Origin: Rariglobus hedericola
GTDB lineage: Bacteria > Verrucomicrobiota > Verrucomicrobiia > Opitutales > Opitutaceae
NCBI RefSeq assembly: GCF_007559335.1
Contig: NZ_VMBG01000002.1
Span: 1,046,501 to 1,110,500, forward strand
Length of the DNA: 64,000 bases
Reading direction: 5' to 3'
Position 1 is the stretch's first letter. Every line of letters starts with the position of its first letter. Positions 1-64,000 of the stretch are shown here, piece after piece. The notes beneath the pieces were generated by a model that searched no databases, was not told the origin of the DNA, and was given only the letters and a program-made list of their open reading frames with translations. The position numbers were made by a program, and so were the translations under genes.

Positions 1-1679
1 ACAAGGCTTTTGCCCGCGGGGATGCCACCGGTGTTATCGATAATGAATCGGAAGTAAGGATCGCCGCTACCGTTGCCGTATCGGAGATCTTTTACCTCGA
101 GCACATCGCTGCTGCTCCATGCGAAGTTGGTGGCAACGCTGCCGGCGTGACCCTGGAGTTCAACTTGACTGTATTCAGGACGCTGGATGCCGACCTCGTA
201 TTTGGCCGGAAGCATGTCGGTGGTATACGGATTCCAAAGCACGACCATCGGGTAGACCCCTAGGGCAATACGTTGTCCATTTGCGTCTCCTTCAGGAGCC
301 AGATAGCGAAAGCCCAGCAACGCATAAGACATGATGGGGGATATACCCACATTGGTGGGAACAGGACGGCTATACGCCGGGATCTTGGTCATGGTGGGCA
401 CGCGGGGTGTCAGACCTTGATTGCTCGTCAGATCGCCAATGGGCGCCCAGGTTTGAGCGAACGAGCGGAGCTGACCCCAAGTGGGCAGACCGTATTCATT
501 GCTGGGGTCGGACGGCGTGCTGGGTTCGGGGGTGAAAAGGAATGCCGTATCGGCGGGGGTGGTCGCTCCTGTCGCAAGCACTGCCGAGAGATCCTTTTTT
601 AAGCCGCCGGCATAGGTGTCGGAAAGAAGTGAAAGCGACGTGCCAGTGAGATCGTGGAATCGATATTTTACTGCGGTATTAAGCGCGGCCATATTGACAG
701 GATTGATCAGAAGAAGCTGATTCGTGTTCAGGACTTCCTTTAGCATGTTTGAAGCGGGGTCGTAGGCGCTGCCGATTAAGTCGGCGGTCGTAAAGGCAGC
801 GGTGCTTCCCGCAGGGTTTTTACCATCAATGAGCTCTATTGCGGTGCGTTGCGTAGAGACAAAAGAAAGAGGGGCCTGCGCTGCGGACGGCTTGGGAAGA
901 TTGATTCGTGCTTTGGTGCCCTCGTCACCTATCCACCAAGCATAAGCCCCTACGGCAACATCAGTGGCGCTGCCGCCTGGGACGATATCTTTGGGCACGG
1001 AAACATCTACCAGGGGCGCCACCACGTAATCACGGGAATCGATAACCGAATTAGGGCCCACTAAAATACGTGCGGGGAGATTTTTTACCTTGGCGTCGGT
1101 CGCGAGCGCGGTGCCGCCGCCTAAAACTACGGGATCTGTCGGGGTAAACGTGATGCCGGTGCCTTTGGTGGTAATTTGACCGCTGGTCGCCGCTACGAAG
1201 GTGGTGGTTTCATTGCCGCTCACCAGCCAGTTAAGCAGACGGGCTTGGGAGCCTTTTGTAACATAGGGATCGCCGGTGTTAGCGGCATAATAATTAGCAA
1301 GGTTGGTTTGGATTTCCGTTGGCGTTTCGTCGTATTTGTTGGGATTGCCAAATCCACCCACGGGAACGCCGTTGCCGAAGGCGCCGGTCCAGCGGCCGCT
1401 GGGAGTCGTGTAGGCCGGAGTCGTGGTATCTGCGATGTCTGAGCGTGCCGTGGTGCGTTGGTCGGGGCCGGCGTGTTTTTGGAGTTGGCCGATGGCGATG
1501 TTCAGCGCCATGAGGGCGTTTTGGCGGGCTTGGGCTATGTTTTGGTTGTTGCTTGCGACTTGGGTTTCTACACGGGTCAGCGAGGCAAGGGAAACGAGCA
1601 GCAGCACCAGAAACGCGAGTAGCGTGATCGTGATGATCAGGGCGAAGCCCTTGGAGTGGGTTTTGGCAGATAGCTGCAT
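1..1679 (-). CDS. Verru_Chthon cassette A-like prepilin-type protein (3' part cut by window edge)
   Basis: The frame is open from the ATG at 1679 to the left edge, giving 559 residues and no stop. The N-terminus has a short basic leader followed by KGFALIITIT and a hydrophobic helix to about residue 30, which is a type IV prepilin/pseudopilin cleavage and anchor segment. Position +5 is not Glu, as in GspK-like minor pseudopilins. Residues 50-75 contain the ALNIAIGQLQKHAGPDQR stretch typical of the large verrucomicrobial Verru_Chthon cassette protein A family; the rest is Ser/Thr/Gly-rich with many WNPY-like turns. The probable role is a pseudopilin-like envelope or secretion component; the exact function is unknown. 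The family assignment rests on recall of the motif. Confidence 0.8.
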   Translation of the reverse strand, partial: MQLSAKTHSKGFALIITITLLAFLVLLLVSLASLTRVETQVASNNQNIAQARQNALMALNIAIGQLQKHAGPDQRTTARSDIADTTTPAYTTPSGRWTGAFGNGVPVGGFGNPNKYDETPTEIQTNLANYYAANTGDPYVTKGSQARLLNWLVSGNETTTFVAATSGQITTKGTGITFTPTDPVVLGGGTALATDAKVKNLPARILVGPNSVIDSRDYVVAPLVDVSVPKDIVPGGSATDVAVGAYAWWIGDEGTKARINLPKPSAAQAPLSFVSTQRTAIELIDGKNPAGSTAAFTTADLIGSAYDPASNMLKEVLNTNQLLLINPVNMAALNTAVKYRFHDLTGTSLSLLSDTYAGGLKKDLSAVLATGATTPADTAFLFTPEPSTPSDPSNEYGLPTWGQLRSFAQTWAPIGDLTSNQGLTPRVPTMTKIPAYSRPVPTNVGISPIMSYALLGFRYLAPEGDANGQRIALGVYPMVVLWNPYTTDMLPAKYEVGIQRPEYSQVELQGHAGSVATNFAWSSSDVLEVKDLRYGNGSGDPYFRFIIDNTGGIPAGKSL

Positions 1680-1829
1680 GGGGAGCGTGCGTAAAGTGGG
1701 GCGGGGTTTCTGGCCAAGGTGTGAACCTGACTAAAAACGGGGTATGGGCAGACACTGTCCTGCGGAGGAGCGGAGTGTCAGGTTATTCTCCGAGGACAAA
1801 AAATTTCTTGAGGGATTCGTTTAAACAAT

Positions 1830-1865
1830 CTGCGCAGGCCGGTTGCGGCTGGACGGCCTGCGCAG
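1830..1865. repeat. Perfect 12-bp inverted repeat, 12-nt loop
   Basis: CTGCGCAGGCCG (1830-1841) is followed after 12 nt by CGGCCTGCGCAG (1854-1865), an exact reverse complement. There is no adjacent U-tract in either direction, so it is not a classical terminator; it could be a REP-like palindrome or a structured leader. Confidence 0.75.
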
Positions 1866-1963
1866 GTGGGGTGGGGGATGATTCCGGCGTTTGTGGGGTG
1901 ATGAGGTTTTTGGAAACAAGGAGCCGTTTTTGGTGCGTCATAGCTCGCGGCGTTTATTGGAAT

Positions 1964-1980
1964 CGCGGCTTAAAGCCGCG
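1964..1980. repeat. GC-rich palindrome beyond the dehydrogenase stop
   Basis: CGCGGCT TAA AGCCGCG, a 7-bp perfect stem with a 3-nt loop, lies 7 nt after the stop codon of the minus-strand dehydrogenase. It may act as a terminator or mRNA-stabilising hairpin. The following bases are not a U-tract. Confidence 0.55.
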
Positions 1981-1987
1981 CCTGCAT

Positions 1988-3001
1988 TCAGACCTTCGAC
2001 CAGTCGAACACGGCGCCGGTGTAGACTTCCTTTTGCGTGGCGAGGCCTTCGTAAACGGCGTGGCAGTCGGCCGGGCTTGCGAGGTGCGTGAGCAGCGGAT
2101 CGATGCTGAGCTTGTTGCGCGAGAGCAGGCGGAGGAGCTGTTGAATGTTGTTTTCGATCGAGTGTTTGTAGAGGCCTTGCGGATGGGCGAGGGTGGGGAA
2201 ACGCCATTCAAGCGCGCCTTTCACGGCGGCGGCTCCGAGGGCGAGGTGGATGCCACTCAGGAAAGCGGTGACCTCGGCGGTGTAGGGTGCGCGTGGGCTG
2301 CCCAGCAGAACGATCTCGCTCTGGACGCCCGCGACTTTGGGGGCGGAGTCTAGGGCGACGGCGGAAAGTCCGGTGGCTTCGATGACGGCAGCGCACATGC
2401 GACCACCCGTGATCGCGGCAACCTGCTCCTTCAAGTCGGAGCCGCCGGCGAGCACGTGCGGGATGCCGCAGGCTTTGGCTTGTTCGCGACGGCGGGGCGA
2501 CGGGTCGATGGCGATGACTTCGCAACCGGCCAGGCCGAAGAGTTGGGCGGAGAGATTGCCGACGAGACCGAGACCGATCACGGCGACGAAATCGCCGAGC
2601 TCGGCTTCGGAGACGCGCGAGGCGGCGATGGAGATGGCGGCCATGCGTGCGAAGACGGCTTTGACAGGATCCAGACCCTCGGGAACAGGAACGGCCATGT
2701 GGTCGGTGTAGGTGTGCTTGGCGTGTTTGCCGAAGGTGAGCACGCGCTGACCGATGCTCACATTTTTGGCTTCGGGACCATGGGCTATCACGCGACCGAC
2801 CGAGCCGTAGCCGGGGCAGTGCGGCAGGGGAGCCCAACCTTCGATGCCGGCGCGGCAGGCCAGCTCGGTGCCGGCGCTGACGATGCTGTATTCGGTCTCG
2901 ATGATGATATCGGTCGGCTTGACGATTTCAGGCATCGGGAACGACTGAAGCTCGGCACGGCCGGCTTCGGGAAACATGACGCGGAAGGAGGTCTTATTCA
3001 T
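1988..3001 (-). CDS. Zinc-type medium-chain alcohol dehydrogenase family protein
   Basis: 337 residues, the normal size for the MDR superfamily. The N-terminal GroES-like domain carries the GTELACRAG segment (about residue 44) and the CPGYGSVGRVIAHG motif (about 63-76); the Rossmann nucleotide-binding fold starts at VIGLGLVG (about 141) with an acidic ID at the end of the second strand, which favours NAD(H). It is likely a sugar or polyol dehydrogenase, given the sialate O-acetylesterase gene immediately upstream (27-nt gap, same strand), and the two are probably cotranscribed. Substrate cannot be read from sequence. Confidence 0.85.
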   Translation of the reverse strand: MNKTSFRVMFPEAGRAELQSFPMPEIVKPTDIIIETEYSIVSAGTELACRAGIEGWAPLPHCPGYGSVGRVIAHGPEAKNVSIGQRVLTFGKHAKHTYTDHMAVPVPEGLDPVKAVFARMAAISIAASRVSEAELGDFVAVIGLGLVGNLSAQLFGLAGCEVIAIDPSPRRREQAKACGIPHVLAGGSDLKEQVAAITGGRMCAAVIEATGLSAVALDSAPKVAGVQSEIVLLGSPRAPYTAEVTAFLSGIHLALGAAAVKGALEWRFPTLAHPQGLYKHSIENNIQQLLRLLSRNKLSIDPLLTHLASPADCHAVYEGLATQKEVYTGAVFDWSKV

Positions 3002-3028
3002 GGGAGGAAAAAAGGGGGCTGGCGTTGC

Positions 3029-5050
3029 TCAGTAACGGGTGGTCTGGCTCGTGATCGGGAAATCGTCGGTGCGGAACGGCGATGCGGGGAAGCCGGCGCC
3101 GTTGTAGAGGTTGCACGTCGGGTTACCGGCCCAGGCGTAGCGCACGGCGACGGGGGCCGTCACCTGTGCGGATGAAACAATGACTTGGTTGCCCTCGATT
3201 TTCGCCTCGGCCCAGACCCACTTGCGATCGGCGCCGCAGATGGCGAAACCTTCGAGCGCTCCGGGGTTGTTGCGCACGATTGGAGCCGTTGCGCCGGTCG
3301 CCGAGTCCACGCTGTAAGTCGCAGGCAGCGCCTTCGCGACAAGGCCGCCGTCGGTCTGCTTGAAGGCGAGGCGGATTTTGCCGCCGTCGATTTTTGCGGC
3401 TTGGAAAACGGGGCCGGAAAACGGGACGGACTGGCCGTAGGTTTGTGCGAGGGCGATGGCGGCGAGGCGGGCGCCGACGTCGGCTTTGTTCTGCGGGTGA
3501 ACGTTGTTGGCATCACCGACGTCGATGAGCACGGCCTGGCCGGTGTTGGCCACGGCGAGGGTGAGGGATTGGGATTCGCGCAACTCGGCCCAGTTGGCAT
3601 CGCCCGGCATCGGTTGCTTGCCGGTCATGTTGGCGAGCTGGCAGAACAGGAACGGGAAATCGCCCTGACCCCAGCGCGTGCGCCAGTCTTTGATGAGGAG
3701 CGGGAAGGCGGTGCGATACTGGTAGGCGCGGCCGACGTTGCTCTCGCCCTGATACCAGACGACGCCTTTGAGCGCGTAAGGAATGAGCGGGTGAATCATC
3801 GAGTTGTAGAGACGACTCGGGCCCTGCCATGACCACGGCTCGGAGCCGGGATTCACGGGCATCGTGGCTTTTTCGGCTTCCGAAAGAGCGGGCAGGGCGA
3901 ACTCGGTTTTCTGTTCCCAACCGCCGGCACCGGCCTGGAGTTTGCCGAGGTTGATGGCTGCGGGAACGTGAACATCACCGGAGGCGTTGAAGATACGGAT
4001 GGCGATCACCGCTTCGCCGGCGGTGACCTGCGCGGCGGGAATCGTGTGACGGCGGTCGCCACGCGTCTTGGCCGCTTGTTCAAGCGAAGTAGAGCTGACG
4101 AGCGTGCCGTTCCAGTAAACCTCGTCGGTGCCGCGCTGCCATTCGCTCAATGAAATGCTCAGGTTCTTGCCGGCTTGTTCGGGCGATACCTGCACGGTGC
4201 GGCGGAGCCAGATCGCGCCCGGGGCGCCGAGCTTGCCGGGAATGACGGCGGGCTTCCAACCGTCGGCTGAGGACGGAACACCCGAGTAAGGATGATCTTT
4301 GCGACCGGTGGTCTCCAACCAGTCGGGGTAGCCGAGCACGTAGGTGCGAAGGCGGCGTGAATAGGTGCGGAGATCGGATTCGGCTTTTTCGGCACCGGCT
4401 TTCAACTCGGGATCGGAGTCGAGAGCTTCTTTGCTGGTCCAGGTTTCGACGGGGGTGCCGCCCCACGAAGAATGAATGACGCCGACAGGGGCCTTGAGCG
4501 CGCGCTGAACATTTTTGCCGAAGTAATAACCGACGGCGGTGAGGCCGGCTGACGTCTCGGGCGAGGCCAGAACCCATTTGCCATTGAAGCCGGTGATCGG
4601 GGTGGCGGACTCGTTCTTGGTGACGGTGAAAATGCGGAGGAGCGGATTGGCCGAGGCGGCGATTTCGGCGGCGGCGTTGTTGGTGCTTTTGAGCGTCCAC
4701 TCCATGTTGGACTGGCCGGAGGCGAGCCACACTTCGCCGACAACGACGTCGGCAATGGTCAGCGTGTTCTTGCCCTGCACGACGAGGCTGAACGGCCCGG
4801 GTCCGCTGCGGCTGAGATCGAGCATGGCTTCCCAACGTCCCGTGTCACCCGTGGTGGCGCTTGCCTTGGCGGAGCCAAGGGTGACGGAGATTTTTTCGCC
4901 CGGTTCTCCGCGACCCCAGACGGGGACCTTGGCGGATTTTTGCAGCACCGCGTGGTCAGAGAAAATCGCCGGCAACGTGACATCGGCAAAAGCGGTCGAG
5001 GTCAGTGCAGCGGGAACGGCGAGCAGGGCAAGGAAACGGGGCAGGCGCAT
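3029..5050 (-). CDS. Secreted sialate O-acetylesterase (SASA/DUF303 family)
   Basis: 673 residues with a clear Sec signal peptide (basic start, hydrophobic stretch, cleavage near TAFA-DVT). The catalytic nucleophile motif GQSNMEW lies near residue 114; WYQGESNVGR and the late NNVHPQNK (catalytic His) complete the SGNH-type active site. The central insertion between the two halves resembles the galactose-binding-like jelly roll seen in this family. It removes O-acetyl groups from sugars in the periplasm or outside the cell, helping degrade acetylated polysaccharides. It is followed by a sugar-type dehydrogenase gene on the same strand. Confidence 0.92.
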   Translation of the reverse strand: MRLPRFLALLAVPAALTSTAFADVTLPAIFSDHAVLQKSAKVPVWGRGEPGEKISVTLGSAKASATTGDTGRWEAMLDLSRSGPGPFSLVVQGKNTLTIADVVVGEVWLASGQSNMEWTLKSTNNAAAEIAASANPLLRIFTVTKNESATPITGFNGKWVLASPETSAGLTAVGYYFGKNVQRALKAPVGVIHSSWGGTPVETWTSKEALDSDPELKAGAEKAESDLRTYSRRLRTYVLGYPDWLETTGRKDHPYSGVPSSADGWKPAVIPGKLGAPGAIWLRRTVQVSPEQAGKNLSISLSEWQRGTDEVYWNGTLVSSTSLEQAAKTRGDRRHTIPAAQVTAGEAVIAIRIFNASGDVHVPAAINLGKLQAGAGGWEQKTEFALPALSEAEKATMPVNPGSEPWSWQGPSRLYNSMIHPLIPYALKGVVWYQGESNVGRAYQYRTAFPLLIKDWRTRWGQGDFPFLFCQLANMTGKQPMPGDANWAELRESQSLTLAVANTGQAVLIDVGDANNVHPQNKADVGARLAAIALAQTYGQSVPFSGPVFQAAKIDGGKIRLAFKQTDGGLVAKALPATYSVDSATGATAPIVRNNPGALEGFAICGADRKWVWAEAKIEGNQVIVSSAQVTAPVAVRYAWAGNPTCNLYNGAGFPASPFRTDDFPITSQTTRY

Positions 5051-5076
5051 AGGGGTAAAGTTTAACGGCTGGTGCA

Positions 5077-5100
5077 GAGGCAGGGACGCATCCCTGCCTC
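5077..5100. repeat. Perfect 10-bp hairpin palindrome between two minus-strand genes
   Basis: GAGGCAGGGA - CGCA - TCCCTGCCTC. There is a perfect 10-bp stem with a tetraloop and no U-tract, in the 75-bp space between the small secreted protein gene and the esterase start. It may be a REP-like element or a terminator lacking a tail. Confidence 0.7.
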
Positions 5101-5125
5101 GAGGATGACAGATTCTGCAGGCGGT

Positions 5126-5743
5126 TTATTCCTTGATGACGCAATCGATGATCAAGAAGCCGGCGAGGGCTTCGCCGGCGTATTGAAAGCGGACACCGGA
5201 AATGCTGGCGAGCTGGTCGGGCGTCACCTTCAGGCCGGTCAATGAATTGGCGACGGCGATCTTAACCAACTGCGAGCCGGAGGCGGGGGAAGTCTCGAGG
5301 ACGTTGGCCATGGTGCTGAAGCCGCCATGCACCGTCTCGCCGGTCTTGGTGAGGAAGGTGAGCGCGAGTTGCAGGGGCTGGGCGACGGTGGCGGCGGCGC
5401 CCAAGGCGGTTTTACCGGGCTTGAGATTGATCAAGACCTCGCCGGACTTGAGGGCTTTTTCCGAGAGGGCGAAGCCGCTGCCGGCGGTAGAGGTAAGGAT
5501 GAGTCCGGCGTAAGGCTTGGTGTCGGCGGATACGCTCACCTGCAGAATCGAGGTGCCCTTCTCGGTGCCGGGGATTTCTCCGGTGGTCGGGCCGCTCCAG
5601 GCGGAGGCTTTCCAGCCATCGGCGAATCCATCTTTCGGTGAGAACACAGCAAGTTTGCCTTCGGCCATCGCACCCAAAGGAAGCAAGGCGATGACGACGA
5701 CGGATAGCAGGAGGGAGCGCAGGCGATGGGTGACGGTTTTCAT
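5126..5743 (-). CDS. Small secreted protein of unknown function
   Basis: 205 residues. The open frame extends far upstream, but the ATG at 5743 begins a clean signal peptide (MKTVTHRLRSLLL, then a hydrophobic core ending PLGAMA-EGK), so I start there. The mature part looks like a beta-sandwich: short alternating hydrophobic strands, with SAWSGPTTGEIPGTEKG near the N-terminus and LIIDCVIKE at the C-terminus, similar in style to carbohydrate-binding-like domains of verrucomicrobial secreted proteins. It precedes the esterase gene and may be cotranscribed with it. I do not recognise a named family. Confidence 0.7.
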   Translation of the reverse strand: MKTVTHRLRSLLLSVVVIALLPLGAMAEGKLAVFSPKDGFADGWKASAWSGPTTGEIPGTEKGTSILQVSVSADTKPYAGLILTSTAGSGFALSEKALKSGEVLINLKPGKTALGAAATVAQPLQLALTFLTKTGETVHGGFSTMANVLETSPASGSQLVKIAVANSLTGLKVTPDQLASISGVRFQYAGEALAGFLIIDCVIKE

Positions 5744-6073
5744 GGGATAAAAATTAAGGGAGGTGACGGTTGCCGGTATCAGCTCAACGCCGGATGCGGC
5801 ATCGAACGACCGGGCGCGCTGGCACCGGATAAGGAGGTAGGAGACTGACGGGCTTTTTCTAGGGCGGGGGCCAATGCAAGGATAGCGTGGAGTAGGCTGG
5901 GTGTTTCCATTCTCGTTCAATCGTTCGAACAAATCTGCGGAAGCGAGTAGTCCGGCTGTGGCGGTGACGAGGGGCGCAATCTCGATGCGCGTGAAGCGGT
6001 TGTCTGGCATTCCCGCCGGCCCGGCATCGATGCCCGCAAATTTTGGATACGCCGCAAAACCGGTAAAAGGCTT
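5744..6073. other. 330-bp divergent intergenic region
   Basis: No credible gene. It separates a minus-strand secreted protein from the plus-strand GntR-LacI regulator and should contain both promoters. It includes TCGTTCAATCGTTCGAAC (5913-5930), a repeated TCGTTC unit that ends in the GTTCGAAC palindrome and continues into the TTCGAACAAA motif. Confidence 0.6.
5924..5933 (+). promoter_or_regulatory. TTCGAACAAA motif, copy 1 (candidate operator)
   Basis: The decamer TTCGAACAAA occurs here upstream of the GntR-LacI regulator and again at 8016-8025 upstream of the adjacent GH74-like gene, each followed by an ATCTG. Shared flanking of regulator and target is what an autoregulated local operator would look like. 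This is inference from two copies only. Confidence 0.35.
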
Positions 6074-7987
6074 GTGGGCGCGGCCAAGGAAGGTTTGAGA
6101 CATCAGTCCATGCCCCCTGGAAATGTAGTGTCCGACGCGATTCTTGTTCTGCGCGAATGGTTGGACGGATCGAAATTCAAGCCGGGCGCACGTCTGCCCT
6201 CGGAGCGTTTGCTGGGCCGGCAACTCGGTCTCAAACATAACGCGGTGAACCGCGCGATGGGCCGCCTGATTGCGGAAGGCCTGGTGCAGCGCGAAGGCTA
6301 TAAATTGTATTATGCCGGGCAGGCTACGCGGGTGTTCACCGCGTTCACGTGCGACCTGATTTTGGGACGACGTTCCATTCATCTTAAGAGTTATCGGAAG
6401 CTGGCGAAGGAACTGGAGATGGATCTGCGCATTCATCCCTACGAGTCGGTGGATACGGCGCTGGGGCACATGCAGGCGCTTGATGTGCCGTCCACGGAGT
6501 GCGTGTTGTTCGACGCCCCGCACGGTTTCTCGGTTTCGTCCTGGGCCTTGGGCATGGAGCGGTTGCTCGCACATGGGGTTCCCGCGATCAGCATCCGGCA
6601 GCAGGCGGGTAAAATTCCGTGTGTTCAGGCGGATTTTACGGGTGCGCTTGAGATGGCGTTTTCCCATCTGCGATCGCTGGGGCATGAAGACGTGGCGTTA
6701 CTGACGATTGCTCCGCGCGCATCGGTTTCGATTGAGATTCATGACATGTGGTTGTCATTGGCGCGTCAGAAAGGCGGGCGTGAGATGGCCAAGCGCATGG
6801 CCTTCTACGATGATGATCGCGAAGATGTGCGCGCCTTCGTTAAGAAGCTCACGGGTGAGTGGAAAAGCGTGACTGCGGTGATTGTGTATTCCGTTTATGA
6901 GGCGGTCGCGGCACATTTGGTGGAGGAGCTGACGCGCGTTAAGCGACGGGTGCCGGAGGATATTTCAGTGATTTGCCTGGGTGACTTGCCGTTACTGGCA
7001 ACGGTGACACCGCCGATCAGCGCGGTGGCATTTGATTTTGCGGCGATGCATGAAATCGCATTTCGACTGGGCCAGCGGCTGGCACGTAGAAAACACATCG
7101 CGGGATTGCTGCCTCCCTTCCCGTGTTTGCGCATGGACGCGCATTTGCTCCTGCGGCAGTCCACGGCTCCGACGGCCTCGTTTGTGCCGCCGAAAAAACA
7201 CAAGGTCACGGAAGCGTCCACGGCCATTTCCTTTGGCAGTCCGGTTGTTAACCCCACTGAGCTGAAGCAAACGTTCAGGGAACTGTTAAAGCGTCCTTAT
7301 GGGCTGGTGATCACCACGGAGGCGTCGCGTTTCACGGCAATCGATCTGACTCCCTACATGAACCGGAGCCTGCATTACCGGAAGGGATGGCTCGGCGACC
7401 TGCCGCTTCCTCATCTGACGGAAGGCCGGCATCTGATCCACGGAGTGCCGTTTAATGTGTTGGGCGGACCGGCGCGCACGGATCGTGGCGCGATTGTTTT
7501 TCACTCGGCAACAAATGAAACGGGCAGCGCCCGCGGTTTACCTTCGCGTCTTAAGATACCGATCGGAACGCATGCGGATGCAGTCTATTTTTTGCATGGG
7601 TGCGGTTACACGCGATATCTGGCGAATTTCGCGACCTACACGTTTTATGCGGGAAAGAAGCAGCTGGGCAGCGTGCCGTTGATTGCACTTGGACTTCCTC
7701 CGCATGATTCGGACGCGGTCCAGTTTCAGCGCGATTTACAGAAGGCGAATATCCAGGACTGGTGGCCTGATTTTCCGCACCACGATTTTACGGCGGCGCG
7801 GCAGGCGCCCATCGTTGCCGAACAGGAGGACGGCGTCATTCAACGCTACGCGTATCTTTACACGCTTGAGTGGCGGAATCCTTTTCCGAAGTTGAAGATC
7901 ACGCATTTAGAGATCACGTCGGATCCCACCCAGCCGACGACCTTGGGGTTGTTGGCCATGTCGATTGTGAGAAAGCGTGATGAGTGA
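6074..7987 (+). CDS. GntR-type HTH / LacI-type sensor regulator with extra C-terminal NPCBM-like domain
   Basis: 637 residues, about 260 longer than an AraR-type GntR-LacI regulator. Residues about 20-80 form the winged helix (PGARLPSERLLGRQLGL, then NRAMGRLIAEGLVQREG); about 90-370 are a LacI/periplasmic-binding-like sensor with LRSLGHEDVALLT and VPEDISVICLGD. From about 395 on there is a separate domain (FNVLGGPARTDRGAIVF, then IPIGTHADAVYFLHGC and a WWPDFP stretch) that resembles the NPCBM-like beta-sandwich found with glycosidases. The start is a GTG at 6074 with AAAAGG close by; ATG 6110 is an equally reasonable start. It probably controls the neighbouring glycosidase gene in response to a sugar. 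Confidence 0.82.
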   Translation: MGAAKEGLRHQSMPPGNVVSDAILVLREWLDGSKFKPGARLPSERLLGRQLGLKHNAVNRAMGRLIAEGLVQREGYKLYYAGQATRVFTAFTCDLILGRRSIHLKSYRKLAKELEMDLRIHPYESVDTALGHMQALDVPSTECVLFDAPHGFSVSSWALGMERLLAHGVPAISIRQQAGKIPCVQADFTGALEMAFSHLRSLGHEDVALLTIAPRASVSIEIHDMWLSLARQKGGREMAKRMAFYDDDREDVRAFVKKLTGEWKSVTAVIVYSVYEAVAAHLVEELTRVKRRVPEDISVICLGDLPLLATVTPPISAVAFDFAAMHEIAFRLGQRLARRKHIAGLLPPFPCLRMDAHLLLRQSTAPTASFVPPKKHKVTEASTAISFGSPVVNPTELKQTFRELLKRPYGLVITTEASRFTAIDLTPYMNRSLHYRKGWLGDLPLPHLTEGRHLIHGVPFNVLGGPARTDRGAIVFHSATNETGSARGLPSRLKIPIGTHADAVYFLHGCGYTRYLANFATYTFYAGKKQLGSVPLIALGLPPHDSDAVQFQRDLQKANIQDWWPDFPHHDFTAARQAPIVAEQEDGVIQRYAYLYTLEWRNPFPKLKITHLEITSDPTQPTTLGLLAMSIVRKRDE

Positions 7988-8015
7988 CATGAAGGGCCCG
8001 CGAGTTCGCTAAATT

Positions 8016-8025
8016 TTCGAACAAA
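8016..8025 (+). promoter_or_regulatory. TTCGAACAAA motif, copy 2 (candidate operator)
   Basis: Identical decamer to the one at 5924-5933, here in the 120-bp gap between the regulator and the GH74-like gene, 82 bp before the chosen start codon. It would be well placed for control of the glycosidase by the adjacent regulator. Confidence 0.35.
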
Positions 8026-8107
8026 AATCTGAGAGTTTTAGAAAACGAAACGATATTTTGTGGGCGAGCCTCGTCGGCGTCGGTTCGCCTGGTCAGTTTT
8101 TATTTTT

Positions 8108-10318
8108 ATGAAACCAATGATCCCCGATTGGACTGTATGGATGGCTGCGGCTTTGAGTGTGTTGTCAGGCCTGTCCGTCGTGCATGGTGCGGATGTCAGT
8201 GCCGACTACACGTGGAAGCCGATGAAGATTGGCGGCGGCGGGTGGGTGACGGGTCTGGATATCAACCCTACGCATAAAGATGTGCGGTATGTGCGAACCG
8301 ATGTCTCGGGTGCGTATCGTTGGGAAGCGGCGACGTCTTCGTGGCGGCAGGTGGTCACGGCAAGTAGCATGCCCTCGGGATCGGTCGCCTACGGGAAATA
8401 CAGTGGCGTGGACAGTTTAGTGAGCGCGCCGAGCAAGCCCGACATCGCCTACATGGCGTTTGCGGGGAAGCCCTACGGCGTGGCGGAGGGCAACATCTAC
8501 AAGAGCGTCAATCGCGGCGACACCTGGACGCCCACCAATTTTGGAGAAAAGAAAGTGGCGATGGAGCCGAACGGTGAAGGCCGGCAGGAAGGCGAGCGAT
8601 TGGCGGTCGATCCGCTCAACAGTGACGTGGTCTATTACGGGTCGATGTCGGACGGCCTGTGGACGACACGGGATGCGGGTGTTTCCTGGACGCGAGTCGC
8701 TGGCCTGCCGACGGGCGCGCCCAATCACGGCGTTAACACGGTGGTCTTCGACCGCGATCCCTCGAATCGCGGATCAAAAACCAAGGTGCTCTATGCGACT
8801 GTGGACGGAGAGGGGATTTACCGGAGCGCGGATGCCGGCGAAACATGGCGCAAGATTTCGGATGCAGGCCCAGCCACTGCGGGGCGTCCGCGTGATGCGG
8901 AAATCGGACCCGACGGGACTTATTTTGTCGCCTACGACAACGACAAGGGCGCGACGGGGGCTGTCTGGAAATATTCACGCGCCGGCGTGTGGACGGATAT
9001 CACGCCGACGGGAAAAGAAGGCGGCAGCCAGTCGTATGCGGATCTAGCAGTTGATCCGAACGACGCGCGGCATGTGGTCGTGATGCGCAATGGCGGAAAG
9101 GTTTTTGTTTCCAAAGATCAAGGGGCAACTTGGGATTACCACACCTTCCAGCTCACGAGCCCGAACGTGCAATGGCAGGGCGTGCAGGCCAACTACTGGC
9201 TTAGCGTGGGCGAGATCGCGTTCGATCCATTTGAACCGGGCAAGCTGTGGTTTGCTGAAGGGTTTGGCGTGTGGTGGGCGAAAGACCTGAGGACGCCGCA
9301 GATCGAATGGCACTCGGCGAGCGAGGGAATCGAGGAGATGTGCGGCAATGACGTGATCGCGCCGCCCGGTGGAAAACCGGTCGCTGCCATGTGGGATCTC
9401 GGCGCGTTTTATTTTGAGGATGTGGATACCTACACGGCCGTGCGTTCGCAGCCCGGCTTCATGTCGGCTTGGGCGCTCGACTGGTGTGCAGCGGATCCGA
9501 AGTTCGTGGTGGGTGTATTCCGCAGTCATCTCGACTTCGTGCCCAAGGCGAATTCCAGTGGTTACTCGACGGATGGTGGTCGCACGTGGACGCGGTTTGA
9601 GGCGTTGGAAAACGGGACGGCGCCGAAGGAATTGGAATACGGCGTGATCGCGGTTTCGGCGAACAGCACCGATAAAATCGTGTGGTCACCGGCGCACGAA
9701 AAGATGCCGTATTACACGACGGATTGCGGCGTGACGTGGAAGCAATCGTCGTTTGGCGGACCGGCAAAGACCGGATTCAATTCGCATCCCTCTCCGCAGA
9801 AACCGTTGTGCGCGGATCGTGTGTTGGCGGATACGTTTTATTTTTATCTGCCGAAAGAAGGCGTCTATCGCTCGACGGATGGCGGCGCGAATTTCGCGAG
9901 AGTCGGGAATCCTGTTTCAATGCGTTACAACAGCATCTTGAAATCCACGCCGGGCAAGGCGGGCGACTTGTGGTTTGCCGAAGGAATCGGGGCGGGGCTG
10001 TGGCATTCGACGGATGGTGGAGCCACCTGGCGTGCCGCGCCGGGCGTGGAAAAGGCGTTCAATGTCGGACTCGGCAAATCGCAGAAACCGGGAGGTTATC
10101 CCTCGGTGTATGTCGCGGGCGTGATGCGCGGCGAGACGGGGATTTTCCGATCCACGGATGAAGGCAAGACGTGGGATAAAATCGGCACGTATCCGCTGGG
10201 AATCTTCGACTGGATCGACGGACTCGATGGCGACAAAGACGTCTTTGGCAAAGTCTACGTCGGTTTCGCGGGAGCCGGGTTTTCCTACGGCGCCGTCACA
10301 ACCAGCGGCGAAAAATAA
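8108..10318 (+). CDS. Secreted GH74-like glycosidase (xyloglucanase-type beta-propeller)
   Basis: 736 residues from ATG 8108, chosen because it starts a signal peptide (hydrophobic stretch to VVHGA-DVS); the longer frame adds an implausible basic leader. The sequence is a tandem array of BNR/sortilin-type propeller blades (STDGGRTW, STDGGANF, STDGGATW, STDEGKTW). The start of the mature protein, YVRTDVSGAYRW, matches the first catalytic-Asp region of GH74 enzymes, and MWDLGAFYFEDVDTY near residue 430 is a candidate for the second. It probably cleaves xyloglucan or related beta-glucans outside the cell. Some relatives are non-catalytic sialidase-like propellers, so activity is not certain. Confidence 0.85.
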   Translation: MKPMIPDWTVWMAAALSVLSGLSVVHGADVSADYTWKPMKIGGGGWVTGLDINPTHKDVRYVRTDVSGAYRWEAATSSWRQVVTASSMPSGSVAYGKYSGVDSLVSAPSKPDIAYMAFAGKPYGVAEGNIYKSVNRGDTWTPTNFGEKKVAMEPNGEGRQEGERLAVDPLNSDVVYYGSMSDGLWTTRDAGVSWTRVAGLPTGAPNHGVNTVVFDRDPSNRGSKTKVLYATVDGEGIYRSADAGETWRKISDAGPATAGRPRDAEIGPDGTYFVAYDNDKGATGAVWKYSRAGVWTDITPTGKEGGSQSYADLAVDPNDARHVVVMRNGGKVFVSKDQGATWDYHTFQLTSPNVQWQGVQANYWLSVGEIAFDPFEPGKLWFAEGFGVWWAKDLRTPQIEWHSASEGIEEMCGNDVIAPPGGKPVAAMWDLGAFYFEDVDTYTAVRSQPGFMSAWALDWCAADPKFVVGVFRSHLDFVPKANSSGYSTDGGRTWTRFEALENGTAPKELEYGVIAVSANSTDKIVWSPAHEKMPYYTTDCGVTWKQSSFGGPAKTGFNSHPSPQKPLCADRVLADTFYFYLPKEGVYRSTDGGANFARVGNPVSMRYNSILKSTPGKAGDLWFAEGIGAGLWHSTDGGATWRAAPGVEKAFNVGLGKSQKPGGYPSVYVAGVMRGETGIFRSTDEGKTWDKIGTYPLGIFDWIDGLDGDKDVFGKVYVGFAGAGFSYGAVTTSGEK

Positions 10319-10355
10319 ACTGCGTTTGAAACGCCCGCTTGCAAAAATCAACCAC

Positions 10356-10443
10356 TGGCGGAGAGGGAGGGATTCGAACCCCCGGTTCCTTTCGGAACAC
10401 CGCATTTCGAGTGCGGCGCGATCGACCACTCTGCCACCTCTCC
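10356..10443 (-). tRNA. tRNA-Ser (anticodon CGA)
   Basis: Read on the minus strand: acceptor GGAGAGG pairs with CCTCTCC, the long variable arm GTTCCGAAAGGAAC is typical of tRNA-Ser, the anticodon loop CTCGAAA gives CGA (reads UCG), the T-loop is GTTCGAATC, and an encoded 3' CCA is present at 10356-10358. It lies 37 bp after the glycosidase stop codon. Confidence 0.96.
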
Positions 10444-10537
10444 GGTGTGTGTGGAGCGGCGAACGTAGAAGTCCGTTCACAAAACGGAAGCCGAAAGTTG
10501 TCGGCTGCTTCGTATGCCGGCGGACTCTTCGCGCCGC

Positions 10538-10963
10538 TCAGAGGTTTTCGTCCTGGCCCGCCGCGATTTCACCCCGGTTGGCGGGCAGGTGGTGCGGCAG
10601 GAAGAAATAATAGCTCATCAACCACCAGCTGCGGGAGGAGCGGTAAAACAAGATCGGAAACCCGATCGCACCCACTCCGGCGATGATCGCGGCAGTCAGG
10701 CCGGAAAATACGCCGACGAGATAAAGAATCAGCACCGGTAGTAAAAATCCGAGAATGGTGACGCCGTAATTCAGCGACATGGAGCCGAGAAAAAATCCTT
10801 CATCGCGCTCAATCTTCAGTCCGCAGTCGGGGCACTCGGGGTTCAGTTCGAACAGCGAGCCTTCCTTGAACAGTTTTCGCGACCCGCAGTTGGGGCAGCG
10901 GTGGGTGATTCCACGGGTGAAGATCTGACCTTTGGTGACTTTGATGGAAGGGTGCTCGGACAC
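10538..10963 (-). CDS. DUF983 family zinc-ribbon membrane protein
   Basis: 141 residues from a GTG at 10963. An upstream GTG at 10999 lies inside the tsf terminator hairpin (10989-11020), which argues against the longer form. N-terminal CPNCG and CPDCG pairs form a zinc ribbon (about residues 24-47); a two-helix membrane region follows (YGVTILGFLLPVLILYLV and AAIIAGVGAIGFPILFY). The family is common in Bacteroidota and Verrucomicrobiota, where its role is unknown, though members often sit near respiratory or envelope genes. It lies downstream of tsf on the same strand but is separated from it by a terminator. Confidence 0.85.
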   Translation of the reverse strand: MSEHPSIKVTKGQIFTRGITHRCPNCGSRKLFKEGSLFELNPECPDCGLKIERDEGFFLGSMSLNYGVTILGFLLPVLILYLVGVFSGLTAAIIAGVGAIGFPILFYRSSRSWWLMSYYFFLPHHLPANRGEIAAGQDENL

Positions 10964-10988
10964 AGGCGGGAGTGTTCGTTTGGGAAAT

Positions 10989-11020
10989 AAAAAAGGCACG
11001 CCGGAAAACGGCGTGCCTTT
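10989..11020 (-). terminator. Rho-independent terminator of rpsB-tsf
   Basis: On the minus strand: stem GGCACGCCG / CGGCGTGCC (9 bp) with a 5-nt loop, followed by TTTTTT. It starts about 28 nt after the tsf stop codon. Confidence 0.92.
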
Positions 11021-11047
11021 GATGTGAAGCGCGACTTGCGTCTCGTA

Positions 11048-11641
11048 TTACGAACCGAGCTGGTAGCGCGTGAAGCGGCGCACCTGGATGTTCTCGCCGG
11101 TCTTGGCGATGGCCTCGGTGAGGATCTCCTTGATGGATTTCTCGGGGACCTTCACGTAGGGCTGATCGAGGAGGACGATGGTCGAGTAGAACTTCTCGAT
11201 CTTGCCTTCGACGATCTTCTGCACGGCGGCGGGCGGCTTGCCGGCGACCTGGGCGGAGGCGATGTCGCGTTCGGCGGCCAGATCGGCCTCGGGAACCTGG
11301 TCACGGGTGACGTAGAGCGGGTTCGCGGCGGCGATGTGCATGCCGAGGTTGCGGACGAGATCCTTGAAGTCGTCATTGCGGGCGACGAAGTCGGTCTCGC
11401 AGTTGACTTCAATGATGACGCCCACTTTGCCGCCGACGTGGATGTAGCTCTCGATGAGACCTTCCTTGGCTTCGCGGTCGGCGCGTTTGGCAGCCGAGGC
11501 GGCACCCTTCTTGCGGAGGATGGTGATGGCTGCTTCGATGTCGCCGTTGGTCTCAACTAGCGCGCGCTTGCAGTCCATGAGGCCGGCGCCCGTCTGGGCG
11601 CGCAGGTCGTTGACTTGGGTGGCGGTGATTGCGGTGCTCAT
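11048..11641 (-). CDS. tsf: Translation elongation factor Ts
   Basis: 197 residues, a short-form EF-Ts as found in several phyla. The N-terminal UBA-like segment (VNDLRAQTGAGLMDCKRAL) contacts EF-Tu, and the core TDFVARNDDFKDLVRNL motif is intact. It regenerates EF-Tu-GTP in the cytoplasm. It follows rpsB with a 21-nt gap in the usual rpsB-tsf order and is closed by a strong terminator. Confidence 0.98.
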   Translation of the reverse strand: MSTAITATQVNDLRAQTGAGLMDCKRALVETNGDIEAAITILRKKGAASAAKRADREAKEGLIESYIHVGGKVGVIIEVNCETDFVARNDDFKDLVRNLGMHIAAANPLYVTRDQVPEADLAAERDIASAQVAGKPPAAVQKIVEGKIEKFYSTIVLLDQPYVKVPEKSIKEILTEAIAKTGENIQVRRFTRYQLGS

Positions 11642-11662
11642 TAAATCAGGATCGGGGGTGGA

Positions 11663-12553
11663 TTATTCCTTGGGGGCGGCGACCTTCTTGCGAGGGGCGG
11701 CGGTGGTCTTCTTCTTCGCGGAGGCGTCGGCTTCGGCGACTTCGCCACCGGTGGGCAGCTCAACCTTGGAGAGGTCAACTTCGCCGGCTTCGTTGACGGC
11801 GCCAGCGGAGGCGGCCATCGAGGCGGAAACGGCGCGGAGGTCGGCCTGACCGCGGGTGTTGCGGCGGCTGTCGCGCTGGGCGAGGCCGTTCTGGATGGCC
11901 TCGACAACGGTGTCGACGATGATGCGGATGGACTTCACGGCGTCGTCGTTGCCCGGGATCGGGTAGGCGAGCTGGGTGGGGTCGGAGTTGGTGTCAACGA
12001 GACCGACGCAGGGGATGTTGAGGCGCTTGGCCTCGGCAACGGCGATGGCTTCGTGGTTGGCGTCGAGGACGAACACGGCGGACGGGAGATTGTTCATCTC
12101 CATGATGCCCGCGAAATTCTTGTTCATGCGGACCATCTCGCGCTTGATCGCGGACTCTTCCTTGGAGGAGAGCTTGGCGAGTTCGCCGGAGGATTCCTGC
12201 TGCTGGAACTTTTTGAACTTCGCGATGGATTTCTTGACGGTGGCGAAATTGGTGAGGGTGCCGCCGAGCCAACGGTCAACAGCGAAAGGCTGGTGGGTGG
12301 CGATGGCCGCCTCGCGGACGATTTCCTGGGCCTGGCGCTTGGTGCCGACGAAGAGCACGTTGCCGCCGCCGGCGACGGTCTCTTCGAGGAAGGAGTAGGC
12401 CTTCTGGAGGAGCTCGTGGGTCTTGCCGAGGTCGATGATGGTGATGCCCTGGCGGTGGTCGAAAATGTAGGGCTTGGAGCGGGGATTCCAACGGCGGGTC
12501 TGGTGGCCGAAGTGGACGCCGGCATCAAGGAGGTCTTTAGGTGAGACGTTCAT
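11663..12553 (-). CDS. rpsB: 30S ribosomal protein S2
   Basis: 296 residues from ATG 12553 (MNVSPKDLLDAGVHFGH), which matches the family N-terminus; the frame upstream of it is non-coding. Family motifs RWNPRSKPYIF, FVGTKRQAQEIV, RWLGGTLTNF and VGLVDTNSDP are all present. The C-terminus carries an Ala/Lys-rich tail of about 50 residues beyond the usual S2 fold, ending KKKTTAAPRKK, like extended S2 proteins in other bacteria. It is the first gene of the rpsB-tsf operon. Confidence 0.98.
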   Translation of the reverse strand: MNVSPKDLLDAGVHFGHQTRRWNPRSKPYIFDHRQGITIIDLGKTHELLQKAYSFLEETVAGGGNVLFVGTKRQAQEIVREAAIATHQPFAVDRWLGGTLTNFATVKKSIAKFKKFQQQESSGELAKLSSKEESAIKREMVRMNKNFAGIMEMNNLPSAVFVLDANHEAIAVAEAKRLNIPCVGLVDTNSDPTQLAYPIPGNDDAVKSIRIIVDTVVEAIQNGLAQRDSRRNTRGQADLRAVSASMAASAGAVNEAGEVDLSKVELPTGGEVAEADASAKKKTTAAPRKKVAAPKE

Positions 12554-12727
12554 GTGGTTTGATCTATGTATCTTTGAAACACAGGTCGGCCAATGGGCCG
12601 CCTTGCGATCGAGATGAGTGTTGTGGTGGTTGTTTCCCACGCCCGGAATTGGGTGAAGGAATGGAAGAGCACAGAGGGCGGGGAAGGGGCTGGCAAGCGG
12701 AGAATCGGGAATATTGCAAAATGGCCG

Positions 12728-12756
12728 TTGACAGAGAGGGTCGCAAAACCATGTTC
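12728..12756 (+). promoter_or_regulatory. Probable promoter of tRNA-Met
   Basis: A consensus -35 TTGACA (12728-12733) is followed after exactly 17 bp by ATGTTC (12751-12756) as a weak -10, about 17 bp before the mature tRNA 5' end. The good -35 and position support it; the -10 is poor. Confidence 0.6.
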
Positions 12757-12768
12757 TCGCCCTCCCAC

Positions 12769-12849
<81 letters not shown>

Positions 12850-12856
12850 ATTTTGA

Positions 12857-12886
12857 AGCCCTTCCGTAACACGGGAGGGCTTTTTT
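12857..12886 (+). terminator. Rho-independent terminator of tRNA-Met
   Basis: An 11-bp stem AGCCCTTCCGT / ACGGGAGGGCT (one G-U pair) with a 3-nt loop is followed by TTTTTT, 7 nt after the encoded CCA. Confidence 0.93.
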
Positions 12887-13035
12887 GTGGGCGAGTTATG
12901 CGTTGAGCGTTCCAAGTATCTGTTCCACTAAGAAAAACACAGGGAGCGAGGGACCTGAATCACGTAGTTTTCAGAATGCGGTGATAAGGATGCTAGCGTT
13001 TTTATGTTTCTGCGGCTGATTTTTCTGCTGCGGGA

Positions 13036-14745
13036 TCAAGAAGAACTGGGTTTGGCGGGCGGGACGGTTCGGATTAATGCGAAGCCGCCGGCGGCGAGTA
13101 ATGCGCAGGCGAGGATGAACCAATCGCCGTGGCGCACATAGAAACTTTGTTTGCCTATCCAACGGGCGTCGGCGGTGACGGAAACCGTCTGCGTGCCGCG
13201 GAAATACACGGTGCCCGTCTCGGTGGTTTTCGTGTTTTCGGTGGAGATCTCGCCGGTGACGCGGTCACGGGTGAGCACGGCGCGGATGCTGCCGAATTCG
13301 TCGACCCAGCCGCTCCAGCCGCCATTGCCGCAACGAAGCAAGGGGCGTCGTGTCTCGACGGCGCGGAGCACGGCATTGGAGGCGTGTTGATAAGCCGCGC
13401 CGCCTTCGCCGAACCAACCGTTGTTGGTGTTTACCACGAGCAAGTCCGCGCCGGCTTGGACGCTTTCGCGTGAGAGATGCGGGAAGATGTCCTCGTAGCA
13501 AAGCAGCGCGCCCACGGCGAGCGGACGATCATGCACGGAAACCTGGAGCGGGGCGGGATCGGTGCCGCGGAGAAAATCTCCGCCGATCGGCACGAACTTG
13601 CCGAGCCAGCCGAGCAGGGGACGCAACGGAACGTATTCGCCGAAAGGCACGAGTTTTCGTTTCGCGTAGAAATGCGGTTGCAGGCCGTTCACGGGATCCA
13701 CCACGAACACGGCGTTGAGCCAGTCTTCCTGCGTAGGATCGCTCGCGGAGGGTTGGCGCGCGATTGAGCCGAGCACGAGTGGGGCACCGGCGCGGTTGAC
13801 CAAGGTTTCAACCCAGGCGCGCATTTCCGGGTCACCCTTGACGGCCCACGGCGTGGTGGCCTCGGGCCAGAGAATGAGGTCGGGCTTGGTGGCGCTCGCG
13901 GCGAGCGTGAGGGTTTCCAAGACCTCAAGGATGGCGGGGCCCTTGGTGTTGTCCCATTTGATGTCTTGCGCGATGTAAGGCTGCACAAACGCAATGCGAC
14001 CCAGCGGAACGGTGAACTGCCGGCGGTTAAAGGTTTCCTGAAGTTGCGTGGCTACGCAGATGACCAGCAGGAACATCGCGGCAAAGAATTCCTGCGAGCG
14101 TTTACCCAGGCCGTGGCGACCCTCGCGGATGAGACGATGGGCGTAGGCCGTGAAGCCGAGATTCATAGCGATCAAAACAAACGACACGCCGCCGGCGCCG
14201 GTGAACGCGGCGATTTGCAGGATGGTCATGCGCTGCCATTGCGTGGCGGCGAGAGGCATCCAAGGAAAACCACTGAGAACCCAAGTGCGCGTCCACTCGC
14301 CGACGACCCAGAGTCCGGCGAGGCCAAACATAACCAGCAGTCGCGTGGAGGTGGATTGTCCGATCATGCGTGGGAGCGCCCAGCGCGCCGCCAGAAACCA
14401 GGAGCCGATCCATGCACCAATAAATGGACCGAGCAGCACAAGTCCACCGATGGTAACGTTGTGCAACCAGCCGAACAGGATCGTCCAGGCGACGGCTTGC
14501 GCGCCCAGCACGGTCCATGCGTAGAGACGAAAGGACGGACGCAGATAAGCCCAAAACAAAGCCGGCACAGCAAAGGCGTAGGCAAACTCGGGGGTGCGCG
14601 AAGGCGGGAAGGCCAAGACCGTGAGCACGACGGTGGCGATGAACACACCGGCCGACCACAGCAGGTTCGCGTGACGCTGCCACCACGCGGGAGGCTGGTC
14701 GTAGGATGCGTCGTTAATATCGGAAAGCGGAAAGTCGTCGGCCAC
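13036..14745 (-). CDS. lnt: Apolipoprotein N-acyltransferase
   Basis: 569 residues. The N-terminal half has about seven hydrophobic segments (residues about 30-230) including the family FPWMPLA motif at about 160-166. The C-terminal nitrilase domain shows the catalytic triad: Glu295 in WPEATTPW, Lys364 in RKLVPFGEY and Cys416 in LLCYEDIFP. One more membrane helix follows near the C-terminus. It transfers the third acyl chain to lipoproteins in the inner membrane, consistent with a diderm host with lipoproteins such as the LivK-like one in this window. It is monocistronic by position. Confidence 0.96.
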   Translation of the reverse strand: MADDFPLSDINDASYDQPPAWWQRHANLLWSAGVFIATVVLTVLAFPPSRTPEFAYAFAVPALFWAYLRPSFRLYAWTVLGAQAVAWTILFGWLHNVTIGGLVLLGPFIGAWIGSWFLAARWALPRMIGQSTSTRLLVMFGLAGLWVVGEWTRTWVLSGFPWMPLAATQWQRMTILQIAAFTGAGGVSFVLIAMNLGFTAYAHRLIREGRHGLGKRSQEFFAAMFLLVICVATQLQETFNRRQFTVPLGRIAFVQPYIAQDIKWDNTKGPAILEVLETLTLAASATKPDLILWPEATTPWAVKGDPEMRAWVETLVNRAGAPLVLGSIARQPSASDPTQEDWLNAVFVVDPVNGLQPHFYAKRKLVPFGEYVPLRPLLGWLGKFVPIGGDFLRGTDPAPLQVSVHDRPLAVGALLCYEDIFPHLSRESVQAGADLLVVNTNNGWFGEGGAAYQHASNAVLRAVETRRPLLRCGNGGWSGWVDEFGSIRAVLTRDRVTGEISTENTKTTETGTVYFRGTQTVSVTADARWIGKQSFYVRHGDWFILACALLAAGGFALIRTVPPAKPSSS

Positions 14746-14903
14746 GGTGAAACTTGAGACTGTGCCACGCGGCGGGTGGCGTGCAAGCGAGCCTTCTCGG
14801 GGTGGCCGCGCGCTGGTTATCGTGAGTGGAAACGAGGTGGGGGTTTTCCACGGGAGTTCCCTTGTGCGAGGACAGGAGGGTGGGTTTCATCGCGCTTTCG
14901 TTT

Positions 14904-15971
14904 ATGCAAAATCTCATCCTTTTCCCGTTCGCCGACTATTGGTGGTTCTACGGGTTGTTTACGCTGTTTGTGCTGGGTATGCTGGCACTCGACCTGGGCG
15001 TCTTTCACAAGTCCGCCCATGAAGTCACCGTCAAGGAAGCGGCGGGCTGGAGTGTCGCCTGGATTTCGCTGGCGATGCTTTTTTGCTTTGGTTTCTGGCA
15101 TTATGCGCAGTGGAAACTGCCTCATTATCCGCCGCTGCTGGAAGTGCTCGCGGCCCAAGGCATCACGGATGCCGCCGCCATCGCGGTGGAGGCGGGTAAG
15201 CTCGCCAATCAGACCGCGCTGGAGTTCCTCACGGGCTTCGTCGTCGAGAAGTCTCTCTCGGTGGACAATATTTTCGTGTTCATCGTGGTGTTCAGCTATT
15301 TCGGCGTGCCGAAAATGTATCAGCACCGCGTGCTGTTCTTCGGCATTATCGGTGCGCTGGTTTTCCGAACGATCTTCATCACCATCGGCGCGGCTCTCAT
15401 TCAATTCCACTGGGTGCTGTGGGTGTTTGGCGCGTTCCTGATTTTTACGGGCATCAAGATTTTCTTCTCGGACGAAAAGCCGATCGAGCCGGAGAAGAAT
15501 CCGTTCATAAAACTACTGCGGAAGTTTATCCCCATCACTCCCGAGATGGAGGGGCAGAAGTTTTTCCTGCGCAAAGAAGGCATTCTCTACGGCACGCCAT
15601 TGCTGGTGTGCGTGGTGTTCATCGAGCTGACCGACATCGTGTTCGCGGTGGATTCGGTGCCGGCGATCTTCGCGATCACCCGTGAGCCGTTGATTGTTTT
15701 CACGTCCAATATTTTCGCGATCCTCGGTCTGCGCGCGCTATTTTTTCTGCTGATCAGCGTCATGCATAAATTCCACTTCTTGAAATACGGACTCGGCATC
15801 ATCCTCGTGTTTGTGGGCTTGAAGATGGTGTGGCTGAGCTCGCTCTTCCCTAACAATAAATTCCCCGTGACCTGGTCGCTGGGCATCATCGGCGGTGTGT
15901 TGGTGGCGTCCGTCGTGCTTTCGCTGGTCTTCCCGAAGGCGGCCGAGGCTGAACATTCCACCCACGGATGA
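14904..15971 (+). CDS. TerC/Alx family integral membrane protein
   Basis: 355 residues from ATG 14904 (MQNLILFPFADYWWFYG), preferred over an upstream ATG because the upstream extension is hydrophilic and unlike the family. There are about nine hydrophobic helices, with the acidic membrane motifs SVDNIFVFIVVF and DIVFAVDSVPAIFAI that mark TerC/Alx proteins. The family is linked to metal (Mn) export or metalation of exported proteins and to tellurite or alkaline stress. The stop codon overlaps the start of the next gene by 4 nt (ATGA), so the two are translationally coupled. I see no yybP-ykoY-like Mn riboswitch upstream. Confidence 0.93.
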   Translation: MQNLILFPFADYWWFYGLFTLFVLGMLALDLGVFHKSAHEVTVKEAAGWSVAWISLAMLFCFGFWHYAQWKLPHYPPLLEVLAAQGITDAAAIAVEAGKLANQTALEFLTGFVVEKSLSVDNIFVFIVVFSYFGVPKMYQHRVLFFGIIGALVFRTIFITIGAALIQFHWVLWVFGAFLIFTGIKIFFSDEKPIEPEKNPFIKLLRKFIPITPEMEGQKFFLRKEGILYGTPLLVCVVFIELTDIVFAVDSVPAIFAITREPLIVFTSNIFAILGLRALFFLLISVMHKFHFLKYGLGIILVFVGLKMVWLSSLFPNNKFPVTWSLGIIGGVLVASVVLSLVFPKAAEAEHSTHG

Positions 15972-17278
15972 GTGCGGTTTTAACGGAAATACTGATCATT
16001 TTCGGACTGCTCCTTTTGAATGGCGTGTTCGCCATGGCGGAAATCGCCGTGGTGTCCTCGCGCAAGGCACGGCTTAAAAAAATGGCCGACGAGGGCTCGA
16101 TCCGCGCCAAGGCTGCGCTGGCGCTGGCCGAGGAACCCACGCGGTTTCTCTCGACGGTGCAGATCGGCATCACGCTGGTGGGCATTCTGGCGGGTGCGTT
16201 TGGCGGTGTGCGGTTGTCGGGCAAGCTGGCGGTGTGGCTTGCAGGTGAGATTCCCGCGTTGTCGGCGTATGCCGAGGGCATCGCCATCACGGTGGTGGTG
16301 GGAGCGATCACTTATCTCTCGCTCATTATCGGCGAGCTGGTGCCGAAGCGCATCGGTCTGAACAACCCCGAGGGCAAAGCGATGCTGGTGGCGGCGCCCA
16401 TGAACGCGCTGTCACGCCTCGCGTTGCCGTTTGTATGGCTGCTCACGCACTCGACGAATGGCGTGTTGAAGCTGTTTGGCCTCGGACAGGAAAAAGACGC
16501 GCCGCCCTCCGAAGAGGAGATCACCCACCTGATCGAGCAAGGCACGACGGCGGGCGTTTTTCATCAGGCGGAGCAGGCGATGGTCGAGGGCGTGCTGCGC
16601 CTCGATGAAAAACCGGTGACGGAAATCATGACGCGCCGCACGAAGATTGTGTGGCTCGACGTCGATGATGCCGACGAGGTGAACTGGCGCAAAATCGTCG
16701 CGAGCGGGCACTCGCTGTTTCCCGTGTATGAAGGCACGCGTGACCACGTGCTCGGCATGGTGGCGGTGAAGGCACTGTGGGCGAACTCAGCAATTGGCTT
16801 GAAAAACCGGTTGCGCGACCACCTTACGCAACCGCTCTACGTTCCGCAGACGATCAATGCGGTGCAGTTGCTGGAAAGCTACAAGAAGTCGGGCAAGCAC
16901 CTCGCACTCGTGACCGACGAGTTCGGGAGTATCCAAGGTGTGGTTACGCTGATCGATGTCATGGAGGCCATCGTGGGCGACCTGCCGGAGCCGGGCGACC
17001 GTCGCACGCCGGGTGCGGTGCAACGTGACGATGGTTCCTGGCTCGTGGACGGCGCGATGGATGTCGATGAGTTCAAGCGCCTGTTCTCGTTCGGCGCGCT
17101 GCCGGGCGAGGAGGACGATGATTATGAGACCGTGGGCGGCTTTGTGTTGGATCGCCTCGGCCATATTCCGGTCGAGAGCGAGTCTATCTCCTGGGGCGGC
17201 TGGAAGTTCGAAGTGGTCGACATGGACCGCCACCGCGTGGACAAGCTGCTGCTGGCGAAACTGCCGCCTGCGACATAA
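15968..17278 (+). CDS. HlyC/CorC family protein (DUF21-CBS-CorC_HlyC)
   Basis: 436 residues. An N-terminal DUF21/CNNM membrane domain (about residues 1-190, with FAMAEIAVVSSRKARLK and STVQIGITLVGILAGAFGG), a pair of CBS domains (about 215-340, starting MTRRTKIVWLDVD, then VTDEFGSIQGVVTLIDVMEAIVGDL) and a C-terminal CorC_HlyC domain (about 350-435) are in the normal order and length. Family members move or sense Mg/Co or other divalent cations. It overlaps the TerC gene by 4 nt, suggesting a shared metal-homeostasis role. Confidence 0.93.
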   Translation: MSAVLTEILIIFGLLLLNGVFAMAEIAVVSSRKARLKKMADEGSIRAKAALALAEEPTRFLSTVQIGITLVGILAGAFGGVRLSGKLAVWLAGEIPALSAYAEGIAITVVVGAITYLSLIIGELVPKRIGLNNPEGKAMLVAAPMNALSRLALPFVWLLTHSTNGVLKLFGLGQEKDAPPSEEEITHLIEQGTTAGVFHQAEQAMVEGVLRLDEKPVTEIMTRRTKIVWLDVDDADEVNWRKIVASGHSLFPVYEGTRDHVLGMVAVKALWANSAIGLKNRLRDHLTQPLYVPQTINAVQLLESYKKSGKHLALVTDEFGSIQGVVTLIDVMEAIVGDLPEPGDRRTPGAVQRDDGSWLVDGAMDVDEFKRLFSFGALPGEEDDDYETVGGFVLDRLGHIPVESESISWGGWKFEVVDMDRHRVDKLLLAKLPPAT

Positions 17279-17308
17279 AAAAGGCCGGTCGCTGGATGGC
17301 GACCGGCC
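17277..17308 (-). terminator. Rho-independent terminator of secA
   Basis: On the minus strand: 10-bp stem GGCCGGTCGC / GCGACCGGCC with a 6-nt loop and TTTTTT tail, about 17 nt after the secA stop. Its A-run overlaps the stop of the convergent CorC gene, so it may also serve as a weaker terminator on the plus strand. Confidence 0.9.
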
Positions 17309-17325
17309 TGCTGCGGGCGGACGGG

Positions 17326-20304
17326 TTATTGTCCGTGGCAGTTCTTGAACTTCTTGCCGCTGCCGCACGGGCAGGGGTCATTGCGGCCGACCTTTGGTGC
17401 TTCGCGGCGGATGGTGACCTTCGGGAGTTCGATCTCCTTCTGGACTTCGGCCTCGGGGGCGGGGCCGCCGCTGGTCGTGATGGTGGTCGTGATCTGGGGA
17501 GCCGCGGGCGCATCGGCGGGGCCGACGGCCTTGGCACCGCGGCTCAGGAGCGCCAGCATGTTTTCGAACACATCGAGATTGGATGCATTGCGGAACAGAC
17601 CGGTGCAGATCTGAAGGCGGACGTTGGCCATCATCTCCTGGAAATACTTGAACGCCTCGCCCTTGTAGGCGACGAGCGGATCGGTCTGGCCGTAGCTGCG
17701 CAGACCGATGGCGCGGCGCAGTTCTTCCATCTCGGTGAGATGTTCCTGCCAGTGGTGGTCGATGGCGTTGATGATGACATAACGCTCAAGCGAGCCGAGG
17801 GCCTCGGGAATCTCGACGGACTCCTTTACCTCATAGGCCTGGCGCACGCGTTCGACGACGAGGGCGGTGAGCGCCTCGATGCTGTCGCCGCTGAGTTCCT
17901 CGGACTTGAGACCGATGGGGAAGGTGGCGTTGACCCAGCCGACAAAGCTGTCGATCGCGGACTGGCTGGCGGTGGCGCGGCCGGTGATGCCGGCGCTCTC
18001 AAGGCGGCTGTCCACTTCCTCGGCGATCTGCTCGAGGATGATGCTCTTGGGGCGGTCGGCGTGAATGGCGGCGTTGCGGATGCCGTAGATGACCTCGCGC
18101 TGCTGGTTGAGCACGTCGTCGTATTGGAGGAGGCGCTTGCGCTGGCCGAAGTTCTGCTGCTCGACCTTTTTCTGGGCGCTCTCGATGGAGCGGTTGAGCC
18201 ACGGATGCTCGAGCTCTTCGCCGTCTTTCATAGAGCCTTCCATGAGGCGCGAGGCCAGGTTGCCCTGGAGGAAGAGGCGCATGAGCGTGTCTTCGAGGGA
18301 GAGGAAGAACTTGGTGAGACCGGGGTCGCCCTGACGCGAGCAACGGCCGCGAAGCTGGCGGTCAACGCGACGGGATTCGTGGCGCTCGGTGCCGATGACG
18401 TAGAGGCCGCCGAGTTCACGGACGCCCTCGCCGAGTTTAATGTCGGTGCCGCGGCCGGCCATGTTGGTCGCGATGGTGACGCTGCCGCGCTGGCCGGCGC
18501 GGGTGACGATCTCGGCTTCCTGCTCGTGATACTTGGCGTTGAGCACGGTGTGGATGACACCGGCGCGCTTCAGCATGCGGGAGAGGACTTCGGAGGACTC
18601 GACAGACACGGTGCCGACGAGCACGGGCTGGCCGCGCTTGTTGGCGGCTTCGATCTCGGCGACGACGGCGTTGAACTTGTCGCGACGGGTTTTGAAAATG
18701 GAGTCGTTACGATCGATGCGGATGCAGTCCTTGTTGGTCGGGATGACCTGAACGGAAAGCCCGTAAATGTCGTTGAATTCGATGGCCTCGGTCTCGGCAG
18801 TGCCGGTCATGCCCGCGAGTTTTTCGTAGAGACGGAAATAGTTCTGAATCGTGACCGTGGCGTAAGTGCGGGTCTCGCGCTCGATGTTGACGTTTTCCTT
18901 GGCCTCGACGGCCTGGTGGAGACCGTCGGACCAACGGCGGCCCGGCATGACGCGGCCGGTGTTCTCATCGACGATCATGACCTTGCCCTCGGCGACGACG
19001 TATTCGACGTCTTTTTCGTAGAGCGAATAGGCGCGGAGGAGCTGGGAGATCGCATGGATTTCCTCAGAAACCTCGGAGTAATTGTTCTGCGACTTGGCCT
19101 TGATTTCTTCGCGCTGTTCGGGAGTGAGATCGGCGCGGCGTTCGAGCTCGCTGAACTCGGTGGCGAGGTCGGGGAGGACGAAGGCGTCGGGGTTATCAGG
19201 ACGCAGGCGGGTGCGGCCGATTTCGCTGAGGTCGGCCTGGTGCTGGCGCTCGTCGATGGAGTAGAAGAGCTCCTCCTTGAGACGGTAGAGTTCCGTCTTC
19301 TGGAAGTCGCTGTTCATGTCGGTCTCGGTTTTGTCGAGCAGCTTGCGGAGATCGGGCGTCTCCATGAGACGGAGCAGCTGCTTGTTCTTCGGGTGGCCGA
19401 TCTTGACCTGGAGAAGTTTGAGCGCGGCGGCTTTGCGCTCGTCGGGGGTGGCGTCGGCTTTTTCAAGGACGGCCTTGGCGTCGCCGGCCATGCGATTGCA
19501 CAGGCGGATCTGCTCATTGACGAGGGCGTCGATGCCGGGCTTGAGCTTGGTGAAAGGCTGTTCGCGCTCGATGGGGGCGGGGCCGGAAATGATCAGCGGC
19601 GTGCGGGCTTCATCGACGAGGATGGAGTCGATTTCGTCCACGATGCAAAACCAGTAGTCACGTTGAACCTGGTCGTCCTTGCGCGTGGCCATGCCGTTGT
19701 CGCGGAGGTAGTCGAAGCCGAATTCGGAGGCGGTGCCGTAGGTGATGTCGCGGCCATACATCTCGCGACGGAGGTCGGACGGCATGGATTGTTGGATACA
19801 ACCGGTGGTGAGGCCGAGGAAGCCGAAGAGGTGGCCCATCCACTCGGAGTCACGACGGGCGAGGTAGTCGTTGACCGTGACGAGCTGGGTGTTCCGGCCG
19901 GTGAGGGCGTTGAGATAAAGCGGGAGCGTGGAGACGAGGGTTTTACCTTCGCCGGTGGCCATTTCGGCGATCTTGCCGGAGTGGATGGCGTAGCCGCCGA
20001 TGAGCTGGACGTCGAAGTGAACCATGTTCCATTCGAGCTCGTGGCCGCAGACGAGGGCGCGGGTGCCGACGAGGCGGCGGGCGGCGTTTTTCACGGTGGC
20101 GAAAGCCTCGGGCAAGATCTGCTCGAGCGTCTCGCCGGCCTTCAAGCGGGCGCGGAACTCATCGGTCTTGGCGCGGAGCTGGTCGTCACTGAGCTTCTGG
20201 TAGGATTGCTCAAACTCGTTTACGCGGGCGACGATGGGCCGGGCCTTCTCAAGGAACTTCTTGTAGTGGCGGCCGGCAAAACGCTTGAAGAGAAAGGAAA
20301 GCAT
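17326..20304 (-). CDS. secA: Preprotein translocase ATPase SecA
   Basis: 992 residues from ATG 20304 ([21 protein letters not shown]). Walker A is in [11 protein letters not shown] and the DEAD-like box in [17 protein letters not shown]; the second nucleotide-binding domain has [16 protein letters not shown]. The C-terminus ends in the zinc-binding SEC-C motif [14 protein letters not shown], used for SecB or ribosome contact. A longer insertion (about residues 240-340, with [17 protein letters not shown]) in the preprotein cross-linking region is longer than in E. coli. It drives Sec-dependent export, which the many secreted proteins here need. Confidence 0.98.
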
Positions 20305-20565
20305 GAAGAGGCAAGACCGTAGGCCGGACAGGGGTCTTGGCAAATGACAAAATTGCAGGTTGCGCAGAGTTGGCGTGGAACCAAAAACCGAATTGGATGT
20401 AGTCCGGCTCGAATCGGCTTCGGAGTGGTTAACCTGACGCGATGACTTGGGGACGCAGGGAAGCGATTCCGGGCGATAAAATGAGCCTACCGGCCGCGGG
20501 TGTTTGATTAAAGATAGGGCTTCGATAGCCCTAGGAATGGAGGTAAGTGTAAAATATTATAAATC

Positions 20566-20592
20566 ATAAGCACTTTGTTTATAGATGCTTAT
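20566..20592. promoter_or_regulatory. 7-bp inverted repeat ATAAGCA / TGCTTAT
   Basis: ATAAGCA (20566-20572) and its exact complement TGCTTAT (20586-20592) are separated by 13 bp in the AT-rich segment and followed by TTTT. It could be a protein-binding site or the hairpin of a weak terminator. Confidence 0.35.
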
Positions 20593-20625
20593 TTTTAACG
20601 CATGGAATGTGCGGACGAAAAGTTG

Positions 20626-20655
20626 GCGAAAATGTAAAACTTTTTACACATTCGC
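20626..20655. promoter_or_regulatory. 30-bp near-perfect palindrome, candidate operator
   Basis: GCGAA-aa-TGTAAAA-ct-TTTTACA-ca-TTCGC: 12 of 14 positions pair about a 2-bp centre. It lies immediately upstream of the hypothetical gene, so a dimeric repressor bound here would block transcription or the start region. The regulator is unknown. Confidence 0.5.
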
Positions 20656-20671
20656 GCCGTCACTTACTCCA

Positions 20672-21112
20672 ATGAGCAACCCCACGTTTTCGGAGTGTTT
20701 TTGCGCCAGATACAACATTCCTCCTGAGCAGTTCGCCCGAGAGGTTTTCCGGATGTGCATTTATCGCCGGACGCGTCTTTTCAAGTGGCTCCTGCCGCTG
20801 ATCAACCAGAACCACTTTGCGGCGGATTTTGATCTGATTTACGGGGTGGAGCGGCTCACCCGGATGCGTGATTTCGTGACGGAGGCCGAGCGTTTCAACG
20901 AACACCCGGCCAATCGGGGATTTTTGCGCCGCAAGCTGTGCCTGCGGGTTTCGACGACGCGTTTGAAGGCGCTTATCAAGGAAACATTGCCGCGCAAGGC
21001 CGCCGGCGCTTCCGCGGATTTGTCCGTTGAAAAGGGGAGCAGCACGCCGTTTGAGGTGGCTTCGGCCACCTTGGTAACGGGTCACCAGGCGAGCACCCAA
21101 TATTCGTCCTGA
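20672..21112 (+). CDS. Conserved hypothetical cytoplasmic protein
   Basis: 146 residues from ATG 20672 (MSNPTFSECFCARYNIPPEQF); the longer frame starts in the AT-rich promoter area. There is no signal peptide or membrane helix. A CFCARY motif at about residue 9 is followed by a predicted helical, basic body (REVFRMCIYRRTRLFKWLLPL) and an LRVSTTRLK segment near residue 105. I do not recognise the family; the compact helical build with basic residues and its own palindromic operator suggest a regulator or small effector, but this is speculation. The 3' end overlaps the convergent peptidase gene by 31 nt. Confidence 0.65.
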   Translation: MSNPTFSECFCARYNIPPEQFAREVFRMCIYRRTRLFKWLLPLINQNHFAADFDLIYGVERLTRMRDFVTEAERFNEHPANRGFLRRKLCLRVSTTRLKALIKETLPRKAAGASADLSVEKGSSTPFEVASATLVTGHQASTQYSS

Positions 21113-22476
21113 GTGATTTTTTGTGCGACGGTGGCGGGCACCCAGCGTTCACGAAACCGCGGTCCCCAAGAGTCGGATACGGCGATCTCGCCGGTGGCCC
21201 GGTTGTAGCCGATGATCAGGCAGGCGTGGGCGGTTTCCGGGGTGGGTTTGAATTCGGCGAGCTCGGCCGGAGTGAGGACTGGTTTGGCCGGCGCAAGTGT
21301 TGAATGATCTTTGCGGGCCTCGGTGTTGGCGTCGGCCAGGGCGTTGAACGGCTCGGTCGAATAAAGTCCCCAGATGACGGGACGGCCCTCGTCGATGTAG
21401 CGTGCGATGGCGGTGACGGTGAGTTTCAGTGAAATCTGTTCGAGCCGGCGGCCCTGTCGGCGCACAAAACGATCCAGTCCGCGGGTCATCGTGCTGAAGT
21501 TGCTGCCGCCGCCGAACTGGGTGCCGCCACTGGCGGCGAGTTCATACATATCAGCGGGGATGCCGGCGTAGCGCAGGTAACGCTCAAACGTGGCGGGCAC
21601 GCAGTAGCCCTTCGGCCCCTGGTTCACCATCGGGATCTGATCGAGGATGACGTCGCCATTCGGTCGGCGGGTGATGCGCTCTTTAAACATGCGGCGGACC
21701 TGATCGTCGGCGAGACGGGCGTTGGCGGCGCGATCCACCGGCCTGATTTTCAATGAAACCATCTGGGCCTCGTCGTAGTTCGCGATGAGGGCATGCGCGC
21801 CCGATTCCCAGCGCAGGGAGCGGCGGCCGGGATCGAGTCCGCCGAGGGCGATCTCGCGTTTGGGTTCGCCGAGTTTGGCGGTGAGCGCGGCGGTGATCGT
21901 CTCGAAGTCCTTTTTCAGGGCTTGTTCGAAGTCCTGGATTTCCTGCTTCGTCGTCGGCCATTGCGGATCGCGATGGGAGAAGACGGAATAGTCGCCGCGA
22001 TTGGTAAACTGAATCGTGAGGGCGGTGATGCGGCCGTCGGCGGCCTGCAACGAGATCATGTGCGACTCGGCGCCGAGCATCGAAAGCGGGGTGCGCGGGT
22101 AGGCGCGGTAACCCTCGAACCGATCAGTTTTGCCCTCAAGCGGAAGCCGGAGGCGGCGGGCGGCCAGGGCCGGTTCATCGTCCCAGAGTGTGGAGTCAGC
22201 CAGCAGTTCGAGGCCGAGGAGCGTATTGAGTTCGCTAAAATTCGCGGCGACGGGAGCCAGCTGTTCGGCGACGAACGTGCGGTCGGCTGAGGAGAGGCTG
22301 GCGAGCGGCAGCGTGAAGGTTCGTCCGTCGGAGCCGCGGCGCAACGTGATCTCGGCCGGGGTGGCGCTCACGTAGTCGGCTTCAAGACTGCGGCCCTGGT
22401 TGTCAGTCCACGTGCGCGCGTCGAGTGATGCGGCGCACAGAAGGCACAAGATGAAAACGGGGTGAAGGCGGGGCAT
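21082..22476 (-). CDS. Secreted C39-like cysteine peptidase with SHD1-type N-terminal domain
   Basis: 464 residues. The signal peptide ends near SLDA-RTW. Residues about 20-75 (RTWTDNQGRSLEADYVSATPAEITLRR written in part) form an SHD1-like module common in Planctomycetes/Verrucomicrobia secreted proteins. The papain-like domain begins about residue 275 with IPMVNQGPKGYCVPAT (catalytic Cys) and ends with HACLIIGYN (His) and VSDSWG (Asp/Asn). It probably cleaves peptides in the periplasm or outside the cell; no ABC partner is adjacent. The stop overlaps the hypothetical gene on the other strand. Confidence 0.82.
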   Translation of the reverse strand: MPRLHPVFILCLLCAASLDARTWTDNQGRSLEADYVSATPAEITLRRGSDGRTFTLPLASLSSADRTFVAEQLAPVAANFSELNTLLGLELLADSTLWDDEPALAARRLRLPLEGKTDRFEGYRAYPRTPLSMLGAESHMISLQAADGRITALTIQFTNRGDYSVFSHRDPQWPTTKQEIQDFEQALKKDFETITAALTAKLGEPKREIALGGLDPGRRSLRWESGAHALIANYDEAQMVSLKIRPVDRAANARLADDQVRRMFKERITRRPNGDVILDQIPMVNQGPKGYCVPATFERYLRYAGIPADMYELAASGGTQFGGGSNFSTMTRGLDRFVRRQGRRLEQISLKLTVTAIARYIDEGRPVIWGLYSTEPFNALADANTEARKDHSTLAPAKPVLTPAELAEFKPTPETAHACLIIGYNRATGEIAVSDSWGPRFRERWVPATVAQKITQDEYWVLAW

Positions 22477-22489
22477 GGTTCGCTGGCGG

Positions 22490-22536
22490 CTTTCCCGTTA
22501 CCTTTTCCGGAGAAAACCGGAAAGGGAACGAGAAAG
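22490..22536. repeat. Long imperfect hairpin between ppk1 and the C39-like peptidase
   Basis: The arms CTTTCCCGTTACCTTTTCCG and CGGAAAGGGAACGAGAAAG pair along about 20 bp with one bulge and two mismatches around an AGAAAA loop. It is 28 nt after the ppk1 stop and 14 nt before the peptidase start on the minus strand. It lacks a U-tail; it may attenuate read-through or be a repeat element. Confidence 0.55.
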
Positions 22537-22563
22537 CGCAAGCGAGTCCGTAATGCTGCCGGA

Positions 22564-24783
22564 TCAGGCGCTGGCCGCGGCGCGGGCGCGTTCGGTGGCG
22601 GCCGCGATGAAGTAGCTCTGCGCGGAGAACGACGGCGCCCCGGCGGCGCGGGGGACGGGGAGGTAGCCGCCGTTGGCGTGGAGCTCGCGGGCGTTTTCGT
22701 TATCCTGTAATTCCATCGCGAACATTTCGTCTGTGATCCACTTGCGGAGCGCGGGATCGCGCACGGGGTAAACGACCTCGATACGGCGGAAAAAATTGCG
22801 GGGCATCCAGTCGGCGCTGCCGGCGAGGACCAGCGGTTCATCTCCGCCGGAGTTCTCGAAATAAAACGCGCGGGCGTGTTCGAGGTAACGGCTGACGATG
22901 CTGCGCACACGGATGTTTTCGCTGAGGCCCTTCACTCCGGGGACGAGGCAGCAGACGCCGCGCACGATGATGTCGATCTTCACGCCGGCACGGGAGGCGG
23001 CGTAGAGGTGGTCGATGGTGTCCTTGTCGACCAGCGAGTTCATCTTGGCGATGATCCGAGCGGGACGGCCGGCAGCGGCGTTGTCCGCTTCGCGCTGTAT
23101 CAATTCCTGAATACGGCGGTGGAGATTGTAAGGTGCGACCAGCAAATGCTCGAACACGGGCTCGCGGCTGAAACCGGTGAGCGTGTTGAACAGGTTGGCG
23201 GCGTCGGAGGTGAGCTCCTCGCGGCCGGTGAAATAGCTCAGGTCCGTGTAGAGCTTGGCGGTCTTCGGGTTGTAGTTGCCCGTGCCGAGGTGGGCGTAAC
23301 GGCGGAGTAACTTGCCCTCGCGACGGACGACGAGGGAGCATTTGCAATGGGTCTTGTGGCCGACGAGGCCGTAGACGACGTGGACGCCGGCTTCCTCGAG
23401 CTGTTTGGCCCATTGGATGTTGTTGGCCTCGTCGAAACGGGCCTTGAGCTCGACGAGCGCGGTGACCTGTTTGCCGTTCTTGGATGCCTCGATGAGGGCG
23501 CGGACGATGGGCGAGTCGCCGCTGGTGCGGTAGAGCGTCTGCTTGATGGCAAACACCTGCGGATCGCGAGCGGCCTGCTCGACGAAATCAACGACCGGTT
23601 GGAAGGAATCGTAGGGATGGTGGAGCAACACATCCTGCGCGCGCAACGTCTCGAAAATCTTGGCGGGCTCGCGCAGCGGGGAAACGTTGACGGGGGTGAA
23701 CGGCGGATACTTCAGGTCGGGGCGCTCGACGTCGGCGAGGCTCATCAGACGCAGGAGATTGATCGGGCCGTTGAGGCGGAAAACGTATTCGTGCGAAAGA
23801 TCCAGGTGGTCGCACAACGTGGTGAAAATGGCGTCGTTGACGCCCTCCTCGATTTCGAGACGCACGGCGGCGCCGCGACGGAGATTGCGCAACTCGTCCT
23901 CGATTTTCTTGAGGAGATTTTCGGCTTCTTCGTCGTCGATGTAGAGATCGCTGTTGCGTGTGACGCGGAAGGCGTGAGCGCCGGTTACGCTGTAACCGGG
24001 GAAAAATTCACCGGCGCAGAGTTTGATGATCTCGGATAGGAAAACGAAACGCTGCGGACCGCTGCCGGCCGGATCGATGGGCACGAGACGCGGCAGGATG
24101 CGAGGAACGGGGAGGATGGCGGCGAGTTGCTCGATCTCGGGCGTGACCGGATTATCGAGGGAGACGATGACGTTGAGCGTCTTGTTGCCGAGCTGCGGGA
24201 ACGGATGGGACTGGTCCAGCGCGAGCGGCGTGAGCACGGGGAAAACCTGCTCGTGGAAATAGGCGGTGACCCAGTTGAGCTCGGCCGGAGTGAGCTCGGC
24301 GGCGGTTTTGAAAACGATGCCCTCCTCGGCGAGTGCGGGCATGAGCTGCGTGCTCCAGCATTCGTATTGGTCTTCGACAAGCGAAGCCACGACCGAGTGG
24401 ATGCGACGGAGGGACTCCTTGGGACCGAGGCCGTCCACGCTGGGCTCGGTCACGCCGCTCTCGACCTGCTGGATGATGCCGGCGACGCGAATCTCGAAAA
24501 ATTCGTCGAGGTTGGAGCAGACGATGGCGAGGAACTTGACGCGCTCCAGCAGCGGATTTTTTTCGTTCTGCGCCTGCTCGAGGACGCGACGGTTGAATGC
24601 GAGCCAGCTGAGCTCGCGGTTAAAATAGGCGGACTTGGCGGGTTTGGCCGTAGGAGTGACCGTGCGGGCGCGTTTTTTTGGAATGATGACGCGATCGTCG
24701 GCGGGCGGGGTCGCGACCGGCTTAACGGAAGTAACGGCGGCGGGCTTGGACTGGGTGCGGATCGTTTTGCGCTTCGTGGCCAT
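22564..24783 (-). CDS. ppk1: Polyphosphate kinase 1
   Basis: 739 residues from ATG 24783. A Lys/Thr-rich N-terminal extension of about 55 residues precedes the family start [16 protein letters not shown]. Active-site His residues are in [10 protein letters not shown] and RYLEHARAF; the C-terminal phospholipase-D-like half includes [15 protein letters not shown]. It makes and degrades inorganic polyphosphate from ATP at the membrane face. The basic tail could bind nucleic acid or polyphosphate. It stands alone upstream of the peptidase gene, with an 87-nt gap containing a hairpin. Confidence 0.97.
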
Positions 24784-24871
24784 CGGGAAAAGACGGACCA
24801 ACTTAAAGACCGCCCCCGTTGAAACCAGTTTTTAATGCCTCGTCGCCGGAATGTAACGTAATCCGTGAGGC

Positions 24872-26242
24872 TTAGGAAACCCAGATGGTTTTGATATTTA
24901 CGAATTCGCGGATGCCGAAAGTGCTGAGCTCGCGACCGTAGCCGGAGTCTTTGATTCCGCCGAAGGGAAGCGAGGCGTCGGAGCGGACCTGCTCGTTCAC
25001 GAACACCATGCCGGCTTCGATGCGTTCGATGGCGAGGGTGCGACCGTGGCGGCGGTTGCGGGTGAAAACGGCGGCACCGAGGCCGAAATCGGAGTCGTTG
25101 GCGATACGGAGGGCGTCGGCTTCGTCCTTGGCGGCGATGATTGAGGCGACGGGACCGAAGAGCTCTTCGTCATAGGCGGGCATGCCGGGCCGGACATCGG
25201 TCAGGACGGTGGCGGGATAAAAGGCACCTTTGCCTTTGGGTTGAATCGTGCCGCCGAGCAGGAGGCGGGCGCCGCGCTTCACGCTTTTTTGGACCTGGGC
25301 GTGAAGGTCATCGCGCAAGTCGAGGCGGGCGAGCGGGCCAAAATCGGTGGCGGCGGTCGTGGGGTCGCCCATGCGGCGGGCGGCCATGCGGGCGGTGAAC
25401 TTTTGCTCAAAGGCGGCGCGGACGCTCTCGACGACGATGAACCGTTTGGCGGCGACGCAGCTTTGTCCGCTGTTGGTGAGGCGGGCCTTGGCGCAAATCT
25501 CGGCGGCGAGGTCGAGGTCGGCGTCGGCGAGGATGATGTAGGGATCGCTGCCGCCGAGTTCGAAGACGCACGGCTTGAGTGCGGCGCCGGCGAGGGCGCC
25601 GACTTTGCGACCTGCGCCGGTGCTGCCGGTGAGGGTGACGCCGCGGACGCGCGGGTCTTTGATGAGTGCGGGTATCGCTTTGGAGGATACGGCGACGGTG
25701 CGAAGGAGGTTGGCGGGAACGCGGGCGTCGCGGAAGAGGTGCTCGATCGCGAGGGCGCAGCCGGTGGTGTTGGAGGCGTGTTTGAGGAGGACGGTGTTGC
25801 CGGCCATCAGGGCGGGGGCGGCGGCGCGGAAGAGCTGCCAGAACGGGTAGTTCCACGGCATGATGGCGAGGATGACGCCGAGAGGCTCGAAGACGACTTG
25901 GGTATTTTTGGGGGCGCCGAGGGTGCGTTGGGGTTTGAGGAAACGGGCGGCGTGCGTGGCGTAGAATTCGCAACCGGCGGCGCATTTTTCTATTTCGAGA
26001 CGGGCGTCGGTGAGGGTTTTACCCATCTCGGCGGTGATGAGTTGAGCGAGCGGTTCGGCTTGTTTGCGCAAGGCGGCGCCGAGGGCGTTGAGGTGGCGGG
26101 CGCGGTCGGCAAGGGCGAGTTCGCGCCAGCCGAGAAAGGCTTGGTGGGTGGCGGCGAGCGCGGCTTCGATGTCTTTGGCGGTGTGCTCGCGGTGGCGCTT
26201 CAGGATGCGGCCGGTGGCGGGATTGATGGAGACGAGGGGCAT
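24872..26242 (-). CDS. NAD(P)-dependent succinate-semialdehyde dehydrogenase-type aldehyde dehydrogenase
   Basis: 456 residues, matching the short GabD/Sad subgroup. The motifs are intact: MPWNYPFWQ (oxyanion Asn), LTGSTGAG, catalytic Glu in FELGGSDPY and nucleophile Cys in NSGQSCVAAKRF, ending with PFGGIKDSGYGRELS. The subgroup oxidises succinate semialdehyde and similar aldehydes. It starts only 12 nt after the sigma-factor gene, so it may be the last gene of that operon, an odd pairing that could be simple read-through. Confidence 0.92.
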   Translation of the reverse strand: MPLVSINPATGRILKRHREHTAKDIEAALAATHQAFLGWRELALADRARHLNALGAALRKQAEPLAQLITAEMGKTLTDARLEIEKCAAGCEFYATHAARFLKPQRTLGAPKNTQVVFEPLGVILAIMPWNYPFWQLFRAAAPALMAGNTVLLKHASNTTGCALAIEHLFRDARVPANLLRTVAVSSKAIPALIKDPRVRGVTLTGSTGAGRKVGALAGAALKPCVFELGGSDPYIILADADLDLAAEICAKARLTNSGQSCVAAKRFIVVESVRAAFEQKFTARMAARRMGDPTTAATDFGPLARLDLRDDLHAQVQKSVKRGARLLLGGTIQPKGKGAFYPATVLTDVRPGMPAYDEELFGPVASIIAAKDEADALRIANDSDFGLGAAVFTRNRRHGRTLAIERIEAGMVFVNEQVRSDASLPFGGIKDSGYGRELSTFGIREFVNIKTIWVS

Positions 26243-26254
26243 AGGTCGCGCGGG

Positions 26255-26815
26255 TTAGCTCATCCAGCGGACCAGTTTTTTGCGGAGAAGTTCGCGGGCG
26301 CGGGCGAGGCGGGTTTCGACGGCTTTGGGGGTGGCGCTGACGATGGCGGCGATCTCGGCGTGGGACTTCTCTTCGTATTCGAAGAGGACGAGGGCGGAGC
26401 GGAGGTGCTCGGGAAGATCGGCGATGGCGGTGCGGACGGCTGCGGAGCGTTCGGCGAGGAGCAGGTCTGCGGCGGGGCTGTGAGTATCGGAGAAAAGCTC
26501 GGGCGCGCGGTCCATGGAATCGGTGGGGCGGCGCAGGCGGTGGCGGGCGTGGTCGCGGGCTTGGTTGAGCGCGATCTGGAAAAGCCAGGTGGAGAACTTG
26601 GCGCCTTCGCGGTAACGGTCGCGGTGACGGTAGATGCGGACGAAGGTTTCCTGCGAAAGATCGAGGGCGTCGGCTTCGTTTTGCGTGTAACGATAAAGGA
26701 ACGAACGCAGCGGGATCTGCCAGCGGTGCATCAGTTCATCGAGCGCGGGGTCGGAGCCGCGGGCGAGCTCGGCCATGAGCGCCTCGTCGGTGGGCAGGGA
26801 TGCGGCGGGCGTCAT
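26255..26815 (-). CDS. ECF-type RNA polymerase sigma factor (CnrH-like position)
   Basis: 186 residues from ATG 26815. Region 2 is clear (SFLYRYTQNEADALDLSQETF, written across two helices, then FSTWLFQIALNQARD), as is region 4 (LPEHLRSALVLFEYEEKSH, then AIVSATPKAVETRLARARELL). It should direct RNA polymerase to an envelope or metal stress regulon. The start codon overlaps the stop of the periplasmic sensor gene (ATGA at 26812-26815), and the order anti-sigma, sensor, sigma is that of cnrYXH. The long upstream frame is antisense noise. Confidence 0.9.
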   Translation of the reverse strand: MTPAASLPTDEALMAELARGSDPALDELMHRWQIPLRSFLYRYTQNEADALDLSQETFVRIYRHRDRYREGAKFSTWLFQIALNQARDHARHRLRRPTDSMDRAPELFSDTHSPAADLLLAERSAAVRTAIADLPEHLRSALVLFEYEEKSHAEIAAIVSATPKAVETRLARARELLRKKLVRWMS

Positions 26816-27237
26816 TTGAGCCCGAGGGGAGCGGAGTGGTTCTGATTGGAAAGCTTGGGGCCGACCAAGGCGAGGAACCGCGCGGCGTCGGCGGGCGACA
26901 TGACATCGGCGACGCGTTGAAGGTGGGTTTGCGTGGCTTGCTGGCAGACGGCTTCGAGACGTGCGAGCTCGACGCGGGCGGCGGCGGGATCGGCGGCGGA
27001 CGCGAGTTGCTCGCGGGCTTTGATGATGCGGGCGCAGTGATCGGCGCAGACGGGCTGGTAGTCTGTGTGGATTTTTTCGATGACGGCGGTTTGCGCGGCG
27101 GTGAGATGAAACTCTTTTTGCATCCACGCGAGTTCCGTGGGCGCGGTGGCCGGGTGGCGCAGGGCAAAGTGGGTGATGCCGAAAGCGAGGACGGCCGCGG
27201 CGACGGCGATCAGACTGTAGCGGGCGAGCGGACTCAC
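26812..27237 (-). CDS. Periplasmic heavy-metal-sensor-like protein (CnrX/Spy/CpxP type)
   Basis: 141 residues. One N-terminal helix (YSLIAVAAAVLAFGITHFAL) anchors an all-alpha periplasmic domain with FHLTAAQTAVIEKIH and MSPADAARFLALVGPKL, the usual start and end of CnrX/NccX-type sensors. The middle has VCADHCARI and CQQATQTHL; these Cys and His residues are possible metal ligands. It presumably tells the anti-sigma factor next door about metal or envelope state. ATGA overlaps with both neighbours indicate tight coupling. Confidence 0.8.
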   Translation of the reverse strand: MSPLARYSLIAVAAAVLAFGITHFALRHPATAPTELAWMQKEFHLTAAQTAVIEKIHTDYQPVCADHCARIIKAREQLASAADPAAARVELARLEAVCQQATQTHLQRVADVMSPADAARFLALVGPKLSNQNHSAPLGLK

Positions 27238-27560
27238 GGGTGCGGATGCGTGTGTGGAACGGCGCGGGAATCCGTCATCAAGATCGGATCAATACTGCGC
27301 GCGTAGGCGGCGGCCATGCGCTCGGTGGATTGAGAGCGGTTGAGCGCGAACGCGGTGGTGGTGCCGGCGGCGGCTGCGAGGAGGACGGCGAGACTGGCGG
27401 CGAGGGGCAGGGCGCCGGGAAAACGCAGGACGATGGACGGGGCGGTGGTTTCGCAGGAGCGGATGCGGGCCCAGACGCGATCATTAAAACCAGCGTCGGG
27501 TGCGGGCTCATGTTTCCACGTTTGCAGCGTGGACGGGAGCGGGTCGCGTGGGTCTTTCAT
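27234..27560 (-). CDS. Putative membrane anti-sigma factor (CnrY-like position)
   Basis: 108 residues: a short cytoplasmic N-terminus (MKDPRDPLPSTLQTWKHEP), one membrane helix at about 50-73 (LPLAASLAVLLAAAAG) and a short periplasmic tail ending in HTHPHP. This is the layout of small anti-sigma factors that hold an ECF sigma at the membrane. There is no detectable sequence family, so the call rests on the operon order and topology. It is the first gene of the three-gene ATGA-overlapping module. Confidence 0.7.
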   Translation of the reverse strand: MKDPRDPLPSTLQTWKHEPAPDAGFNDRVWARIRSCETTAPSIVLRFPGALPLAASLAVLLAAAAGTTTAFALNRSQSTERMAAAYARSIDPILMTDSRAVPHTHPHP

Positions 27561-27604
27561 GCAGGTGATACGCTGGCGACGGCGAAACCCCTTGGCGAAT
27601 CTTC

Positions 27605-28882
27605 CTACGCGTGCAGTTCAGGGAAGAAGAGCGGCGCGCTGAGGGCGAGGCCGTCGGCGACGCTGGTGAATTCTTCGCCGTCGCGGATCTTGTCCTGGCC
27701 GAAACGCGTCACGAATTCAGCGCGGAGGCTGCGGATCAACGACGTGCCGCCGGTGAGGAAAACCGTTTCGATGCCGGCGGGCGCGATGTTGGCATCGGCG
27801 AGGAATTTATCGAGGTAGCCCGTGATTTCGGCGGTGAGATCGGCGGAGTTTTTGTTGAACTCGCTGCGGGTGATGCGGAGGTCGATCGGGATCTTCGGAT
27901 GCGTGAAGGTGATCGGCGCGGTGACCATGGTCGTGAGCGCGATCTTGGCGGCTTCGATGCGTTGGAAGAGGGCGAAGCCCTGGTTTTCTTTGATGAGAGC
28001 TTGGAAACGCTCGAAGGCGGGCGGGTCGTTGGAGAGACCGCTCAGACGCCAGAGGAGATCCATTTTTTTGGCGTTACGCAGGAAGACGATCTGGTCCCAT
28101 TGGCAGATGGTGCGGTAGAGCGAATCGGGAACTTCGAGCTGTTTGCCCCAGCTGTCGTAGGTCGCGCCGCGGCCGAAGAGCGGGGTGACTTTGTGCCACA
28201 TGGTGGTGGCGTCGTATTTGTTGCCGGCGACGGGGATACCGCCGGTCGCGAGAATGTCGGTCATGCGATCGGTGAGGCCCTGACGCGCGGGATCGAGCTG
28301 CACGACGGTGAAGTCGGAGGTGCCGCCGCCGAAGTCGCCCACGAGAACGCGCTCGGGTTTCGTGATGCGGGACTCGTAGGCGAAGGCCGCGGCGATCGGC
28401 TCGTATTGGAAATGGATCTCGGTGAAACCGGCGATCTGCGCGGCGCGGTGGAGGCGTTCCTCGGCGATCTGGTCCTCGGCGGGGTCAGCGGAAAAAACGG
28501 CGGGGCGGCCGAGGATGACGCGCTTCACATCCTGTTGCGTGACGGCATCGCCGCGGGCCTTGAGACTTTGGAGGAAAATCGCGACCAGATCCTCGATGGT
28601 GTAAGTCTGGTTGTTGATCACCGTCTCGGTGAACGTCTGATAGGGCAGGATCGTCTTGATCGCCTGGAAGAAGCGGCCGCGCATCTCGTCCTCGACGTAG
28701 CGGAGCTTGGCGGCGTTCCCGAGGACGGGCGCGATGCGCTTCGTCGTGTAGGGGAAATACATGAACGTGGCGTCCACGCCGGCGATACGCGGGTCGCGCA
28801 CGAGGGATCGCGTGGTGGCGTTCCAGATGGTGATCGCGGAGTTACTCGTGCCGAAATCGATGCCGTAGATAAACGTGTCCAT
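27605..28882 (-). CDS. Hsp70-family protein, YegD type (nucleotide-binding domain only)
   Basis: 425 residues, about the length of E. coli YegD and much shorter than DnaK. The actin-like ATPase motifs are present: IYGIDFGTSNSAI (phosphate 1), VLVGDFGGGTSDFTVV (phosphate 2) and IETVFLTGGTSLIRSL (adenosine). There is no substrate-binding domain or EEVD-like tail. It likely acts as a specialised ATPase chaperone; substrates are unknown. It follows htpG, but a strong terminator ends 9 nt upstream of its start codon, so expression from htpG would require read-through. Confidence 0.92.
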   Translation of the reverse strand: MDTFIYGIDFGTSNSAITIWNATTRSLVRDPRIAGVDATFMYFPYTTKRIAPVLGNAAKLRYVEDEMRGRFFQAIKTILPYQTFTETVINNQTYTIEDLVAIFLQSLKARGDAVTQQDVKRVILGRPAVFSADPAEDQIAEERLHRAAQIAGFTEIHFQYEPIAAAFAYESRITKPERVLVGDFGGGTSDFTVVQLDPARQGLTDRMTDILATGGIPVAGNKYDATTMWHKVTPLFGRGATYDSWGKQLEVPDSLYRTICQWDQIVFLRNAKKMDLLWRLSGLSNDPPAFERFQALIKENQGFALFQRIEAAKIALTTMVTAPITFTHPKIPIDLRITRSEFNKNSADLTAEITGYLDKFLADANIAPAGIETVFLTGGTSLIRSLRAEFVTRFGQDKIRDGEEFTSVADGLALSAPLFFPELHA

Positions 28883-28890
28883 GGGAGGAT

Positions 28891-28921
28891 AAAAAAGCCC
28901 CGGCCGCGCCGGGCCGGGGCT
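28891..28921 (-). terminator. Rho-independent terminator of htpG
   Basis: On the minus strand: 10-bp stem AGCCCCGGCC / GGCCGGGGCT with a 6-nt loop and TTTTTT. It is 27 nt after the htpG stop and ends 9 nt before the Hsp70 start codon, so the Hsp70 leader overlaps it. Confidence 0.92.
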
Positions 28922-28948
28922 TTGGTGTGGTGCATCTCGCGGTGGCGT

Positions 28949-30802
28949 TTAGACGGTTTCGAGGAGCTTGTAGAGGCGGGCGACCATCTTGCTCGGGTCT
29001 TCGAAGAGGCCGGCGCTGATGAGGCTGTTGTCCAGGATCTGCTCGGCGATCAGGGCGGCTTTCTCGGGTGACGAGGTCTTCGCGGCGGCGAGGTGCTTGA
29101 TGACGGCGTGGCGGGGATTGATCTCGAGGTTAACCTTCACGGGGGCGTCGGCGCCGTCTTTGTTCATGGCCTTCATCATGCGGCGCATCTGGGGGGACAT
29201 GAACTTGTCAGCGTTGACGGCGAGGGCGGGGGAATCGACGAGGCGGTCGGAGGCTTTCACCTCTTCGACCCGGTCGCCGAGGGTGGTCTTGAGCCATTCG
29301 GCGAGGGACTTGGCGTCGTCTTCGCTGAGGTCGCCTTCGGCGGCGGGCGGCTTGGGAGCGTCGGCGAGTTTCACGTCGGCGTGGTCAGCGGCGATGAGCT
29401 TTTTACCGTCGAATTCGCGGACGTTCGACATGACGTATTCGTCGACGGACTCGTAGCAGAAGAGGACCTCGAGGTTGCGGGCCTTGAAGCCTTCGAGATA
29501 CGGGCCGGCTTCGATGGCGGCGCGGGACGGGCCGAGGAGGAAATAGATTTCCTTTTGGTCGGCGCCCATGCGGGTGACGTAGTCGGCGAGGGACGTAGTC
29601 TTGCCCTTCTCGGTGAGGGAGGATTCGAAGCGGAGGAGTTTAACGAGCTCGTCCTTGTGGGTGTAATCGAGGGCGGCGCCTTCTTTGAGGAAGATGCCGA
29701 ACTCGGCGTAGAATTCGTTGTAGGCGTCGGTGCGGTTCTTGGCTTCTTCGGAGAGGAATTTGATGAAGCGCTTGGTGATGACCTTGTTCAGTTTCTCGAT
29801 GAGCGCGCGGTCCTGCATGGTCTCGCGCGAGATGTTGAGGGGGAGGTCTTCGGAATCGACGACGCCCTTCATGAAGCGGAGCCACTCGGGGAGGAGATCC
29901 TTGGGTTTGGAGTCGATGAGGACCTTGCGGCAGTAGAGGGAGACGGCGGGCTCGAGGCGGGCCATGCCGAACTTTTCGGTGTTGTCCTTGGGGACGAAGA
30001 GCAGGGCGTTGATCTGGAGCGGGGCGTCGGCCGAGAAGTGGAGGCGGAGGCGGGGCTCGTCGTAGGCGTGGGCCTGGAACTTGTAGAAGGCGGTGTATTC
30101 CTCGTCGGTGATCTCGGACTTCGAACGCAGCCAGAGGGCCTGGACAGTGTTGATGTGTTTGCCGTTCAGGTTGACGGGGAACGAAACGAAGGCGCTGTAG
30201 CGCTCGAGAATTTCCTTCACGCGGCCTTCGGTGGCGAACTCGTGGGCGTCGTCCTTGAGCTCGATGACGATCTTGGTGCCGCGTTCCTGGTCGGAGACTT
30301 CCTCGACCTCGTAGCTGCCGGAGCCGTCGGAGGTCCAGACGTGGGCGGGTTCGTCTTTCTTCCAGGAGCGGGAGTAAACCTTGACGGTCTTGGCGACCAT
30401 GAAGGCGGAGTAGAAACCGACGCCGAACTGGCCGATGAGGTTGGAGTTCTTTTGGCCGCCTTCGGAGAGGGCTTTGAGGAAAGCCTTGGAACCGGAGTGG
30501 GCGATGGTGCCGAGGTTTTCGATGAGTTCGGCGCGGGTCATGCCCAGACCGGCGTCAGAGATGGTGAGAGTTTTCGCGGTGTCGTCGGTGGTCAGGTTGA
30601 CCTCGAGGGCGCGGTCGGCGTCGGCGATGTTGTCCTTCTCGGTGATCTGAAGGTGGCGGAGTTTCTCGATGGCGTCGGAGGCGTTGGAGACGAGCTCGCG
30701 GACGAAGATTTCCTTCTCGGTGTAAAGCGAGTGGATGACGATATCGAGGAGCTGCTTGATCTCGGCTTGGAACTCGAACTTTTGCGGTGTGGCGGTGGAC
30801 AT
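28949..30802 (-). CDS. htpG: Molecular chaperone HtpG (Hsp90)
   Basis: 617 residues, full length. The GHKL ATP-binding motifs are [35 protein letters not shown] and [13 protein letters not shown]. The middle domain has the catalytic arginine region NISRETMQ, and the C-terminal dimerisation domain is complete. It is a cytoplasmic ATP-dependent chaperone. It is transcribed alone on the minus strand, ended by a strong terminator, with the YegD-like Hsp70 directly behind. Confidence 0.97.
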
Positions 30803-30839
30803 GGGTTTAAGGCGGGAGAGTGTTGAGGGCGGGAAATGG

Positions 30840-30866
30840 AAAAGCCCGCTATTTTAGCGGGCTTTT
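30840..30866 (-). terminator. Rho-independent terminator of the multiheme operon
   Basis: A 12-bp stem AAAAGCCCGCTA / TAGCGGGCTTTT with a 3-nt loop lies 29 nt beyond the stop of the propeller-decaheme gene. The T-run within the stem makes it work for the minus strand and possibly both. It closes the six-gene electron-transfer operon and insulates htpG. Confidence 0.88.
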
Positions 30867-30894
30867 CGAAAAATCAAGCGGGGGATTGATTGTT

Positions 30895-33800
30895 TTATTC
30901 GGCGGGGCGGCGAATGAGGCGGACGTTGGGCGGGCGGTTGATCGGTTCCTCGGGCTTTACGGGGAATTTCTCGGTGGGGTTGAGCGGCTTGCCGGAAGTG
31001 GTCTCGAGTTTGCCGTCGCGCCAGATCGGGTCGTCGACGCGATAGAGGCTGCCATCGGACTTGCGGATGAAGGCGTTGAACTCGGCGGCGGTGAACGGAC
31101 GACTGCCGCGGCGGCCGAAGACGACCGTCTGGTTTCCGCTTTCGTCGACCACGCGGTCACGATCCAAGCCGCGGCTCACGGCGACGGCGGGGCCGTGCGT
31201 GTGGTAGGTCGCGATGAGCTTGGGATTGGGCGGCGGGCTGAAGCCTTGGTAGCCGGGGACGTTTTCGGGGGAGATCAACTGGATCACGCGCAGGCCGTTT
31301 TTGCCGTCGGCCACGAGGGCAAAAGTCGAGGCGTTGACGGCACCGATCTGGACGGCGCGGGTGTCGTTGAGGCGACCGTCGGCGTTCCAGTGCTGGTGCA
31401 CATGGGCCTTGGCGGGGTTTTTGATGTCGATGATGGCGAGACCCTGGGCGCCGTTGGCCACGTAGGCGTAGGTGCGGGCAACGTAAACGCCCTGGGCATT
31501 GTTAAGCGGCACGGTGGCTTCGGGAATCAAGCGCGGGTTGAGCGCATCGCTGACGTCGAATACCTTGAGACCCTCGTCGTCGGTGACGAACGCGTGGAGG
31601 AACTGGAAGGCGAGCTTGCGTGGATTCTTGAGCGAACCGGCGGCGGCGCGGCCGGCGATTTTGGGTTTCGACGGCGTGGAGACATCGACTACCACGAGAC
31701 CTGCGGTGCAGGTCACGTAGAGATAATTGCCGGCGAGATAACCGTGGGTGGCTCCGTCAAGAATGCCGTCGGGGTTGAAACGGGTGACGTCGTCTTTCTT
31801 GAAGAAGTTATTCGTCGGGTCGCCATCGACCAAGGTGCCGACCATGACGGTGACGAGGCCCTCATATTTGTCGGTCACATACACGTAGCCGTAGGTGATC
31901 GAGATTGGCTGCTCCTCGTTGACGGGGTTGCGGGTGCGGAGCGGATCGATGCCGAGGGTGCTCGGTAGGATCACGCTGGTGGCGTAGCGCGTCTTGACGG
32001 ACGTGCGCTGGCCGAGCGGGGACACGGGCGTGGAGATGATGCGCTCGGAGAAGCCCTTGTTGTCGATGTTGGCGACGTCGAAGACCTCGAAGCCACCGGG
32101 GCCGTTGGCGGTGTAGAGATATTCGCCGCGCAAAGTGAGATCGAGGATCTCGTCACCACCATGATGATAAGCGGTCTGGAGGACGCCGTCGCGCTTGGTG
32201 TGCTCGGCAAAGTTATCGGGATAGGCGAGGCGGTGGAGGTTGCTACCGATGGCGGCTTGCGGCTCCTCGAGCTCGGTCCAGACAACGGCTTCGAGTCCCT
32301 TCTTGCCGGTGCCCACGTAGGCGTAGCGCCCGAAGAAGTTGACGGTGCCAGTGCCGAAGCCGAGCAGCTGAGTCATCCATGCGGCGTTGTCGTTTTGCGC
32401 GGAGAGATGGCAGTCGGTGCACGTCTTGGTGGTGCCAACGGAGCTCGTGGTGTGGGCGAAGTGCGGGTTGAACGCCTGGCCGGAGTAACCCTCGGCGGAG
32501 ACGGTTTGCTGCTGCGAATAAACCCATTCGCGGTTGGCAGTCTGCGAGCCGACGACGACGGCGCTCGACGAACGAATGACGGCGAGGCGGTTCTTTTTGT
32601 AGGTGGCGTCTTTGCCCAGCATGAAGACGTCGTCACGCACAACTTGCGGGTTGTAGCTAGTGTAGTTGCGCGTGGTGGTGCCCTCGAATTTGTTGCCGGC
32701 AACCATCTGGTTGGCGCGCATCGGCAAGTGACAACCGAAGCAACTGGTGGCCCAGGACGTATGGCACACCTGGCAGGAAATCGACGTGTCGGCGTGGGCG
32801 AGGAGGGCGTTGTTGGTGCGTTGAGTTTCGTCGGGGCGGACGGTCACGGGATCGACGCCGGCGGGAGGAAGATTGCCCCACGTTTTGCCGTCCTTGCGGA
32901 GGGTTTTCGCGTAGGCGGACTTGGCGTTGTAGTGCTCGGATGACGGATCGACGGTGTCGGCGGTCAGCGGAACTTCCCATGTGATGGCGGGGCTCATCAT
33001 GGAACGCTGGAAGAGTTTTTTGCCCTGCCAGTAGAAACGCGGACCCCACGGCGTGGTGCCGGCGGCGAGGTCGTTGGGGAGGACCTGGCCGTTTTCGAGA
33101 CGACCGCCGTTGCCGCTGGTTTTTAGCGTGGGGAACTTATCGACGGTGCCGTGGCAATCGATGCACTCGATGGCGGTGGCGGCACGCGGTTCGCCGTAGA
33201 GCAGGCCGTTGCCATGGACGTCGGTCGTGAAATGGCAGTCCACGCACTGCATGCCGCGCTCGAGGTGAATGTCCTTCAAGTGAATAGCCTTGGCGAATTT
33301 GTCGGGGTCGGTGTGGGCGATCTTTTTGTCATCGAGGGTGAGCAGTTCACCCTCCTTGTTTTTCTTGAAGACGGCACGGAAAACCCAGCCGTGTCCGTGG
33401 TAGTCGGCGAACTGGGTGTCCTTGAGCTTCGGGTTGAGCTCGGCGACTTTCTCCAGGAACTCGGGATCGCCCCAGAGACCGCGCGCGGCGGCGGCTTCGG
33501 GATTCTTTTGCAGGCTTTCGGCGAGCTCTTTCTCGGTCGGGTTTTTTTGCTTCTTCGGATACATCTGATCGCCGTCGCTCTCCTGATCCCACCACGTGTA
33601 GCCGAGGTAGGGATTCACGAAGAGATTACCCTGGTGCATGTGGCACGTCATGCAGGAGCTGGAGGGAATGCTGCGGGTGAACTGGTGCTTGATCGGGTGG
33701 CCCTTCTCCTTCTTGGAGATCATGGGATCGGCGGAGAAGGACAGGCCTTGGTGTCCGTATTTTGAATACCAACCGGAGTTGGTGGGCGAACGGTCGTTGG

Positions 33801-34812
33801 CGTAAACGACGTGGCAGGACGTGCAGCCCGAGGAGCGGAAATCGCCGGGATGGTTGTTGGAGCCCATGAAACCGAGGAGCGGATCGTTGAGGCGCGTTTT
33901 TTGGAGATTGAGGTAAACGGGATCGATGCGGTTGAGCGTGCCGAGACCGCGTTCGCTGAGACGGCGCAGCGGGCGACCCGGCGGTTCGAAGGCGTTGGGA
34001 TTGCCGAGCTCGACCTGGCGTTCGCCGCCCTTTTCGAAAATGCGGAGCAGGTTGGACGGCTGGCCAAGTGCGAAGCGGGGCAGCGCATCGAGGTAAGGGA
34101 GGATGCCTTGGTCGCGCGTCATTTCCGCGGTGACGGGGATCGGGCTTTCGAGGCGCAGCGGCGCACCATCGGGACCGTAAGCCTGGCCGAAGCGGTAGTT
34201 TTTATCGGGTGAAGCGCCGTTGTTGTAGAGCGCGGCACCCCAGAGCATGGCGCCGTGGTTCATCATGCTGTGCTGATTGGTCTTAACGATGTCGCCGTGG
34301 CAGAGGCCGCAGGACTTCTCGGCGACGCGGAGGTCACCGGGATTCACGAATTGGATGAACTCGGGCGACTCGTGGTTGAGCAGCACGGATGAGTCGGACG
34401 GGTTGGCGGAGCTCTGCCAGAAATCGGGATTACGCGGGGCGACGTGCGCCTTGGCCATGGTGAGGCCGGGCGTGGGGTTGCCGCCGTGACAGTCGACACA
34501 GCCGAGCACGACGTGCGGGGACTGGTGCATGTCCTCGATGCCTTGATGGCAGCTGACGCAGCCGACGCTCTTGAGGTCGGCTTGGGCGCGGGTCTGGTCG
34601 ATATTGTTGACCGGCTTCACGTCACCGGGAAGAGGCGGGTGGCCGGGAGGCAACGTGGACGTGGCGGGGCCGGCGACGACCTCGGCGGCGGGGCGCGGGG
34701 CGGGGGCGACCGGCTCAGGGCTGGCGAACATGACGAGCGCAGTCAGGCCAACACCCCACAGTGCGGTGGCCGCCAAAGCCCAACGAAAAATGAATCCGGA
34801 ATCCTTGCGCAT
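30895..34812 (-). CDS. Decaheme c-type cytochrome fused to a LVIVD-type beta-propeller (exported)
   Basis: 1305 residues. An N-terminal signal or anchor helix (about 9-30) has no lipobox. Ten CxxCH haem sites lie near residues 85, 105, 168, 330, 387, 523, 550, 680, 691 and 798. From about 826 to 1190 the chain becomes a propeller of repeated blades such as GYLAGNYLYVTCTAGLVVVD, FVTDDEGLKVFDV and YVANGAQGLAIIDI, which are LVIVD/YVTN-like. The tail is Pro/Arg-rich. As the last gene of an operon with an outer-membrane barrel (2-nt gap), it is the likely cell-surface or barrel-bound electron carrier; the propeller may bind a surface or partner. I know of no characterised protein with this layout. 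Confidence 0.88.
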   Translation of the reverse strand: MRKDSGFIFRWALAATALWGVGLTALVMFASPEPVAPAPRPAAEVVAGPATSTLPPGHPPLPGDVKPVNNIDQTRAQADLKSVGCVSCHQGIEDMHQSPHVVLGCVDCHGGNPTPGLTMAKAHVAPRNPDFWQSSANPSDSSVLLNHESPEFIQFVNPGDLRVAEKSCGLCHGDIVKTNQHSMMNHGAMLWGAALYNNGASPDKNYRFGQAYGPDGAPLRLESPIPVTAEMTRDQGILPYLDALPRFALGQPSNLLRIFEKGGERQVELGNPNAFEPPGRPLRRLSERGLGTLNRIDPVYLNLQKTRLNDPLLGFMGSNNHPGDFRSSGCTSCHVVYANDRSPTNSGWYSKYGHQGLSFSADPMISKKEKGHPIKHQFTRSIPSSSCMTCHMHQGNLFVNPYLGYTWWDQESDGDQMYPKKQKNPTEKELAESLQKNPEAAAARGLWGDPEFLEKVAELNPKLKDTQFADYHGHGWVFRAVFKKNKEGELLTLDDKKIAHTDPDKFAKAIHLKDIHLERGMQCVDCHFTTDVHGNGLLYGEPRAATAIECIDCHGTVDKFPTLKTSGNGGRLENGQVLPNDLAAGTTPWGPRFYWQGKKLFQRSMMSPAITWEVPLTADTVDPSSEHYNAKSAYAKTLRKDGKTWGNLPPAGVDPVTVRPDETQRTNNALLAHADTSISCQVCHTSWATSCFGCHLPMRANQMVAGNKFEGTTTRNYTSYNPQVVRDDVFMLGKDATYKKNRLAVIRSSSAVVVGSQTANREWVYSQQQTVSAEGYSGQAFNPHFAHTTSSVGTTKTCTDCHLSAQNDNAAWMTQLLGFGTGTVNFFGRYAYVGTGKKGLEAVVWTELEEPQAAIGSNLHRLAYPDNFAEHTKRDGVLQTAYHHGGDEILDLTLRGEYLYTANGPGGFEVFDVANIDNKGFSERIISTPVSPLGQRTSVKTRYATSVILPSTLGIDPLRTRNPVNEEQPISITYGYVYVTDKYEGLVTVMVGTLVDGDPTNNFFKKDDVTRFNPDGILDGATHGYLAGNYLYVTCTAGLVVVDVSTPSKPKIAGRAAAGSLKNPRKLAFQFLHAFVTDDEGLKVFDVSDALNPRLIPEATVPLNNAQGVYVARTYAYVANGAQGLAIIDIKNPAKAHVHQHWNADGRLNDTRAVQIGAVNASTFALVADGKNGLRVIQLISPENVPGYQGFSPPPNPKLIATYHTHGPAVAVSRGLDRDRVVDESGNQTVVFGRRGSRPFTAAEFNAFIRKSDGSLYRVDDPIWRDGKLETTSGKPLNPTEKFPVKPEEPINRPPNVRLIRRPAE

Positions 34813-34814
34813 GG

Positions 34815-37178
34815 TCAGTAAGTAAAGGTTACGGCGGCAACCGCGCTATAGAGCCAGTTGTCCACTTGGGGGCCGGCGGTAGTGAAACCCGGCACGACGG
34901 GCTGCGAGCGCCGGTAGATGTCGCGAAAGCCTTCTCCGGGCAGGAGAAAGCCGCATCCGAGCGAGAAGATGATGTTGTCCGTGAGCAGCGGGCGCCATTG
35001 CATGCCGACGCCGAGATCGATTCCGAATTCCTCGTCGACGTCGTTGGTGAGAAGCGCGGTCTTGATCGGCTCGGCGGTGACGAACCGGATGTAATTGGCG
35101 CTCAAAAAAGCGCGCACCTTGGGGGTGACTTCGATGTCGGCACCGACGCCGAACACGAGCAGGCCGGGGTTGACGAAGTTGGACTGCCCCTGGGTTTTGC
35201 TGGTGCGGAGATTGGGTAGCAGGCTGAAGCGCTGCTTCAAACCGACCGCAGTGCCGGCGAGGTTGAAACCTTGGCGCGTGTAATAACTGAACGGGCCGCC
35301 GGTGAAATTCACGTTGTCGACGATCGAGTCAAAGCCGGTCGCGCGACCATCGGTTGGATCGTTGTCACCGGACGCGTAGAAGGCCGAGGCCTTGTAGCGA
35401 ATCCAGTCGCGATCGTAACTGACTTCGAGCGCGGCCATCTGCGCGAAGATGTCGGTCGATCGGCCGGCGAGTCCGTTGAAGTCGTCGTGGCCGACGGCGA
35501 GATACGCGGCGTGGGAAACATTCCAACGGCCGACGTGACCGTCGCCCGCCCAGCCGAGGTAGTGGGCCTGGACCTTGTGCTCAACCGGCGAGCCAATCGG
35601 GGCGGGGCGGACAATCGCGCCATTGCGGTCGTAGTGCGTGCCGCCCTGGTCGAAGTTACCGTGGTAACTGAGCTGCGCGGTATAGCCCTTGGTCAGAAAA
35701 TCCTGTCGGTAAAGATTAGCAATGAGCACGCGCTGGTCGCGCGAATCGAAGGTGTTGAGCTCGGAGTTGGTGTCCTTCTCGCGCAGGTCGAAGACGGCCA
35801 GATTATACTGGTAGTGGTTGTTGTCGTAGTTGCCAAAAATACGGGCGCCCAGGTTGGTTTCGTTGAAGATGAAACCACGAAAATCACTGTTGAAGGTCTG
35901 ATTGCCGACCTTGAGCGCGACGAAATCGTAGTTGGGCGAAAGGTCGGCGAGGTGGAGCTCGAAAAACGCTTCCTGGAGGGCGAGGTAGTTGCGCGTGCGC
36001 AGAGTCGCGCCGCGGGCAAGGCTTCCGCTGGAGGTGCCACCGCCAATGATGCCCCCGACGTCATCAGGATCTTCAACGCCGGAGTTGTCGACGGGCGCAC
36101 CGCCATTGCCGGCACCGGGACCGCCGGGGTTGGGCGAGACGATGCCGGCCTCGCGGAAATCGACGCGGTTTACGTTGAACACGGGCCGCACGCGGAAAGC
36201 CCATTCGACGGGCTTGAACACCGTCTCGCCCTTGAAGAGCAGGAAATCGAGCGCGTAATTGGAGACGAAAATCTGCGAGCGGCTCTCGCCAAAGAAATCC
36301 GAGTTGCCCGGAGTCGCCGCGCTGACGCCGCTCGGCACGGTAAGCTTGCGATCTTCGAAGATGAACTCGGCGGAGGCGGTGACGGAGAGGAACACATCCT
36401 GGCCGTGAACGGGGCGGTCGCCCTTGAGCGTGCTCTGGCGGTAAGGGTGCCATAACTCCGTCTCGGTATTGGCGTAGGGGATCTCGTTGGTATCGCCGCT
36501 GGTGTAACGACGCCACGGGGTGAAGCCGACGTCGCGCCAGCGGTCGGGCGTGGGGGTCGTGTGCGCGGGCAGATCGACACCGGATTCAGAAAGTGGATAC
36601 GCAGCGGGCGCATGCCAGTGCTGGTGGATGAAGACGTTTTCACGGACGCCTTCACGCGGGAGTTTTTGGGAGTCGGGCAGGGGTGTGAGCTCGTCGCCCG
36701 CTGGCGCCACGGGGATGATCGGCGTGATCCGCGTGGTTTCCACGCCTGCACGCGGCAAGGCGAGGGAAGGCGGCACCGGGGCGTTCTCTTCGAGGACGAA
36801 GTCGATCTGGTTGGTTTTAAAGTAAGGATCGGTAACGGCGGGCGCGCGACGCTGGCTCGCGCCGGGATCAGGATTGAATTGATCGGGTGGCGCGGCGGGA
36901 GCTGACGTGTCGACCCGGCGCTCGACGCGGTAAACGGGTTCGGGGGCAGAGCGTCGCTCGGGAATGCGAGCGCCGGGATCGACCGGCGTATCTTCGGGGG
37001 CTGACGGCGCAGGCGTGCGGGCTTCGCGTTGGTGGGGACGGAGCGTATCGGTGGGCGTCTCGCGTTCGCCGAGGACGGGCGGTGAGGGTGACTCGGCGCG
37101 CGAAGGACCGACATTCAACGCGGATAACAATGTCAGCGCGGTCGCTGCCCGGAAACCATGAGTCCGCCCGCGCTTCAT
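34815..37178 (-). CDS. Outer-membrane beta-barrel protein (putative porin of a porin-cytochrome conduit)
   Basis: 787 residues: a signal peptide (cleavage near SRA-ESP), a Pro/Arg-rich periplasmic region of about 170 residues, then a long run of amphipathic strands (QIFVSNYALDFLLFKGE, NLGARIFGNYDNNHYQYNLAV, YTAQLSYHGNFDQGG) ending in the terminal aromatic strand VAAVTFTY of an outer-membrane barrel. A disordered loop lies at about 370-400. It is placed between two decaheme genes (ATGA overlap upstream, 2-nt gap downstream), the arrangement of porin-cytochrome electron conduits. It has no close resemblance to MtrB by eye; only the class is inferred. Confidence 0.82.
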   Translation of the reverse strand: MKRGRTHGFRAATALTLLSALNVGPSRAESPSPPVLGERETPTDTLRPHQREARTPAPSAPEDTPVDPGARIPERRSAPEPVYRVERRVDTSAPAAPPDQFNPDPGASQRRAPAVTDPYFKTNQIDFVLEENAPVPPSLALPRAGVETTRITPIIPVAPAGDELTPLPDSQKLPREGVRENVFIHQHWHAPAAYPLSESGVDLPAHTTPTPDRWRDVGFTPWRRYTSGDTNEIPYANTETELWHPYRQSTLKGDRPVHGQDVFLSVTASAEFIFEDRKLTVPSGVSAATPGNSDFFGESRSQIFVSNYALDFLLFKGETVFKPVEWAFRVRPVFNVNRVDFREAGIVSPNPGGPGAGNGGAPVDNSGVEDPDDVGGIIGGGTSSGSLARGATLRTRNYLALQEAFFELHLADLSPNYDFVALKVGNQTFNSDFRGFIFNETNLGARIFGNYDNNHYQYNLAVFDLREKDTNSELNTFDSRDQRVLIANLYRQDFLTKGYTAQLSYHGNFDQGGTHYDRNGAIVRPAPIGSPVEHKVQAHYLGWAGDGHVGRWNVSHAAYLAVGHDDFNGLAGRSTDIFAQMAALEVSYDRDWIRYKASAFYASGDNDPTDGRATGFDSIVDNVNFTGGPFSYYTRQGFNLAGTAVGLKQRFSLLPNLRTSKTQGQSNFVNPGLLVFGVGADIEVTPKVRAFLSANYIRFVTAEPIKTALLTNDVDEEFGIDLGVGMQWRPLLTDNIIFSLGCGFLLPGEGFRDIYRRSQPVVPGFTTAGPQVDNWLYSAVAAVTFTY

Positions 37179-38905
37179 TGCAGAATGGCGGTCCGTAGCG
37201 CTGCGGTCAGGCCGGCCGGTGCGGTGTTGTGATAGTTATGGCAAGTCATGCAGCTGTCGCCGGCGCCGCCTTTGGGCGAGTGACACGCAACGCAGGATTG
37301 CTGCGTGGGCATGATGACATCGGCGGTGAGCTGGCTGCTGGTGGCGCTGGTATGGCAGTCCACGCATGCCATGGTGGTGTGTTTTGCGTGGTTGAACGAT
37401 GCGTGCGGCATCCAGCGGTCGGGTGCCTGCGGCGTGGTGACGAGCGGCGTGGCGTTGCCCTGCGGCGTGACCTCGTGGCAGTAGGCGCAACCGGCAAAAC
37501 GGGCGCGGGCGAGGCCTTCGCGGCCGGCGATGATGGTGGCTTCGCCCTTCGCGCCATCAGCGAAGAAGACGGCGCGTTCGAGGTTCTCGCCGGAGAGCGT
37601 GCGCTCACGCAGGCCGGTGATACGGGCTTTCACGAAGGCTTCGATGTCGCGTTGTCCGGTCATGCCGAGACGGCGCTTGGCGTGGTCGGCGTATTGCGTG
37701 GGCAAGCTGCGCAGGAAGGCGCGGGCGAAGTCGGGGTTGCCGTGGGGAAGTTCGAGCCCCGGCGTGGTTTCGTCGATGGAGAGCGAATGACAGGAGCGAC
37801 AGTTTTTCTCGAAGCTCACGCGCTGCATAAAAGCACCGGAGGCGTCGGGCTGGTGGCACGAGGCGCACTCCAGGGATTTGCCGCCCAACGTGGGAATGGC
37901 GGAGCCGGTCAGGTGAAGCGCGTGGTTGAACTTAAGCGTATTCCGGTCGGCGTTTTTCTCACGCACGACTTGGAACTCGGGGTGGTTGGTGGCGAACCCC
38001 TGGATAAGCTGGGTGAAGCCGGCGGCAGGGCGCGAAACGGCCGGAGTGATGAGCCCCGGAGCGATGGTTTTGCTGAGCATCGCGGTGGAAAGCGTAGCGG
38101 CCTTTTCCGAGGCGAGACGCATCTGGTCCGCGTCGCCGTGGCAAGTCACGCAGTTTTGCGCAGAGACGGCGGCGAGCGTGCCGGGGCCCTTGTGTTCAAG
38201 ATGACAGACGGAACACGACATGTCCTTCGCGACGCTGGCCTGGTGAAACGTGTGGCCCGAATGACAGGTCACGCACGAAGCATCCATGCGGGAAAAATCC
38301 TTCGGATGCGGCGTGATGAAACGCGAGGCGGCCAGACCGTTGCGGGCCACGCCGGTGGCTTCGGAGGCGAGCGCGGTGAAGTTGCCATTGATACCCGGGT
38401 GACAGGCCACGCAGCCCTGGCCGGCATCGGAAACCGAGATGTTCGCGTGCTTCGCGGCGAGACGGGCAAACTCAGGGCCGGAGTGGGCGGGGGAAAGCGG
38501 CGCGGGGTTGATGAAGGATTCGCGCAAGGTGCCGCCGAGGCCGATCAACAACAGCGCGACGCAGACGATGACAAAGGCGCGCGTGATGAGTCCACGGCGG
38601 GCGCGCAGGCTGCGCACGGGACGGCATTTGGTGACGGCTTTGCAGCACGTGCCGTCAGGGAGCGGACCATCGGGGCAGGTGCCGCCCCAGTCTTTGGGGC
38701 GCGTGCATTTCCACGTGCCCTTGGTTTCACCTGGAGCCGTGACGAGCTGCGGTTTGCACTCGGTGGTGGCGCGACATTCGCCGGACGGGCTTGGCCCGAT
38801 GCGGCATGGGCAACCGTCGCAGGCGTGACCGCAGAGCCAGTTTTTATTCGGACGCTCGTAACGCGATTCGTCGAAATTGGGGGAGGGGGTGCGACCTTCG
38901 CTCAT
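37175..38905 (-). CDS. Inner-membrane-anchored decaheme cytochrome with Cys-rich cytoplasmic N-terminus
   Basis: 576 residues. Residues 1-105 are hydrophilic with 11 cysteines (25, 29, 32, 34, 44, 50, 67, 77, 87, 88, 94), followed by SLRARRG and one membrane helix (about 107-124), so the Cys-rich part should be cytoplasmic. Ten CxxCH sites follow in the periplasmic part (near 165, 211, 231, 252, 347, 369, 473, 514, 538, 552), with extra His residues as distal ligands. It probably takes electrons from the membrane cytochrome b-like protein and carries them across the periplasm. The Cys-rich domain could hold zinc or Fe-S clusters; its function is unknown. Confidence 0.9.
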   Translation of the reverse strand: MSEGRTPSPNFDESRYERPNKNWLCGHACDGCPCRIGPSPSGECRATTECKPQLVTAPGETKGTWKCTRPKDWGGTCPDGPLPDGTCCKAVTKCRPVRSLRARRGLITRAFVIVCVALLLIGLGGTLRESFINPAPLSPAHSGPEFARLAAKHANISVSDAGQGCVACHPGINGNFTALASEATGVARNGLAASRFITPHPKDFSRMDASCVTCHSGHTFHQASVAKDMSCSVCHLEHKGPGTLAAVSAQNCVTCHGDADQMRLASEKAATLSTAMLSKTIAPGLITPAVSRPAAGFTQLIQGFATNHPEFQVVREKNADRNTLKFNHALHLTGSAIPTLGGKSLECASCHQPDASGAFMQRVSFEKNCRSCHSLSIDETTPGLELPHGNPDFARAFLRSLPTQYADHAKRRLGMTGQRDIEAFVKARITGLRERTLSGENLERAVFFADGAKGEATIIAGREGLARARFAGCAYCHEVTPQGNATPLVTTPQAPDRWMPHASFNHAKHTTMACVDCHTSATSSQLTADVIMPTQQSCVACHSPKGGAGDSCMTCHNYHNTAPAGLTAALRTAILQ

Positions 38906-39729
38906 CGGGCACCTCCGGCAAATGCGTAAACCAGGACGACATGGACGAAGCTAAAAACGAGCAGTCCGTAGGTCAGCGGGATATGGACAAACAACCACGT
39001 CTTGAGCAGCAGCTGCACGGCGCGGTGGAAATCGAGGGCATCTTTCTGCCGCACGAGTTGAGCGAGTTGCGCGGAGGTTTCCTTTTCAGCGGGGCTGAGG
39101 AAGCGGTTCACTTCGGTGAACGCATCGAGCAGGGCCGCCAGCGGACGGCGCGAGCCGAAGGCATGGGCGCGGAAATTGGCGGGGCCGGCAAAGAAAACCG
39201 CGAGGCGGGCGGTGTAAAAATCCGCCAGCGTGGTGGCCTTTGCCGTGGGGATGGCGCTGAGCACCAGAGCCTCGGCCTGAGAGCGCAGATCGCGGCGGAT
39301 CACCGGAATGCGGTCATAGGGAACTTCGCCGCCGGCCGTCGTGAGTCGCTTCGGCAGGAGACGGGACAACCACCAACCGGCAATGCCGCTGAGCGTGACG
39401 CCGGCGAACATCGCAGCGAGTGTGATCTCAAACCAGCCGGTCGGAAACCGCCATTGCAGATGGAGCAGGAAGGCGAGACCGGTGAACAAGCCGAGGTAAA
39501 CGTGGATCTGAAACCAAACGCGCGAGGAAAGCAGCGGCAGGAACGTGAGCTTTTTGCGGGCGTTGTAGCCGGTGAGCACCAGCATGAGGGCCAGCAATCC
39601 CCAACCTGTGATGTAAACAAGATGTGGATACACGGGACGCATCGCTTCGTGCAGCCAGATGGCCGCGACCGAGGCGATCAGCAGCGCGGCGAGGAAACCG
39701 GAACGACGAAGGGCGAGGCCGCGGATCAT
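38902..39729 (-). CDS. Membrane cytochrome b-like subunit
   Basis: 275 residues from ATG 39729 (MIRGLALRRSGF); the upstream open frame is antisense/shadow sequence. Five hydrophobic segments carry paired histidines: YPHLVYITGWGLL, QIHVYLGLFTGLAFLLHLQW and, near the C-terminus, LDFHRAVQ, FVHIPLTYGLL and FSFVHVVLVY, as in membrane b-haem quinol or ferric-reductase-like proteins. A hydrophilic loop of about 100 residues splits the helices. It is coupled by ATGA overlaps to the ferredoxin-fusion gene and the decaheme gene, so it probably passes electrons from the cytoplasmic Fe-S protein to periplasmic haems. A named family is not clear. Confidence 0.78.
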   Translation of the reverse strand: MIRGLALRRSGFLAALLIASVAAIWLHEAMRPVYPHLVYITGWGLLALMLVLTGYNARKKLTFLPLLSSRVWFQIHVYLGLFTGLAFLLHLQWRFPTGWFEITLAAMFAGVTLSGIAGWWLSRLLPKRLTTAGGEVPYDRIPVIRRDLRSQAEALVLSAIPTAKATTLADFYTARLAVFFAGPANFRAHAFGSRRPLAALLDAFTEVNRFLSPAEKETSAQLAQLVRQKDALDFHRAVQLLLKTWLFVHIPLTYGLLVFSFVHVVLVYAFAGGAR

Positions 39730-41504
39730 CGGTTGATCCACGCCGCGAGTTCGTCGAGCGTGTTGAGGTTGATGCGTTTGAGCGCGTCGTGCGGACAGGC
39801 GCGTTCGCAGGCGGGGCCGCCGTATTGATCGATGCAGAGATCGCACTTGGTGGCTTTGACGATCGGCTTGGCGTCGCTGGCGATGAGGATGCCGCCGGAT
39901 TCGTCGCGTTGCTCCGTCATGCGAATGGCGTCGTAGGGGCAGTTGTTCGCGCACACGCTGCAACCGATGCAGCTGGCCGGATTGATGACGACCTCGCCCT
40001 CGAAGGAATCGCGATGGATGGCGCCTGTGGGACAGCCGATCATGCACACCGGATCGGCGCAGTGCATGCAGGCCTGCGCGACCATGATACTGTCGTGAAT
40101 CGGGCCGTGGCGCAGGAAGCGCGGATTGTTGTCGTGGGTATCCGAGCAAGCGCGCACGCAGTCGTCGCAACGCGTGCAACGATCCATGTCGATGACCATG
40201 GTCTCGGTGCCGTTGAAATAACGATTGGCGGTGAGGAACTCGATCATCTCCGAACCCACACGCGTGTCGGAGCCCTCGGCTGCGGCGACGGACGGCACGG
40301 CTTTGTCCGCCGCAGCGGCTGGAGCGATCGTCTTGGCAAACGGCGAAGTCGTGAAAGGCGAAGCCGCTCCGGTGCCGCCGGTATTGATCAGATCGGGCAG
40401 CAGGTGCTTAGGCAGCGAGGGCAGCACGACTTGTTCGATCACGGCGGCGGGAATCACCAGCACGTGTGTGTAGCCGATGACGCGCAACGTGTGTTGCAAC
40501 GCGACAGGCCGGCCCGGATCACGCCAGTTGTTCGCGATCTCGTTCCAGCCGTAGATACGACCGGAGCCGAGGTAGTTGAGGGTGCGATGGCCGTCGCCGT
40601 AACGTTGGGTGAGCCGGGCAAACCCTGCGCGAATCATCACGATGCCGTTGGGGTAGTCGCCCTCGGCGGCGATGATGGGTTCCTTGCCGGCGGAGGCACC
40701 GGCCTGCACAAGTTTCTTGTAGTCGCCGGACCAGTCGTAATCGCCGTAGGTCTCGAACTGCGTGGCGGCCATCACGCGGGCCTTGCCGGCCTCGTCGAGA
40801 TGCTGGAGGAACGGGATTTCGGCGAGGTAGGTCGAGAGGGCGCGTTCGCGATAGATGCGGTCGATGTGGGTGCGCAGCGCGGGATCATAACGCATGAGAT
40901 CGCGCAGGCCCTGCCAGCGGATTTCCAGCAACTCGGTTTCGTCCTCTTCGGCGAAAATCGTGGCGGTGCGCGGCATGCGCGAGAGGGCGGCGATCTCACC
41001 GAAAAAGTCTCCCGCGCGGATGGTCGCGGTGCGGTGCTGGTCGAGCACGCGGGGAACATCTTGAAGGATGATGTTGGTCTCGGCCTTGCCTTGAGTGAAG
41101 GAACCTTTGCGCGTCTTTTTGCGGGCGACCTCGTCCTCGCGCGAGTTCGCCCAGAGCTGGGCGATGGCGCGGAAAATCCCTCGACGTGCCGGTTCGCGAC
41201 GACCGACGGCGGAGGGCGGCAGGCCAGGCGCGAGGACCACCCGGGCCGAGCCGCGCAAAATCAAAAACGCCGAGGTGCCGTAGTCGCCTTCACGCACGAT
41301 GATCTCGCCTTTGGCGTAAGTGCGCAGGCGGGCGTCGTTCTTTAAAACATCGGGGAGCGGGGCCGAGCGAGGGAAGTTGTCGGCCTTCATGTCCGCGAAC
41401 GGCGGACGTAAAAGCAGACGGCTGATGTCCTGATCGGTCAGGTCATCAGTGAAAGGCGAATCCCAGCGGCGTGGACGATCGAGCCCGGTGACAACGGTGC
41501 TCAT
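39726..41504 (-). CDS. Fusion of two cyclic-nucleotide-binding domains with a four-cluster [4Fe-4S] ferredoxin
   Basis: 592 residues. The first CNB domain (about 50-225) holds a complete phosphate-binding cassette, GDFFGEIAALSRMPRTAT, with the ligand-binding Glu170 and Arg179; it is interrupted by a basic insert at about 98-145. The second (about 228-370) is degenerate (GSGRIYGWNEIANNW). After a Pro/Ala linker, residues 443-570 carry 16 cysteines in four groups (CTRCDDCVRAC, CMHCADPVCMIGC, CIGCSVCANNC, CDLC...CERAC), like DmsB/HybA electron-transfer subunits. There is no DNA-binding HTH. The layout suggests electron flow gated directly by cAMP, cGMP or a similar nucleotide. The start abuts the flavoprotein stop (TGATG). 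Confidence 0.9.
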   Translation of the reverse strand: MSTVVTGLDRPRRWDSPFTDDLTDQDISRLLLRPPFADMKADNFPRSAPLPDVLKNDARLRTYAKGEIIVREGDYGTSAFLILRGSARVVLAPGLPPSAVGRREPARRGIFRAIAQLWANSREDEVARKKTRKGSFTQGKAETNIILQDVPRVLDQHRTATIRAGDFFGEIAALSRMPRTATIFAEEDETELLEIRWQGLRDLMRYDPALRTHIDRIYRERALSTYLAEIPFLQHLDEAGKARVMAATQFETYGDYDWSGDYKKLVQAGASAGKEPIIAAEGDYPNGIVMIRAGFARLTQRYGDGHRTLNYLGSGRIYGWNEIANNWRDPGRPVALQHTLRVIGYTHVLVIPAAVIEQVVLPSLPKHLLPDLINTGGTGAASPFTTSPFAKTIAPAAAADKAVPSVAAAEGSDTRVGSEMIEFLTANRYFNGTETMVIDMDRCTRCDDCVRACSDTHDNNPRFLRHGPIHDSIMVAQACMHCADPVCMIGCPTGAIHRDSFEGEVVINPASCIGCSVCANNCPYDAIRMTEQRDESGGILIASDAKPIVKATKCDLCIDQYGGPACERACPHDALKRINLNTLDELAAWINR

Positions 41505-42799
41505 CAGGCGTCGATCACGAGTTTACCCTTGGGTTTGCAGATACACGTGAGGCAGGAGCCTTTTTCTGCGTCGGCACCGTGGCCGCCGAGGTATTCAACT
41601 TCTCCCGACTTCACCGCCACGAGGCAGGAGCCGCAATTGCCGGCGCGGCAGCCGGCATCGATCTTGATGTCGCGACTCTCGGCCAGATCGAGAAGTGAGT
41701 CATACGCCGAGTCCCAGATCGCGGTGATGCCCGATTTGGAAAACGTAACTTCGATGCCGGCGACCGGAGCATCATTGAGCGATTTTTTGACTTCGGGCGG
41801 CGCGGCTTTTTTGACCGATGCGGGACCGAACGCTTCGTAGTGAACCCAGGAATCGGGCACGCCCCACGCGCGCAGATCGTCGGTGATGCTCTCCATGAAC
41901 GGACCCGGGCCGCACAGGAAATAATCGTAGTTGTTGGAAGGAAGCAGCTCTTTGAAAAGGGCCACGTTCACCCGGCTCTCGTGATGGTAATCGCGTCCGT
42001 GGACATCGGCCGGCAGCGGTTTCGAATAACACACGTGAATGCGGGCGTGCGGGTGTTTGGCGACGAGCTCCGCCATGTAATCCTTGAACATGTGATCACG
42101 GCTGTTGCGCGCACCGAAGAAGAACCAGATCTCGCGGTTGTCGCCGGCCTCGATCAACGCGTTGGCCATGCTGACCATCGGCGTGACGCCCACGCCGCCG
42201 GAGATGAGCACGACAGGCCGCGGTTTTTCGAGATCCAGGAAGAAGTGGCCGTTCGGGGCCTTCACATCGAGGATGTCGCCCTCCTTGATGGAATCGCAGA
42301 AAAACGACGAGCCGATGCCGGGCGGATGCGAAGAGCCAGCCGGGGGCGGGCAGCGTTTGATGGTGACCCGGTAGTGCGTCGGGCGTGCGCAATCGGAGAG
42401 CGAATAACAGCGGATGACCGGCTTGGCCGAGCCCGGCACGGTGAGTTGAAATGTGAGGTATTGTCCCGGCTTGAATGACGGCAGCGGTTTCCCGTCATGA
42501 GGCTTCAAATAAAACGAGTAGGTGTCATCGCACTCGAACACCTTCTGGCTGACGGTGAACTTACGGATGCCATTCCAAGCGGAGCGCGCGAGCTCGACGG
42601 ATTGGATGCGTAAACGGGCCGCGTGGATATCCAGCGTGAGCCGTTCCTGTTCGAGACGGATGCGTCGGCGGTCAAAAACATAGCGGCGGACACCTCCACC
42701 CGCCCAGCAGCCGACTTGGACCATGATACCACCCACAATTACCCACCCGACGATCTGGGCCGGGTGTGATGAATTAAAAGTGAAAAGGTCGGTCCACAT
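41504..42799 (-). CDS. Membrane-anchored FAD/NAD(P) oxidoreductase with C-terminal 2Fe-2S ferredoxin domain
   Basis: 431 residues. One N-terminal helix (about 16-38) anchors a ferredoxin-reductase module: FAD motif RCYSLSD (about 131), NAD-binding GGVGVTPMVSM (about 195) and CGPGPFM (about 285). The C-terminal plant-type 2Fe-2S domain has CRAGNCGSC with the last Cys in SCLTCICKPKG. NqrF and Hcp reductases share this order. It would oxidise NAD(P)H and feed the Fe-S fusion protein encoded next (TGATG overlap). It is the first gene of the six-gene operon, so the operon promoter lies in 42800-42928. Confidence 0.92.
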   Translation of the reverse strand: MWTDLFTFNSSHPAQIVGWVIVGGIMVQVGCWAGGGVRRYVFDRRRIRLEQERLTLDIHAARLRIQSVELARSAWNGIRKFTVSQKVFECDDTYSFYLKPHDGKPLPSFKPGQYLTFQLTVPGSAKPVIRCYSLSDCARPTHYRVTIKRCPPPAGSSHPPGIGSSFFCDSIKEGDILDVKAPNGHFFLDLEKPRPVVLISGGVGVTPMVSMANALIEAGDNREIWFFFGARNSRDHMFKDYMAELVAKHPHARIHVCYSKPLPADVHGRDYHHESRVNVALFKELLPSNNYDYFLCGPGPFMESITDDLRAWGVPDSWVHYEAFGPASVKKAAPPEVKKSLNDAPVAGIEVTFSKSGITAIWDSAYDSLLDLAESRDIKIDAGCRAGNCGSCLVAVKSGEVEYLGGHGADAEKGSCLTCICKPKGKLVIDA

Positions 42800-42831
42800 G
42801 AATTGGTGTTTGCATCGTCTCCTTTCGCCCC

Positions 42832-42845
42832 GTGGAAAATTCCAC
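42832..42845. promoter_or_regulatory. Palindrome GTGGAA-AA-TTCCAC in the divergent electron-transfer promoter
   Basis: A 6-bp inverted repeat around an AA centre, 33 bp from the flavoprotein start and 84 bp from the tetraheme start. A TTGACG box (42871-42876) lies nearby. It is a candidate operator shared by both transcripts; the regulator is not known. Confidence 0.4.
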
Positions 42846-42928
42846 TGTTGCGATGGTCAGGATTGAACGTTTGACGCTATCGGGAAATTGGAGGAACCCG
42901 CATAGGGAAAACAACTATTTTATCCGGA

Positions 42929-44122
42929 ATGCCGATACTTAATTATTTTATAACATACTCGGGTTGCCGGCTGATGCTGATCTCAACAGGTTTGGCGGCC
43001 GCGTGCCTGTGCAACGCGGAGGTTACGCCGCCCCTGATCGCTTCGGATGTGTTCATTCACCCCTCGATTTTAGGTGCGAGTTCGTGCGCCACCAGTGGCT
43101 GCCACGGCGGTGCTTCGGAGAAGAGTCTTCAGTATGCGGTGTGGTCTCAGCGCGATGTGCACTCGCGGTCGTTTGCCACTCTTACCACCGCGCGTTCGGC
43201 GCGCATGGCGGAGGCCCTGAATATTCCTGACCCGACCGTGAGCACGCGGTGCACGACGTGCCATGCACCCTTTCACGCGGTGCAGGTGGCTACGCCCGGA
43301 TTGCTGGCTCCCGATGCGCGCGTGAATGAAGGCGTTTCCTGTGCGAGTTGCCACGGACCGGCCGGCGACTGGCTGCGCAGCCATACGCGCACCGATTACA
43401 CGCATGCCGACAAGGTCGCTGCAGGCATGAAGGAACTGGGCGATCTGAACGCACGAGCGGGCAGTTGCGTGGCGTGTCACCAGAATATAGATACCGATCT
43501 CGTAGTGACGGGAAAGCATCCGCGGTTGATTTTCGAGCTCGATGGACAGACCGCTTCGCAGCCGCGGCACTGGCGGGAGACGGCAAACTACAATGGTGCG
43601 CAAGCCTGGCAGGTCGGCCAGTGGGTCGCCTTGCGCGAAGTGAGCTGGGCGATGCTGCAGCAGACGGCATCTGTTGATGAGATTCAGCGCTGGCAGGCGC
43701 TGGTCTGGTTGATGCAACGCGCCGAAGGTCCGGATGCCGTTTCCGCGGGAGTGGCGGGCGATGCCCGTCTGGCTGAACCGGGACCGGAAAACTACGCGCG
43801 GGCCCGCGATATTGCCGCGCGGCAGGCGCGTGCGCTGGCGACATCGTTTAACTCCGCCCAAGTATCCGTGCTCCTGCGTAATCTCGCCTCCACGCATGCG
43901 GAATTTTTGGATTCGAAAATCGCCAGCCTGCAACACGCGTATCGCGCCGAGCGTCTGGTGCTGGCGCTGGACCGTTTGCTCAACGCGCTTCCGGCCGAAA
44001 AGCGTTCGCCCGATGCGTCGGCCCGTCTCACGAAACTCTTTGCCCAGGTCCAATCCATTCCCGGGTTTCAGCCGGTGGAATTTAGCCAGTCTCTCGATGC
44101 GTTTGCCCGGACACTGCGGTGA
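42929..44122 (+). CDS. Secreted tetraheme cytochrome c (c554-like)
   Basis: 397 residues with a signal peptide (hydrophobic stretch ending LCNA-EVT; an internal ATG at 42974 is a possible alternative start). Four haem sites are visible: an unusual CX4CH, CATSGCH at about 53, then CTTCH, CASCH and CVACH. The CATSGCHGG plus following CH pattern is that of the c554-like multiheme family. The C-terminal half is helical without further haems. It is divergent from the large electron-transfer operon and followed 15 nt later by the double GlcG/HbpS gene; it is a likely periplasmic electron shuttle. Confidence 0.88.
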   Translation: MPILNYFITYSGCRLMLISTGLAAACLCNAEVTPPLIASDVFIHPSILGASSCATSGCHGGASEKSLQYAVWSQRDVHSRSFATLTTARSARMAEALNIPDPTVSTRCTTCHAPFHAVQVATPGLLAPDARVNEGVSCASCHGPAGDWLRSHTRTDYTHADKVAAGMKELGDLNARAGSCVACHQNIDTDLVVTGKHPRLIFELDGQTASQPRHWRETANYNGAQAWQVGQWVALREVSWAMLQQTASVDEIQRWQALVWLMQRAEGPDAVSAGVAGDARLAEPGPENYARARDIAARQARALATSFNSAQVSVLLRNLASTHAEFLDSKIASLQHAYRAERLVLALDRLLNALPAEKRSPDASARLTKLFAQVQSIPGFQPVEFSQSLDAFARTLR

Positions 44123-44137
44123 TCACGCTTTCTTAAC

Positions 44138-46099
44138 ATGTCTCGTTCACGAATTCTCTGCGGTGTTTCGACGCTGATTTTCAGCGCGGCTTTTTCGTGG
44201 ATGAACGCGGCGCAGTTGTCCTCGGCGGATGTGGAGCGCATCTATGTGCAGGCGGCTGATCGTGCGGCGGAGTCGTCGATGAATTCCTACGTCATTGCCC
44301 TCGTTGACCGCGATGGACGCGTGCTGTTGGTGCGACGTGCCAATGGTGCCGGAGCAGTTACGGCCACGGAGCGGGCCATCGCGATTTCAAAGGCGGGCAC
44401 GGCAGTTTTCCTGAGCAGTAATCGCCACGCCTTCACGACGCGCACGGCGGGAAGCATCATACAGCAAAACTTTCCGGCCGGGGTTTTGAACCGTCCGCCC
44501 GGGCCGTTGGTGGGAGTGGGTTTTTCCAATCTAGCGCTGTCGGACATTAATTTTTTCCGTGAAAACGATGGCGTGCCCAACGGCACGGCGACTCCGGCGG
44601 GCGTGCTGACACCGGGCAGCCGAATCCTGGGGACGCGACTGTATGCTTCGCCGGGTGGCGTGCCGCTGTATGTAGGCGGGCAATTGGTGGCCGGGATCGG
44701 CGTTACCGGTGATGGAACCGAGACGGAGAACGCGAGCATCACGGGCGCCGATGGCGACGAAGCGGTCGCGCTGGCGGGACAGATCGGTTACGGGACGGGC
44801 CCCGAGCTGTGGGGTTCAAATGTATTTATCGACGGGATACGCGTGGACTACGTGGCCAGCATTGCGCGACTGGCTTCGTCATCGACCAGCACGTTGCCGC
44901 CGCAACCCGCGCCGCCGGCGCCGGTCGTGTGGCCGGTTGATGTGTTGGGAGGAGTGCGCGGTGAAGTGCGCGCGTTGATCAAGGCTGATCCGGTGCCCGG
45001 ACTGATCAGCGGCCAGCCGCGCCTGACGGCGGCGGAGGTTCGCCAAGTGCTCGCGCTGGGGGCTGAGCGCACCCGGCTCACGCGCGCGGGTATCCGTTTG
45101 CCCGCAGGGCAGGGAATGCAGGCCTTCATCACCGTGGTGAACAATCCCAACCAGGCGGGTGTTCCCGCAACGGTGCTGGGCACCTTTCGCACGCCGGATG
45201 CCACGATTTTCTCCTGGGACGTGTCGGTGCAAAAAGCGCGCACGGCGGTCTTTTTCTCGAATGCCACCCGCGCGTTCTCTTCTCGCACGGTGGGTTTTCT
45301 CGCCCAGACGATGTATCCGCCCGGTATCAACGGCACGTCGGCCGGCCCGTTCAACGGACTTCAAGAACGCTACTCGGGTCCGCTGTTGACGGGGGTGGGC
45401 ACGCCGAATGCCAACCTGCCCAACGGCATCACGATCTTCCCCGGTGGCATCCCGCTTTATCGCAACGGGGTGCTGATCGGCGCGATCGGTGTCTCGGGTG
45501 ATGGTATCGATCAAGACGATCTGGTGGCCGCTTCCGGCACGTTCGGGCTGCAGCCGGCCCAGGCGATCCGCGCCGATGAGACCTTGTATCTCGGCGTGCG
45601 ATTGCCCTACGCCAAGTTCCCGCGTGATTCCGCACTGGAAACTCCGGTGCCGGCCATCGCGCCCGGTTTCCCGACGTTCACGGCGTTGAATTTCACCGAG
45701 GCGGAGCTTGCCAGCGGACTTATCACGGCGCCCGGGGTCGACACCGATGGCGACGGGTTGTCCAATTTATTTGAATACGCCTTCGGTCTCGATCCGCGCG
45801 TGGCCGACGCAGCCGGGGCGGGCCCGATGATTTCTGTGAATGGATCCAGCCGACTGGAGATCGTTTTCCGCCGCGTATCAGCGGCAATCGACTTGGTTTA
45901 CAGTGTGGAGGTTTCGACGAACCTGACCACCTGGACGCCCATCGCGCGAAGCACCGGTGGTGGTGCCGTGCAAAATCTGGGTGGCGCCCAATCCATCGTG
46001 GAGACGGGAGTCGGCACGTTGACCGTGACGGTCGAGGATGCGGTCGCGGTGACAGGACCGGGCAGCCGCTTTTTGCGTCTGACGGTCACACGTCCTTGA
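44138..46099 (+). CDS. Secreted protein with two GlcG/HbpS (DUF336) domains
   Basis: 653 residues. A signal peptide ends near WMNA-AQL. Two DUF336-type domains (about 25-240 and 285-500) each have KAGTAVFLSSNRHAF or KARTAVFFSNATRAF plus the GGVPLY...GIGVTGDG / GGIPLY...GAIGVSGDG signature; both are larger than the usual 140 residues. The tail holds DTDGDGLSNLFEYAFGLDP, a calcium-type loop common in Opitutaceae secreted proteins, and a beta domain. HbpS relatives bind haem; next to cytochrome genes this suggests haem capture or redox sensing, though DUF336 proteins are broadly distributed. Confidence 0.82.
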   Translation: MSRSRILCGVSTLIFSAAFSWMNAAQLSSADVERIYVQAADRAAESSMNSYVIALVDRDGRVLLVRRANGAGAVTATERAIAISKAGTAVFLSSNRHAFTTRTAGSIIQQNFPAGVLNRPPGPLVGVGFSNLALSDINFFRENDGVPNGTATPAGVLTPGSRILGTRLYASPGGVPLYVGGQLVAGIGVTGDGTETENASITGADGDEAVALAGQIGYGTGPELWGSNVFIDGIRVDYVASIARLASSSTSTLPPQPAPPAPVVWPVDVLGGVRGEVRALIKADPVPGLISGQPRLTAAEVRQVLALGAERTRLTRAGIRLPAGQGMQAFITVVNNPNQAGVPATVLGTFRTPDATIFSWDVSVQKARTAVFFSNATRAFSSRTVGFLAQTMYPPGINGTSAGPFNGLQERYSGPLLTGVGTPNANLPNGITIFPGGIPLYRNGVLIGAIGVSGDGIDQDDLVAASGTFGLQPAQAIRADETLYLGVRLPYAKFPRDSALETPVPAIAPGFPTFTALNFTEAELASGLITAPGVDTDGDGLSNLFEYAFGLDPRVADAAGAGPMISVNGSSRLEIVFRRVSAAIDLVYSVEVSTNLTTWTPIARSTGGGAVQNLGGAQSIVETGVGTLTVTVEDAVAVTGPGSRFLRLTVTRP

Positions 46100-46138
46100 T
46101 CGCGTGCCGGTTGTCAGCCGTGCGAACCGGACGCGATC
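46098..46138. terminator. Hairpin between convergent genes, likely bidirectional terminator
   Basis: GATCGCGT and CCGGTT pair with AACCGG and ACGCGATC (14 bp with one bulge, 12-nt loop), starting within the stop codon of the GlcG-domain gene. There is no U-tract, so efficiency is uncertain. Confidence 0.5.
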
Positions 46139-46162
46139 CGGCGACGGCTGATGAGCCAAGCC

Positions 46163-47011
46163 TCAGCGCAGAATCGGATGATCGGCCAGCGTAAGGAAAT
46201 CGCGGATACGATCCTGCTGGGCGCGGCTCACGGTCTGCCCGGTGGGCAGATCACGGATGGTCTGGATCGCTTCGGTGAGACGCTGAGCGAGGGTTTGCAG
46301 CGTGGGGTCGTTGGCGAGAAACTGTTTGGGCGGGAGACTGGCGCGGATGCGTTCGAGACCCTGGGCGGCGGCTTCGAGCAGCTGGGGGTTGACCTTGTTG
46401 AGTTCGAAGAGGGCGCGGCGGTCGGACTGGAGAACGTCGGTCGTGCGGGCGAATTGCTGCAGCACGCGACGGGGAGTGGTCGTGATTTCGTCGGGCGTGA
46501 TCTGGCGGGTTTCCGTCTCGGTTTTGCTGCGCTGGTTGACGGCGGTCACGGGAGGAATGAAAAGCCCGTCCCAGACGGTCGGGTAAATGGTGACGACTTG
46601 GGCCTGCACGGTGGTTTCGGTGGTTGTGCGGAAAGCGACGGGGACTTTTACCGTCGACGGTTCGTCGAGCACGCGGCGGATCTCGGAGCCGACCTGGGTG
46701 GCGGTGAGGATCTCGGCAAACAGACCGAGGTTCACCGGCTGGGCACTGCGGAGAAAAACGGCTCGCTGGCGGGCGGCTTCGAGCGCGGGTTGCTCGGTTT
46801 TGAGCTTGGTGAGATCGAACTTGTCCCACGCGACGATGACCGGGGAACTTTCGGCCGAGGTGACCACGATGAGACCCTCGGGACGGGCCTCCCAGATGCC
46901 GGCGAACTCGACGGAACGACCGTTGGCGCCGGTGAGCTTGACGGCTTCGGCTTGAAGCATCGTGAGCAGCGAGAGTGAAAGCGCGGACAATGAAACGAGG
47001 CGGTTAAGCAT
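46163..47011 (-). CDS. Secreted protein of unknown function
   Basis: 282 residues from ATG 47011, which starts a signal peptide (MLNRLVSLSALSLSLLTMLQA-EAV); the longer frame does not. Residues about 20-75 look like a small beta domain (VKLTGANGRSVEFAGI, then ESSPVIVAWDKFDLTKL), resembling SHD1-like modules; the rest is helical with many charged residues and ends ADHPILR. I recognise no family. It is transcribed alone, convergent with the GlcG-domain gene. Confidence 0.72.
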   Translation of the reverse strand: MLNRLVSLSALSLSLLTMLQAEAVKLTGANGRSVEFAGIWEARPEGLIVVTSAESSPVIVAWDKFDLTKLKTEQPALEAARQRAVFLRSAQPVNLGLFAEILTATQVGSEIRRVLDEPSTVKVPVAFRTTTETTVQAQVVTIYPTVWDGLFIPPVTAVNQRSKTETETRQITPDEITTTPRRVLQQFARTTDVLQSDRRALFELNKVNPQLLEAAAQGLERIRASLPPKQFLANDPTLQTLAQRLTEAIQTIRDLPTGQTVSRAQQDRIRDFLTLADHPILR

Positions 47012-47094
47012 GGAAGGAGTGGGGTGAGTCAGGGTGGTTGCGACCGGCGCGTTTGGCAAATGTTCAACTGGCTTCTCCCGCGACGACTCACTTA

Positions 47095-47901
47095 ATGCGG
47101 GGGAAAGACCGCGTGAAATCCCTCTCTATCATTCTGACCGGCCTGTTTGGCGTCCTGCTGGGGGCGTTCCTCATGCACCGCTGGCTGCACGTGTCCGATA
47201 ACGCAGCTGAGGCGACACCACCGCCCGCGATGCTGCGCCCCCGTGTCGTGGAAAGCGTTTCGCCGCCCATCGAGCTGGATCGGCTGACGCGCGAAAAAGC
47301 GGCGTTGACGGCGCAATTGGCCGATTCGCAGGCTCGCTTGGCGGAACGAGATACGACATTGGCAGCGGCGCGGGAGCAACTCGCGGAGTTACGCCGTCCG
47401 ATGGAAGTAGATATGTTGAGTTCGGCGCTGCGAGCAGACCTCAAATCGGGAGAAGTCGTGGTAACAGGCGGCTACCGCCTGCCCGACGGGAAACGGTTAT
47501 ATGCGTTTGTGAAGCCGGTCATCGGGAAGACGGACGATGGTGGGGAGACGGTGACTGTTTCGAGTCGATTTCTTTCGCTGGATGAGACGGCAGGGAAATC
47601 GGTCGGCCTTGATAATCTCGATACGAATGCGGCGAACACGCTACAACATGGTGAAGTGTGGGTCGCGGACGAAGAAACGGAGGTTTTGAAGAAGCTGGAA
47701 GGGGTGCCCGGCATCGAGGTTCTGACCTCGCCCGAGGTTTCGGTGCGACCTGGAAGCAGAGGACTGATTGAAATCGGTGATCTGCGACTGAGGGTGACGC
47801 CTGCTTTGAAGGCTGGCGGGGATGGGATGGATTTTGAAGTGCGACTGGAGCAGCCGCAGGTGCCACCCAAGATGGAGATGGCCCCTGTCACGTTAGAATA
47901 A
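47095..47901 (+). CDS. Single-pass membrane protein with coiled coil and secretin-like C-terminal strand region
   Basis: 268 residues from ATG 47095; a GTG at 47113 preceded by GGGGGAAAG is an equally good start. One membrane helix (SIILTGLFGVLLGAFLM) is followed by a coiled coil (LTREKAALTAQLADSQARL and on to about 115) and a beta-rich domain. The last part, LTSPEVSVRPGSRGLIEIGD, resembles the beta-lip region seen in secretin-related proteins, but no full secretin is present. Function unknown; possibly an envelope assembly or periplasmic signalling protein. Confidence 0.72.
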   Translation: MRGKDRVKSLSIILTGLFGVLLGAFLMHRWLHVSDNAAEATPPPAMLRPRVVESVSPPIELDRLTREKAALTAQLADSQARLAERDTTLAAAREQLAELRRPMEVDMLSSALRADLKSGEVVVTGGYRLPDGKRLYAFVKPVIGKTDDGGETVTVSSRFLSLDETAGKSVGLDNLDTNAANTLQHGEVWVADEETEVLKKLEGVPGIEVLTSPEVSVRPGSRGLIEIGDLRLRVTPALKAGGDGMDFEVRLEQPQVPPKMEMAPVTLE

Positions 47902-47923
47902 ACGCTCTTAAGCGTTTTATTTA
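47897..47923. terminator. Small bidirectional terminator between convergent genes
   Basis: The stem AAACGCT / AGCGTTT with a 4-nt loop is followed by TTATTTATT on the plus strand and preceded by an A-rich run, so it can end both convergent transcripts. Confidence 0.6.
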
Positions 47924-48628
47924 TTCGTCAATTGTTTCGCCGCTGCCGGCGAGGATGCCCCTCACGCCCAATGGTGAGAGGAAATGAACCTTGAGTTTCA
48001 TTAGCTTGATGGAACGAGCCATGACCAACTCGATTGAGTGAGGCGGATCATCGTAGGAAAATGTGTCCTTGGCGGGCCACAGTGAGGCTCGAATGATTCT
48101 TAACAAGGACCCGGGGCCGACGATGCGTGCGGGGTAGGCAAAAATCTCGGTGATGGAAAATGTGAGCAACCGTTGGAACGTGGCGACATCGCGGCAACCG
48201 TAGGCACGTGTGGACATGGCGCCGTTCCGCTTGGTGAAGCTGTCTCCTTTGACGGCGACATCGGCATCGCCGATATAGGTGAGAGGATTGCGGGACAGAA
48301 GGTAGCGACCGGAAACCTTGATCACAGGTTCATTGGCGGGAAGACGGGCGGCTGCGGCTCGAAGGAGGAAAAGCTCCGAAAGACCTCTGTTGCGAAACTC
48401 CGGAGTGGGAATCCGCCATACCTCGGCGGGTGCGAGCGAGGCCTCGGTTGCGGGGTGCCAGTCAAGACTGTTGTCCGCAATCACTATGCGCTTAAACCCC
48501 AGCGCGACGAGAGAGGCCACCGTGCCCTTGGTGTGCTCCAATCGTTCCAAATTTGAAAAACGAGATCGGGCACCATCATAAGAATGTGAAGCTGACGGGT
48601 AGAGCGTTGAGCTGATGAGTGCGATCAT
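47921..48628 (-). CDS. Hypothetical protein, possibly glycosyltransferase-like
   Basis: 235 residues, cytoplasmic by composition. The N-terminus ALISSTLYPSASHSYDGARSRF, followed by a LVALGFKRIVIADNS strand-turn-helix and VIKVSGRYLLSRNP, resembles sugar-transfer GT-A-type proteins in which a GRY segment follows the nucleotide-binding fold, but no DxD motif is plain. Codon use appears somewhat less GC-rich than in neighbouring genes, which may reflect transfer. The start is ATG 48628. Confidence 0.62.
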   Translation of the reverse strand: MIALISSTLYPSASHSYDGARSRFSNLERLEHTKGTVASLVALGFKRIVIADNSLDWHPATEASLAPAEVWRIPTPEFRNRGLSELFLLRAAAARLPANEPVIKVSGRYLLSRNPLTYIGDADVAVKGDSFTKRNGAMSTRAYGCRDVATFQRLLTFSITEIFAYPARIVGPGSLLRIIRASLWPAKDTFSYDDPPHSIELVMARSIKLMKLKVHFLSPLGVRGILAGSGETIDE

Positions 48629-48656
48629 GAGAGATAAGAGGGGTGAGCGGTTGTGC

Positions 48657-49364
48657 TCATCCGCCGAGGTAGGCGGCTTTGAGACGTGGGTCTTCTCTCA
48701 GTTCGCGGCTGGTGCCGGCGACGGCGATGCGGCCGGTCTCCAGGACGTAGCCGTGGGAGGAGATTTCGAGGGCGAGGTTGGCGTTCTGTTCGACGAGGAG
48801 AATCGTGATGCCCTGGGTGCGGTTGATCTCGACGATCTTCTCGAAAATCGTGCGCACGAGACGCGGAGCGATACCCAGCGAAGGTTCGTCGAGCATGAGA
48901 AACTTCGGGCGGCCCATGAGTGCGCGGCCGATGGCGAGCATCTGTTGTTCTCCGCCGGAGAGCGTGCCGGCGGTTTGTTTGAGGCGTTCTTTTAGTCGGG
49001 GGAAGAGTTCGAAAACGTAGTCGAGGCTGCGGGCGATGTCGGTGGAGTCGCGCTGCAGGTAGGCGCCGAGCGAGAGATTTTCGGCGACGGTGAGATTGGC
49101 GAAAACCATGCGTCCCTCGGGCACGTGACCGATGCCTCGGGCGACGATGGCGTGCGGAGCGAGCGTGGTGATGTCTTCGCCGGCGAAAGTGACGTGTCCG
49201 CCGCGTGCACGCATCAGTCCGGAGATGGTGCGCAGGGTGGTGGTTTTACCCGCGCCGTTGCCGCCGAGGAGGGTGACGATGCCGCCTTGGGGAACCTCAA
49301 AGGACAAGTCGCTCACGGCGTTAATCGCGCCGTAACAGACGGAGAGGTTTTTGACGGAGAGCAT
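48657..49364 (-). CDS. livF: Branched-chain amino-acid ABC transporter ATP-binding protein LivF
   Basis: 235 residues. Walker A GGNGAGKTTT (about 34), signature LSGGEQQMLAIGRAL (about 137) and Walker B FLMLDEPSLG (about 158) are intact, and the short LivF-type C-terminus is present. It is the last gene of the liv operon; a 70-bp gap containing a dispersed repeat separates it from livG. Confidence 0.96.
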   Translation of the reverse strand: MLSVKNLSVCYGAINAVSDLSFEVPQGGIVTLLGGNGAGKTTTLRTISGLMRARGGHVTFAGEDITTLAPHAIVARGIGHVPEGRMVFANLTVAENLSLGAYLQRDSTDIARSLDYVFELFPRLKERLKQTAGTLSGGEQQMLAIGRALMGRPKFLMLDEPSLGIAPRLVRTIFEKIVEINRTQGITILLVEQNANLALEISSHGYVLETGRIAVAGTSRELREDPRLKAAYLGG

Positions 49365-49372
49365 TCGGAAAA

Positions 49373-49392
49373 GTTGAGAGTTGAGTGATGAG
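49373..49392 (+). repeat. Dispersed intergenic repeat, copy A
   Basis: GTTGAGAGTTGAGTGATGAG, an exact 20-base match to copies at 54765-54784 (opposite strand) and 55441-55460. A diverged inverted copy follows at 49431-49453 (CACTCAACTCTTAGCGTTCAAC), so the element may fold into a hairpin between livG and livF. Confidence 0.8.
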
Positions 49393-49434
49393 ATTTGAGT
49401 GATCGGAGGTTGGGAAGTTGGGGGAGCTGAACAC

Positions 49435-50226
49435 TCAACTCTTAGCGTTCAACTTTACCGGCTCCTCGCCCAGATATGCTTCGATGACTTTGGGGTCTTT
49501 TTGGATTTCGGCGGGGGTGCCTTCGGCGATTTTTACGCCGTGGTCCAGGACGGCGATGTGCTGGCAGACGCCCATCACGACTTTCATCGAGTGTTCGACG
49601 AGGAGGATCGTGAGGTTGAACCGGGCGTGGATCTGCTGAATCAGGCGGGCGAGTTCGAGTTTTTCGCTCGGGTTCATGCCGGCGGCGGGTTCGTCGAGAA
49701 GGAGGAGGCGCGGCTGGGTGGCGAGGGCGCGGACGATTTCGAGGCGGCGTTGTTCGCCGTAGGGCAGGCTGGTGGCGGGGGTGTCGCGGAAGCGGAGGAG
49801 GTTGAAAATCCCTAGCAATTCCTCGGCGCGGCGGGTGATGGCGGCTTCATCGTCGCGGAAAGCGCGGAGGCGGATGAGGGCCTGGAGCGGATGGGCGCGG
49901 CGGTGGAGGTTGCAGGCGACACGGACGTTGTCGAAGACGCTGAGGCGGCCAAAGAGGCGGATATTTTGAAACGTGCGGGCGATGCCGAGCGCGGCGATCT
50001 CGGGCGAGGTGTGTCCGGCCAGATCGGTATCGCCAAAAAGGATACCACCGGAGGAGGGTGCGTAAACGCCGGTGATGAGATTGAAGAGCGTGGTCTTGCC
50101 CGCGCCGTTGGGGCCGATGAGTCCCGAGAGCGAGCCTACGGGGATGGCCAGATCGATGCTGTTGACCGCGGTGAGTCCGCCGAAGCGCAGGGTGGTCTGC
50201 CGGAGTTGGAGCAGGGGAGCGGGCAT
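49435..50226 (-). CDS. livG: Branched-chain amino-acid ABC transporter ATP-binding protein LivG
   Basis: 263 residues. Walker A GPNGAGKTTLFNLITG (about 37), the LPYGEQRRLEIVRAL signature variant, Walker B LLLLDEPAAGMNP and the LivG-specific C-terminal extension (HSMKVVMGVCQHIAVLDHG) are present. The TFQNIRLF motif is typical. It pairs with LivF to energise the LivH/LivM permease; its start is 2 nt from the livM stop. Confidence 0.96.
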   Translation of the reverse strand: MPAPLLQLRQTTLRFGGLTAVNSIDLAIPVGSLSGLIGPNGAGKTTLFNLITGVYAPSSGGILFGDTDLAGHTSPEIAALGIARTFQNIRLFGRLSVFDNVRVACNLHRRAHPLQALIRLRAFRDDEAAITRRAEELLGIFNLLRFRDTPATSLPYGEQRRLEIVRALATQPRLLLLDEPAAGMNPSEKLELARLIQQIHARFNLTILLVEHSMKVVMGVCQHIAVLDHGVKIAEGTPAEIQKDPKVIEAYLGEEPVKLNAKS

Positions 50227-50228
50227 GA

Positions 50229-51176
50229 TCAGATGCGCGCCGCTTTTTTCGGGCGGAAGTTGAGGAGACCCTGCGGACGGGCGATCATCAGGATGACGAG
50301 GAGCAGCGAATAAATGATCATGCGGTATTCGGCGACGGGGCGGAGCACCTCAGGCAGGACGGTAAGCACAACCGCGGCGAGGATGACCCCGAGGGTGTTG
50401 CCCATGCCACCGAGAATGACCATGAGGATGATCTCGATCGAACGGCTGAAATCGAAGCCGCGCGGGTCGATGGTCATGCGCAAGTGGGCGAAGAGCCCGC
50501 CCGCGATGCCGGCGAAGAATGCACCGACGGCAAAGGCGGTGATCTTGTAGCGCGTGGTGTTGAGACCGATGGAGCGGGCGGCGATCTCGTTATCGTGCGT
50601 CGCGAGAAAGCCGCGCCCGTAAGTCGAGTTGACGAGGCAACTGACGGTGAAAATCGTGAGGGCGACTCCGCTATAAATCCAAGCGAAGTTGGTGAGCGGA
50701 TGGATTCCGTAGAGACCGAGCGCGCCACCGAGCGGTTCGATGTTTTGGAAAATCACGCGCACGATTTCGCCGAAGCCAAGGGTGACGAGGGCGAGGTAAT
50801 CGCCTTTGAGGCGAAGCGAAGGCAGCCCGATCAGAATGCCAGCGAACGCGGCGCAGAGTCCGCCGGTGAGCAGAGCGGTGAAGAAGATCGCTTGTGTGGC
50901 AAAAGCGCTTGGGGCCGGTCCGGTGAGCTGAGGGCCGACGAACAAGGTAATCGTGGCCGAAAGGTAGGCGCCGATGGCCATGAAGCCGGCGTGGCCGAGC
51001 GAGAACAGGCCGGTGTGGCCGTTGATGAGGTTGAGCGAGACGGCGAGAATGATGGCGATGCCGACGGTCATCGCGATGTCGAGGTGGTAGGCGTTGAACG
51101 CACCGCCGAACGCCGAGAGCGTGAGGGCGGCGGCGATACCGGCGAGCAGGGCGATGTGTTGGCGGGGGAAAGGCAT
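50229..51176 (-). CDS. livM: Branched-chain amino-acid ABC transporter permease LivM
   Basis: 315 residues with about eight to nine membrane helices. Family motifs: SLNLINGHTGLFSLGHAGFMAIGAY near residue 50 (given here in part only, SLGHAGFMAIGAYL), RLKGDYLALVTLGFGEI in the middle and the ATP-binding-protein contact loop EIAARSIGLNTTRYK. It forms the inner-membrane channel with LivH. Confidence 0.95.
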   Translation of the reverse strand: MPFPRQHIALLAGIAAALTLSAFGGAFNAYHLDIAMTVGIAIILAVSLNLINGHTGLFSLGHAGFMAIGAYLSATITLFVGPQLTGPAPSAFATQAIFFTALLTGGLCAAFAGILIGLPSLRLKGDYLALVTLGFGEIVRVIFQNIEPLGGALGLYGIHPLTNFAWIYSGVALTIFTVSCLVNSTYGRGFLATHDNEIAARSIGLNTTRYKITAFAVGAFFAGIAGGLFAHLRMTIDPRGFDFSRSIEIILMVILGGMGNTLGVILAAVVLTVLPEVLRPVAEYRMIIYSLLLVILMIARPQGLLNFRPKKAARI

Positions 51177-51185
51177 GGGAATGGC

Positions 51186-52076
51186 CTACACTTTCTCCAC
51201 GCCGGGCCGGCCGAGGAGGCCGGAGGGGCGGAGGAGTAAAATCAAGATGAGGATGCCGAACGCGATGGCGTCCTTATAAGTGGAAAACTGACTGCCGCTG
51301 ACGAGCGTTTCCGCTGAGCCGAGGAGGAGTCCGCCGAGGGCGGCGCCGGGGATGCTGCCGATGCCGCCGAGGATGGCAGCGACGAACGCCTTGAGGCCGG
51401 GCATAACGCCCATGAGCGGATCAATGGACGGGTAGTTCATCGCGTAGAGAACGCCGCCCGCACCGGCGAGTGCTGAGCCGATCACAAACGTGAACGAGAA
51501 AACCGTGCCGGTGTTGATGCCGACGAGCTGGGCGGCCTGCGGGTTGAGCGCGACGGCACGCATGGCGGTGCCGAGCCGCGTGTGTTTGACGATCAGTTGC
51601 AGCGCGACGAGCAGGACAACGGTGACGATCATCACGATGACCTGGTTGCTGGAGACATCGAGTCCGCCGAGCCGGAAGTGGCGCACGGGAAAGAGCTCGG
51701 GGAAGGTGCGCGGGGTGGCGCCGAAGACGAGTTGTCCGCCGTATTGGAGAAACAACGATACGCCGATGGCGGTGATGAGGACGTTGAGCACGGGCGCGCC
51801 GCGCAGGGGACGGTAGGCGATTTTTTCGATGATGAAACCGAGGATGCCGCAGACGAGCATGGCGGCGCCGAGTGCGCCGAAGCCGCTCCACCACGTGACC
51901 GAGCCGGCGAGCCGGCCGATGTAGCAACCGACGAAGGCCCCGACCATGAAGACCTCGGAGTGCGCAAAATTAATGAAGCGCAGGACCCCGTAAATCATCG
52001 TGTAGCCCAGCGCGATGAGCGCGTAGATCGCTCCGAGGGAGAGACCGTTGATGAGCTGTTGGAGTAATTCGGTCAC
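51186..52076 (-). CDS. livH: Branched-chain amino-acid ABC transporter permease LivH
   Basis: 296 residues, about eight membrane helices. Family motifs LINGLSLGAIYALIALGYTM, YGVLRFINFAHSEVFMVGA and GTAMRAVALNPQAAQLVGI (coupling loop) are present. The gap to the binding-protein gene is 6 nt, giving the full order binding protein - H - M - G - F. Confidence 0.96.
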   Translation of the reverse strand: MTELLQQLINGLSLGAIYALIALGYTMIYGVLRFINFAHSEVFMVGAFVGCYIGRLAGSVTWWSGFGALGAAMLVCGILGFIIEKIAYRPLRGAPVLNVLITAIGVSLFLQYGGQLVFGATPRTFPELFPVRHFRLGGLDVSSNQVIVMIVTVVLLVALQLIVKHTRLGTAMRAVALNPQAAQLVGINTGTVFSFTFVIGSALAGAGGVLYAMNYPSIDPLMGVMPGLKAFVAAILGGIGSIPGAALGGLLLGSAETLVSGSQFSTYKDAIAFGILILILLLRPSGLLGRPGVEKV

Positions 52077-52082
52077 GGGATT

Positions 52083-53237
52083 TTACGGGGCGATCGTCTT
52101 CACGTAGACCGGCTTTCGGTTTTGGATTTTGAGGATGGTTGCGGGTTTGCTGGCGTTGCGGTCGGGCCCCATGTCGATGCGGCCGGTGATTCCTTCAAAG
52201 CCACGGGTGGCGGCGAGGGCGTCTTTGATTTTTACAGGGTCGGTCGAACCGGCGCGGCGCAGGGCGTCCACTAACAGGTAGGCGGCGTCGTAGCCAAGCG
52301 CAGCCATGCAGTCGGGCGTGGCGCCGTCGTAGCGAGCGCGATAGCGGGCGACGAAGGCCTGGAGCTTTGGATCGGTCGAATCGGCGGAAAAATGCGTCGA
52401 GTAATAGCAGCCCTCGACGGCGTCGCCGGCGATTTCGAACAATTCGGGGGCTTCCCAGCCGTCGCCGCCGAGAAGTGGAACGGTGATGCCGAGCTCGCGG
52501 GCCTGTTTCGCGATGAGCGAGGCCTCGGTGTAGTAGGCGGGCACGAAAATCACGTCGGGGTTTGCGGCGCGGATGGCGGTGAGCGCGGCTTTGAAGTCCT
52601 TGTCGCCCTCGGCAAATTTTTGGTCGGCGACGACTTCGCCGCCCGCCTCGGTATACTGTTCAACGAACACCTTGGAGAGGCCTGTGCTGTAGGACGAAGA
52701 CGTGGACGTGAGCACGGCCGCGCGTTTCGAGCCGAGGTCATCGCGGGCGAACTTGGCGAGCACTTTGCCCTGGAACGGGTCGATGAAGCAGGCGCGGAAA
52801 ATATAATCGCCGGTCGCGGTGACGGCCGGGTTGGTGGCCGTGGGGGTGAGCATCGGGATCTTCAACGTCTGGGCGACGCTGGCGGCTTCGATGGAGCGAC
52901 TGGAGATGACCTCGCCGATCAAGGCGACGACGTGGTCGCGGGTGACGAGTTTTTTAACCACCATGGCGGCTTCGCCGGGTTTGGACTGGGTGTCCTCGAA
53001 AATGAGTTCGATTTGCTGGCCGAGGACGCCGCCGGCGGCGTTGATCTCGTCGATGGCCAGACGGGTGGCTTTGGTGGAGGACTGGCCGAAGGAGGCGTCC
53101 TTGCCGGTGATGGAAGCGAGGTTGCCGATTTTGACGGTGGTAGGGGCGGAGGCGTCTTTGGGGGCGCAACCGGCGAATGCCAGGGCGGCGGCAAGGGAGC
53201 TGAGCAAAAGGGCCGTTTTCCGAGGGAGCAAAGGCAT
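52083..53237 (-). CDS. Branched-chain amino-acid ABC transporter substrate-binding lipoprotein
   Basis: 384 residues from ATG 53237, which starts a lipoprotein signal (LLLSSLAAALAFAGCAP; lipobox ending in Cys). The longer frame upstream lies in the promoter. The type I periplasmic-binding fold shows VKIGNLASITGKDASFG, RLAIDEINAAGGVLGQ and SRSIEAASVAQTLKIPML. Its closeness to livHMGF indicates uptake of Leu/Ile/Val, amides or urea-like compounds; the specificity is not readable. It is the first gene of the operon. Confidence 0.93.
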   Translation of the reverse strand: MPLLPRKTALLLSSLAAALAFAGCAPKDASAPTTVKIGNLASITGKDASFGQSSTKATRLAIDEINAAGGVLGQQIELIFEDTQSKPGEAAMVVKKLVTRDHVVALIGEVISSRSIEAASVAQTLKIPMLTPTATNPAVTATGDYIFRACFIDPFQGKVLAKFARDDLGSKRAAVLTSTSSSYSTGLSKVFVEQYTEAGGEVVADQKFAEGDKDFKAALTAIRAANPDVIFVPAYYTEASLIAKQARELGITVPLLGGDGWEAPELFEIAGDAVEGCYYSTHFSADSTDPKLQAFVARYRARYDGATPDCMAALGYDAAYLLVDALRRAGSTDPVKIKDALAATRGFEGITGRIDMGPDRNASKPATILKIQNRKPVYVKTIAP

Positions 53238-53369
53238 GGAGGAGTAGCTTTTGAAATTTGCGGACAAGCGCACGCAGTTAATACAGGGGGCGGGGAGCAG
53301 GCTTTGTTCCCAAAACACAGGTTGTTTCCCGCTTTGCATTTCGCGGGGCAACGATCTTTAACCGCAGCG

Positions 53370-54482
53370 TTGAATCTCATCGACCGATACCTTTTGCGCG
53401 AATGGCTGAAGATGCTCGGGCTCGTGCTGGGCGCGACACTCGGGTTGTTGCTCATGCAGGCGCTCTACGACGACTTCCGCGATCTGCTGGCCAATGGAGC
53501 GCAGTTTAACGATCTGGCGATCTACTACATGATCAAGCTGCCGAGCTACCTCTCGGTCGTGCTGCCGTTGGCGCTGCTGGTATCGCTCCTTTATACGCTG
53601 GGCCTGATGCACCGGAACCATGAGATCACCGCGTTGCGCGCGGCGGGCGTGGGGATTTTTAAGATCACGCGCAGCATCTGGCTGGCGGGCGTGGTGCTGT
53701 GCGGAGTGACCTGGTATATCAACGCAACGGTCATCCCGTGGTCGGTCGAGGAGTCGCGGGTCATTCGCAGTAACCTCGCGTTTCGTAATCAGGCGCAAAG
53801 CCTCTCCGTGGACCGCGTGGGCGTGAAGCCGAGCGTGGCCTTTGATAACCGTCATGACGGACGCATGTGGTTTTTTAACCGTTACAGCCAGTTCACGCAT
53901 CGTGGGTATGGCGTCACGGTGGTGGAGCTCGATGTGCATCGCCGTGAAAAAAGCCGTTTGCTGGCCAGCGAGGCGTGGCTGGACGCGAAGCGGGGCGGCT
54001 GGGTGTTCCGCGACGGGCGCGAGATCACCATCAATCCCGATGGCGGCGAGGTGGAGGCGACCACGCAGTTTGGCGAAAAAGTGCGCAAGGACTTCCATGA
54101 AGATCCGGCGCTGATGCTGATTTTTGATGCGCGTCCGCAGGACCTGTCATTCACCGAGCTAAGGGCGATCATCGAGTATTTCTCGCTGGATGATAATCCG
54201 AAGCTGACGGCGTATCAGGTGCGGTATTACAACGTGCTGGCGGAGACGCTGGGGCCGCTGATCATCATCGCGCTGGCAATCCCGTTTGCGGTGAGCGGCG
54301 TGCGCGTGAATCCGGTCGTGGGCGTGTCCAAGTCGCTCGGACTCTTCGTCGTTTATTTTATCCTGCTGAAAACCTGTGGCACGCTGGGTGGCCGTGAGGT
54401 GATTCCGCCGTTATGGGCGGCGCTTTTTCCGAGTCTGGCGATGCTGGGAGCGGGGTTGGTCTTTTTGGTGCGGGTCAGGTGA
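53370..54482 (+). CDS. LptF/LptG family lipopolysaccharide export permease
   Basis: 370 residues from a TTG at 53370 (NLIDRYLLREWLK follows), which fits the family start; no ATG or GTG is available in a better place. Six membrane helices flank a periplasmic beta-jellyroll (about 125-265, e.g. GYGVTVVELDVHRREKSRLL). The LptG-like ITALRAAGVGIFKI coupling helix is present. It moves LPS from the inner membrane with LptB and another LptF/G. It is divergent from the liv operon, with its 3' end overlapped by a small minus-strand gene. Confidence 0.9.
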   Translation: MNLIDRYLLREWLKMLGLVLGATLGLLLMQALYDDFRDLLANGAQFNDLAIYYMIKLPSYLSVVLPLALLVSLLYTLGLMHRNHEITALRAAGVGIFKITRSIWLAGVVLCGVTWYINATVIPWSVEESRVIRSNLAFRNQAQSLSVDRVGVKPSVAFDNRHDGRMWFFNRYSQFTHRGYGVTVVELDVHRREKSRLLASEAWLDAKRGGWVFRDGREITINPDGGEVEATTQFGEKVRKDFHEDPALMLIFDARPQDLSFTELRAIIEYFSLDDNPKLTAYQVRYYNVLAETLGPLIIIALAIPFAVSGVRVNPVVGVSKSLGLFVVYFILLKTCGTLGGREVIPPLWAALFPSLAMLGAGLVFLVRVR

Positions 54483-54704
54483 GGCGGCCGCAGGTGGGGG
54501 TTGCGGGGTGAAAGTGGAGAGACCGGAAGCGGAGTCGTCGGTGAAGTCGTTGACGATGCCCTCGTAGGCTTTGTCCTGTTTGTAGATTTGCAGGACGCGG
54601 GCGTGCTCGTAATCGGTCGTGGGGAAAATCTTCGGCGGCTCGCCGGGCAGGAAAATCCCGGTGTAGGCACGCTGGCGGTCGACGAGACGGCGGATGACGA
54701 GCAT
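54411..54704 (-). CDS. Small conserved-looking hypothetical protein
   Basis: 97 residues (MLVIRRLVDRQRAYTGIFLP, then FPTTDYEHARVLQIYKQDKAYEG). The first 60 residues look like a folded protein with normal composition; the C-terminal third is Pro/Gln/Arg-rich and overlaps the end of the LptF/G gene on the other strand by 72 nt. No signal peptide or membrane helix. It is probably real, but the overlap and short length leave doubt; the function is unknown. Confidence 0.55.
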   Translation of the reverse strand: MLVIRRLVDRQRAYTGIFLPGEPPKIFPTTDYEHARVLQIYKQDKAYEGIVNDFTDDSASGLSTFTPQPPPAAASPDPHQKDQPRSQHRQTRKKRRP

Positions 54705-54713
54705 GGGCGGGTA

Positions 54714-54784
54714 AGTTGAGTGATGAGAGACCGGAGCGGGTAGGTGGGCTCGTGACTCTCAACGCTCATCACTCAACTCTCAAC
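54714..54784. repeat. Dispersed intergenic repeat, copy B, as an inverted pair
   Basis: AGTTGAGTGATGAG (54714-54727) faces its exact complement CTCATCACTCAACT (54765-54778); reading on to 54784 gives the full 20-base GTTGAGAGTTGAGTGATGAG on the minus strand. The 37-bp centre is not repeated. The element lies between the small hypothetical gene and the oxygenase gene. Confidence 0.85.
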
Positions 54785-54810
54785 CGCTTGACCGGTTTTT
54801 CCGGCCAAGT

Positions 54811-55428
54811 TCACGCCCACGCGTAGTTGAAGCTGATGCTGATGCGTTCCTCGTCGACGCGGTTCGCGGCGACTTCGTGGCGGAGCCAGCTTTCGAAGAG
54901 GATCACGTTGCCGGCCTCGGCGGGGTAAGTGGTGTAGGCGCGGTTTTCGTCGCGCACCGTGGGGAGCTTGGGCGGGGCGGCCATGAACTTGCTCAGGCGT
55001 GGGTCTTCGAACTTGAGGCCGGAGCAGCCCTTCGGCGTGCGCACATAATAGGTGCCGCTGATGAAGGAATTCGGGTGCAGGTGCAGCGAGTGGGCGGCGG
55101 TGGGCGGCATGATGTTGACCCAGCAATCGGTCATGCGGATGGAGCGGCCGCGGAGATCCATGTCGAGGTGCTTGGCGTAGGCGCGGACGTGTTTGGTGAG
55201 CTTTTTCTCCAGATTGCCGAACGTGCTGGAGAACGCATGGAGCTGGTTCATCGAGGCGTAGCTGGTGTAGCCGCCGGGGTAGTTTTTCGTGGACCAGGCG
55301 CGACCGGCATCATCGTAATCGCGGAGCTGGTGGCATTCGTCGGCGAGGTCGTCGTTGATGCGCGGGAGGCCCTTGGGCTGGAGCGGTTCGACGTAAATGA
55401 AGGTGGGAAACCAGGCTTTGATGGGCAT
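54811..55428 (-). CDS. 2OG-Fe(II) oxygenase family protein (TIGR02466 type)
   Basis: 205 residues from ATG 55428 (MPIKAWFPTFIYVEPL), matching the usual start of this family; the longer frame is noise. The jelly-roll core has SLHLHPNSFISGTYYV with the iron-ligand His pair region, GLKFEDPR, and the distal ESWLRHEVAANR with the third His and the 2-oxoglutarate-binding Arg; it ends ISISFNYAW. It probably hydroxylates a protein or small substrate in the cytoplasm; phage-like relatives exist. It is flanked on both sides by the 20-base dispersed repeat. Confidence 0.88.
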   Translation of the reverse strand: MPIKAWFPTFIYVEPLQPKGLPRINDDLADECHQLRDYDDAGRAWSTKNYPGGYTSYASMNQLHAFSSTFGNLEKKLTKHVRAYAKHLDMDLRGRSIRMTDCWVNIMPPTAAHSLHLHPNSFISGTYYVRTPKGCSGLKFEDPRLSKFMAAPPKLPTVRDENRAYTTYPAEAGNVILFESWLRHEVAANRVDEERISISFNYAWA

Positions 55429-55440
55429 GCGGATCGGAAA

Positions 55441-55460
55441 GTTGAGAGTTGAGTGATGAG
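55441..55460 (+). repeat. Dispersed intergenic repeat, copy C
   Basis: GTTGAGAGTTGAGTGATGAG, identical to copies A and B, then a partial extra unit AGTTGAGAG. It is 13 bp upstream of the oxygenase start codon, so it is in the leader of that gene. Confidence 0.82.
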
Positions 55461-55530
55461 AGTTGAGAGAATGGAGGAGACGGCAAGCGTTCGCGCTGGC
55501 GGGTGAGGCGGAGGGTGTTACGAGTGAGGC

Positions 55531-55809
55531 ATGATGTTTTGGGAAAAGGTCGCGGTTTATTACGGGGTGATGTCGTTCATCACGCTGGTGGTGTATGCGT
55601 GGGACAAACGTGCGGCGAAACACGCGGGTGCGCGGCGGGTGCGCGAACGAACGCTGCACCTGTGGGCAGTGGCGGGCGGATTTGTGGGCGCGCTGATGGG
55701 GCAGTTCTGGCTGCGGCACAAAACGAAGCATCCGTCGTTTATAATCGTGACGGTGCTGGCACTGGCGGCCCACGCAGGCGCATGCGCTTGGTGGCTCAAC
55801 GGCCGGTGA
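55531..55809 (+). CDS. DUF1294 family small membrane protein
   Basis: 92 residues with hydrophobic helices at about 8-22, 48-60 and 70-90. The family motif YAWDKRAAKHAGARRVRERTLH followed by GGFVGALMGQFWLRHKTKHPSF is clear (shown in two parts). Often found fused to a cold-shock domain; here it stands alone. Role unknown. The second ATG at 55534 is an alternative start. The 3' end overlaps the convergent SGNH hydrolase by 14 nt. Confidence 0.88.
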   Translation: MMFWEKVAVYYGVMSFITLVVYAWDKRAAKHAGARRVRERTLHLWAVAGGFVGALMGQFWLRHKTKHPSFIIVTVLALAAHAGACAWWLNGR

Positions 55810-56518
55810 CAGGTGGTTTTGGCGGAGGCAGCACCCGAGTGAGGGCGTCAAACCAGCGGGCGGCCATTTTGTCTGCGCCTTGTTGGTTGGGGTGGACGTG
55901 ATCGGCGACGGTGTCGGTTTTCCAGTCGAAGCCGCTGGCCTGGTCAACGATGACCACGGGCGAAGCCGTCGTGGTGAGGCGGGCGGCGAGCGTGGCCAGC
56001 TGTTGGTTTAACTCCGGAATGTAGGAATATTTCGGCAGTTTTCCGCTGGGGATCACCTGGGCGAGCAGCACGATGACCTTGGGATTGATCGAACGCGCGG
56101 TCGTGATGATCGCGGTCGTGTCTTTGATCAAACCGGGGATCGGCAGTTGATCGGCGAACTGGTTGTGACCGGCATGGACGAGAATGATGTCGGCGGGGTT
56201 TTGACGGTAGAGCGTTTCAAATCGTGCGCGGATGAAGGCGGCGTTTTGTCCGGCATAACCTTCGTGGCTGAGCACGCCGAGCGGCGAACCTTCGACGGGG
56301 CGGGTGGTTTTGGAGCCGACATAGGCAACACGGTAACCGGCCTGGAGAAGTTTCTCCATGAGCGGATACCGGTAGACATGAAATCCTTCGCCGCCCTCCG
56401 TGATGGAGTCGCCGAGCGGCATCAGGGTGGTGACACCGGCCGGCGACGCGTCGCCGGCCGCCTGGCTCGCGAGGAATCCCAGGCAGGCGATGGCGGCCAG
56501 ACGACAGAGTGCAGGCAT
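55796..56518 (-). CDS. Secreted SGNH/GDSL hydrolase
   Basis: 240 residues with a signal peptide (CLGFLASQAAGDA). Block I MPLGDSITEGGEG holds the nucleophile Ser, GHNQF is the block III Asn, and the catalytic Asp/His pair is in VADHVHPNQQGADKM. It is likely a carbohydrate esterase outside the cytoplasm. It lies 3 nt after the FAD oxidoreductase gene on the same strand, so the two form an operon. Confidence 0.9.
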   Translation of the reverse strand: MPALCRLAAIACLGFLASQAAGDASPAGVTTLMPLGDSITEGGEGFHVYRYPLMEKLLQAGYRVAYVGSKTTRPVEGSPLGVLSHEGYAGQNAAFIRARFETLYRQNPADIILVHAGHNQFADQLPIPGLIKDTTAIITTARSINPKVIVLLAQVIPSGKLPKYSYIPELNQQLATLAARLTTTASPVVIVDQASGFDWKTDTVADHVHPNQQGADKMAARWFDALTRVLPPPKPPVTGR

Positions 56519-56521
56519 GGC

Positions 56522-58309
56522 TCAGGCTCCGTAGGCGCGGATCTCGAACACGCGGGCGGCGGGCGCGCCGTGGGTGGAGAGAACCTCGAGATCGAGCTTC
56601 CGGCCGGTCACGGGCGTAACCAAGGTGTGGATACGCTTGCGCAGGTAGTTGTCGGTCACCTCGGCGATGACCGTGCCGTCGATGAGGAGACGGTAGGCCT
56701 TGACGGTCTCGGGCTGGGCGGCACGCGGGGCGGATTTCCCCGTGTGGTGATCGCTCATCGAGAGGACCAGTTCCTTTTCGAAGTGGGTGTCGAAGGTGAC
56801 GTGGACTTCGCCGATCGCGGCCGGCGCCGGCAGCTCGAGGGCGAGGGTGGCGGGCAGCGAGGCAGATTCCCAGCGGTGTGAGGAGTCGGATGACCAGCTG
56901 CCGAAGCACGCCTTCAAATCGCGCGTGATACCGTCGATCACGTTGGCGGCGGGAAGCGTGGCGGACGACGCGGTGACCGTGGCCTTGCGGGCGAGGTCGG
57001 CCTCGTCGGAGTTGGGAACGTTGAGCAGGTAGCAGTCGTCGCGGAGGAGCGCCTGCTGGAGGGCGGAGACGTTTTCCTTGGTGGCGAGCTTGCGGATGTC
57101 GCTGCCCTCGGCGTTACACCACAAGGCGGCGGCGGTGCCGATGGCCTGGCCACCGATGGCGCAAGTGGCCATCACGCGGGTGCTGGCGAAGGCGACGTGG
57201 GAGGCAGAGATGTTGCGACCCGCGAAGAAAAGATTGGCGATGTTGCGCGAGTGATATGTGCCGAGCGGGATCGAGTAAAGGTGGCTGAAGTGCGTAGGTG
57301 TGAACGGACGCTCTTCGGGCACATCGACGCCGGATGGCGGGTGAAGATCGATCGCCCAGCCACCGTAAGCGACCTGGTCTTCGAAGATGCGACCACCGAG
57401 GACGTCCTGTTCCTTGAGGACGTGAGGTCCGAGGAAACGGCGGCTTTCACGTTTGCCGGGGATGGCACCGACCCAGTCGAGTGCCCAGTTGGCGGAGGCG
57501 GGGTGATCGCCGGAGTTTTTCACGTAATCCCAGACGCCGAGGGCGATGCGCAGGAGCTCGTGGCGGATGGTTTCGTTGTCCTTGAGGGAGTCGATCTGAC
57601 CACCCCATTCGAACCACCAGTAACCGTATTCGTAGCTGTTGATCGGGCGGTGCTTGAAGTGCTCTTTCTTGAATTTGCGAATCCAGGACGGGGAGATGAA
57701 CGGCTGGGGCGCGTCGTATTTGCGGCCGGTGATGAGAATGGAACTGCCGAGCGTGTGGCGGTCTGCGACGTCGCGAGCGAGGGTTTCGCCGTATTGCGAT
57801 TTGGCTTCGCGGCCGACGTGGTAATCGGCACCGGCCTCGAAACCAAGGCGGCCGTCGCCCGTGCAGTCGGCGAAGAACTTGGCCTTGATGTGGAACTCGT
57901 CCTCCGTGGGATTGCGCACGGCGCGGACGGATTGGATGGTGTCGCCCTCGACCGTCGCGCCGACGACATCGGTGTCGAGGAAGAGCGTGATATTGGGCTC
58001 CAGCTTTACCTTTTCGTAGAGAAGGAGATCCCACTGCGAATAGCAGCGGTGGGGATTGCGCACGGCGTCTTCGAGGCGAAGTTCCTCCATGATGCCGGAC
58101 TCGCGGGTGCCGGGTTTGGCGCCGTGGCAGTCGGCACCGACGATGTGCATCTTGATCTCGCTGGAGGCGTTGCCGCCGAGGACGGAACGATCCTGGATCA
58201 AGACAACGCGGGAGCCGCGGCGCGCGGCGGCGATGGCGGCGCAGACACCGGCGAGACCGCCACCGGCGACGACAAAATCAGTTTCAAGGGTATGCTGGGT
58301 TAAGGGCAT
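56522..58309 (-). CDS. FAD-dependent oxidoreductase (carbohydrate-degradation type) with C-terminal discoidin-like domain
   Basis: 595 residues from ATG 58309. The N-terminal dinucleotide fold has VVAGGGLAGVCAAIAAARRG and the GGNASSEIKMHI segment of the FAD_oxidored family; CTGDGRLGFEAGADY and ATCAIGGQAIGTAAAL form the rest of the FAD pocket. Residues about 440-595 are a galactose-binding/discoidin-like beta domain (VIDGITRDLKACFGSWSSD). There is no signal peptide. Relatives sit in polysaccharide-use loci of Opitutaceae; the substrate is unknown. It is divergent from a LacI regulator and followed by the SGNH hydrolase. Confidence 0.88.
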   Translation of the reverse strand: MPLTQHTLETDFVVAGGGLAGVCAAIAAARRGSRVVLIQDRSVLGGNASSEIKMHIVGADCHGAKPGTRESGIMEELRLEDAVRNPHRCYSQWDLLLYEKVKLEPNITLFLDTDVVGATVEGDTIQSVRAVRNPTEDEFHIKAKFFADCTGDGRLGFEAGADYHVGREAKSQYGETLARDVADRHTLGSSILITGRKYDAPQPFISPSWIRKFKKEHFKHRPINSYEYGYWWFEWGGQIDSLKDNETIRHELLRIALGVWDYVKNSGDHPASANWALDWVGAIPGKRESRRFLGPHVLKEQDVLGGRIFEDQVAYGGWAIDLHPPSGVDVPEERPFTPTHFSHLYSIPLGTYHSRNIANLFFAGRNISASHVAFASTRVMATCAIGGQAIGTAAALWCNAEGSDIRKLATKENVSALQQALLRDDCYLLNVPNSDEADLARKATVTASSATLPAANVIDGITRDLKACFGSWSSDSSHRWESASLPATLALELPAPAAIGEVHVTFDTHFEKELVLSMSDHHTGKSAPRAAQPETVKAYRLLIDGTVIAEVTDNYLRKRIHTLVTPVTGRKLDLEVLSTHGAPAARVFEIRAYGA

Positions 58310-58350
58310 GGAATGAGATTGCCGCAGACGGGTCATACGCTCGAATCTCG

Positions 58351-58374
58351 GTTTAGTGAAACCGTTGACTAAAC
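58351..58374. promoter_or_regulatory. Candidate LacI-family operator
   Basis: GTTTAGT (58351-58357) and its exact complement ACTAAAC (58368-58374) are separated by GAAACCGTTG. It is in the 150-bp divergent space between the FAD oxidoreductase and the LacI gene, 42 bp and 86 bp from the two starts, where an autoregulatory operator is expected. A TTGACT box lies inside it. Confidence 0.55.
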
Positions 58375-58459
58375 TAATGCCTCCAACGCCACGCTGGCCG
58401 GAAAAACTGACCCAGAGCGTTGGATTTTACACGGAGCGGACAGGGAAGGGAGGCGGATC

Positions 58460-59518
58460 GTGAGCGAGGAGCGTCGGGTGACATTGCGGGAAGTGGCGCG
58501 GGTGGCGGGCGTATCGGTCTCGGCGGTGTCGTATGCGCTGCGGGGCGCGGCGAATATCCCGGCGGAGACGGCGGCGCGCGTGCGGGCGGTGGCGGACAAA
58601 CTCGGTTACCGTCCCAATGCGCGGGTGGGGGAACTGATGGCGCATATCCGGCAGGCGCGTCCGCTCGCGAAGGCCGAACCGCTGGCGCTGGTGTATCTCG
58701 AAGGCGATCGTGCGACGGCAAAAAAAAACGGGTTTGCGCAAATCGTGGAAGCCAGTGCGCGGTTGCATGCGGCGCACCGCGGCTACCGGCTGGATGCGTT
58801 TTGGTTGTCGGAAGTGGAAGGCAATGCCCGCCGGCTCGCCGGCATATTAACCGCACGCGGAATCAGCGGGGTTTTGTTCGCGCCCACCGTTGGCGAGAAA
58901 CGCATCGAGCTTGATTGGCCCTGGGCGGATTTTGCGGTGGCGGTGGCGGGCATGTCGGAGCTCAGCGTGGCGTTGCCGCGCGCGGGGCATCATCACTACG
59001 AGGCGATGCGCGAAGTGCTGCGGCGTATGTCGGCGAAAGGCGCGCGCCGGCCTGCGGCGATGATCGAGGCGACGACGAACGAACGCGCGCATCGTGGCTG
59101 GCAGGCGGCTTGGCTGGCGTATGGACCGGCCGGTGCGGCGCGGCGCCTGTGGCTGTATCGAGCCGGTGAAAAAAACGAACTCGCGGCGTGGTTGCAGCGG
59201 TTAAAGCCCGATGCGTTGGTGACGGATAACGCGAACCTCATCCACGCGGCGCAGGCGGCGGGTTGGGCGGAACCGAACGAGCGAGGAGCCGTGTTGTCGT
59301 GGCACGCGCGTTCGGCGTTTGGCGGAATCGATCAAGGCTATGATGACATCGCGGCGCATGCGGTGGATCTGGTGGTGACCCAGCTGCAGCGCAACGAGCG
59401 CGGGCTGCCCGATCCGCCGCCGATGCTGCTGTTTCCCGGACGTTGGCGGGAGTGTTCACAAACCTCGGCCGGAGGTCACGCGCCGTCTTTGCGCGAGGCG
59501 ATGCGTTGCGCGCTATAG
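58460..59518 (+). CDS. LacI-family transcriptional regulator
   Basis: 352 residues from GTG 58460, preceded by AAGGGAGG (58446-58453) as a good ribosome binding site. The N-terminal HTH reads VTLREVARVAGVSVSAVSYAL with the hinge LGYRPNARV; a periplasmic-binding-like sensor follows (LVYLEG at 75, then ISGVLFAPT and ALVTDNANL). It probably represses the divergent FAD oxidoreductase/SGNH operon until a sugar ligand binds. Its 3' end overlaps the convergent CLC gene by 43 nt. Confidence 0.93.
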   Translation: MSEERRVTLREVARVAGVSVSAVSYALRGAANIPAETAARVRAVADKLGYRPNARVGELMAHIRQARPLAKAEPLALVYLEGDRATAKKNGFAQIVEASARLHAAHRGYRLDAFWLSEVEGNARRLAGILTARGISGVLFAPTVGEKRIELDWPWADFAVAVAGMSELSVALPRAGHHHYEAMREVLRRMSAKGARRPAAMIEATTNERAHRGWQAAWLAYGPAGAARRLWLYRAGEKNELAAWLQRLKPDALVTDNANLIHAAQAAGWAEPNERGAVLSWHARSAFGGIDQGYDDIAAHAVDLVVTQLQRNERGLPDPPPMLLFPGRWRECSQTSAGGHAPSLREAMRCAL

Positions 59519-60762
59519 ATGCCGGAATGACCGCTGAACTGATAACTCAACCAGCAGGCCACGGCGAAGAAAATGGCATGTTGTGCGCCGAAGAGTTCGA
59601 TTCCCATCAGCGTGCAGGCAAGCGGGGTGTTGCTGGCCCCGGCGAAGACCGCGACGAAGCCCAGCCCTGCGGCGAGATCGACCGGCATGCCGAGCAGGCC
59701 GGCGAGGGTGTTGCCGAGCGCTCCACCAATAAAAAACAATGGCGTGACTTCGCCGCCTTTGAAGCCCGCTCCGAGCGTCACCACGGTGAAGAGGAGTTTC
59801 CAAAACCAGCTCCACGTATCCGCGCCGCCTTCAAAAAAAACCGACGTGGTGGTGGTATCGCCGAGGTTGAGTGCGACCGTGCCGAGACCGAGGTATTCAC
59901 GCGTTCCGAGGAGGTAAGTGAGCGCGATGACGACCACGCCGCCGATCACCGGGCGCAGCCAGAAGCGGGGAACGTAACGGGTGAACGCCGCGCTGATTCC
60001 GTGGCCGGCGCTCGAAAAAAGACGCGCACATAAACCGAAGGCGACGCCGGCGATCGCGACCTTGGCGAGTAAGCTCAAATCCATCCCCGCAAGCATCGAG
60101 TGGTCACCCATCAGCGGTCCGGCGATCAGCATGCGGGTATGATGCGCGCCCCAGGCGGTGCAGGTGAAATCACCGACCAGCGCGGCCACCATACACGGGA
60201 TGAGCATGTCGTATTGGACGCGGCCCAACGTGAGCACTTCCATCGCGAAAATCGCCCCGGCGAGCGGCGTTCCAAAGACTGATCCGAATCCCGCGGCGAC
60301 GCCGGCCATGAGCAGCATGCGCCGATATTTTTCCGGAATGCGGGCGAGCGTGGCGAAGGCGCTGGCGAGTCCGCCACCCATCTGAACGGCAGTGCCCTCG
60401 CGTCCGGCCGAGCCGCCGAACAGGTGTGTGATCAAAGTGCCCCCCAGCACGAGTGGAGTGATGCGCGCGGGCACGCCGCCGCCGGGCTGGTGGATTTCGT
60501 CGATGAGCAGGTTGTTGCCGCGTTCAGCTCCGTTTCCGTAGGAATGATAAACCCACGCGATGCCTGCGCCGGCGAGCGGAAGCAGGAAAAGCAGCCAGCC
60601 GTTTTCGAAACGCAACGTGGTCGCCCGGTCGAGCGCCCACAGGAAAAACGCGCTGGCCGAACCGGCGAGCACTCCCACCGGCGTGACCAGCAACACGCCG
60701 ATGATGAGACGGCGCAGGCCCTCCATGTTGAAAGCGTCGAGGCGTTGTGAAAGGAAGTTCAC
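59476..60762 (-). CDS. CLC-type transporter of the fluoride-exporting CLC-F clade
   Basis: 428 residues, about ten membrane helices. The selectivity region GGSAGREGTAVQMGG replaces the chloride-type GREGP, and RGNNLLIDEIHQP is another CLC-F mark; GAGFKGGEVTPLFFIGGALGN fits the late helix. CLC-F proteins exchange fluoride for protons and protect from fluoride. No cytoplasmic CBS domains. It is cotranscribed 20 nt after a CBS-bearing CLC gene; I see no fluoride riboswitch in the leader of either. Confidence 0.85.
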   Translation of the reverse strand: MNFLSQRLDAFNMEGLRRLIIGVLLVTPVGVLAGSASAFFLWALDRATTLRFENGWLLFLLPLAGAGIAWVYHSYGNGAERGNNLLIDEIHQPGGGVPARITPLVLGGTLITHLFGGSAGREGTAVQMGGGLASAFATLARIPEKYRRMLLMAGVAAGFGSVFGTPLAGAIFAMEVLTLGRVQYDMLIPCMVAALVGDFTCTAWGAHHTRMLIAGPLMGDHSMLAGMDLSLLAKVAIAGVAFGLCARLFSSAGHGISAAFTRYVPRFWLRPVIGGVVVIALTYLLGTREYLGLGTVALNLGDTTTTSVFFEGGADTWSWFWKLLFTVVTLGAGFKGGEVTPLFFIGGALGNTLAGLLGMPVDLAAGLGFVAVFAGASNTPLACTLMGIELFGAQHAIFFAVACWLSYQFSGHSGIYSAQRIASRKDGA

Positions 60763-60782
60763 CGGCGGTATGGGTGGCGGAT

Positions 60783-62531
60783 TTAGATGACGTCTTCGTC
60801 TTCGCCCAGACCTTGCTGGCCGCGTAGGAGGTCGTGCAGCGTGATCACACCGGCGAGGGCATTTTGACGGTAATCGCCGACGCAGATGAAATTGACGGAT
60901 GACTCCACGAGGAGTTTTTGCGCCTTGGAAACGGAATCATGCGGGGAGACCCACAGCGCCTTGGCGAGGCGGGGCTCACGACCCTGCGCGAGTGAATCGG
61001 CGGCTTCCTGCCGCGTAAGAATGCCCGCGATGCTGCCATCGGCATTACGCACGGGAAAACGTTCATGGCTGTCGGAGTCGATCAGCGCTTTCAGACGGTC
61101 TTGGTCGAGAGATTCGATCACCACGGGTTTAAAGCAGGTGATGGTGCCGGCGGGCAATTCACGCCAGCGTTTGTAGTCCCGGGGTGGCAGCACGTGATGG
61201 GGATCTTCGCCGTTCTGGCGGAGCATTTCTTCGTAGAGGCCTTCTTTGGCGAGGCGGCGGGCGACGAGCTGGCTGACAAGCGTCGCGAGCAACAGGAGCG
61301 GCACGATCACAAACTGGTGTGTCACTTCGAAAATCAGCAGGATGCACGTGATCGGAGTGCGGATGACTGCGCCCAAACAAGCGCACATGCCCGACATCAC
61401 GAGCATGGCCTGGTCGGAATGGGTGAGCGGCATGAATCGCGAGGCGCCCGCGGCGATGGCCCCGCCGCACATGGCACCTAAAAACAAATTGGGCGCAAAG
61501 ATGCCGCCGCAACCGCCGGCGCCCACGGCGAGGATGGTTGCGCCGAGCTTGGCAATGCCGAGCACGAGGGCGATGGACCACGTCATGCGTCCGTCGATGC
61601 ACGCGGTGATGTCCGCGTATCCGATACCAAATACGCCGAGATGCCCGGTGTAGAGAAACGCCGCGCCGCCCAACACCCACGTGCCGAGGGCGCCGGTCGC
61701 GGGCTGGGCCCAGGCGGGCAGCCAGTTGGCACCGCGAAAACGCAGGCGCGCGGCGAGGGCGCCCTTGTGAAAGGCGATGCCGGCTCCGGCGGCGACGAGG
61801 GCGACCAGCGGACACAGCAGCACGCCGCGCCAGCCTGGTTCGCTGAGTGCGGCCACTTGGAATGCGGGCTGGTTGCCGATGAGTGCGTGGGAAACGAGCG
61901 CGCCCATGACCGCCGCGAGCAGGATTCCGCCGAGCAGCCGGCTGTTGAGATCGCCGACGATTTCCTCGAGGACGAAGGTGATCGCAGTCAGCGGCGCGTT
62001 GAACACCGCGGCCAACGCGGCGGCGGAACCGGCGGCGCTGAAAATGCGGCGGCGTTGTTTGGCTACGCCGAAGAATCCCGCCGTCGATGAAAGAGTCGCG
62101 GCGCCGATTTGCACGGCGGGTCCTTCGGGGCCGAGACTGACGCCGCTGCCCATGGTGAGGGCGGAGCCGGCAAACTTGGCGATCGCGGTGCTTGCCGGCA
62201 TTTCACCGAAGTCTTTCCAAAAGGCGAGTTTGGTGGGAAGCACGCCACCGCCACCGGCCTGCGGTGCGAAACGACGGACAATCCAAGTCGCCAGCAAACT
62301 GCCGATCACGACCGAGGCGAGGGTGCCGCCGATGAACCAAGCCGTGCCGTATTCCGCGAGCGCGTGGTAGGTGTGGTGGGCGATCCATTCCGACACGATA
62401 TGGAAGGCCACCGCGACGAGACCGGTAAAGATGCCGAGTGATGCCAGCATCACCATCTGACGGGCCGAGGTGGGAATCGTCAGCCACCGTGCTTTTAACG
62501 AAGCGAGGGCATCGGTGAAGGAGGGTTTCAT
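60783..62531 (-). CDS. CLC chloride channel/transporter with C-terminal CBS pair
   Basis: 582 residues. The membrane domain (about 20-430) has GSGVSLGPEGPAVQIGA (Glu gate region), GGCGGIFAPNLFLGA (helix N) and the GMCACLGAVIRTPIT segment. Two CBS domains occupy about 455-575 (FPVRNADGSIAGILTRQEA, then FICVGDYRQNALAGVITLHDLL), which usually sense adenine nucleotides. It likely moves chloride, or another anion, with protons. It is the first gene of a two-gene operon with the CLC-F gene. Confidence 0.92.
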   Translation of the reverse strand: MKPSFTDALASLKARWLTIPTSARQMVMLASLGIFTGLVAVAFHIVSEWIAHHTYHALAEYGTAWFIGGTLASVVIGSLLATWIVRRFAPQAGGGGVLPTKLAFWKDFGEMPASTAIAKFAGSALTMGSGVSLGPEGPAVQIGAATLSSTAGFFGVAKQRRRIFSAAGSAAALAAVFNAPLTAITFVLEEIVGDLNSRLLGGILLAAVMGALVSHALIGNQPAFQVAALSEPGWRGVLLCPLVALVAAGAGIAFHKGALAARLRFRGANWLPAWAQPATGALGTWVLGGAAFLYTGHLGVFGIGYADITACIDGRMTWSIALVLGIAKLGATILAVGAGGCGGIFAPNLFLGAMCGGAIAAGASRFMPLTHSDQAMLVMSGMCACLGAVIRTPITCILLIFEVTHQFVIVPLLLLATLVSQLVARRLAKEGLYEEMLRQNGEDPHHVLPPRDYKRWRELPAGTITCFKPVVIESLDQDRLKALIDSDSHERFPVRNADGSIAGILTRQEAADSLAQGREPRLAKALWVSPHDSVSKAQKLLVESSVNFICVGDYRQNALAGVITLHDLLRGQQGLGEDEDVI

Positions 62532-62677
62532 TACGTGTGGGAGCGCCGCCCGCAGGTGCGGCCGAAAATCGAAGGCACTACTTCGCAGGTTTCTCTCGCG
62601 GGGTTCAACGATTCTCTTGCGGCCACGGCTAAAAGCGCGGCTCGCCGTTCTCCTGCGAGTCAGTCAAGTATCCCTGC

Positions 62678-63103
62678 ATGAACTGGTTTTACTGGGCGCT
62701 GTTATCCGCGGTGTTTGCAGGGGCGACGGCGATTCTCGCCAAGGTCGGTGTCGAGGGCGTGAACTCGCATCTCGCGATGGCGATCCGCACGACGGTCGTG
62801 TTGGGGTTTGCGTGGATCCTTGTGGTGATCGCGGCACCGTCGCCCTGGCGCGAAATGCAAACACTCACGGGCCGCACCTGGCTTTTTCTTGGCTTATCGG
62901 GCGCGGCGACGGGTTTGTCCTGGCTGTGTTATTTCCGCGCGCTGCAACTGGGCGAGGCGTCAAAAGTCGCGCCGATCGACAAGTTGAGCGTGGTTTTCGT
63001 GCTGGTGTTCGCCGCGCTGTTTCTGGGCGAATCGCTCACGTGGCGCACGGGACTCGGCGGTGCGTTGATCACGGCCGGAGCCGTGGTGCTGGTGATGAAG
63101 TGA
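62678..63103 (+). CDS. EamA-like small membrane transporter (single repeat)
   Basis: 141 residues with five hydrophobic helices, the size of one EamA repeat: ALLSAVFAGATAILAKVG, RTTVVLGFAWILVVI, GAATGLSWLCYFRALQLGE, KLSVVFVLVFAALFLGE and GALITAGAVVLVMK. Single-repeat members act as dimers and move small metabolites. The substrate is unknown. It is divergent from the CLC pair. Confidence 0.9.
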   Translation: MNWFYWALLSAVFAGATAILAKVGVEGVNSHLAMAIRTTVVLGFAWILVVIAAPSPWREMQTLTGRTWLFLGLSGAATGLSWLCYFRALQLGEASKVAPIDKLSVVFVLVFAALFLGESLTWRTGLGGALITAGAVVLVMK

Positions 63104-63107
63104 ACAA

Positions 63108-64000
63108 CTACTGCGCCGTTGCCGGAGCCGCGGTGGCAGTCGCGGCGGCTTTGCGTTTTACCAATTGCGCGCGCAGGTAGACGTCGGGCGCGGCCTGTTT
63201 CCACGCGGTCAACCACAGGCTGGAGAGCATTTCGCCGCCGCGGAGTAGTTGTTCGCCGATAAATTCGCGACCGGCTTTGCCGCCGTCGGCCGAGCCGGGT
63301 TTGAGCGCACCGGTCTGGTCGAGCTGGTAGAGCGGTTCGACCAAGGCGTGCTGCGTGAGCAGATAGGCGAGCGTCTGCTCGAAGATAAGATTGCGGGTGG
63401 CGGGCGGGGAGCCTTCGGGCCGAATGGCCAGATCGTGCGCGGGGCGGGCGCGGGCAACGAGGTCGGCGGTGGAGAGGCCGCCGAGCGCGATGTAGCCGCC
63501 GTCAATCCAGGCGTGAATCGAGGAGGAGCGCGTGTAGTTGTGCGGATTTTCACCGACCCAGCCGTTGTGGTGTTTGGTGGTGTGGAGCGGCTGCGAACCG
63601 TCGCCGACGTAGTGGCCCATGACTCCCATGATGTAGAGCGCGTTGGCCTGGGCGTTGGCGATCTCGTCGGGCGTGCCGTTTTCCTCGAAGGCGCGCAGGT
63701 AGGAAAAAGCGGACTTCAACTTCGCGTAGTTTTCGATGATCGCCCACGGCAGATAACCGATGAGCTCGCGCGTGTGGTCTTTGTTTTTATCGGGATCGAC
63801 GGCGGGAAACTTCTCCGGATGCGCGGCATGGGCGGCTGCGAATTGCGCGGTGTAAACGTAGCGGAACTCGCTGAGTGTGGCGACGGGCAGGCCGGCGTCG
63901 TCGAGGTATTCGAAGTCGAGGAAGTGATCGGGGCCGTTGACGTGCTTGAGCGGGAGTTCGTTGGTGCTGCGCCAGCGGTCGGGTTCGCCGGCGAGGAAGG
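63108..64000 (-). CDS. S1/P1 nuclease-like zinc enzyme (5' part beyond the window)
   Basis: 296 residues are visible; the frame runs off the right edge with no start (first full codon at 63998). Zinc-ligand style motifs DHFLDFEYLDD, IMGVMGHYVGDGSQPLHTT and WIDGGYIA match the P1-nuclease/phospholipase C superfamily, in which trinuclear zinc cleaves phosphoesters. The Ala-rich tail (KRKAAATATAAPATAQ) follows the domain. It is probably secreted, but the signal peptide would lie outside the window. Confidence 0.82.
   Translation of the reverse strand, partial: FLAGEPDRWRSTNELPLKHVNGPDHFLDFEYLDDAGLPVATLSEFRYVYTAQFAAAHAAHPEKFPAVDPDKNKDHTRELIGYLPWAIIENYAKLKSAFSYLRAFEENGTPDEIANAQANALYIMGVMGHYVGDGSQPLHTTKHHNGWVGENPHNYTRSSSIHAWIDGGYIALGGLSTADLVARARPAHDLAIRPEGSPPATRNLIFEQTLAYLLTQHALVEPLYQLDQTGALKPGSADGGKAGREFIGEQLLRGGEMLSSLWLTAWKQAAPDVYLRAQLVKRKAAATATAAPATAQ

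Follow-up and report, generated by a model that had tools for sequence, protein, structure and literature searches.

A conserved gene set that probably passes NAD(P)H electrons across the inner membrane to a decaheme protein paired with its own outer-membrane channel

A run of six genes in Rariglobus hedericola, a freshwater-type bacterium and kin of Opitutus, raises a simple question: by which route, and for which acceptor, could electrons taken from NAD(P)H leave the cytoplasm? An earlier note on the same DNA had described the run as a complete six-gene operon leading from NAD(P)H to the cell surface. Our analysis of the window, i.e., the whole 64-kb stretch of DNA under study, bears out the operon. 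ORF calls place genes A to F at 30895-42799, all six on the minus strand (Table 1), with a 1-nt overlap at the A/B junction (TGATG), overlaps of 4 nt at each of the B/C, C/D, and D/E junctions, and a gap of 2 nt between E and F. Gene C starts with the ATG at 39729, and a longer TTG ORF (38902-40179) extends into B. Pfam recovers the claimed cofactor motifs, and a terminator-like hairpin can be read by eye after F, which is missing from the output of the terminator consensus scan. The word "complete" was too narrow: a comparison of neighborhoods places two further genes, the divergent and conserved G and I, in the same set. The region between A and G includes, upstream of A, the inverted repeat GTGGAA-TT-TTCCAC, which we rejected as an operator after finding it upstream of A in none of the 19 relatives examined.

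Table 1. Features of the gene set and its surroundings, in window positions
Feature	Coordinates	Strand	Description
Terminator-like hairpin 3' of F	about 30839..30867	-	perfect 13-bp inverted repeat, 3-nt loop, read by eye
F	30895..34812	-	exported decaheme c-type cytochrome, C-terminal LVIVD beta-propeller, 1305 aa
E	34815..37178	-	outer-membrane beta-barrel, predicted, 787 aa
D	37175..38905	-	Cys-rich N-terminal segment, one TM helix, decaheme c-type domain, 576 aa
C	38902..39729	-	five-helix membrane protein, ligands for two b-hemes, 275 aa
B	39726..41504	-	cyclic-nucleotide-binding domains fused to four-cluster 4Fe-4S electron-transfer domain, 592 aa
A	41504..42799	-	membrane-tethered NAD(P)H flavoprotein reductase, C-terminal 2Fe-2S ferredoxin domain, 431 aa
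A-G intergenic region	42800..42928	.	129 bp, between divergent genes
G	42929..44122	+	c554-like cytochrome, 397 aa, four heme motifs (one CX4CH, three CXXCH)
I	44138..46099	+	N-terminal signal-like segment, two HbpS-like domains, 653 aa

The proposed chain at the inner membrane, from an NAD(P)H flavoprotein through Fe-S clusters and b-hemes to c-hemes, is supported by domains and by conserved ligands. A matches NAD_binding_1 (6.4e-21), Fer2 (7.3e-11), and FAD_binding_6 (4.2e-8) in Pfam, has a single N-terminal hydrophobic segment (residues 16-34), and keeps C384, C389, C392, C416, and C419 at 100% in an alignment of 51 rows. B matches cNMP_binding (1e-23) and Fer4_11 (PF13247, 41.4 bits against a cut-off of 26.2); across the 52 rows kept, 16 cysteines are invariant, with a spacing that fits four 4Fe-4S clusters, and G169, E170, R176, and R179 are conserved at 98% or more. 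The window's C has five hydrophobic peaks, and its family has both WX3HX13H motifs in 52 of the 52 rows kept (H76, H90, H249, and H263 at 100%) and SGXXG in 48. D combines a transmembrane helix (residues 105-123) with 10 CXXCH motifs, kept in 51/51 rows, and with eight N-terminal cysteines conserved at 94-96% (51 rows), in a segment that we infer to be cytoplasmic. The divergent neighbor of A is G in most ABCD loci seen; it matches Cytochrome_C554 (3.5e-9) and has C53, C58, H59, and three CXXCH motifs at 100% (43 rows). Rows below 30% identity, above an E-value of 1e-30, under the length limit, or from locus L072 were dropped from these counts. Judged from sequence, the path from NAD(P)H to periplasmic hemes is well supported by the conserved ligands along it: 16 cysteines in B, two WX3HX13H motifs in C, and ten heme motifs in each of D and F.

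How new is this arrangement? The earlier note knew of no characterized system with this component set, and we found no experiments on it in the open-license literature; its inner-membrane half, however, closely fits a published description. The cluster is made of two modules, an inner half (A-B-C-D with G) and an outer half (E-F, with I), and the former, compared by description, corresponds in every component to the inner-membrane half of PCC4, a proposed porin-cytochrome system (He et al. 2017; PMC5566968). As described there, PCC4 subgroup II comprises a porin, 4-, 5-, and 10-heme cytochromes, a PF13247 Fe-S gene, and a five-helix membrane protein, two helices of which bear WX3HX13H, with SGXXG in between. 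Measured against that account, C shares the five-helix plan with both motifs and SGXXG, B shares PF13247 and lies directly upstream of C, G and D match the 4- and 10-heme cytochromes, and the redox gene near the tetraheme gene may have its counterpart in the cluster. The difference lies in the outer half: PCC4 is described with a porin and a pentaheme protein, whereas the window's cluster has E-F (and I) in their place and no pentaheme cytochrome among its cluster genes (F has ten hemes). A related ABCD set adjoins a different porin-like gene and a pentaheme protein in four loci; L194, L204, and L209 fit the whole PCC4 list, pentaheme protein included, and L211 fits it except that its tetraheme gene is a weak G-like match only. 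Profile comparison of E with these porin-like genes gave E-values of 8 to 10 in three cases and no match in the fourth. For the E-F (and I) half, we found no description in the open-license literature, and no paper there mentions LVIVD alongside multiheme, HbpS alongside both porin and multiheme, or all four of cyclic nucleotide-binding, porin, multiheme cytochrome, and extracellular electron.

What, then, is the outer half? The claimed outer-membrane partner is indeed predicted by AlphaFold2 to be a barrel (pLDDT 77.5, pTM 0.70), with 18 long strands between residues 262 and 786 (counted by hand from the strand list of the model) and about 250 N-terminal residues modeled at low confidence. 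Its best fold match is AlgE (E-value 8.9e-17; Z 27.8, rmsd 2.7 over 357 residues), with OprD/Occ, chitoporin, and maltoporin among the other matches listed by Foldseek and VIA-align; the score against Pfam Alginate_exp is 17.8, under the cut-off of 25.2. E thus shares with the AlgE/OprD (Occ) channels a predicted 18-strand fold and differs from them by its N-terminal extension and by its genetic tie to a cytochrome. MtrB was not among the best 50 matches of either search, which by itself does not exclude an MtrB-like barrel. The earlier note had been wary of an unrelated porin, and the likeness to AlgE/OprD touches this point without settling it.

The partner of this barrel, F, matches LVIVD (2.3e-21) and has 10 CXXCH motifs, a count found in 110/110 complete F ORFs (not deduplicated). 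It has no lipobox, since its first cysteine is residue 85; a lipobox pattern occurs in 3 of the 110 ORFs, which we judged to be chance. AlphaFold2 models the propeller well, and propellers are among the PDB matches listed for the model; the heme part is poorly modeled, which puts a catalytic site beyond its reach. Kinship with octaheme nitrite reductases was considered and rejected, as the profile matches (E-values of 2e-4 to 6e-4) span one heme-pair stretch only. F weakly matches ExtM, a selenite/tellurite operon cytochrome (NCBIfam NF040943; 65.5 bits, E-value 2.9e-18), best over one heme-pair region and at a score far under the cut-off of 800, and has a propeller and ten hemes; ExtI, a porin-like protein of such operons, would parallel E. 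The last step of the earlier reading, to the cell surface, is hence not supported: E is 18-stranded and AlgE/OprD-like, F has no lipobox, and nothing shows F crossing the outer membrane. Whether both decahemes stay in the periplasm, which would tell against that step, is touched by the missing lipobox and not settled by it.

The distribution of the genes suggests that the two modules work together. Opitutaceae-like relatives share the order A-B-C-D-E-F, as one would expect from the earlier note; beyond them the same genes are linked otherwise, and there are at least eight arrangements if the positions of G and I are counted (genes with a stop in translation were dropped). E adjoins F in 90 of 101 distinct F loci, loci repeating an already seen F being dropped, and I is present in 56 of these. 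E is not universal, because one family (L061, L062, L069) has F alone, with no E detectable beside it despite sufficient flank. Downstream of F in one family lies a CysJ-like flavoprotein, considered as an alternative donor. On a quick tree of F, the linked state of the modules changes at least 15 times over 68 scorable loci (31 of 99 rows were dropped for short flank, and the tree carries a long-branch warning, above all for L213). Among 286 genomes of the class, F was found in 34; B (E-value of 1e-60 or lower) was found in 19 of these 34 and in 5 of about 252 genomes without F, an odds ratio of 63 that ignores relatedness, the figure of 252 assuming that the 384-genome draw contains the first draw of 286. 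The 384 include six more B-bearing genomes that are not part of the first draw; F is present in at least one of these (G380, L201). The two modules are also found apart in many genomes, and 15 of the 34 F-bearing genomes have no full-length B, so that E-F must there have other donors or work without one.

The reach of the set is wide. When one genome per species was scanned, 531 relatives of F were confirmed, and the best 80 comprise 76 Verrucomicrobiota names, three unplaced, and one titled Proteobacteria. Taxa beyond Verrucomicrobiota were reached via plasmid records only, 16 of which match F; three of these (two Gloeothece, one Nostoc) cover 18-28% of F, the propeller only, and were dropped. 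Identity to the window's F is 62-77% in the class genomes and 41-46% in Sphingobium and Sphingopyxis. The cluster of Sphingobium herbicidovorans, as read from its sequence, keeps the plan while its parts change. Both G and I sit there with E and F, I beside F; for the NAD(P)H part there is an unrelated Pyr_redox flavoprotein, which is fused to B; the match of C to cytochrome b561 is weak (under the Pfam cut-off); and in D an FHA-like segment, also under the cut-off, replaces the Cys-rich one. I matches HbpS-like PF03928 over two stretches (2.8e-26) and, weakly, GlcG/PduO/EfgA-type structures. Finally, COX1 of the heme-copper oxidases was present in 15/15 F-bearing genomes tested, out of the 34.

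Taken together, the gene set probably passes NAD(P)H electrons across the inner membrane to a ten-heme protein paired with its own outer-membrane channel. The reading that we favor, with a probability of about 0.42, is a two-module electron outlet driven by NAD(P)H and serving an acceptor fed through the channel. A would oxidize NAD(P)H through FAD and then 2Fe-2S, B would relay the electrons via its four 4Fe-4S clusters and might gate them through its cyclic-nucleotide-binding domain, and C would move them across the membrane via two b-hemes. The membrane-anchored D and the tetraheme G would collect them in the periplasm and F, the terminal decaheme-propeller protein paired with the 18-strand channel E, would act from the periplasmic side or on the inward-facing surface of the outer membrane, reducing a soluble acceptor that enters through E. 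The system may be a redox outlet or a detoxifying or assimilatory reductase in hosts also capable of oxygen respiration. Of this reading, the genes, their linkage, the motifs, and the predicted barrel are observed; the direction of the flow, the sequence of carriers, the gating, the acceptor, the location of F, and the part played by I are inferred. The F-bearing genomes with no full-length B and the family with F but no E speak against it. We favor it because conservation of cofactor ligands extends over the entire path, because the modules are repeatedly linked and B and F co-occur, because Sphingobium herbicidovorans keeps the plan with changed parts and the ABCD set has another porin partner at four loci, and because E is AlgE/OprD-like, F has no lipobox and matches ExtM weakly, and oxygen reductases were present wherever tested. 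An extension that we find rather doubtful is that F is the first of a new class of terminal reductases: a decaheme-propeller enzyme of Verrucomicrobiota and Sphingobium that respire oxygen, with a cyclic-nucleotide-gated NAD(P)H feed across the inner membrane, its own AlgE/OprD-type channel for the substrate, and a double-HbpS partner. If so, the strong conservation of F would reflect catalysis and not simple wiring.

The best surviving alternative, which we consider tentatively possible, is a conduit through the outer membrane, with E sheathing or docking a decaheme protein and F giving electrons to Fe(III) or humics at the cell surface. The frequent adjacency of E and F is consistent with it, as are the LVIVD repeats of F, a type reportedly covered in a paper on repeat proteins of the cell surface. 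MtrCAB-type complexes, in which MtrB is a 26-strand barrel and MtrC a surface decaheme lipoprotein, likewise place multiheme cytochromes beside an outer-membrane barrel, but they lack a dedicated NAD(P)H flavoprotein feed. Simple geometry gives an inner width of about 22-26 Å for the 18 strands of the E model, against 36-42 Å for 26; strand number alone does not exclude a conduit, because other porin-cytochrome barrels may be small too. The missing lipobox of F and the oxygen reductases of its hosts also speak against surface delivery. In favor of it, humic reduction was the role proposed for porin and multiheme sets in freshwater Verrucomicrobia (He et al. 2017 mSphere; PMC5615132). Those clusters share with ours the phylum and a porin next to multiheme genes; compared by description, their periplasmic cytochromes are octahemes and their porins have at least 20 transmembrane motifs, in place of the decahemes and 18 modeled strands here. 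IMCC26134, named in that paper as having homologues, carries the present cluster (L084).

Inward flow, in which F would oxidize an extracellular or periplasmic donor and electrons would enter via D-C-B-A, possibly reaching NAD(P)+, appears improbable. PCC4, whose inner-membrane half our set matches, was found in Fe(II)-oxidizing Zetaproteobacteria and modeled with inward flow from donor to quinone pool (PMC5566968). The flavoprotein is, moreover, reversible in principle. Yet reaching NAD(P)+ by this route is uphill and spends membrane potential, and the host groups, polysaccharide-degrading Verrucomicrobiota and aromatic-degrading Sphingobium, are known as organotrophs. A chance pairing, in which an all-purpose NAD(P)H-cytochrome module lies next to a channel and cytochrome of unrelated function, would fit the AlgE/OprD-like E and the genomes in which the modules occur apart, but it is made very improbable by the repeated linkage in differing arrangements, Alphaproteobacteria included, and by the co-occurrence of B and F.

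The set looks common, given the 531 relatives of F and the mostly Verrucomicrobiota names among the best 80, and could be a route by which NAD(P)H electrons leave the cytoplasm in bacteria with oxygen reductases. It is testable in carriers whose genomes are complete, IMCC26134 and Sphingobium herbicidovorans MH, and the swapping of outer partners while the inner half stays constant offers a way to predict further such systems. If the outlet is real, the pathway would not serve energy conservation, as it bypasses quinol and would dissipate membrane potential. It could instead serve to balance redox state or to drive reductive chemistry beyond the inner membrane, at a rate that a cyclic nucleotide could set.

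The six minus-strand genes A to F belong to an electron-transfer cluster that is real, conserved and modular. Its inner half is a candidate system already in the literature; for its outer half we found no description. They lie where the earlier note had placed them, with a 1-nt overlap at the A/B junction, 4-nt overlaps at B/C, C/D and D/E, and a 2-nt gap between E and F. The count of six genes held for A to F but missed two others: G, divergent from A, which encodes a cytochrome of the c554 type whose haem motifs are one CX4CH and three CXXCH, and I, behind G, which has two HbpS-like domains and adjoins E-F also in stretches without A-D. A hairpin with a perfect 13-bp stem, spotted by eye and absent from the output of a consensus terminator scan, follows F; beyond this terminator comes an htpG-like gene, recognised by eye, with no NHL-repeat gene there.

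Domain and motif conservation indicate a series of redox carriers. Pfam assigns NAD_binding_1, FAD_binding_6 and Fer2 to A, cNMP_binding and several Fer4 families to B, and cytochrome families to D and F, with LVIVD in addition in F; E, the predicted outer-membrane barrel, has a sub-threshold Alginate_exp match as its sole hit, and the membrane protein C has no Pfam match. In B, 16 Cys (C443-C570) are conserved in all 52 rows kept, a number that would suffice for four 4Fe-4S clusters, and G169, E170 and R179, which we take to be part of a phosphate-binding cassette, are conserved at at least 98%. C has four invariant His within two WX3HX13H motifs (52/52 rows kept) and SGXXG in 48 of the 52. 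Ten CXXCH motifs occur in D (51/51 rows kept) and in F (110/110 complete ORFs, not deduplicated). A plausible chain would run from NAD(P)H through FAD, 2Fe-2S, four 4Fe-4S clusters and two haems b to the ten haems c of D, and then through the four haems c of G to the ten of F, in a sequence that we infer. In D, the single TM helix is preceded by a Cys-rich segment without Pfam match, in which eight Cys are conserved at 94-96% and a Cys-rich motif occurs twice (about 94% conserved). We infer its cytoplasmic location, as well as any cofactor; the motifs may form a metal or Fe-S domain not yet described.

F was found in 34 of the 286 class genomes drawn (E <=1e-20, own genome counted), with 62-77% identity in the other matches. 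Of 574 candidate stretches from a scan of genome contigs, 531 were confirmed as relatives; 76 of the best 80 carry Verrucomicrobiota names, IMCC26134 included. For the remaining 33 genomes with F, gene content was compared on larger stretches. Many contigs end early in the set of 101 loci with distinct F, of which 90 have E, 56 have I, 29 have B and 24 have the complete A-F set. Three loci of one family (L061, L062, L069) have no detectable E beside F despite the flank being present, which counts against a fixed E-F pairing. The expected conservation of gene order applies to Opitutaceae-like relatives, where A-F recurs, but elsewhere the same genes are arranged otherwise, for example as D<C<B<A< G> E> F>, with A-D downstream of F, or with I placed between D and E. 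Taking the positions of G and I into account, there are at least eight arrangements. On a quick F tree of 68 scorable loci (34 linked, 34 unlinked), the state changes at least 15 times. Linkage of the modules is not one frozen order, which argues for a shared task. B occurs in 19 of the 34 F-bearing genomes at E <=1e-60 (21 at 1e-30). In the 384-genome draw it is found in 30 genomes (19 F-bearing, five from the first draw without F, six outside the first draw), and the odds ratio for co-occurrence is 63, with F-less genomes taken as 252 and relatedness ignored.

Several neighbours were observed in the fetched loci of relatives. An NHL-repeat gene lies 3' of F in 39 of the 101 loci, overlapping the F stop in several. 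One family without linked ABCD has a CysJ-like FAD/NAD(P) reductase downstream of F, which may act as another donor or be unrelated to the cluster. Small homologous genes separate E and F in one family; that of L047, the one scanned, matches the 23S rRNA-intervening-sequence protein family PF05635.

Coordinates of features in the window and in fetched loci
Feature	Location	Remark
Genes A-F	window 30895-42799	minus strand
Gene G	window 42929-44122	plus strand
Gene I	window 44138-46099	plus strand
Start of gene C	window 39729	ATG
Hairpin 3' of F	window about 30839-30867	
D, Cys-rich motifs	window 37175-38905	about residues 16-100
NHL-repeat gene after F	L044:2033-3331; L045:2337-3611; L050:15622-16890	others
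CysJ-like reductase	L047:15699-16862	also L048, L051, L052 (two tandem genes), L053, L071
Small genes between E and F	L047:10843-11334; L048:7088-7543; L052:10532-11038; L053:6984-7436	
Cytochrom_C_asm cytochrome c assembly protein	L060:10437-12377	inside cluster, between D and G
Second group of CXXCH-type motifs	G000:C4:136178-146082	
Haem-copper oxidase gene	G000:C4:144514-145749	near this motif group
ShlB/FhaC-family gene and very large hypothetical protein	L213:1476-9629	adjoin cluster

A more distant B-C-D set occurs in eight fetched loci without F in the stretch, seven of them with A. In L194, L204, L209 and L211, the set is adjoined by a pentahaem protein (640-693 aa) and by a protein of 470-519 aa that has no more than two Cys and is likened to a porin solely for its position; D has ten haems. 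The E profile did not match the 470-519 aa proteins. A tetrahaem ORF is present in three of the four, L211 having only a weak G-like match. These components are those listed for PCC4, a proposed porin-cytochrome system (He et al. 2017, PMC5566968): a porin, cytochromes with 4, 5 and 10 haems, an Fe-S gene with PF13247, and a five-helix protein that carries SGXXG and two WX3HX13H motifs. A-D and G of the window therefore match the PCC4 inner-membrane half, a likeness judged from the components and motifs of the published description. The outer half differs, the window having E, F and I.

Electrons had been proposed to travel to the cell surface. AlphaFold2, given 71 sequences, predicts a barrel with 18 long strands for E, mostly with high confidence, and models its N-terminal 250 residues weakly; the best-ranked folds are AlgE, then OprD/Occ channels. 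By simple barrel geometry, the inner width would be about 22-26 Å for 18 strands and 36-42 Å for 26. The N-terminus of F is hydrophobic and has no lipobox, and its propeller is well modelled, its haem part not. Since E is modelled as an AlgE/OprD-type barrel and F lacks a lipobox, we do not take the cell-surface reading as shown; a channel letting a small acceptor in from outside to F would fit these models at least as well. A weak similarity of F to ExtM, far below the family cut-off, hints at this channel-fed acceptor.

F also has matches on plasmids. In 13 of 16 plasmid records with a match, at least 80% of the query is covered, at 41-46% identity; 12 of these are from Sphingobium and one is from Sphingopyxis. 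On pMSHV of Sphingobium herbicidovorans (L213), G, I, E and F stand in this order, faced by D, C and B, and F has 46% identity over 92%. In place of A, a Pyr_redox flavoprotein is fused to B there; D has an FHA-like segment and C a weak cytochrome b561 score, both below Pfam cut-offs. The adjoining ShlB/FhaC-family gene and large hypothetical protein are possibly a two-partner-secretion pair.

Reports from freshwater Verrucomicrobia, mentioned in the earlier note, do exist: porin-multihaem clusters in which the cytochromes are octahaem are described in PMC5615132, where IMCC26134 is named, and the idea was extended to humic lakes (PMC6344600). In the open-licence literature we found no paper that combines LVIVD and multiheme, or HbpS, multiheme and porin, or cyclic nucleotide-binding, multiheme cytochrome and porin.

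Of the 34 genomes with F, 15 were tested for COX1 and all of them score above its cut-off, hence their hosts are probably capable of using oxygen. Passing electrons from cytoplasmic NAD(P)H into the periplasm would run down the membrane potential, which makes energy conservation an unlikely purpose of the cluster. It would more likely serve redox balancing, detoxification or some reductive step in assimilation. The main interest of the cluster lies in its wide distribution and in its being open to experimental test.
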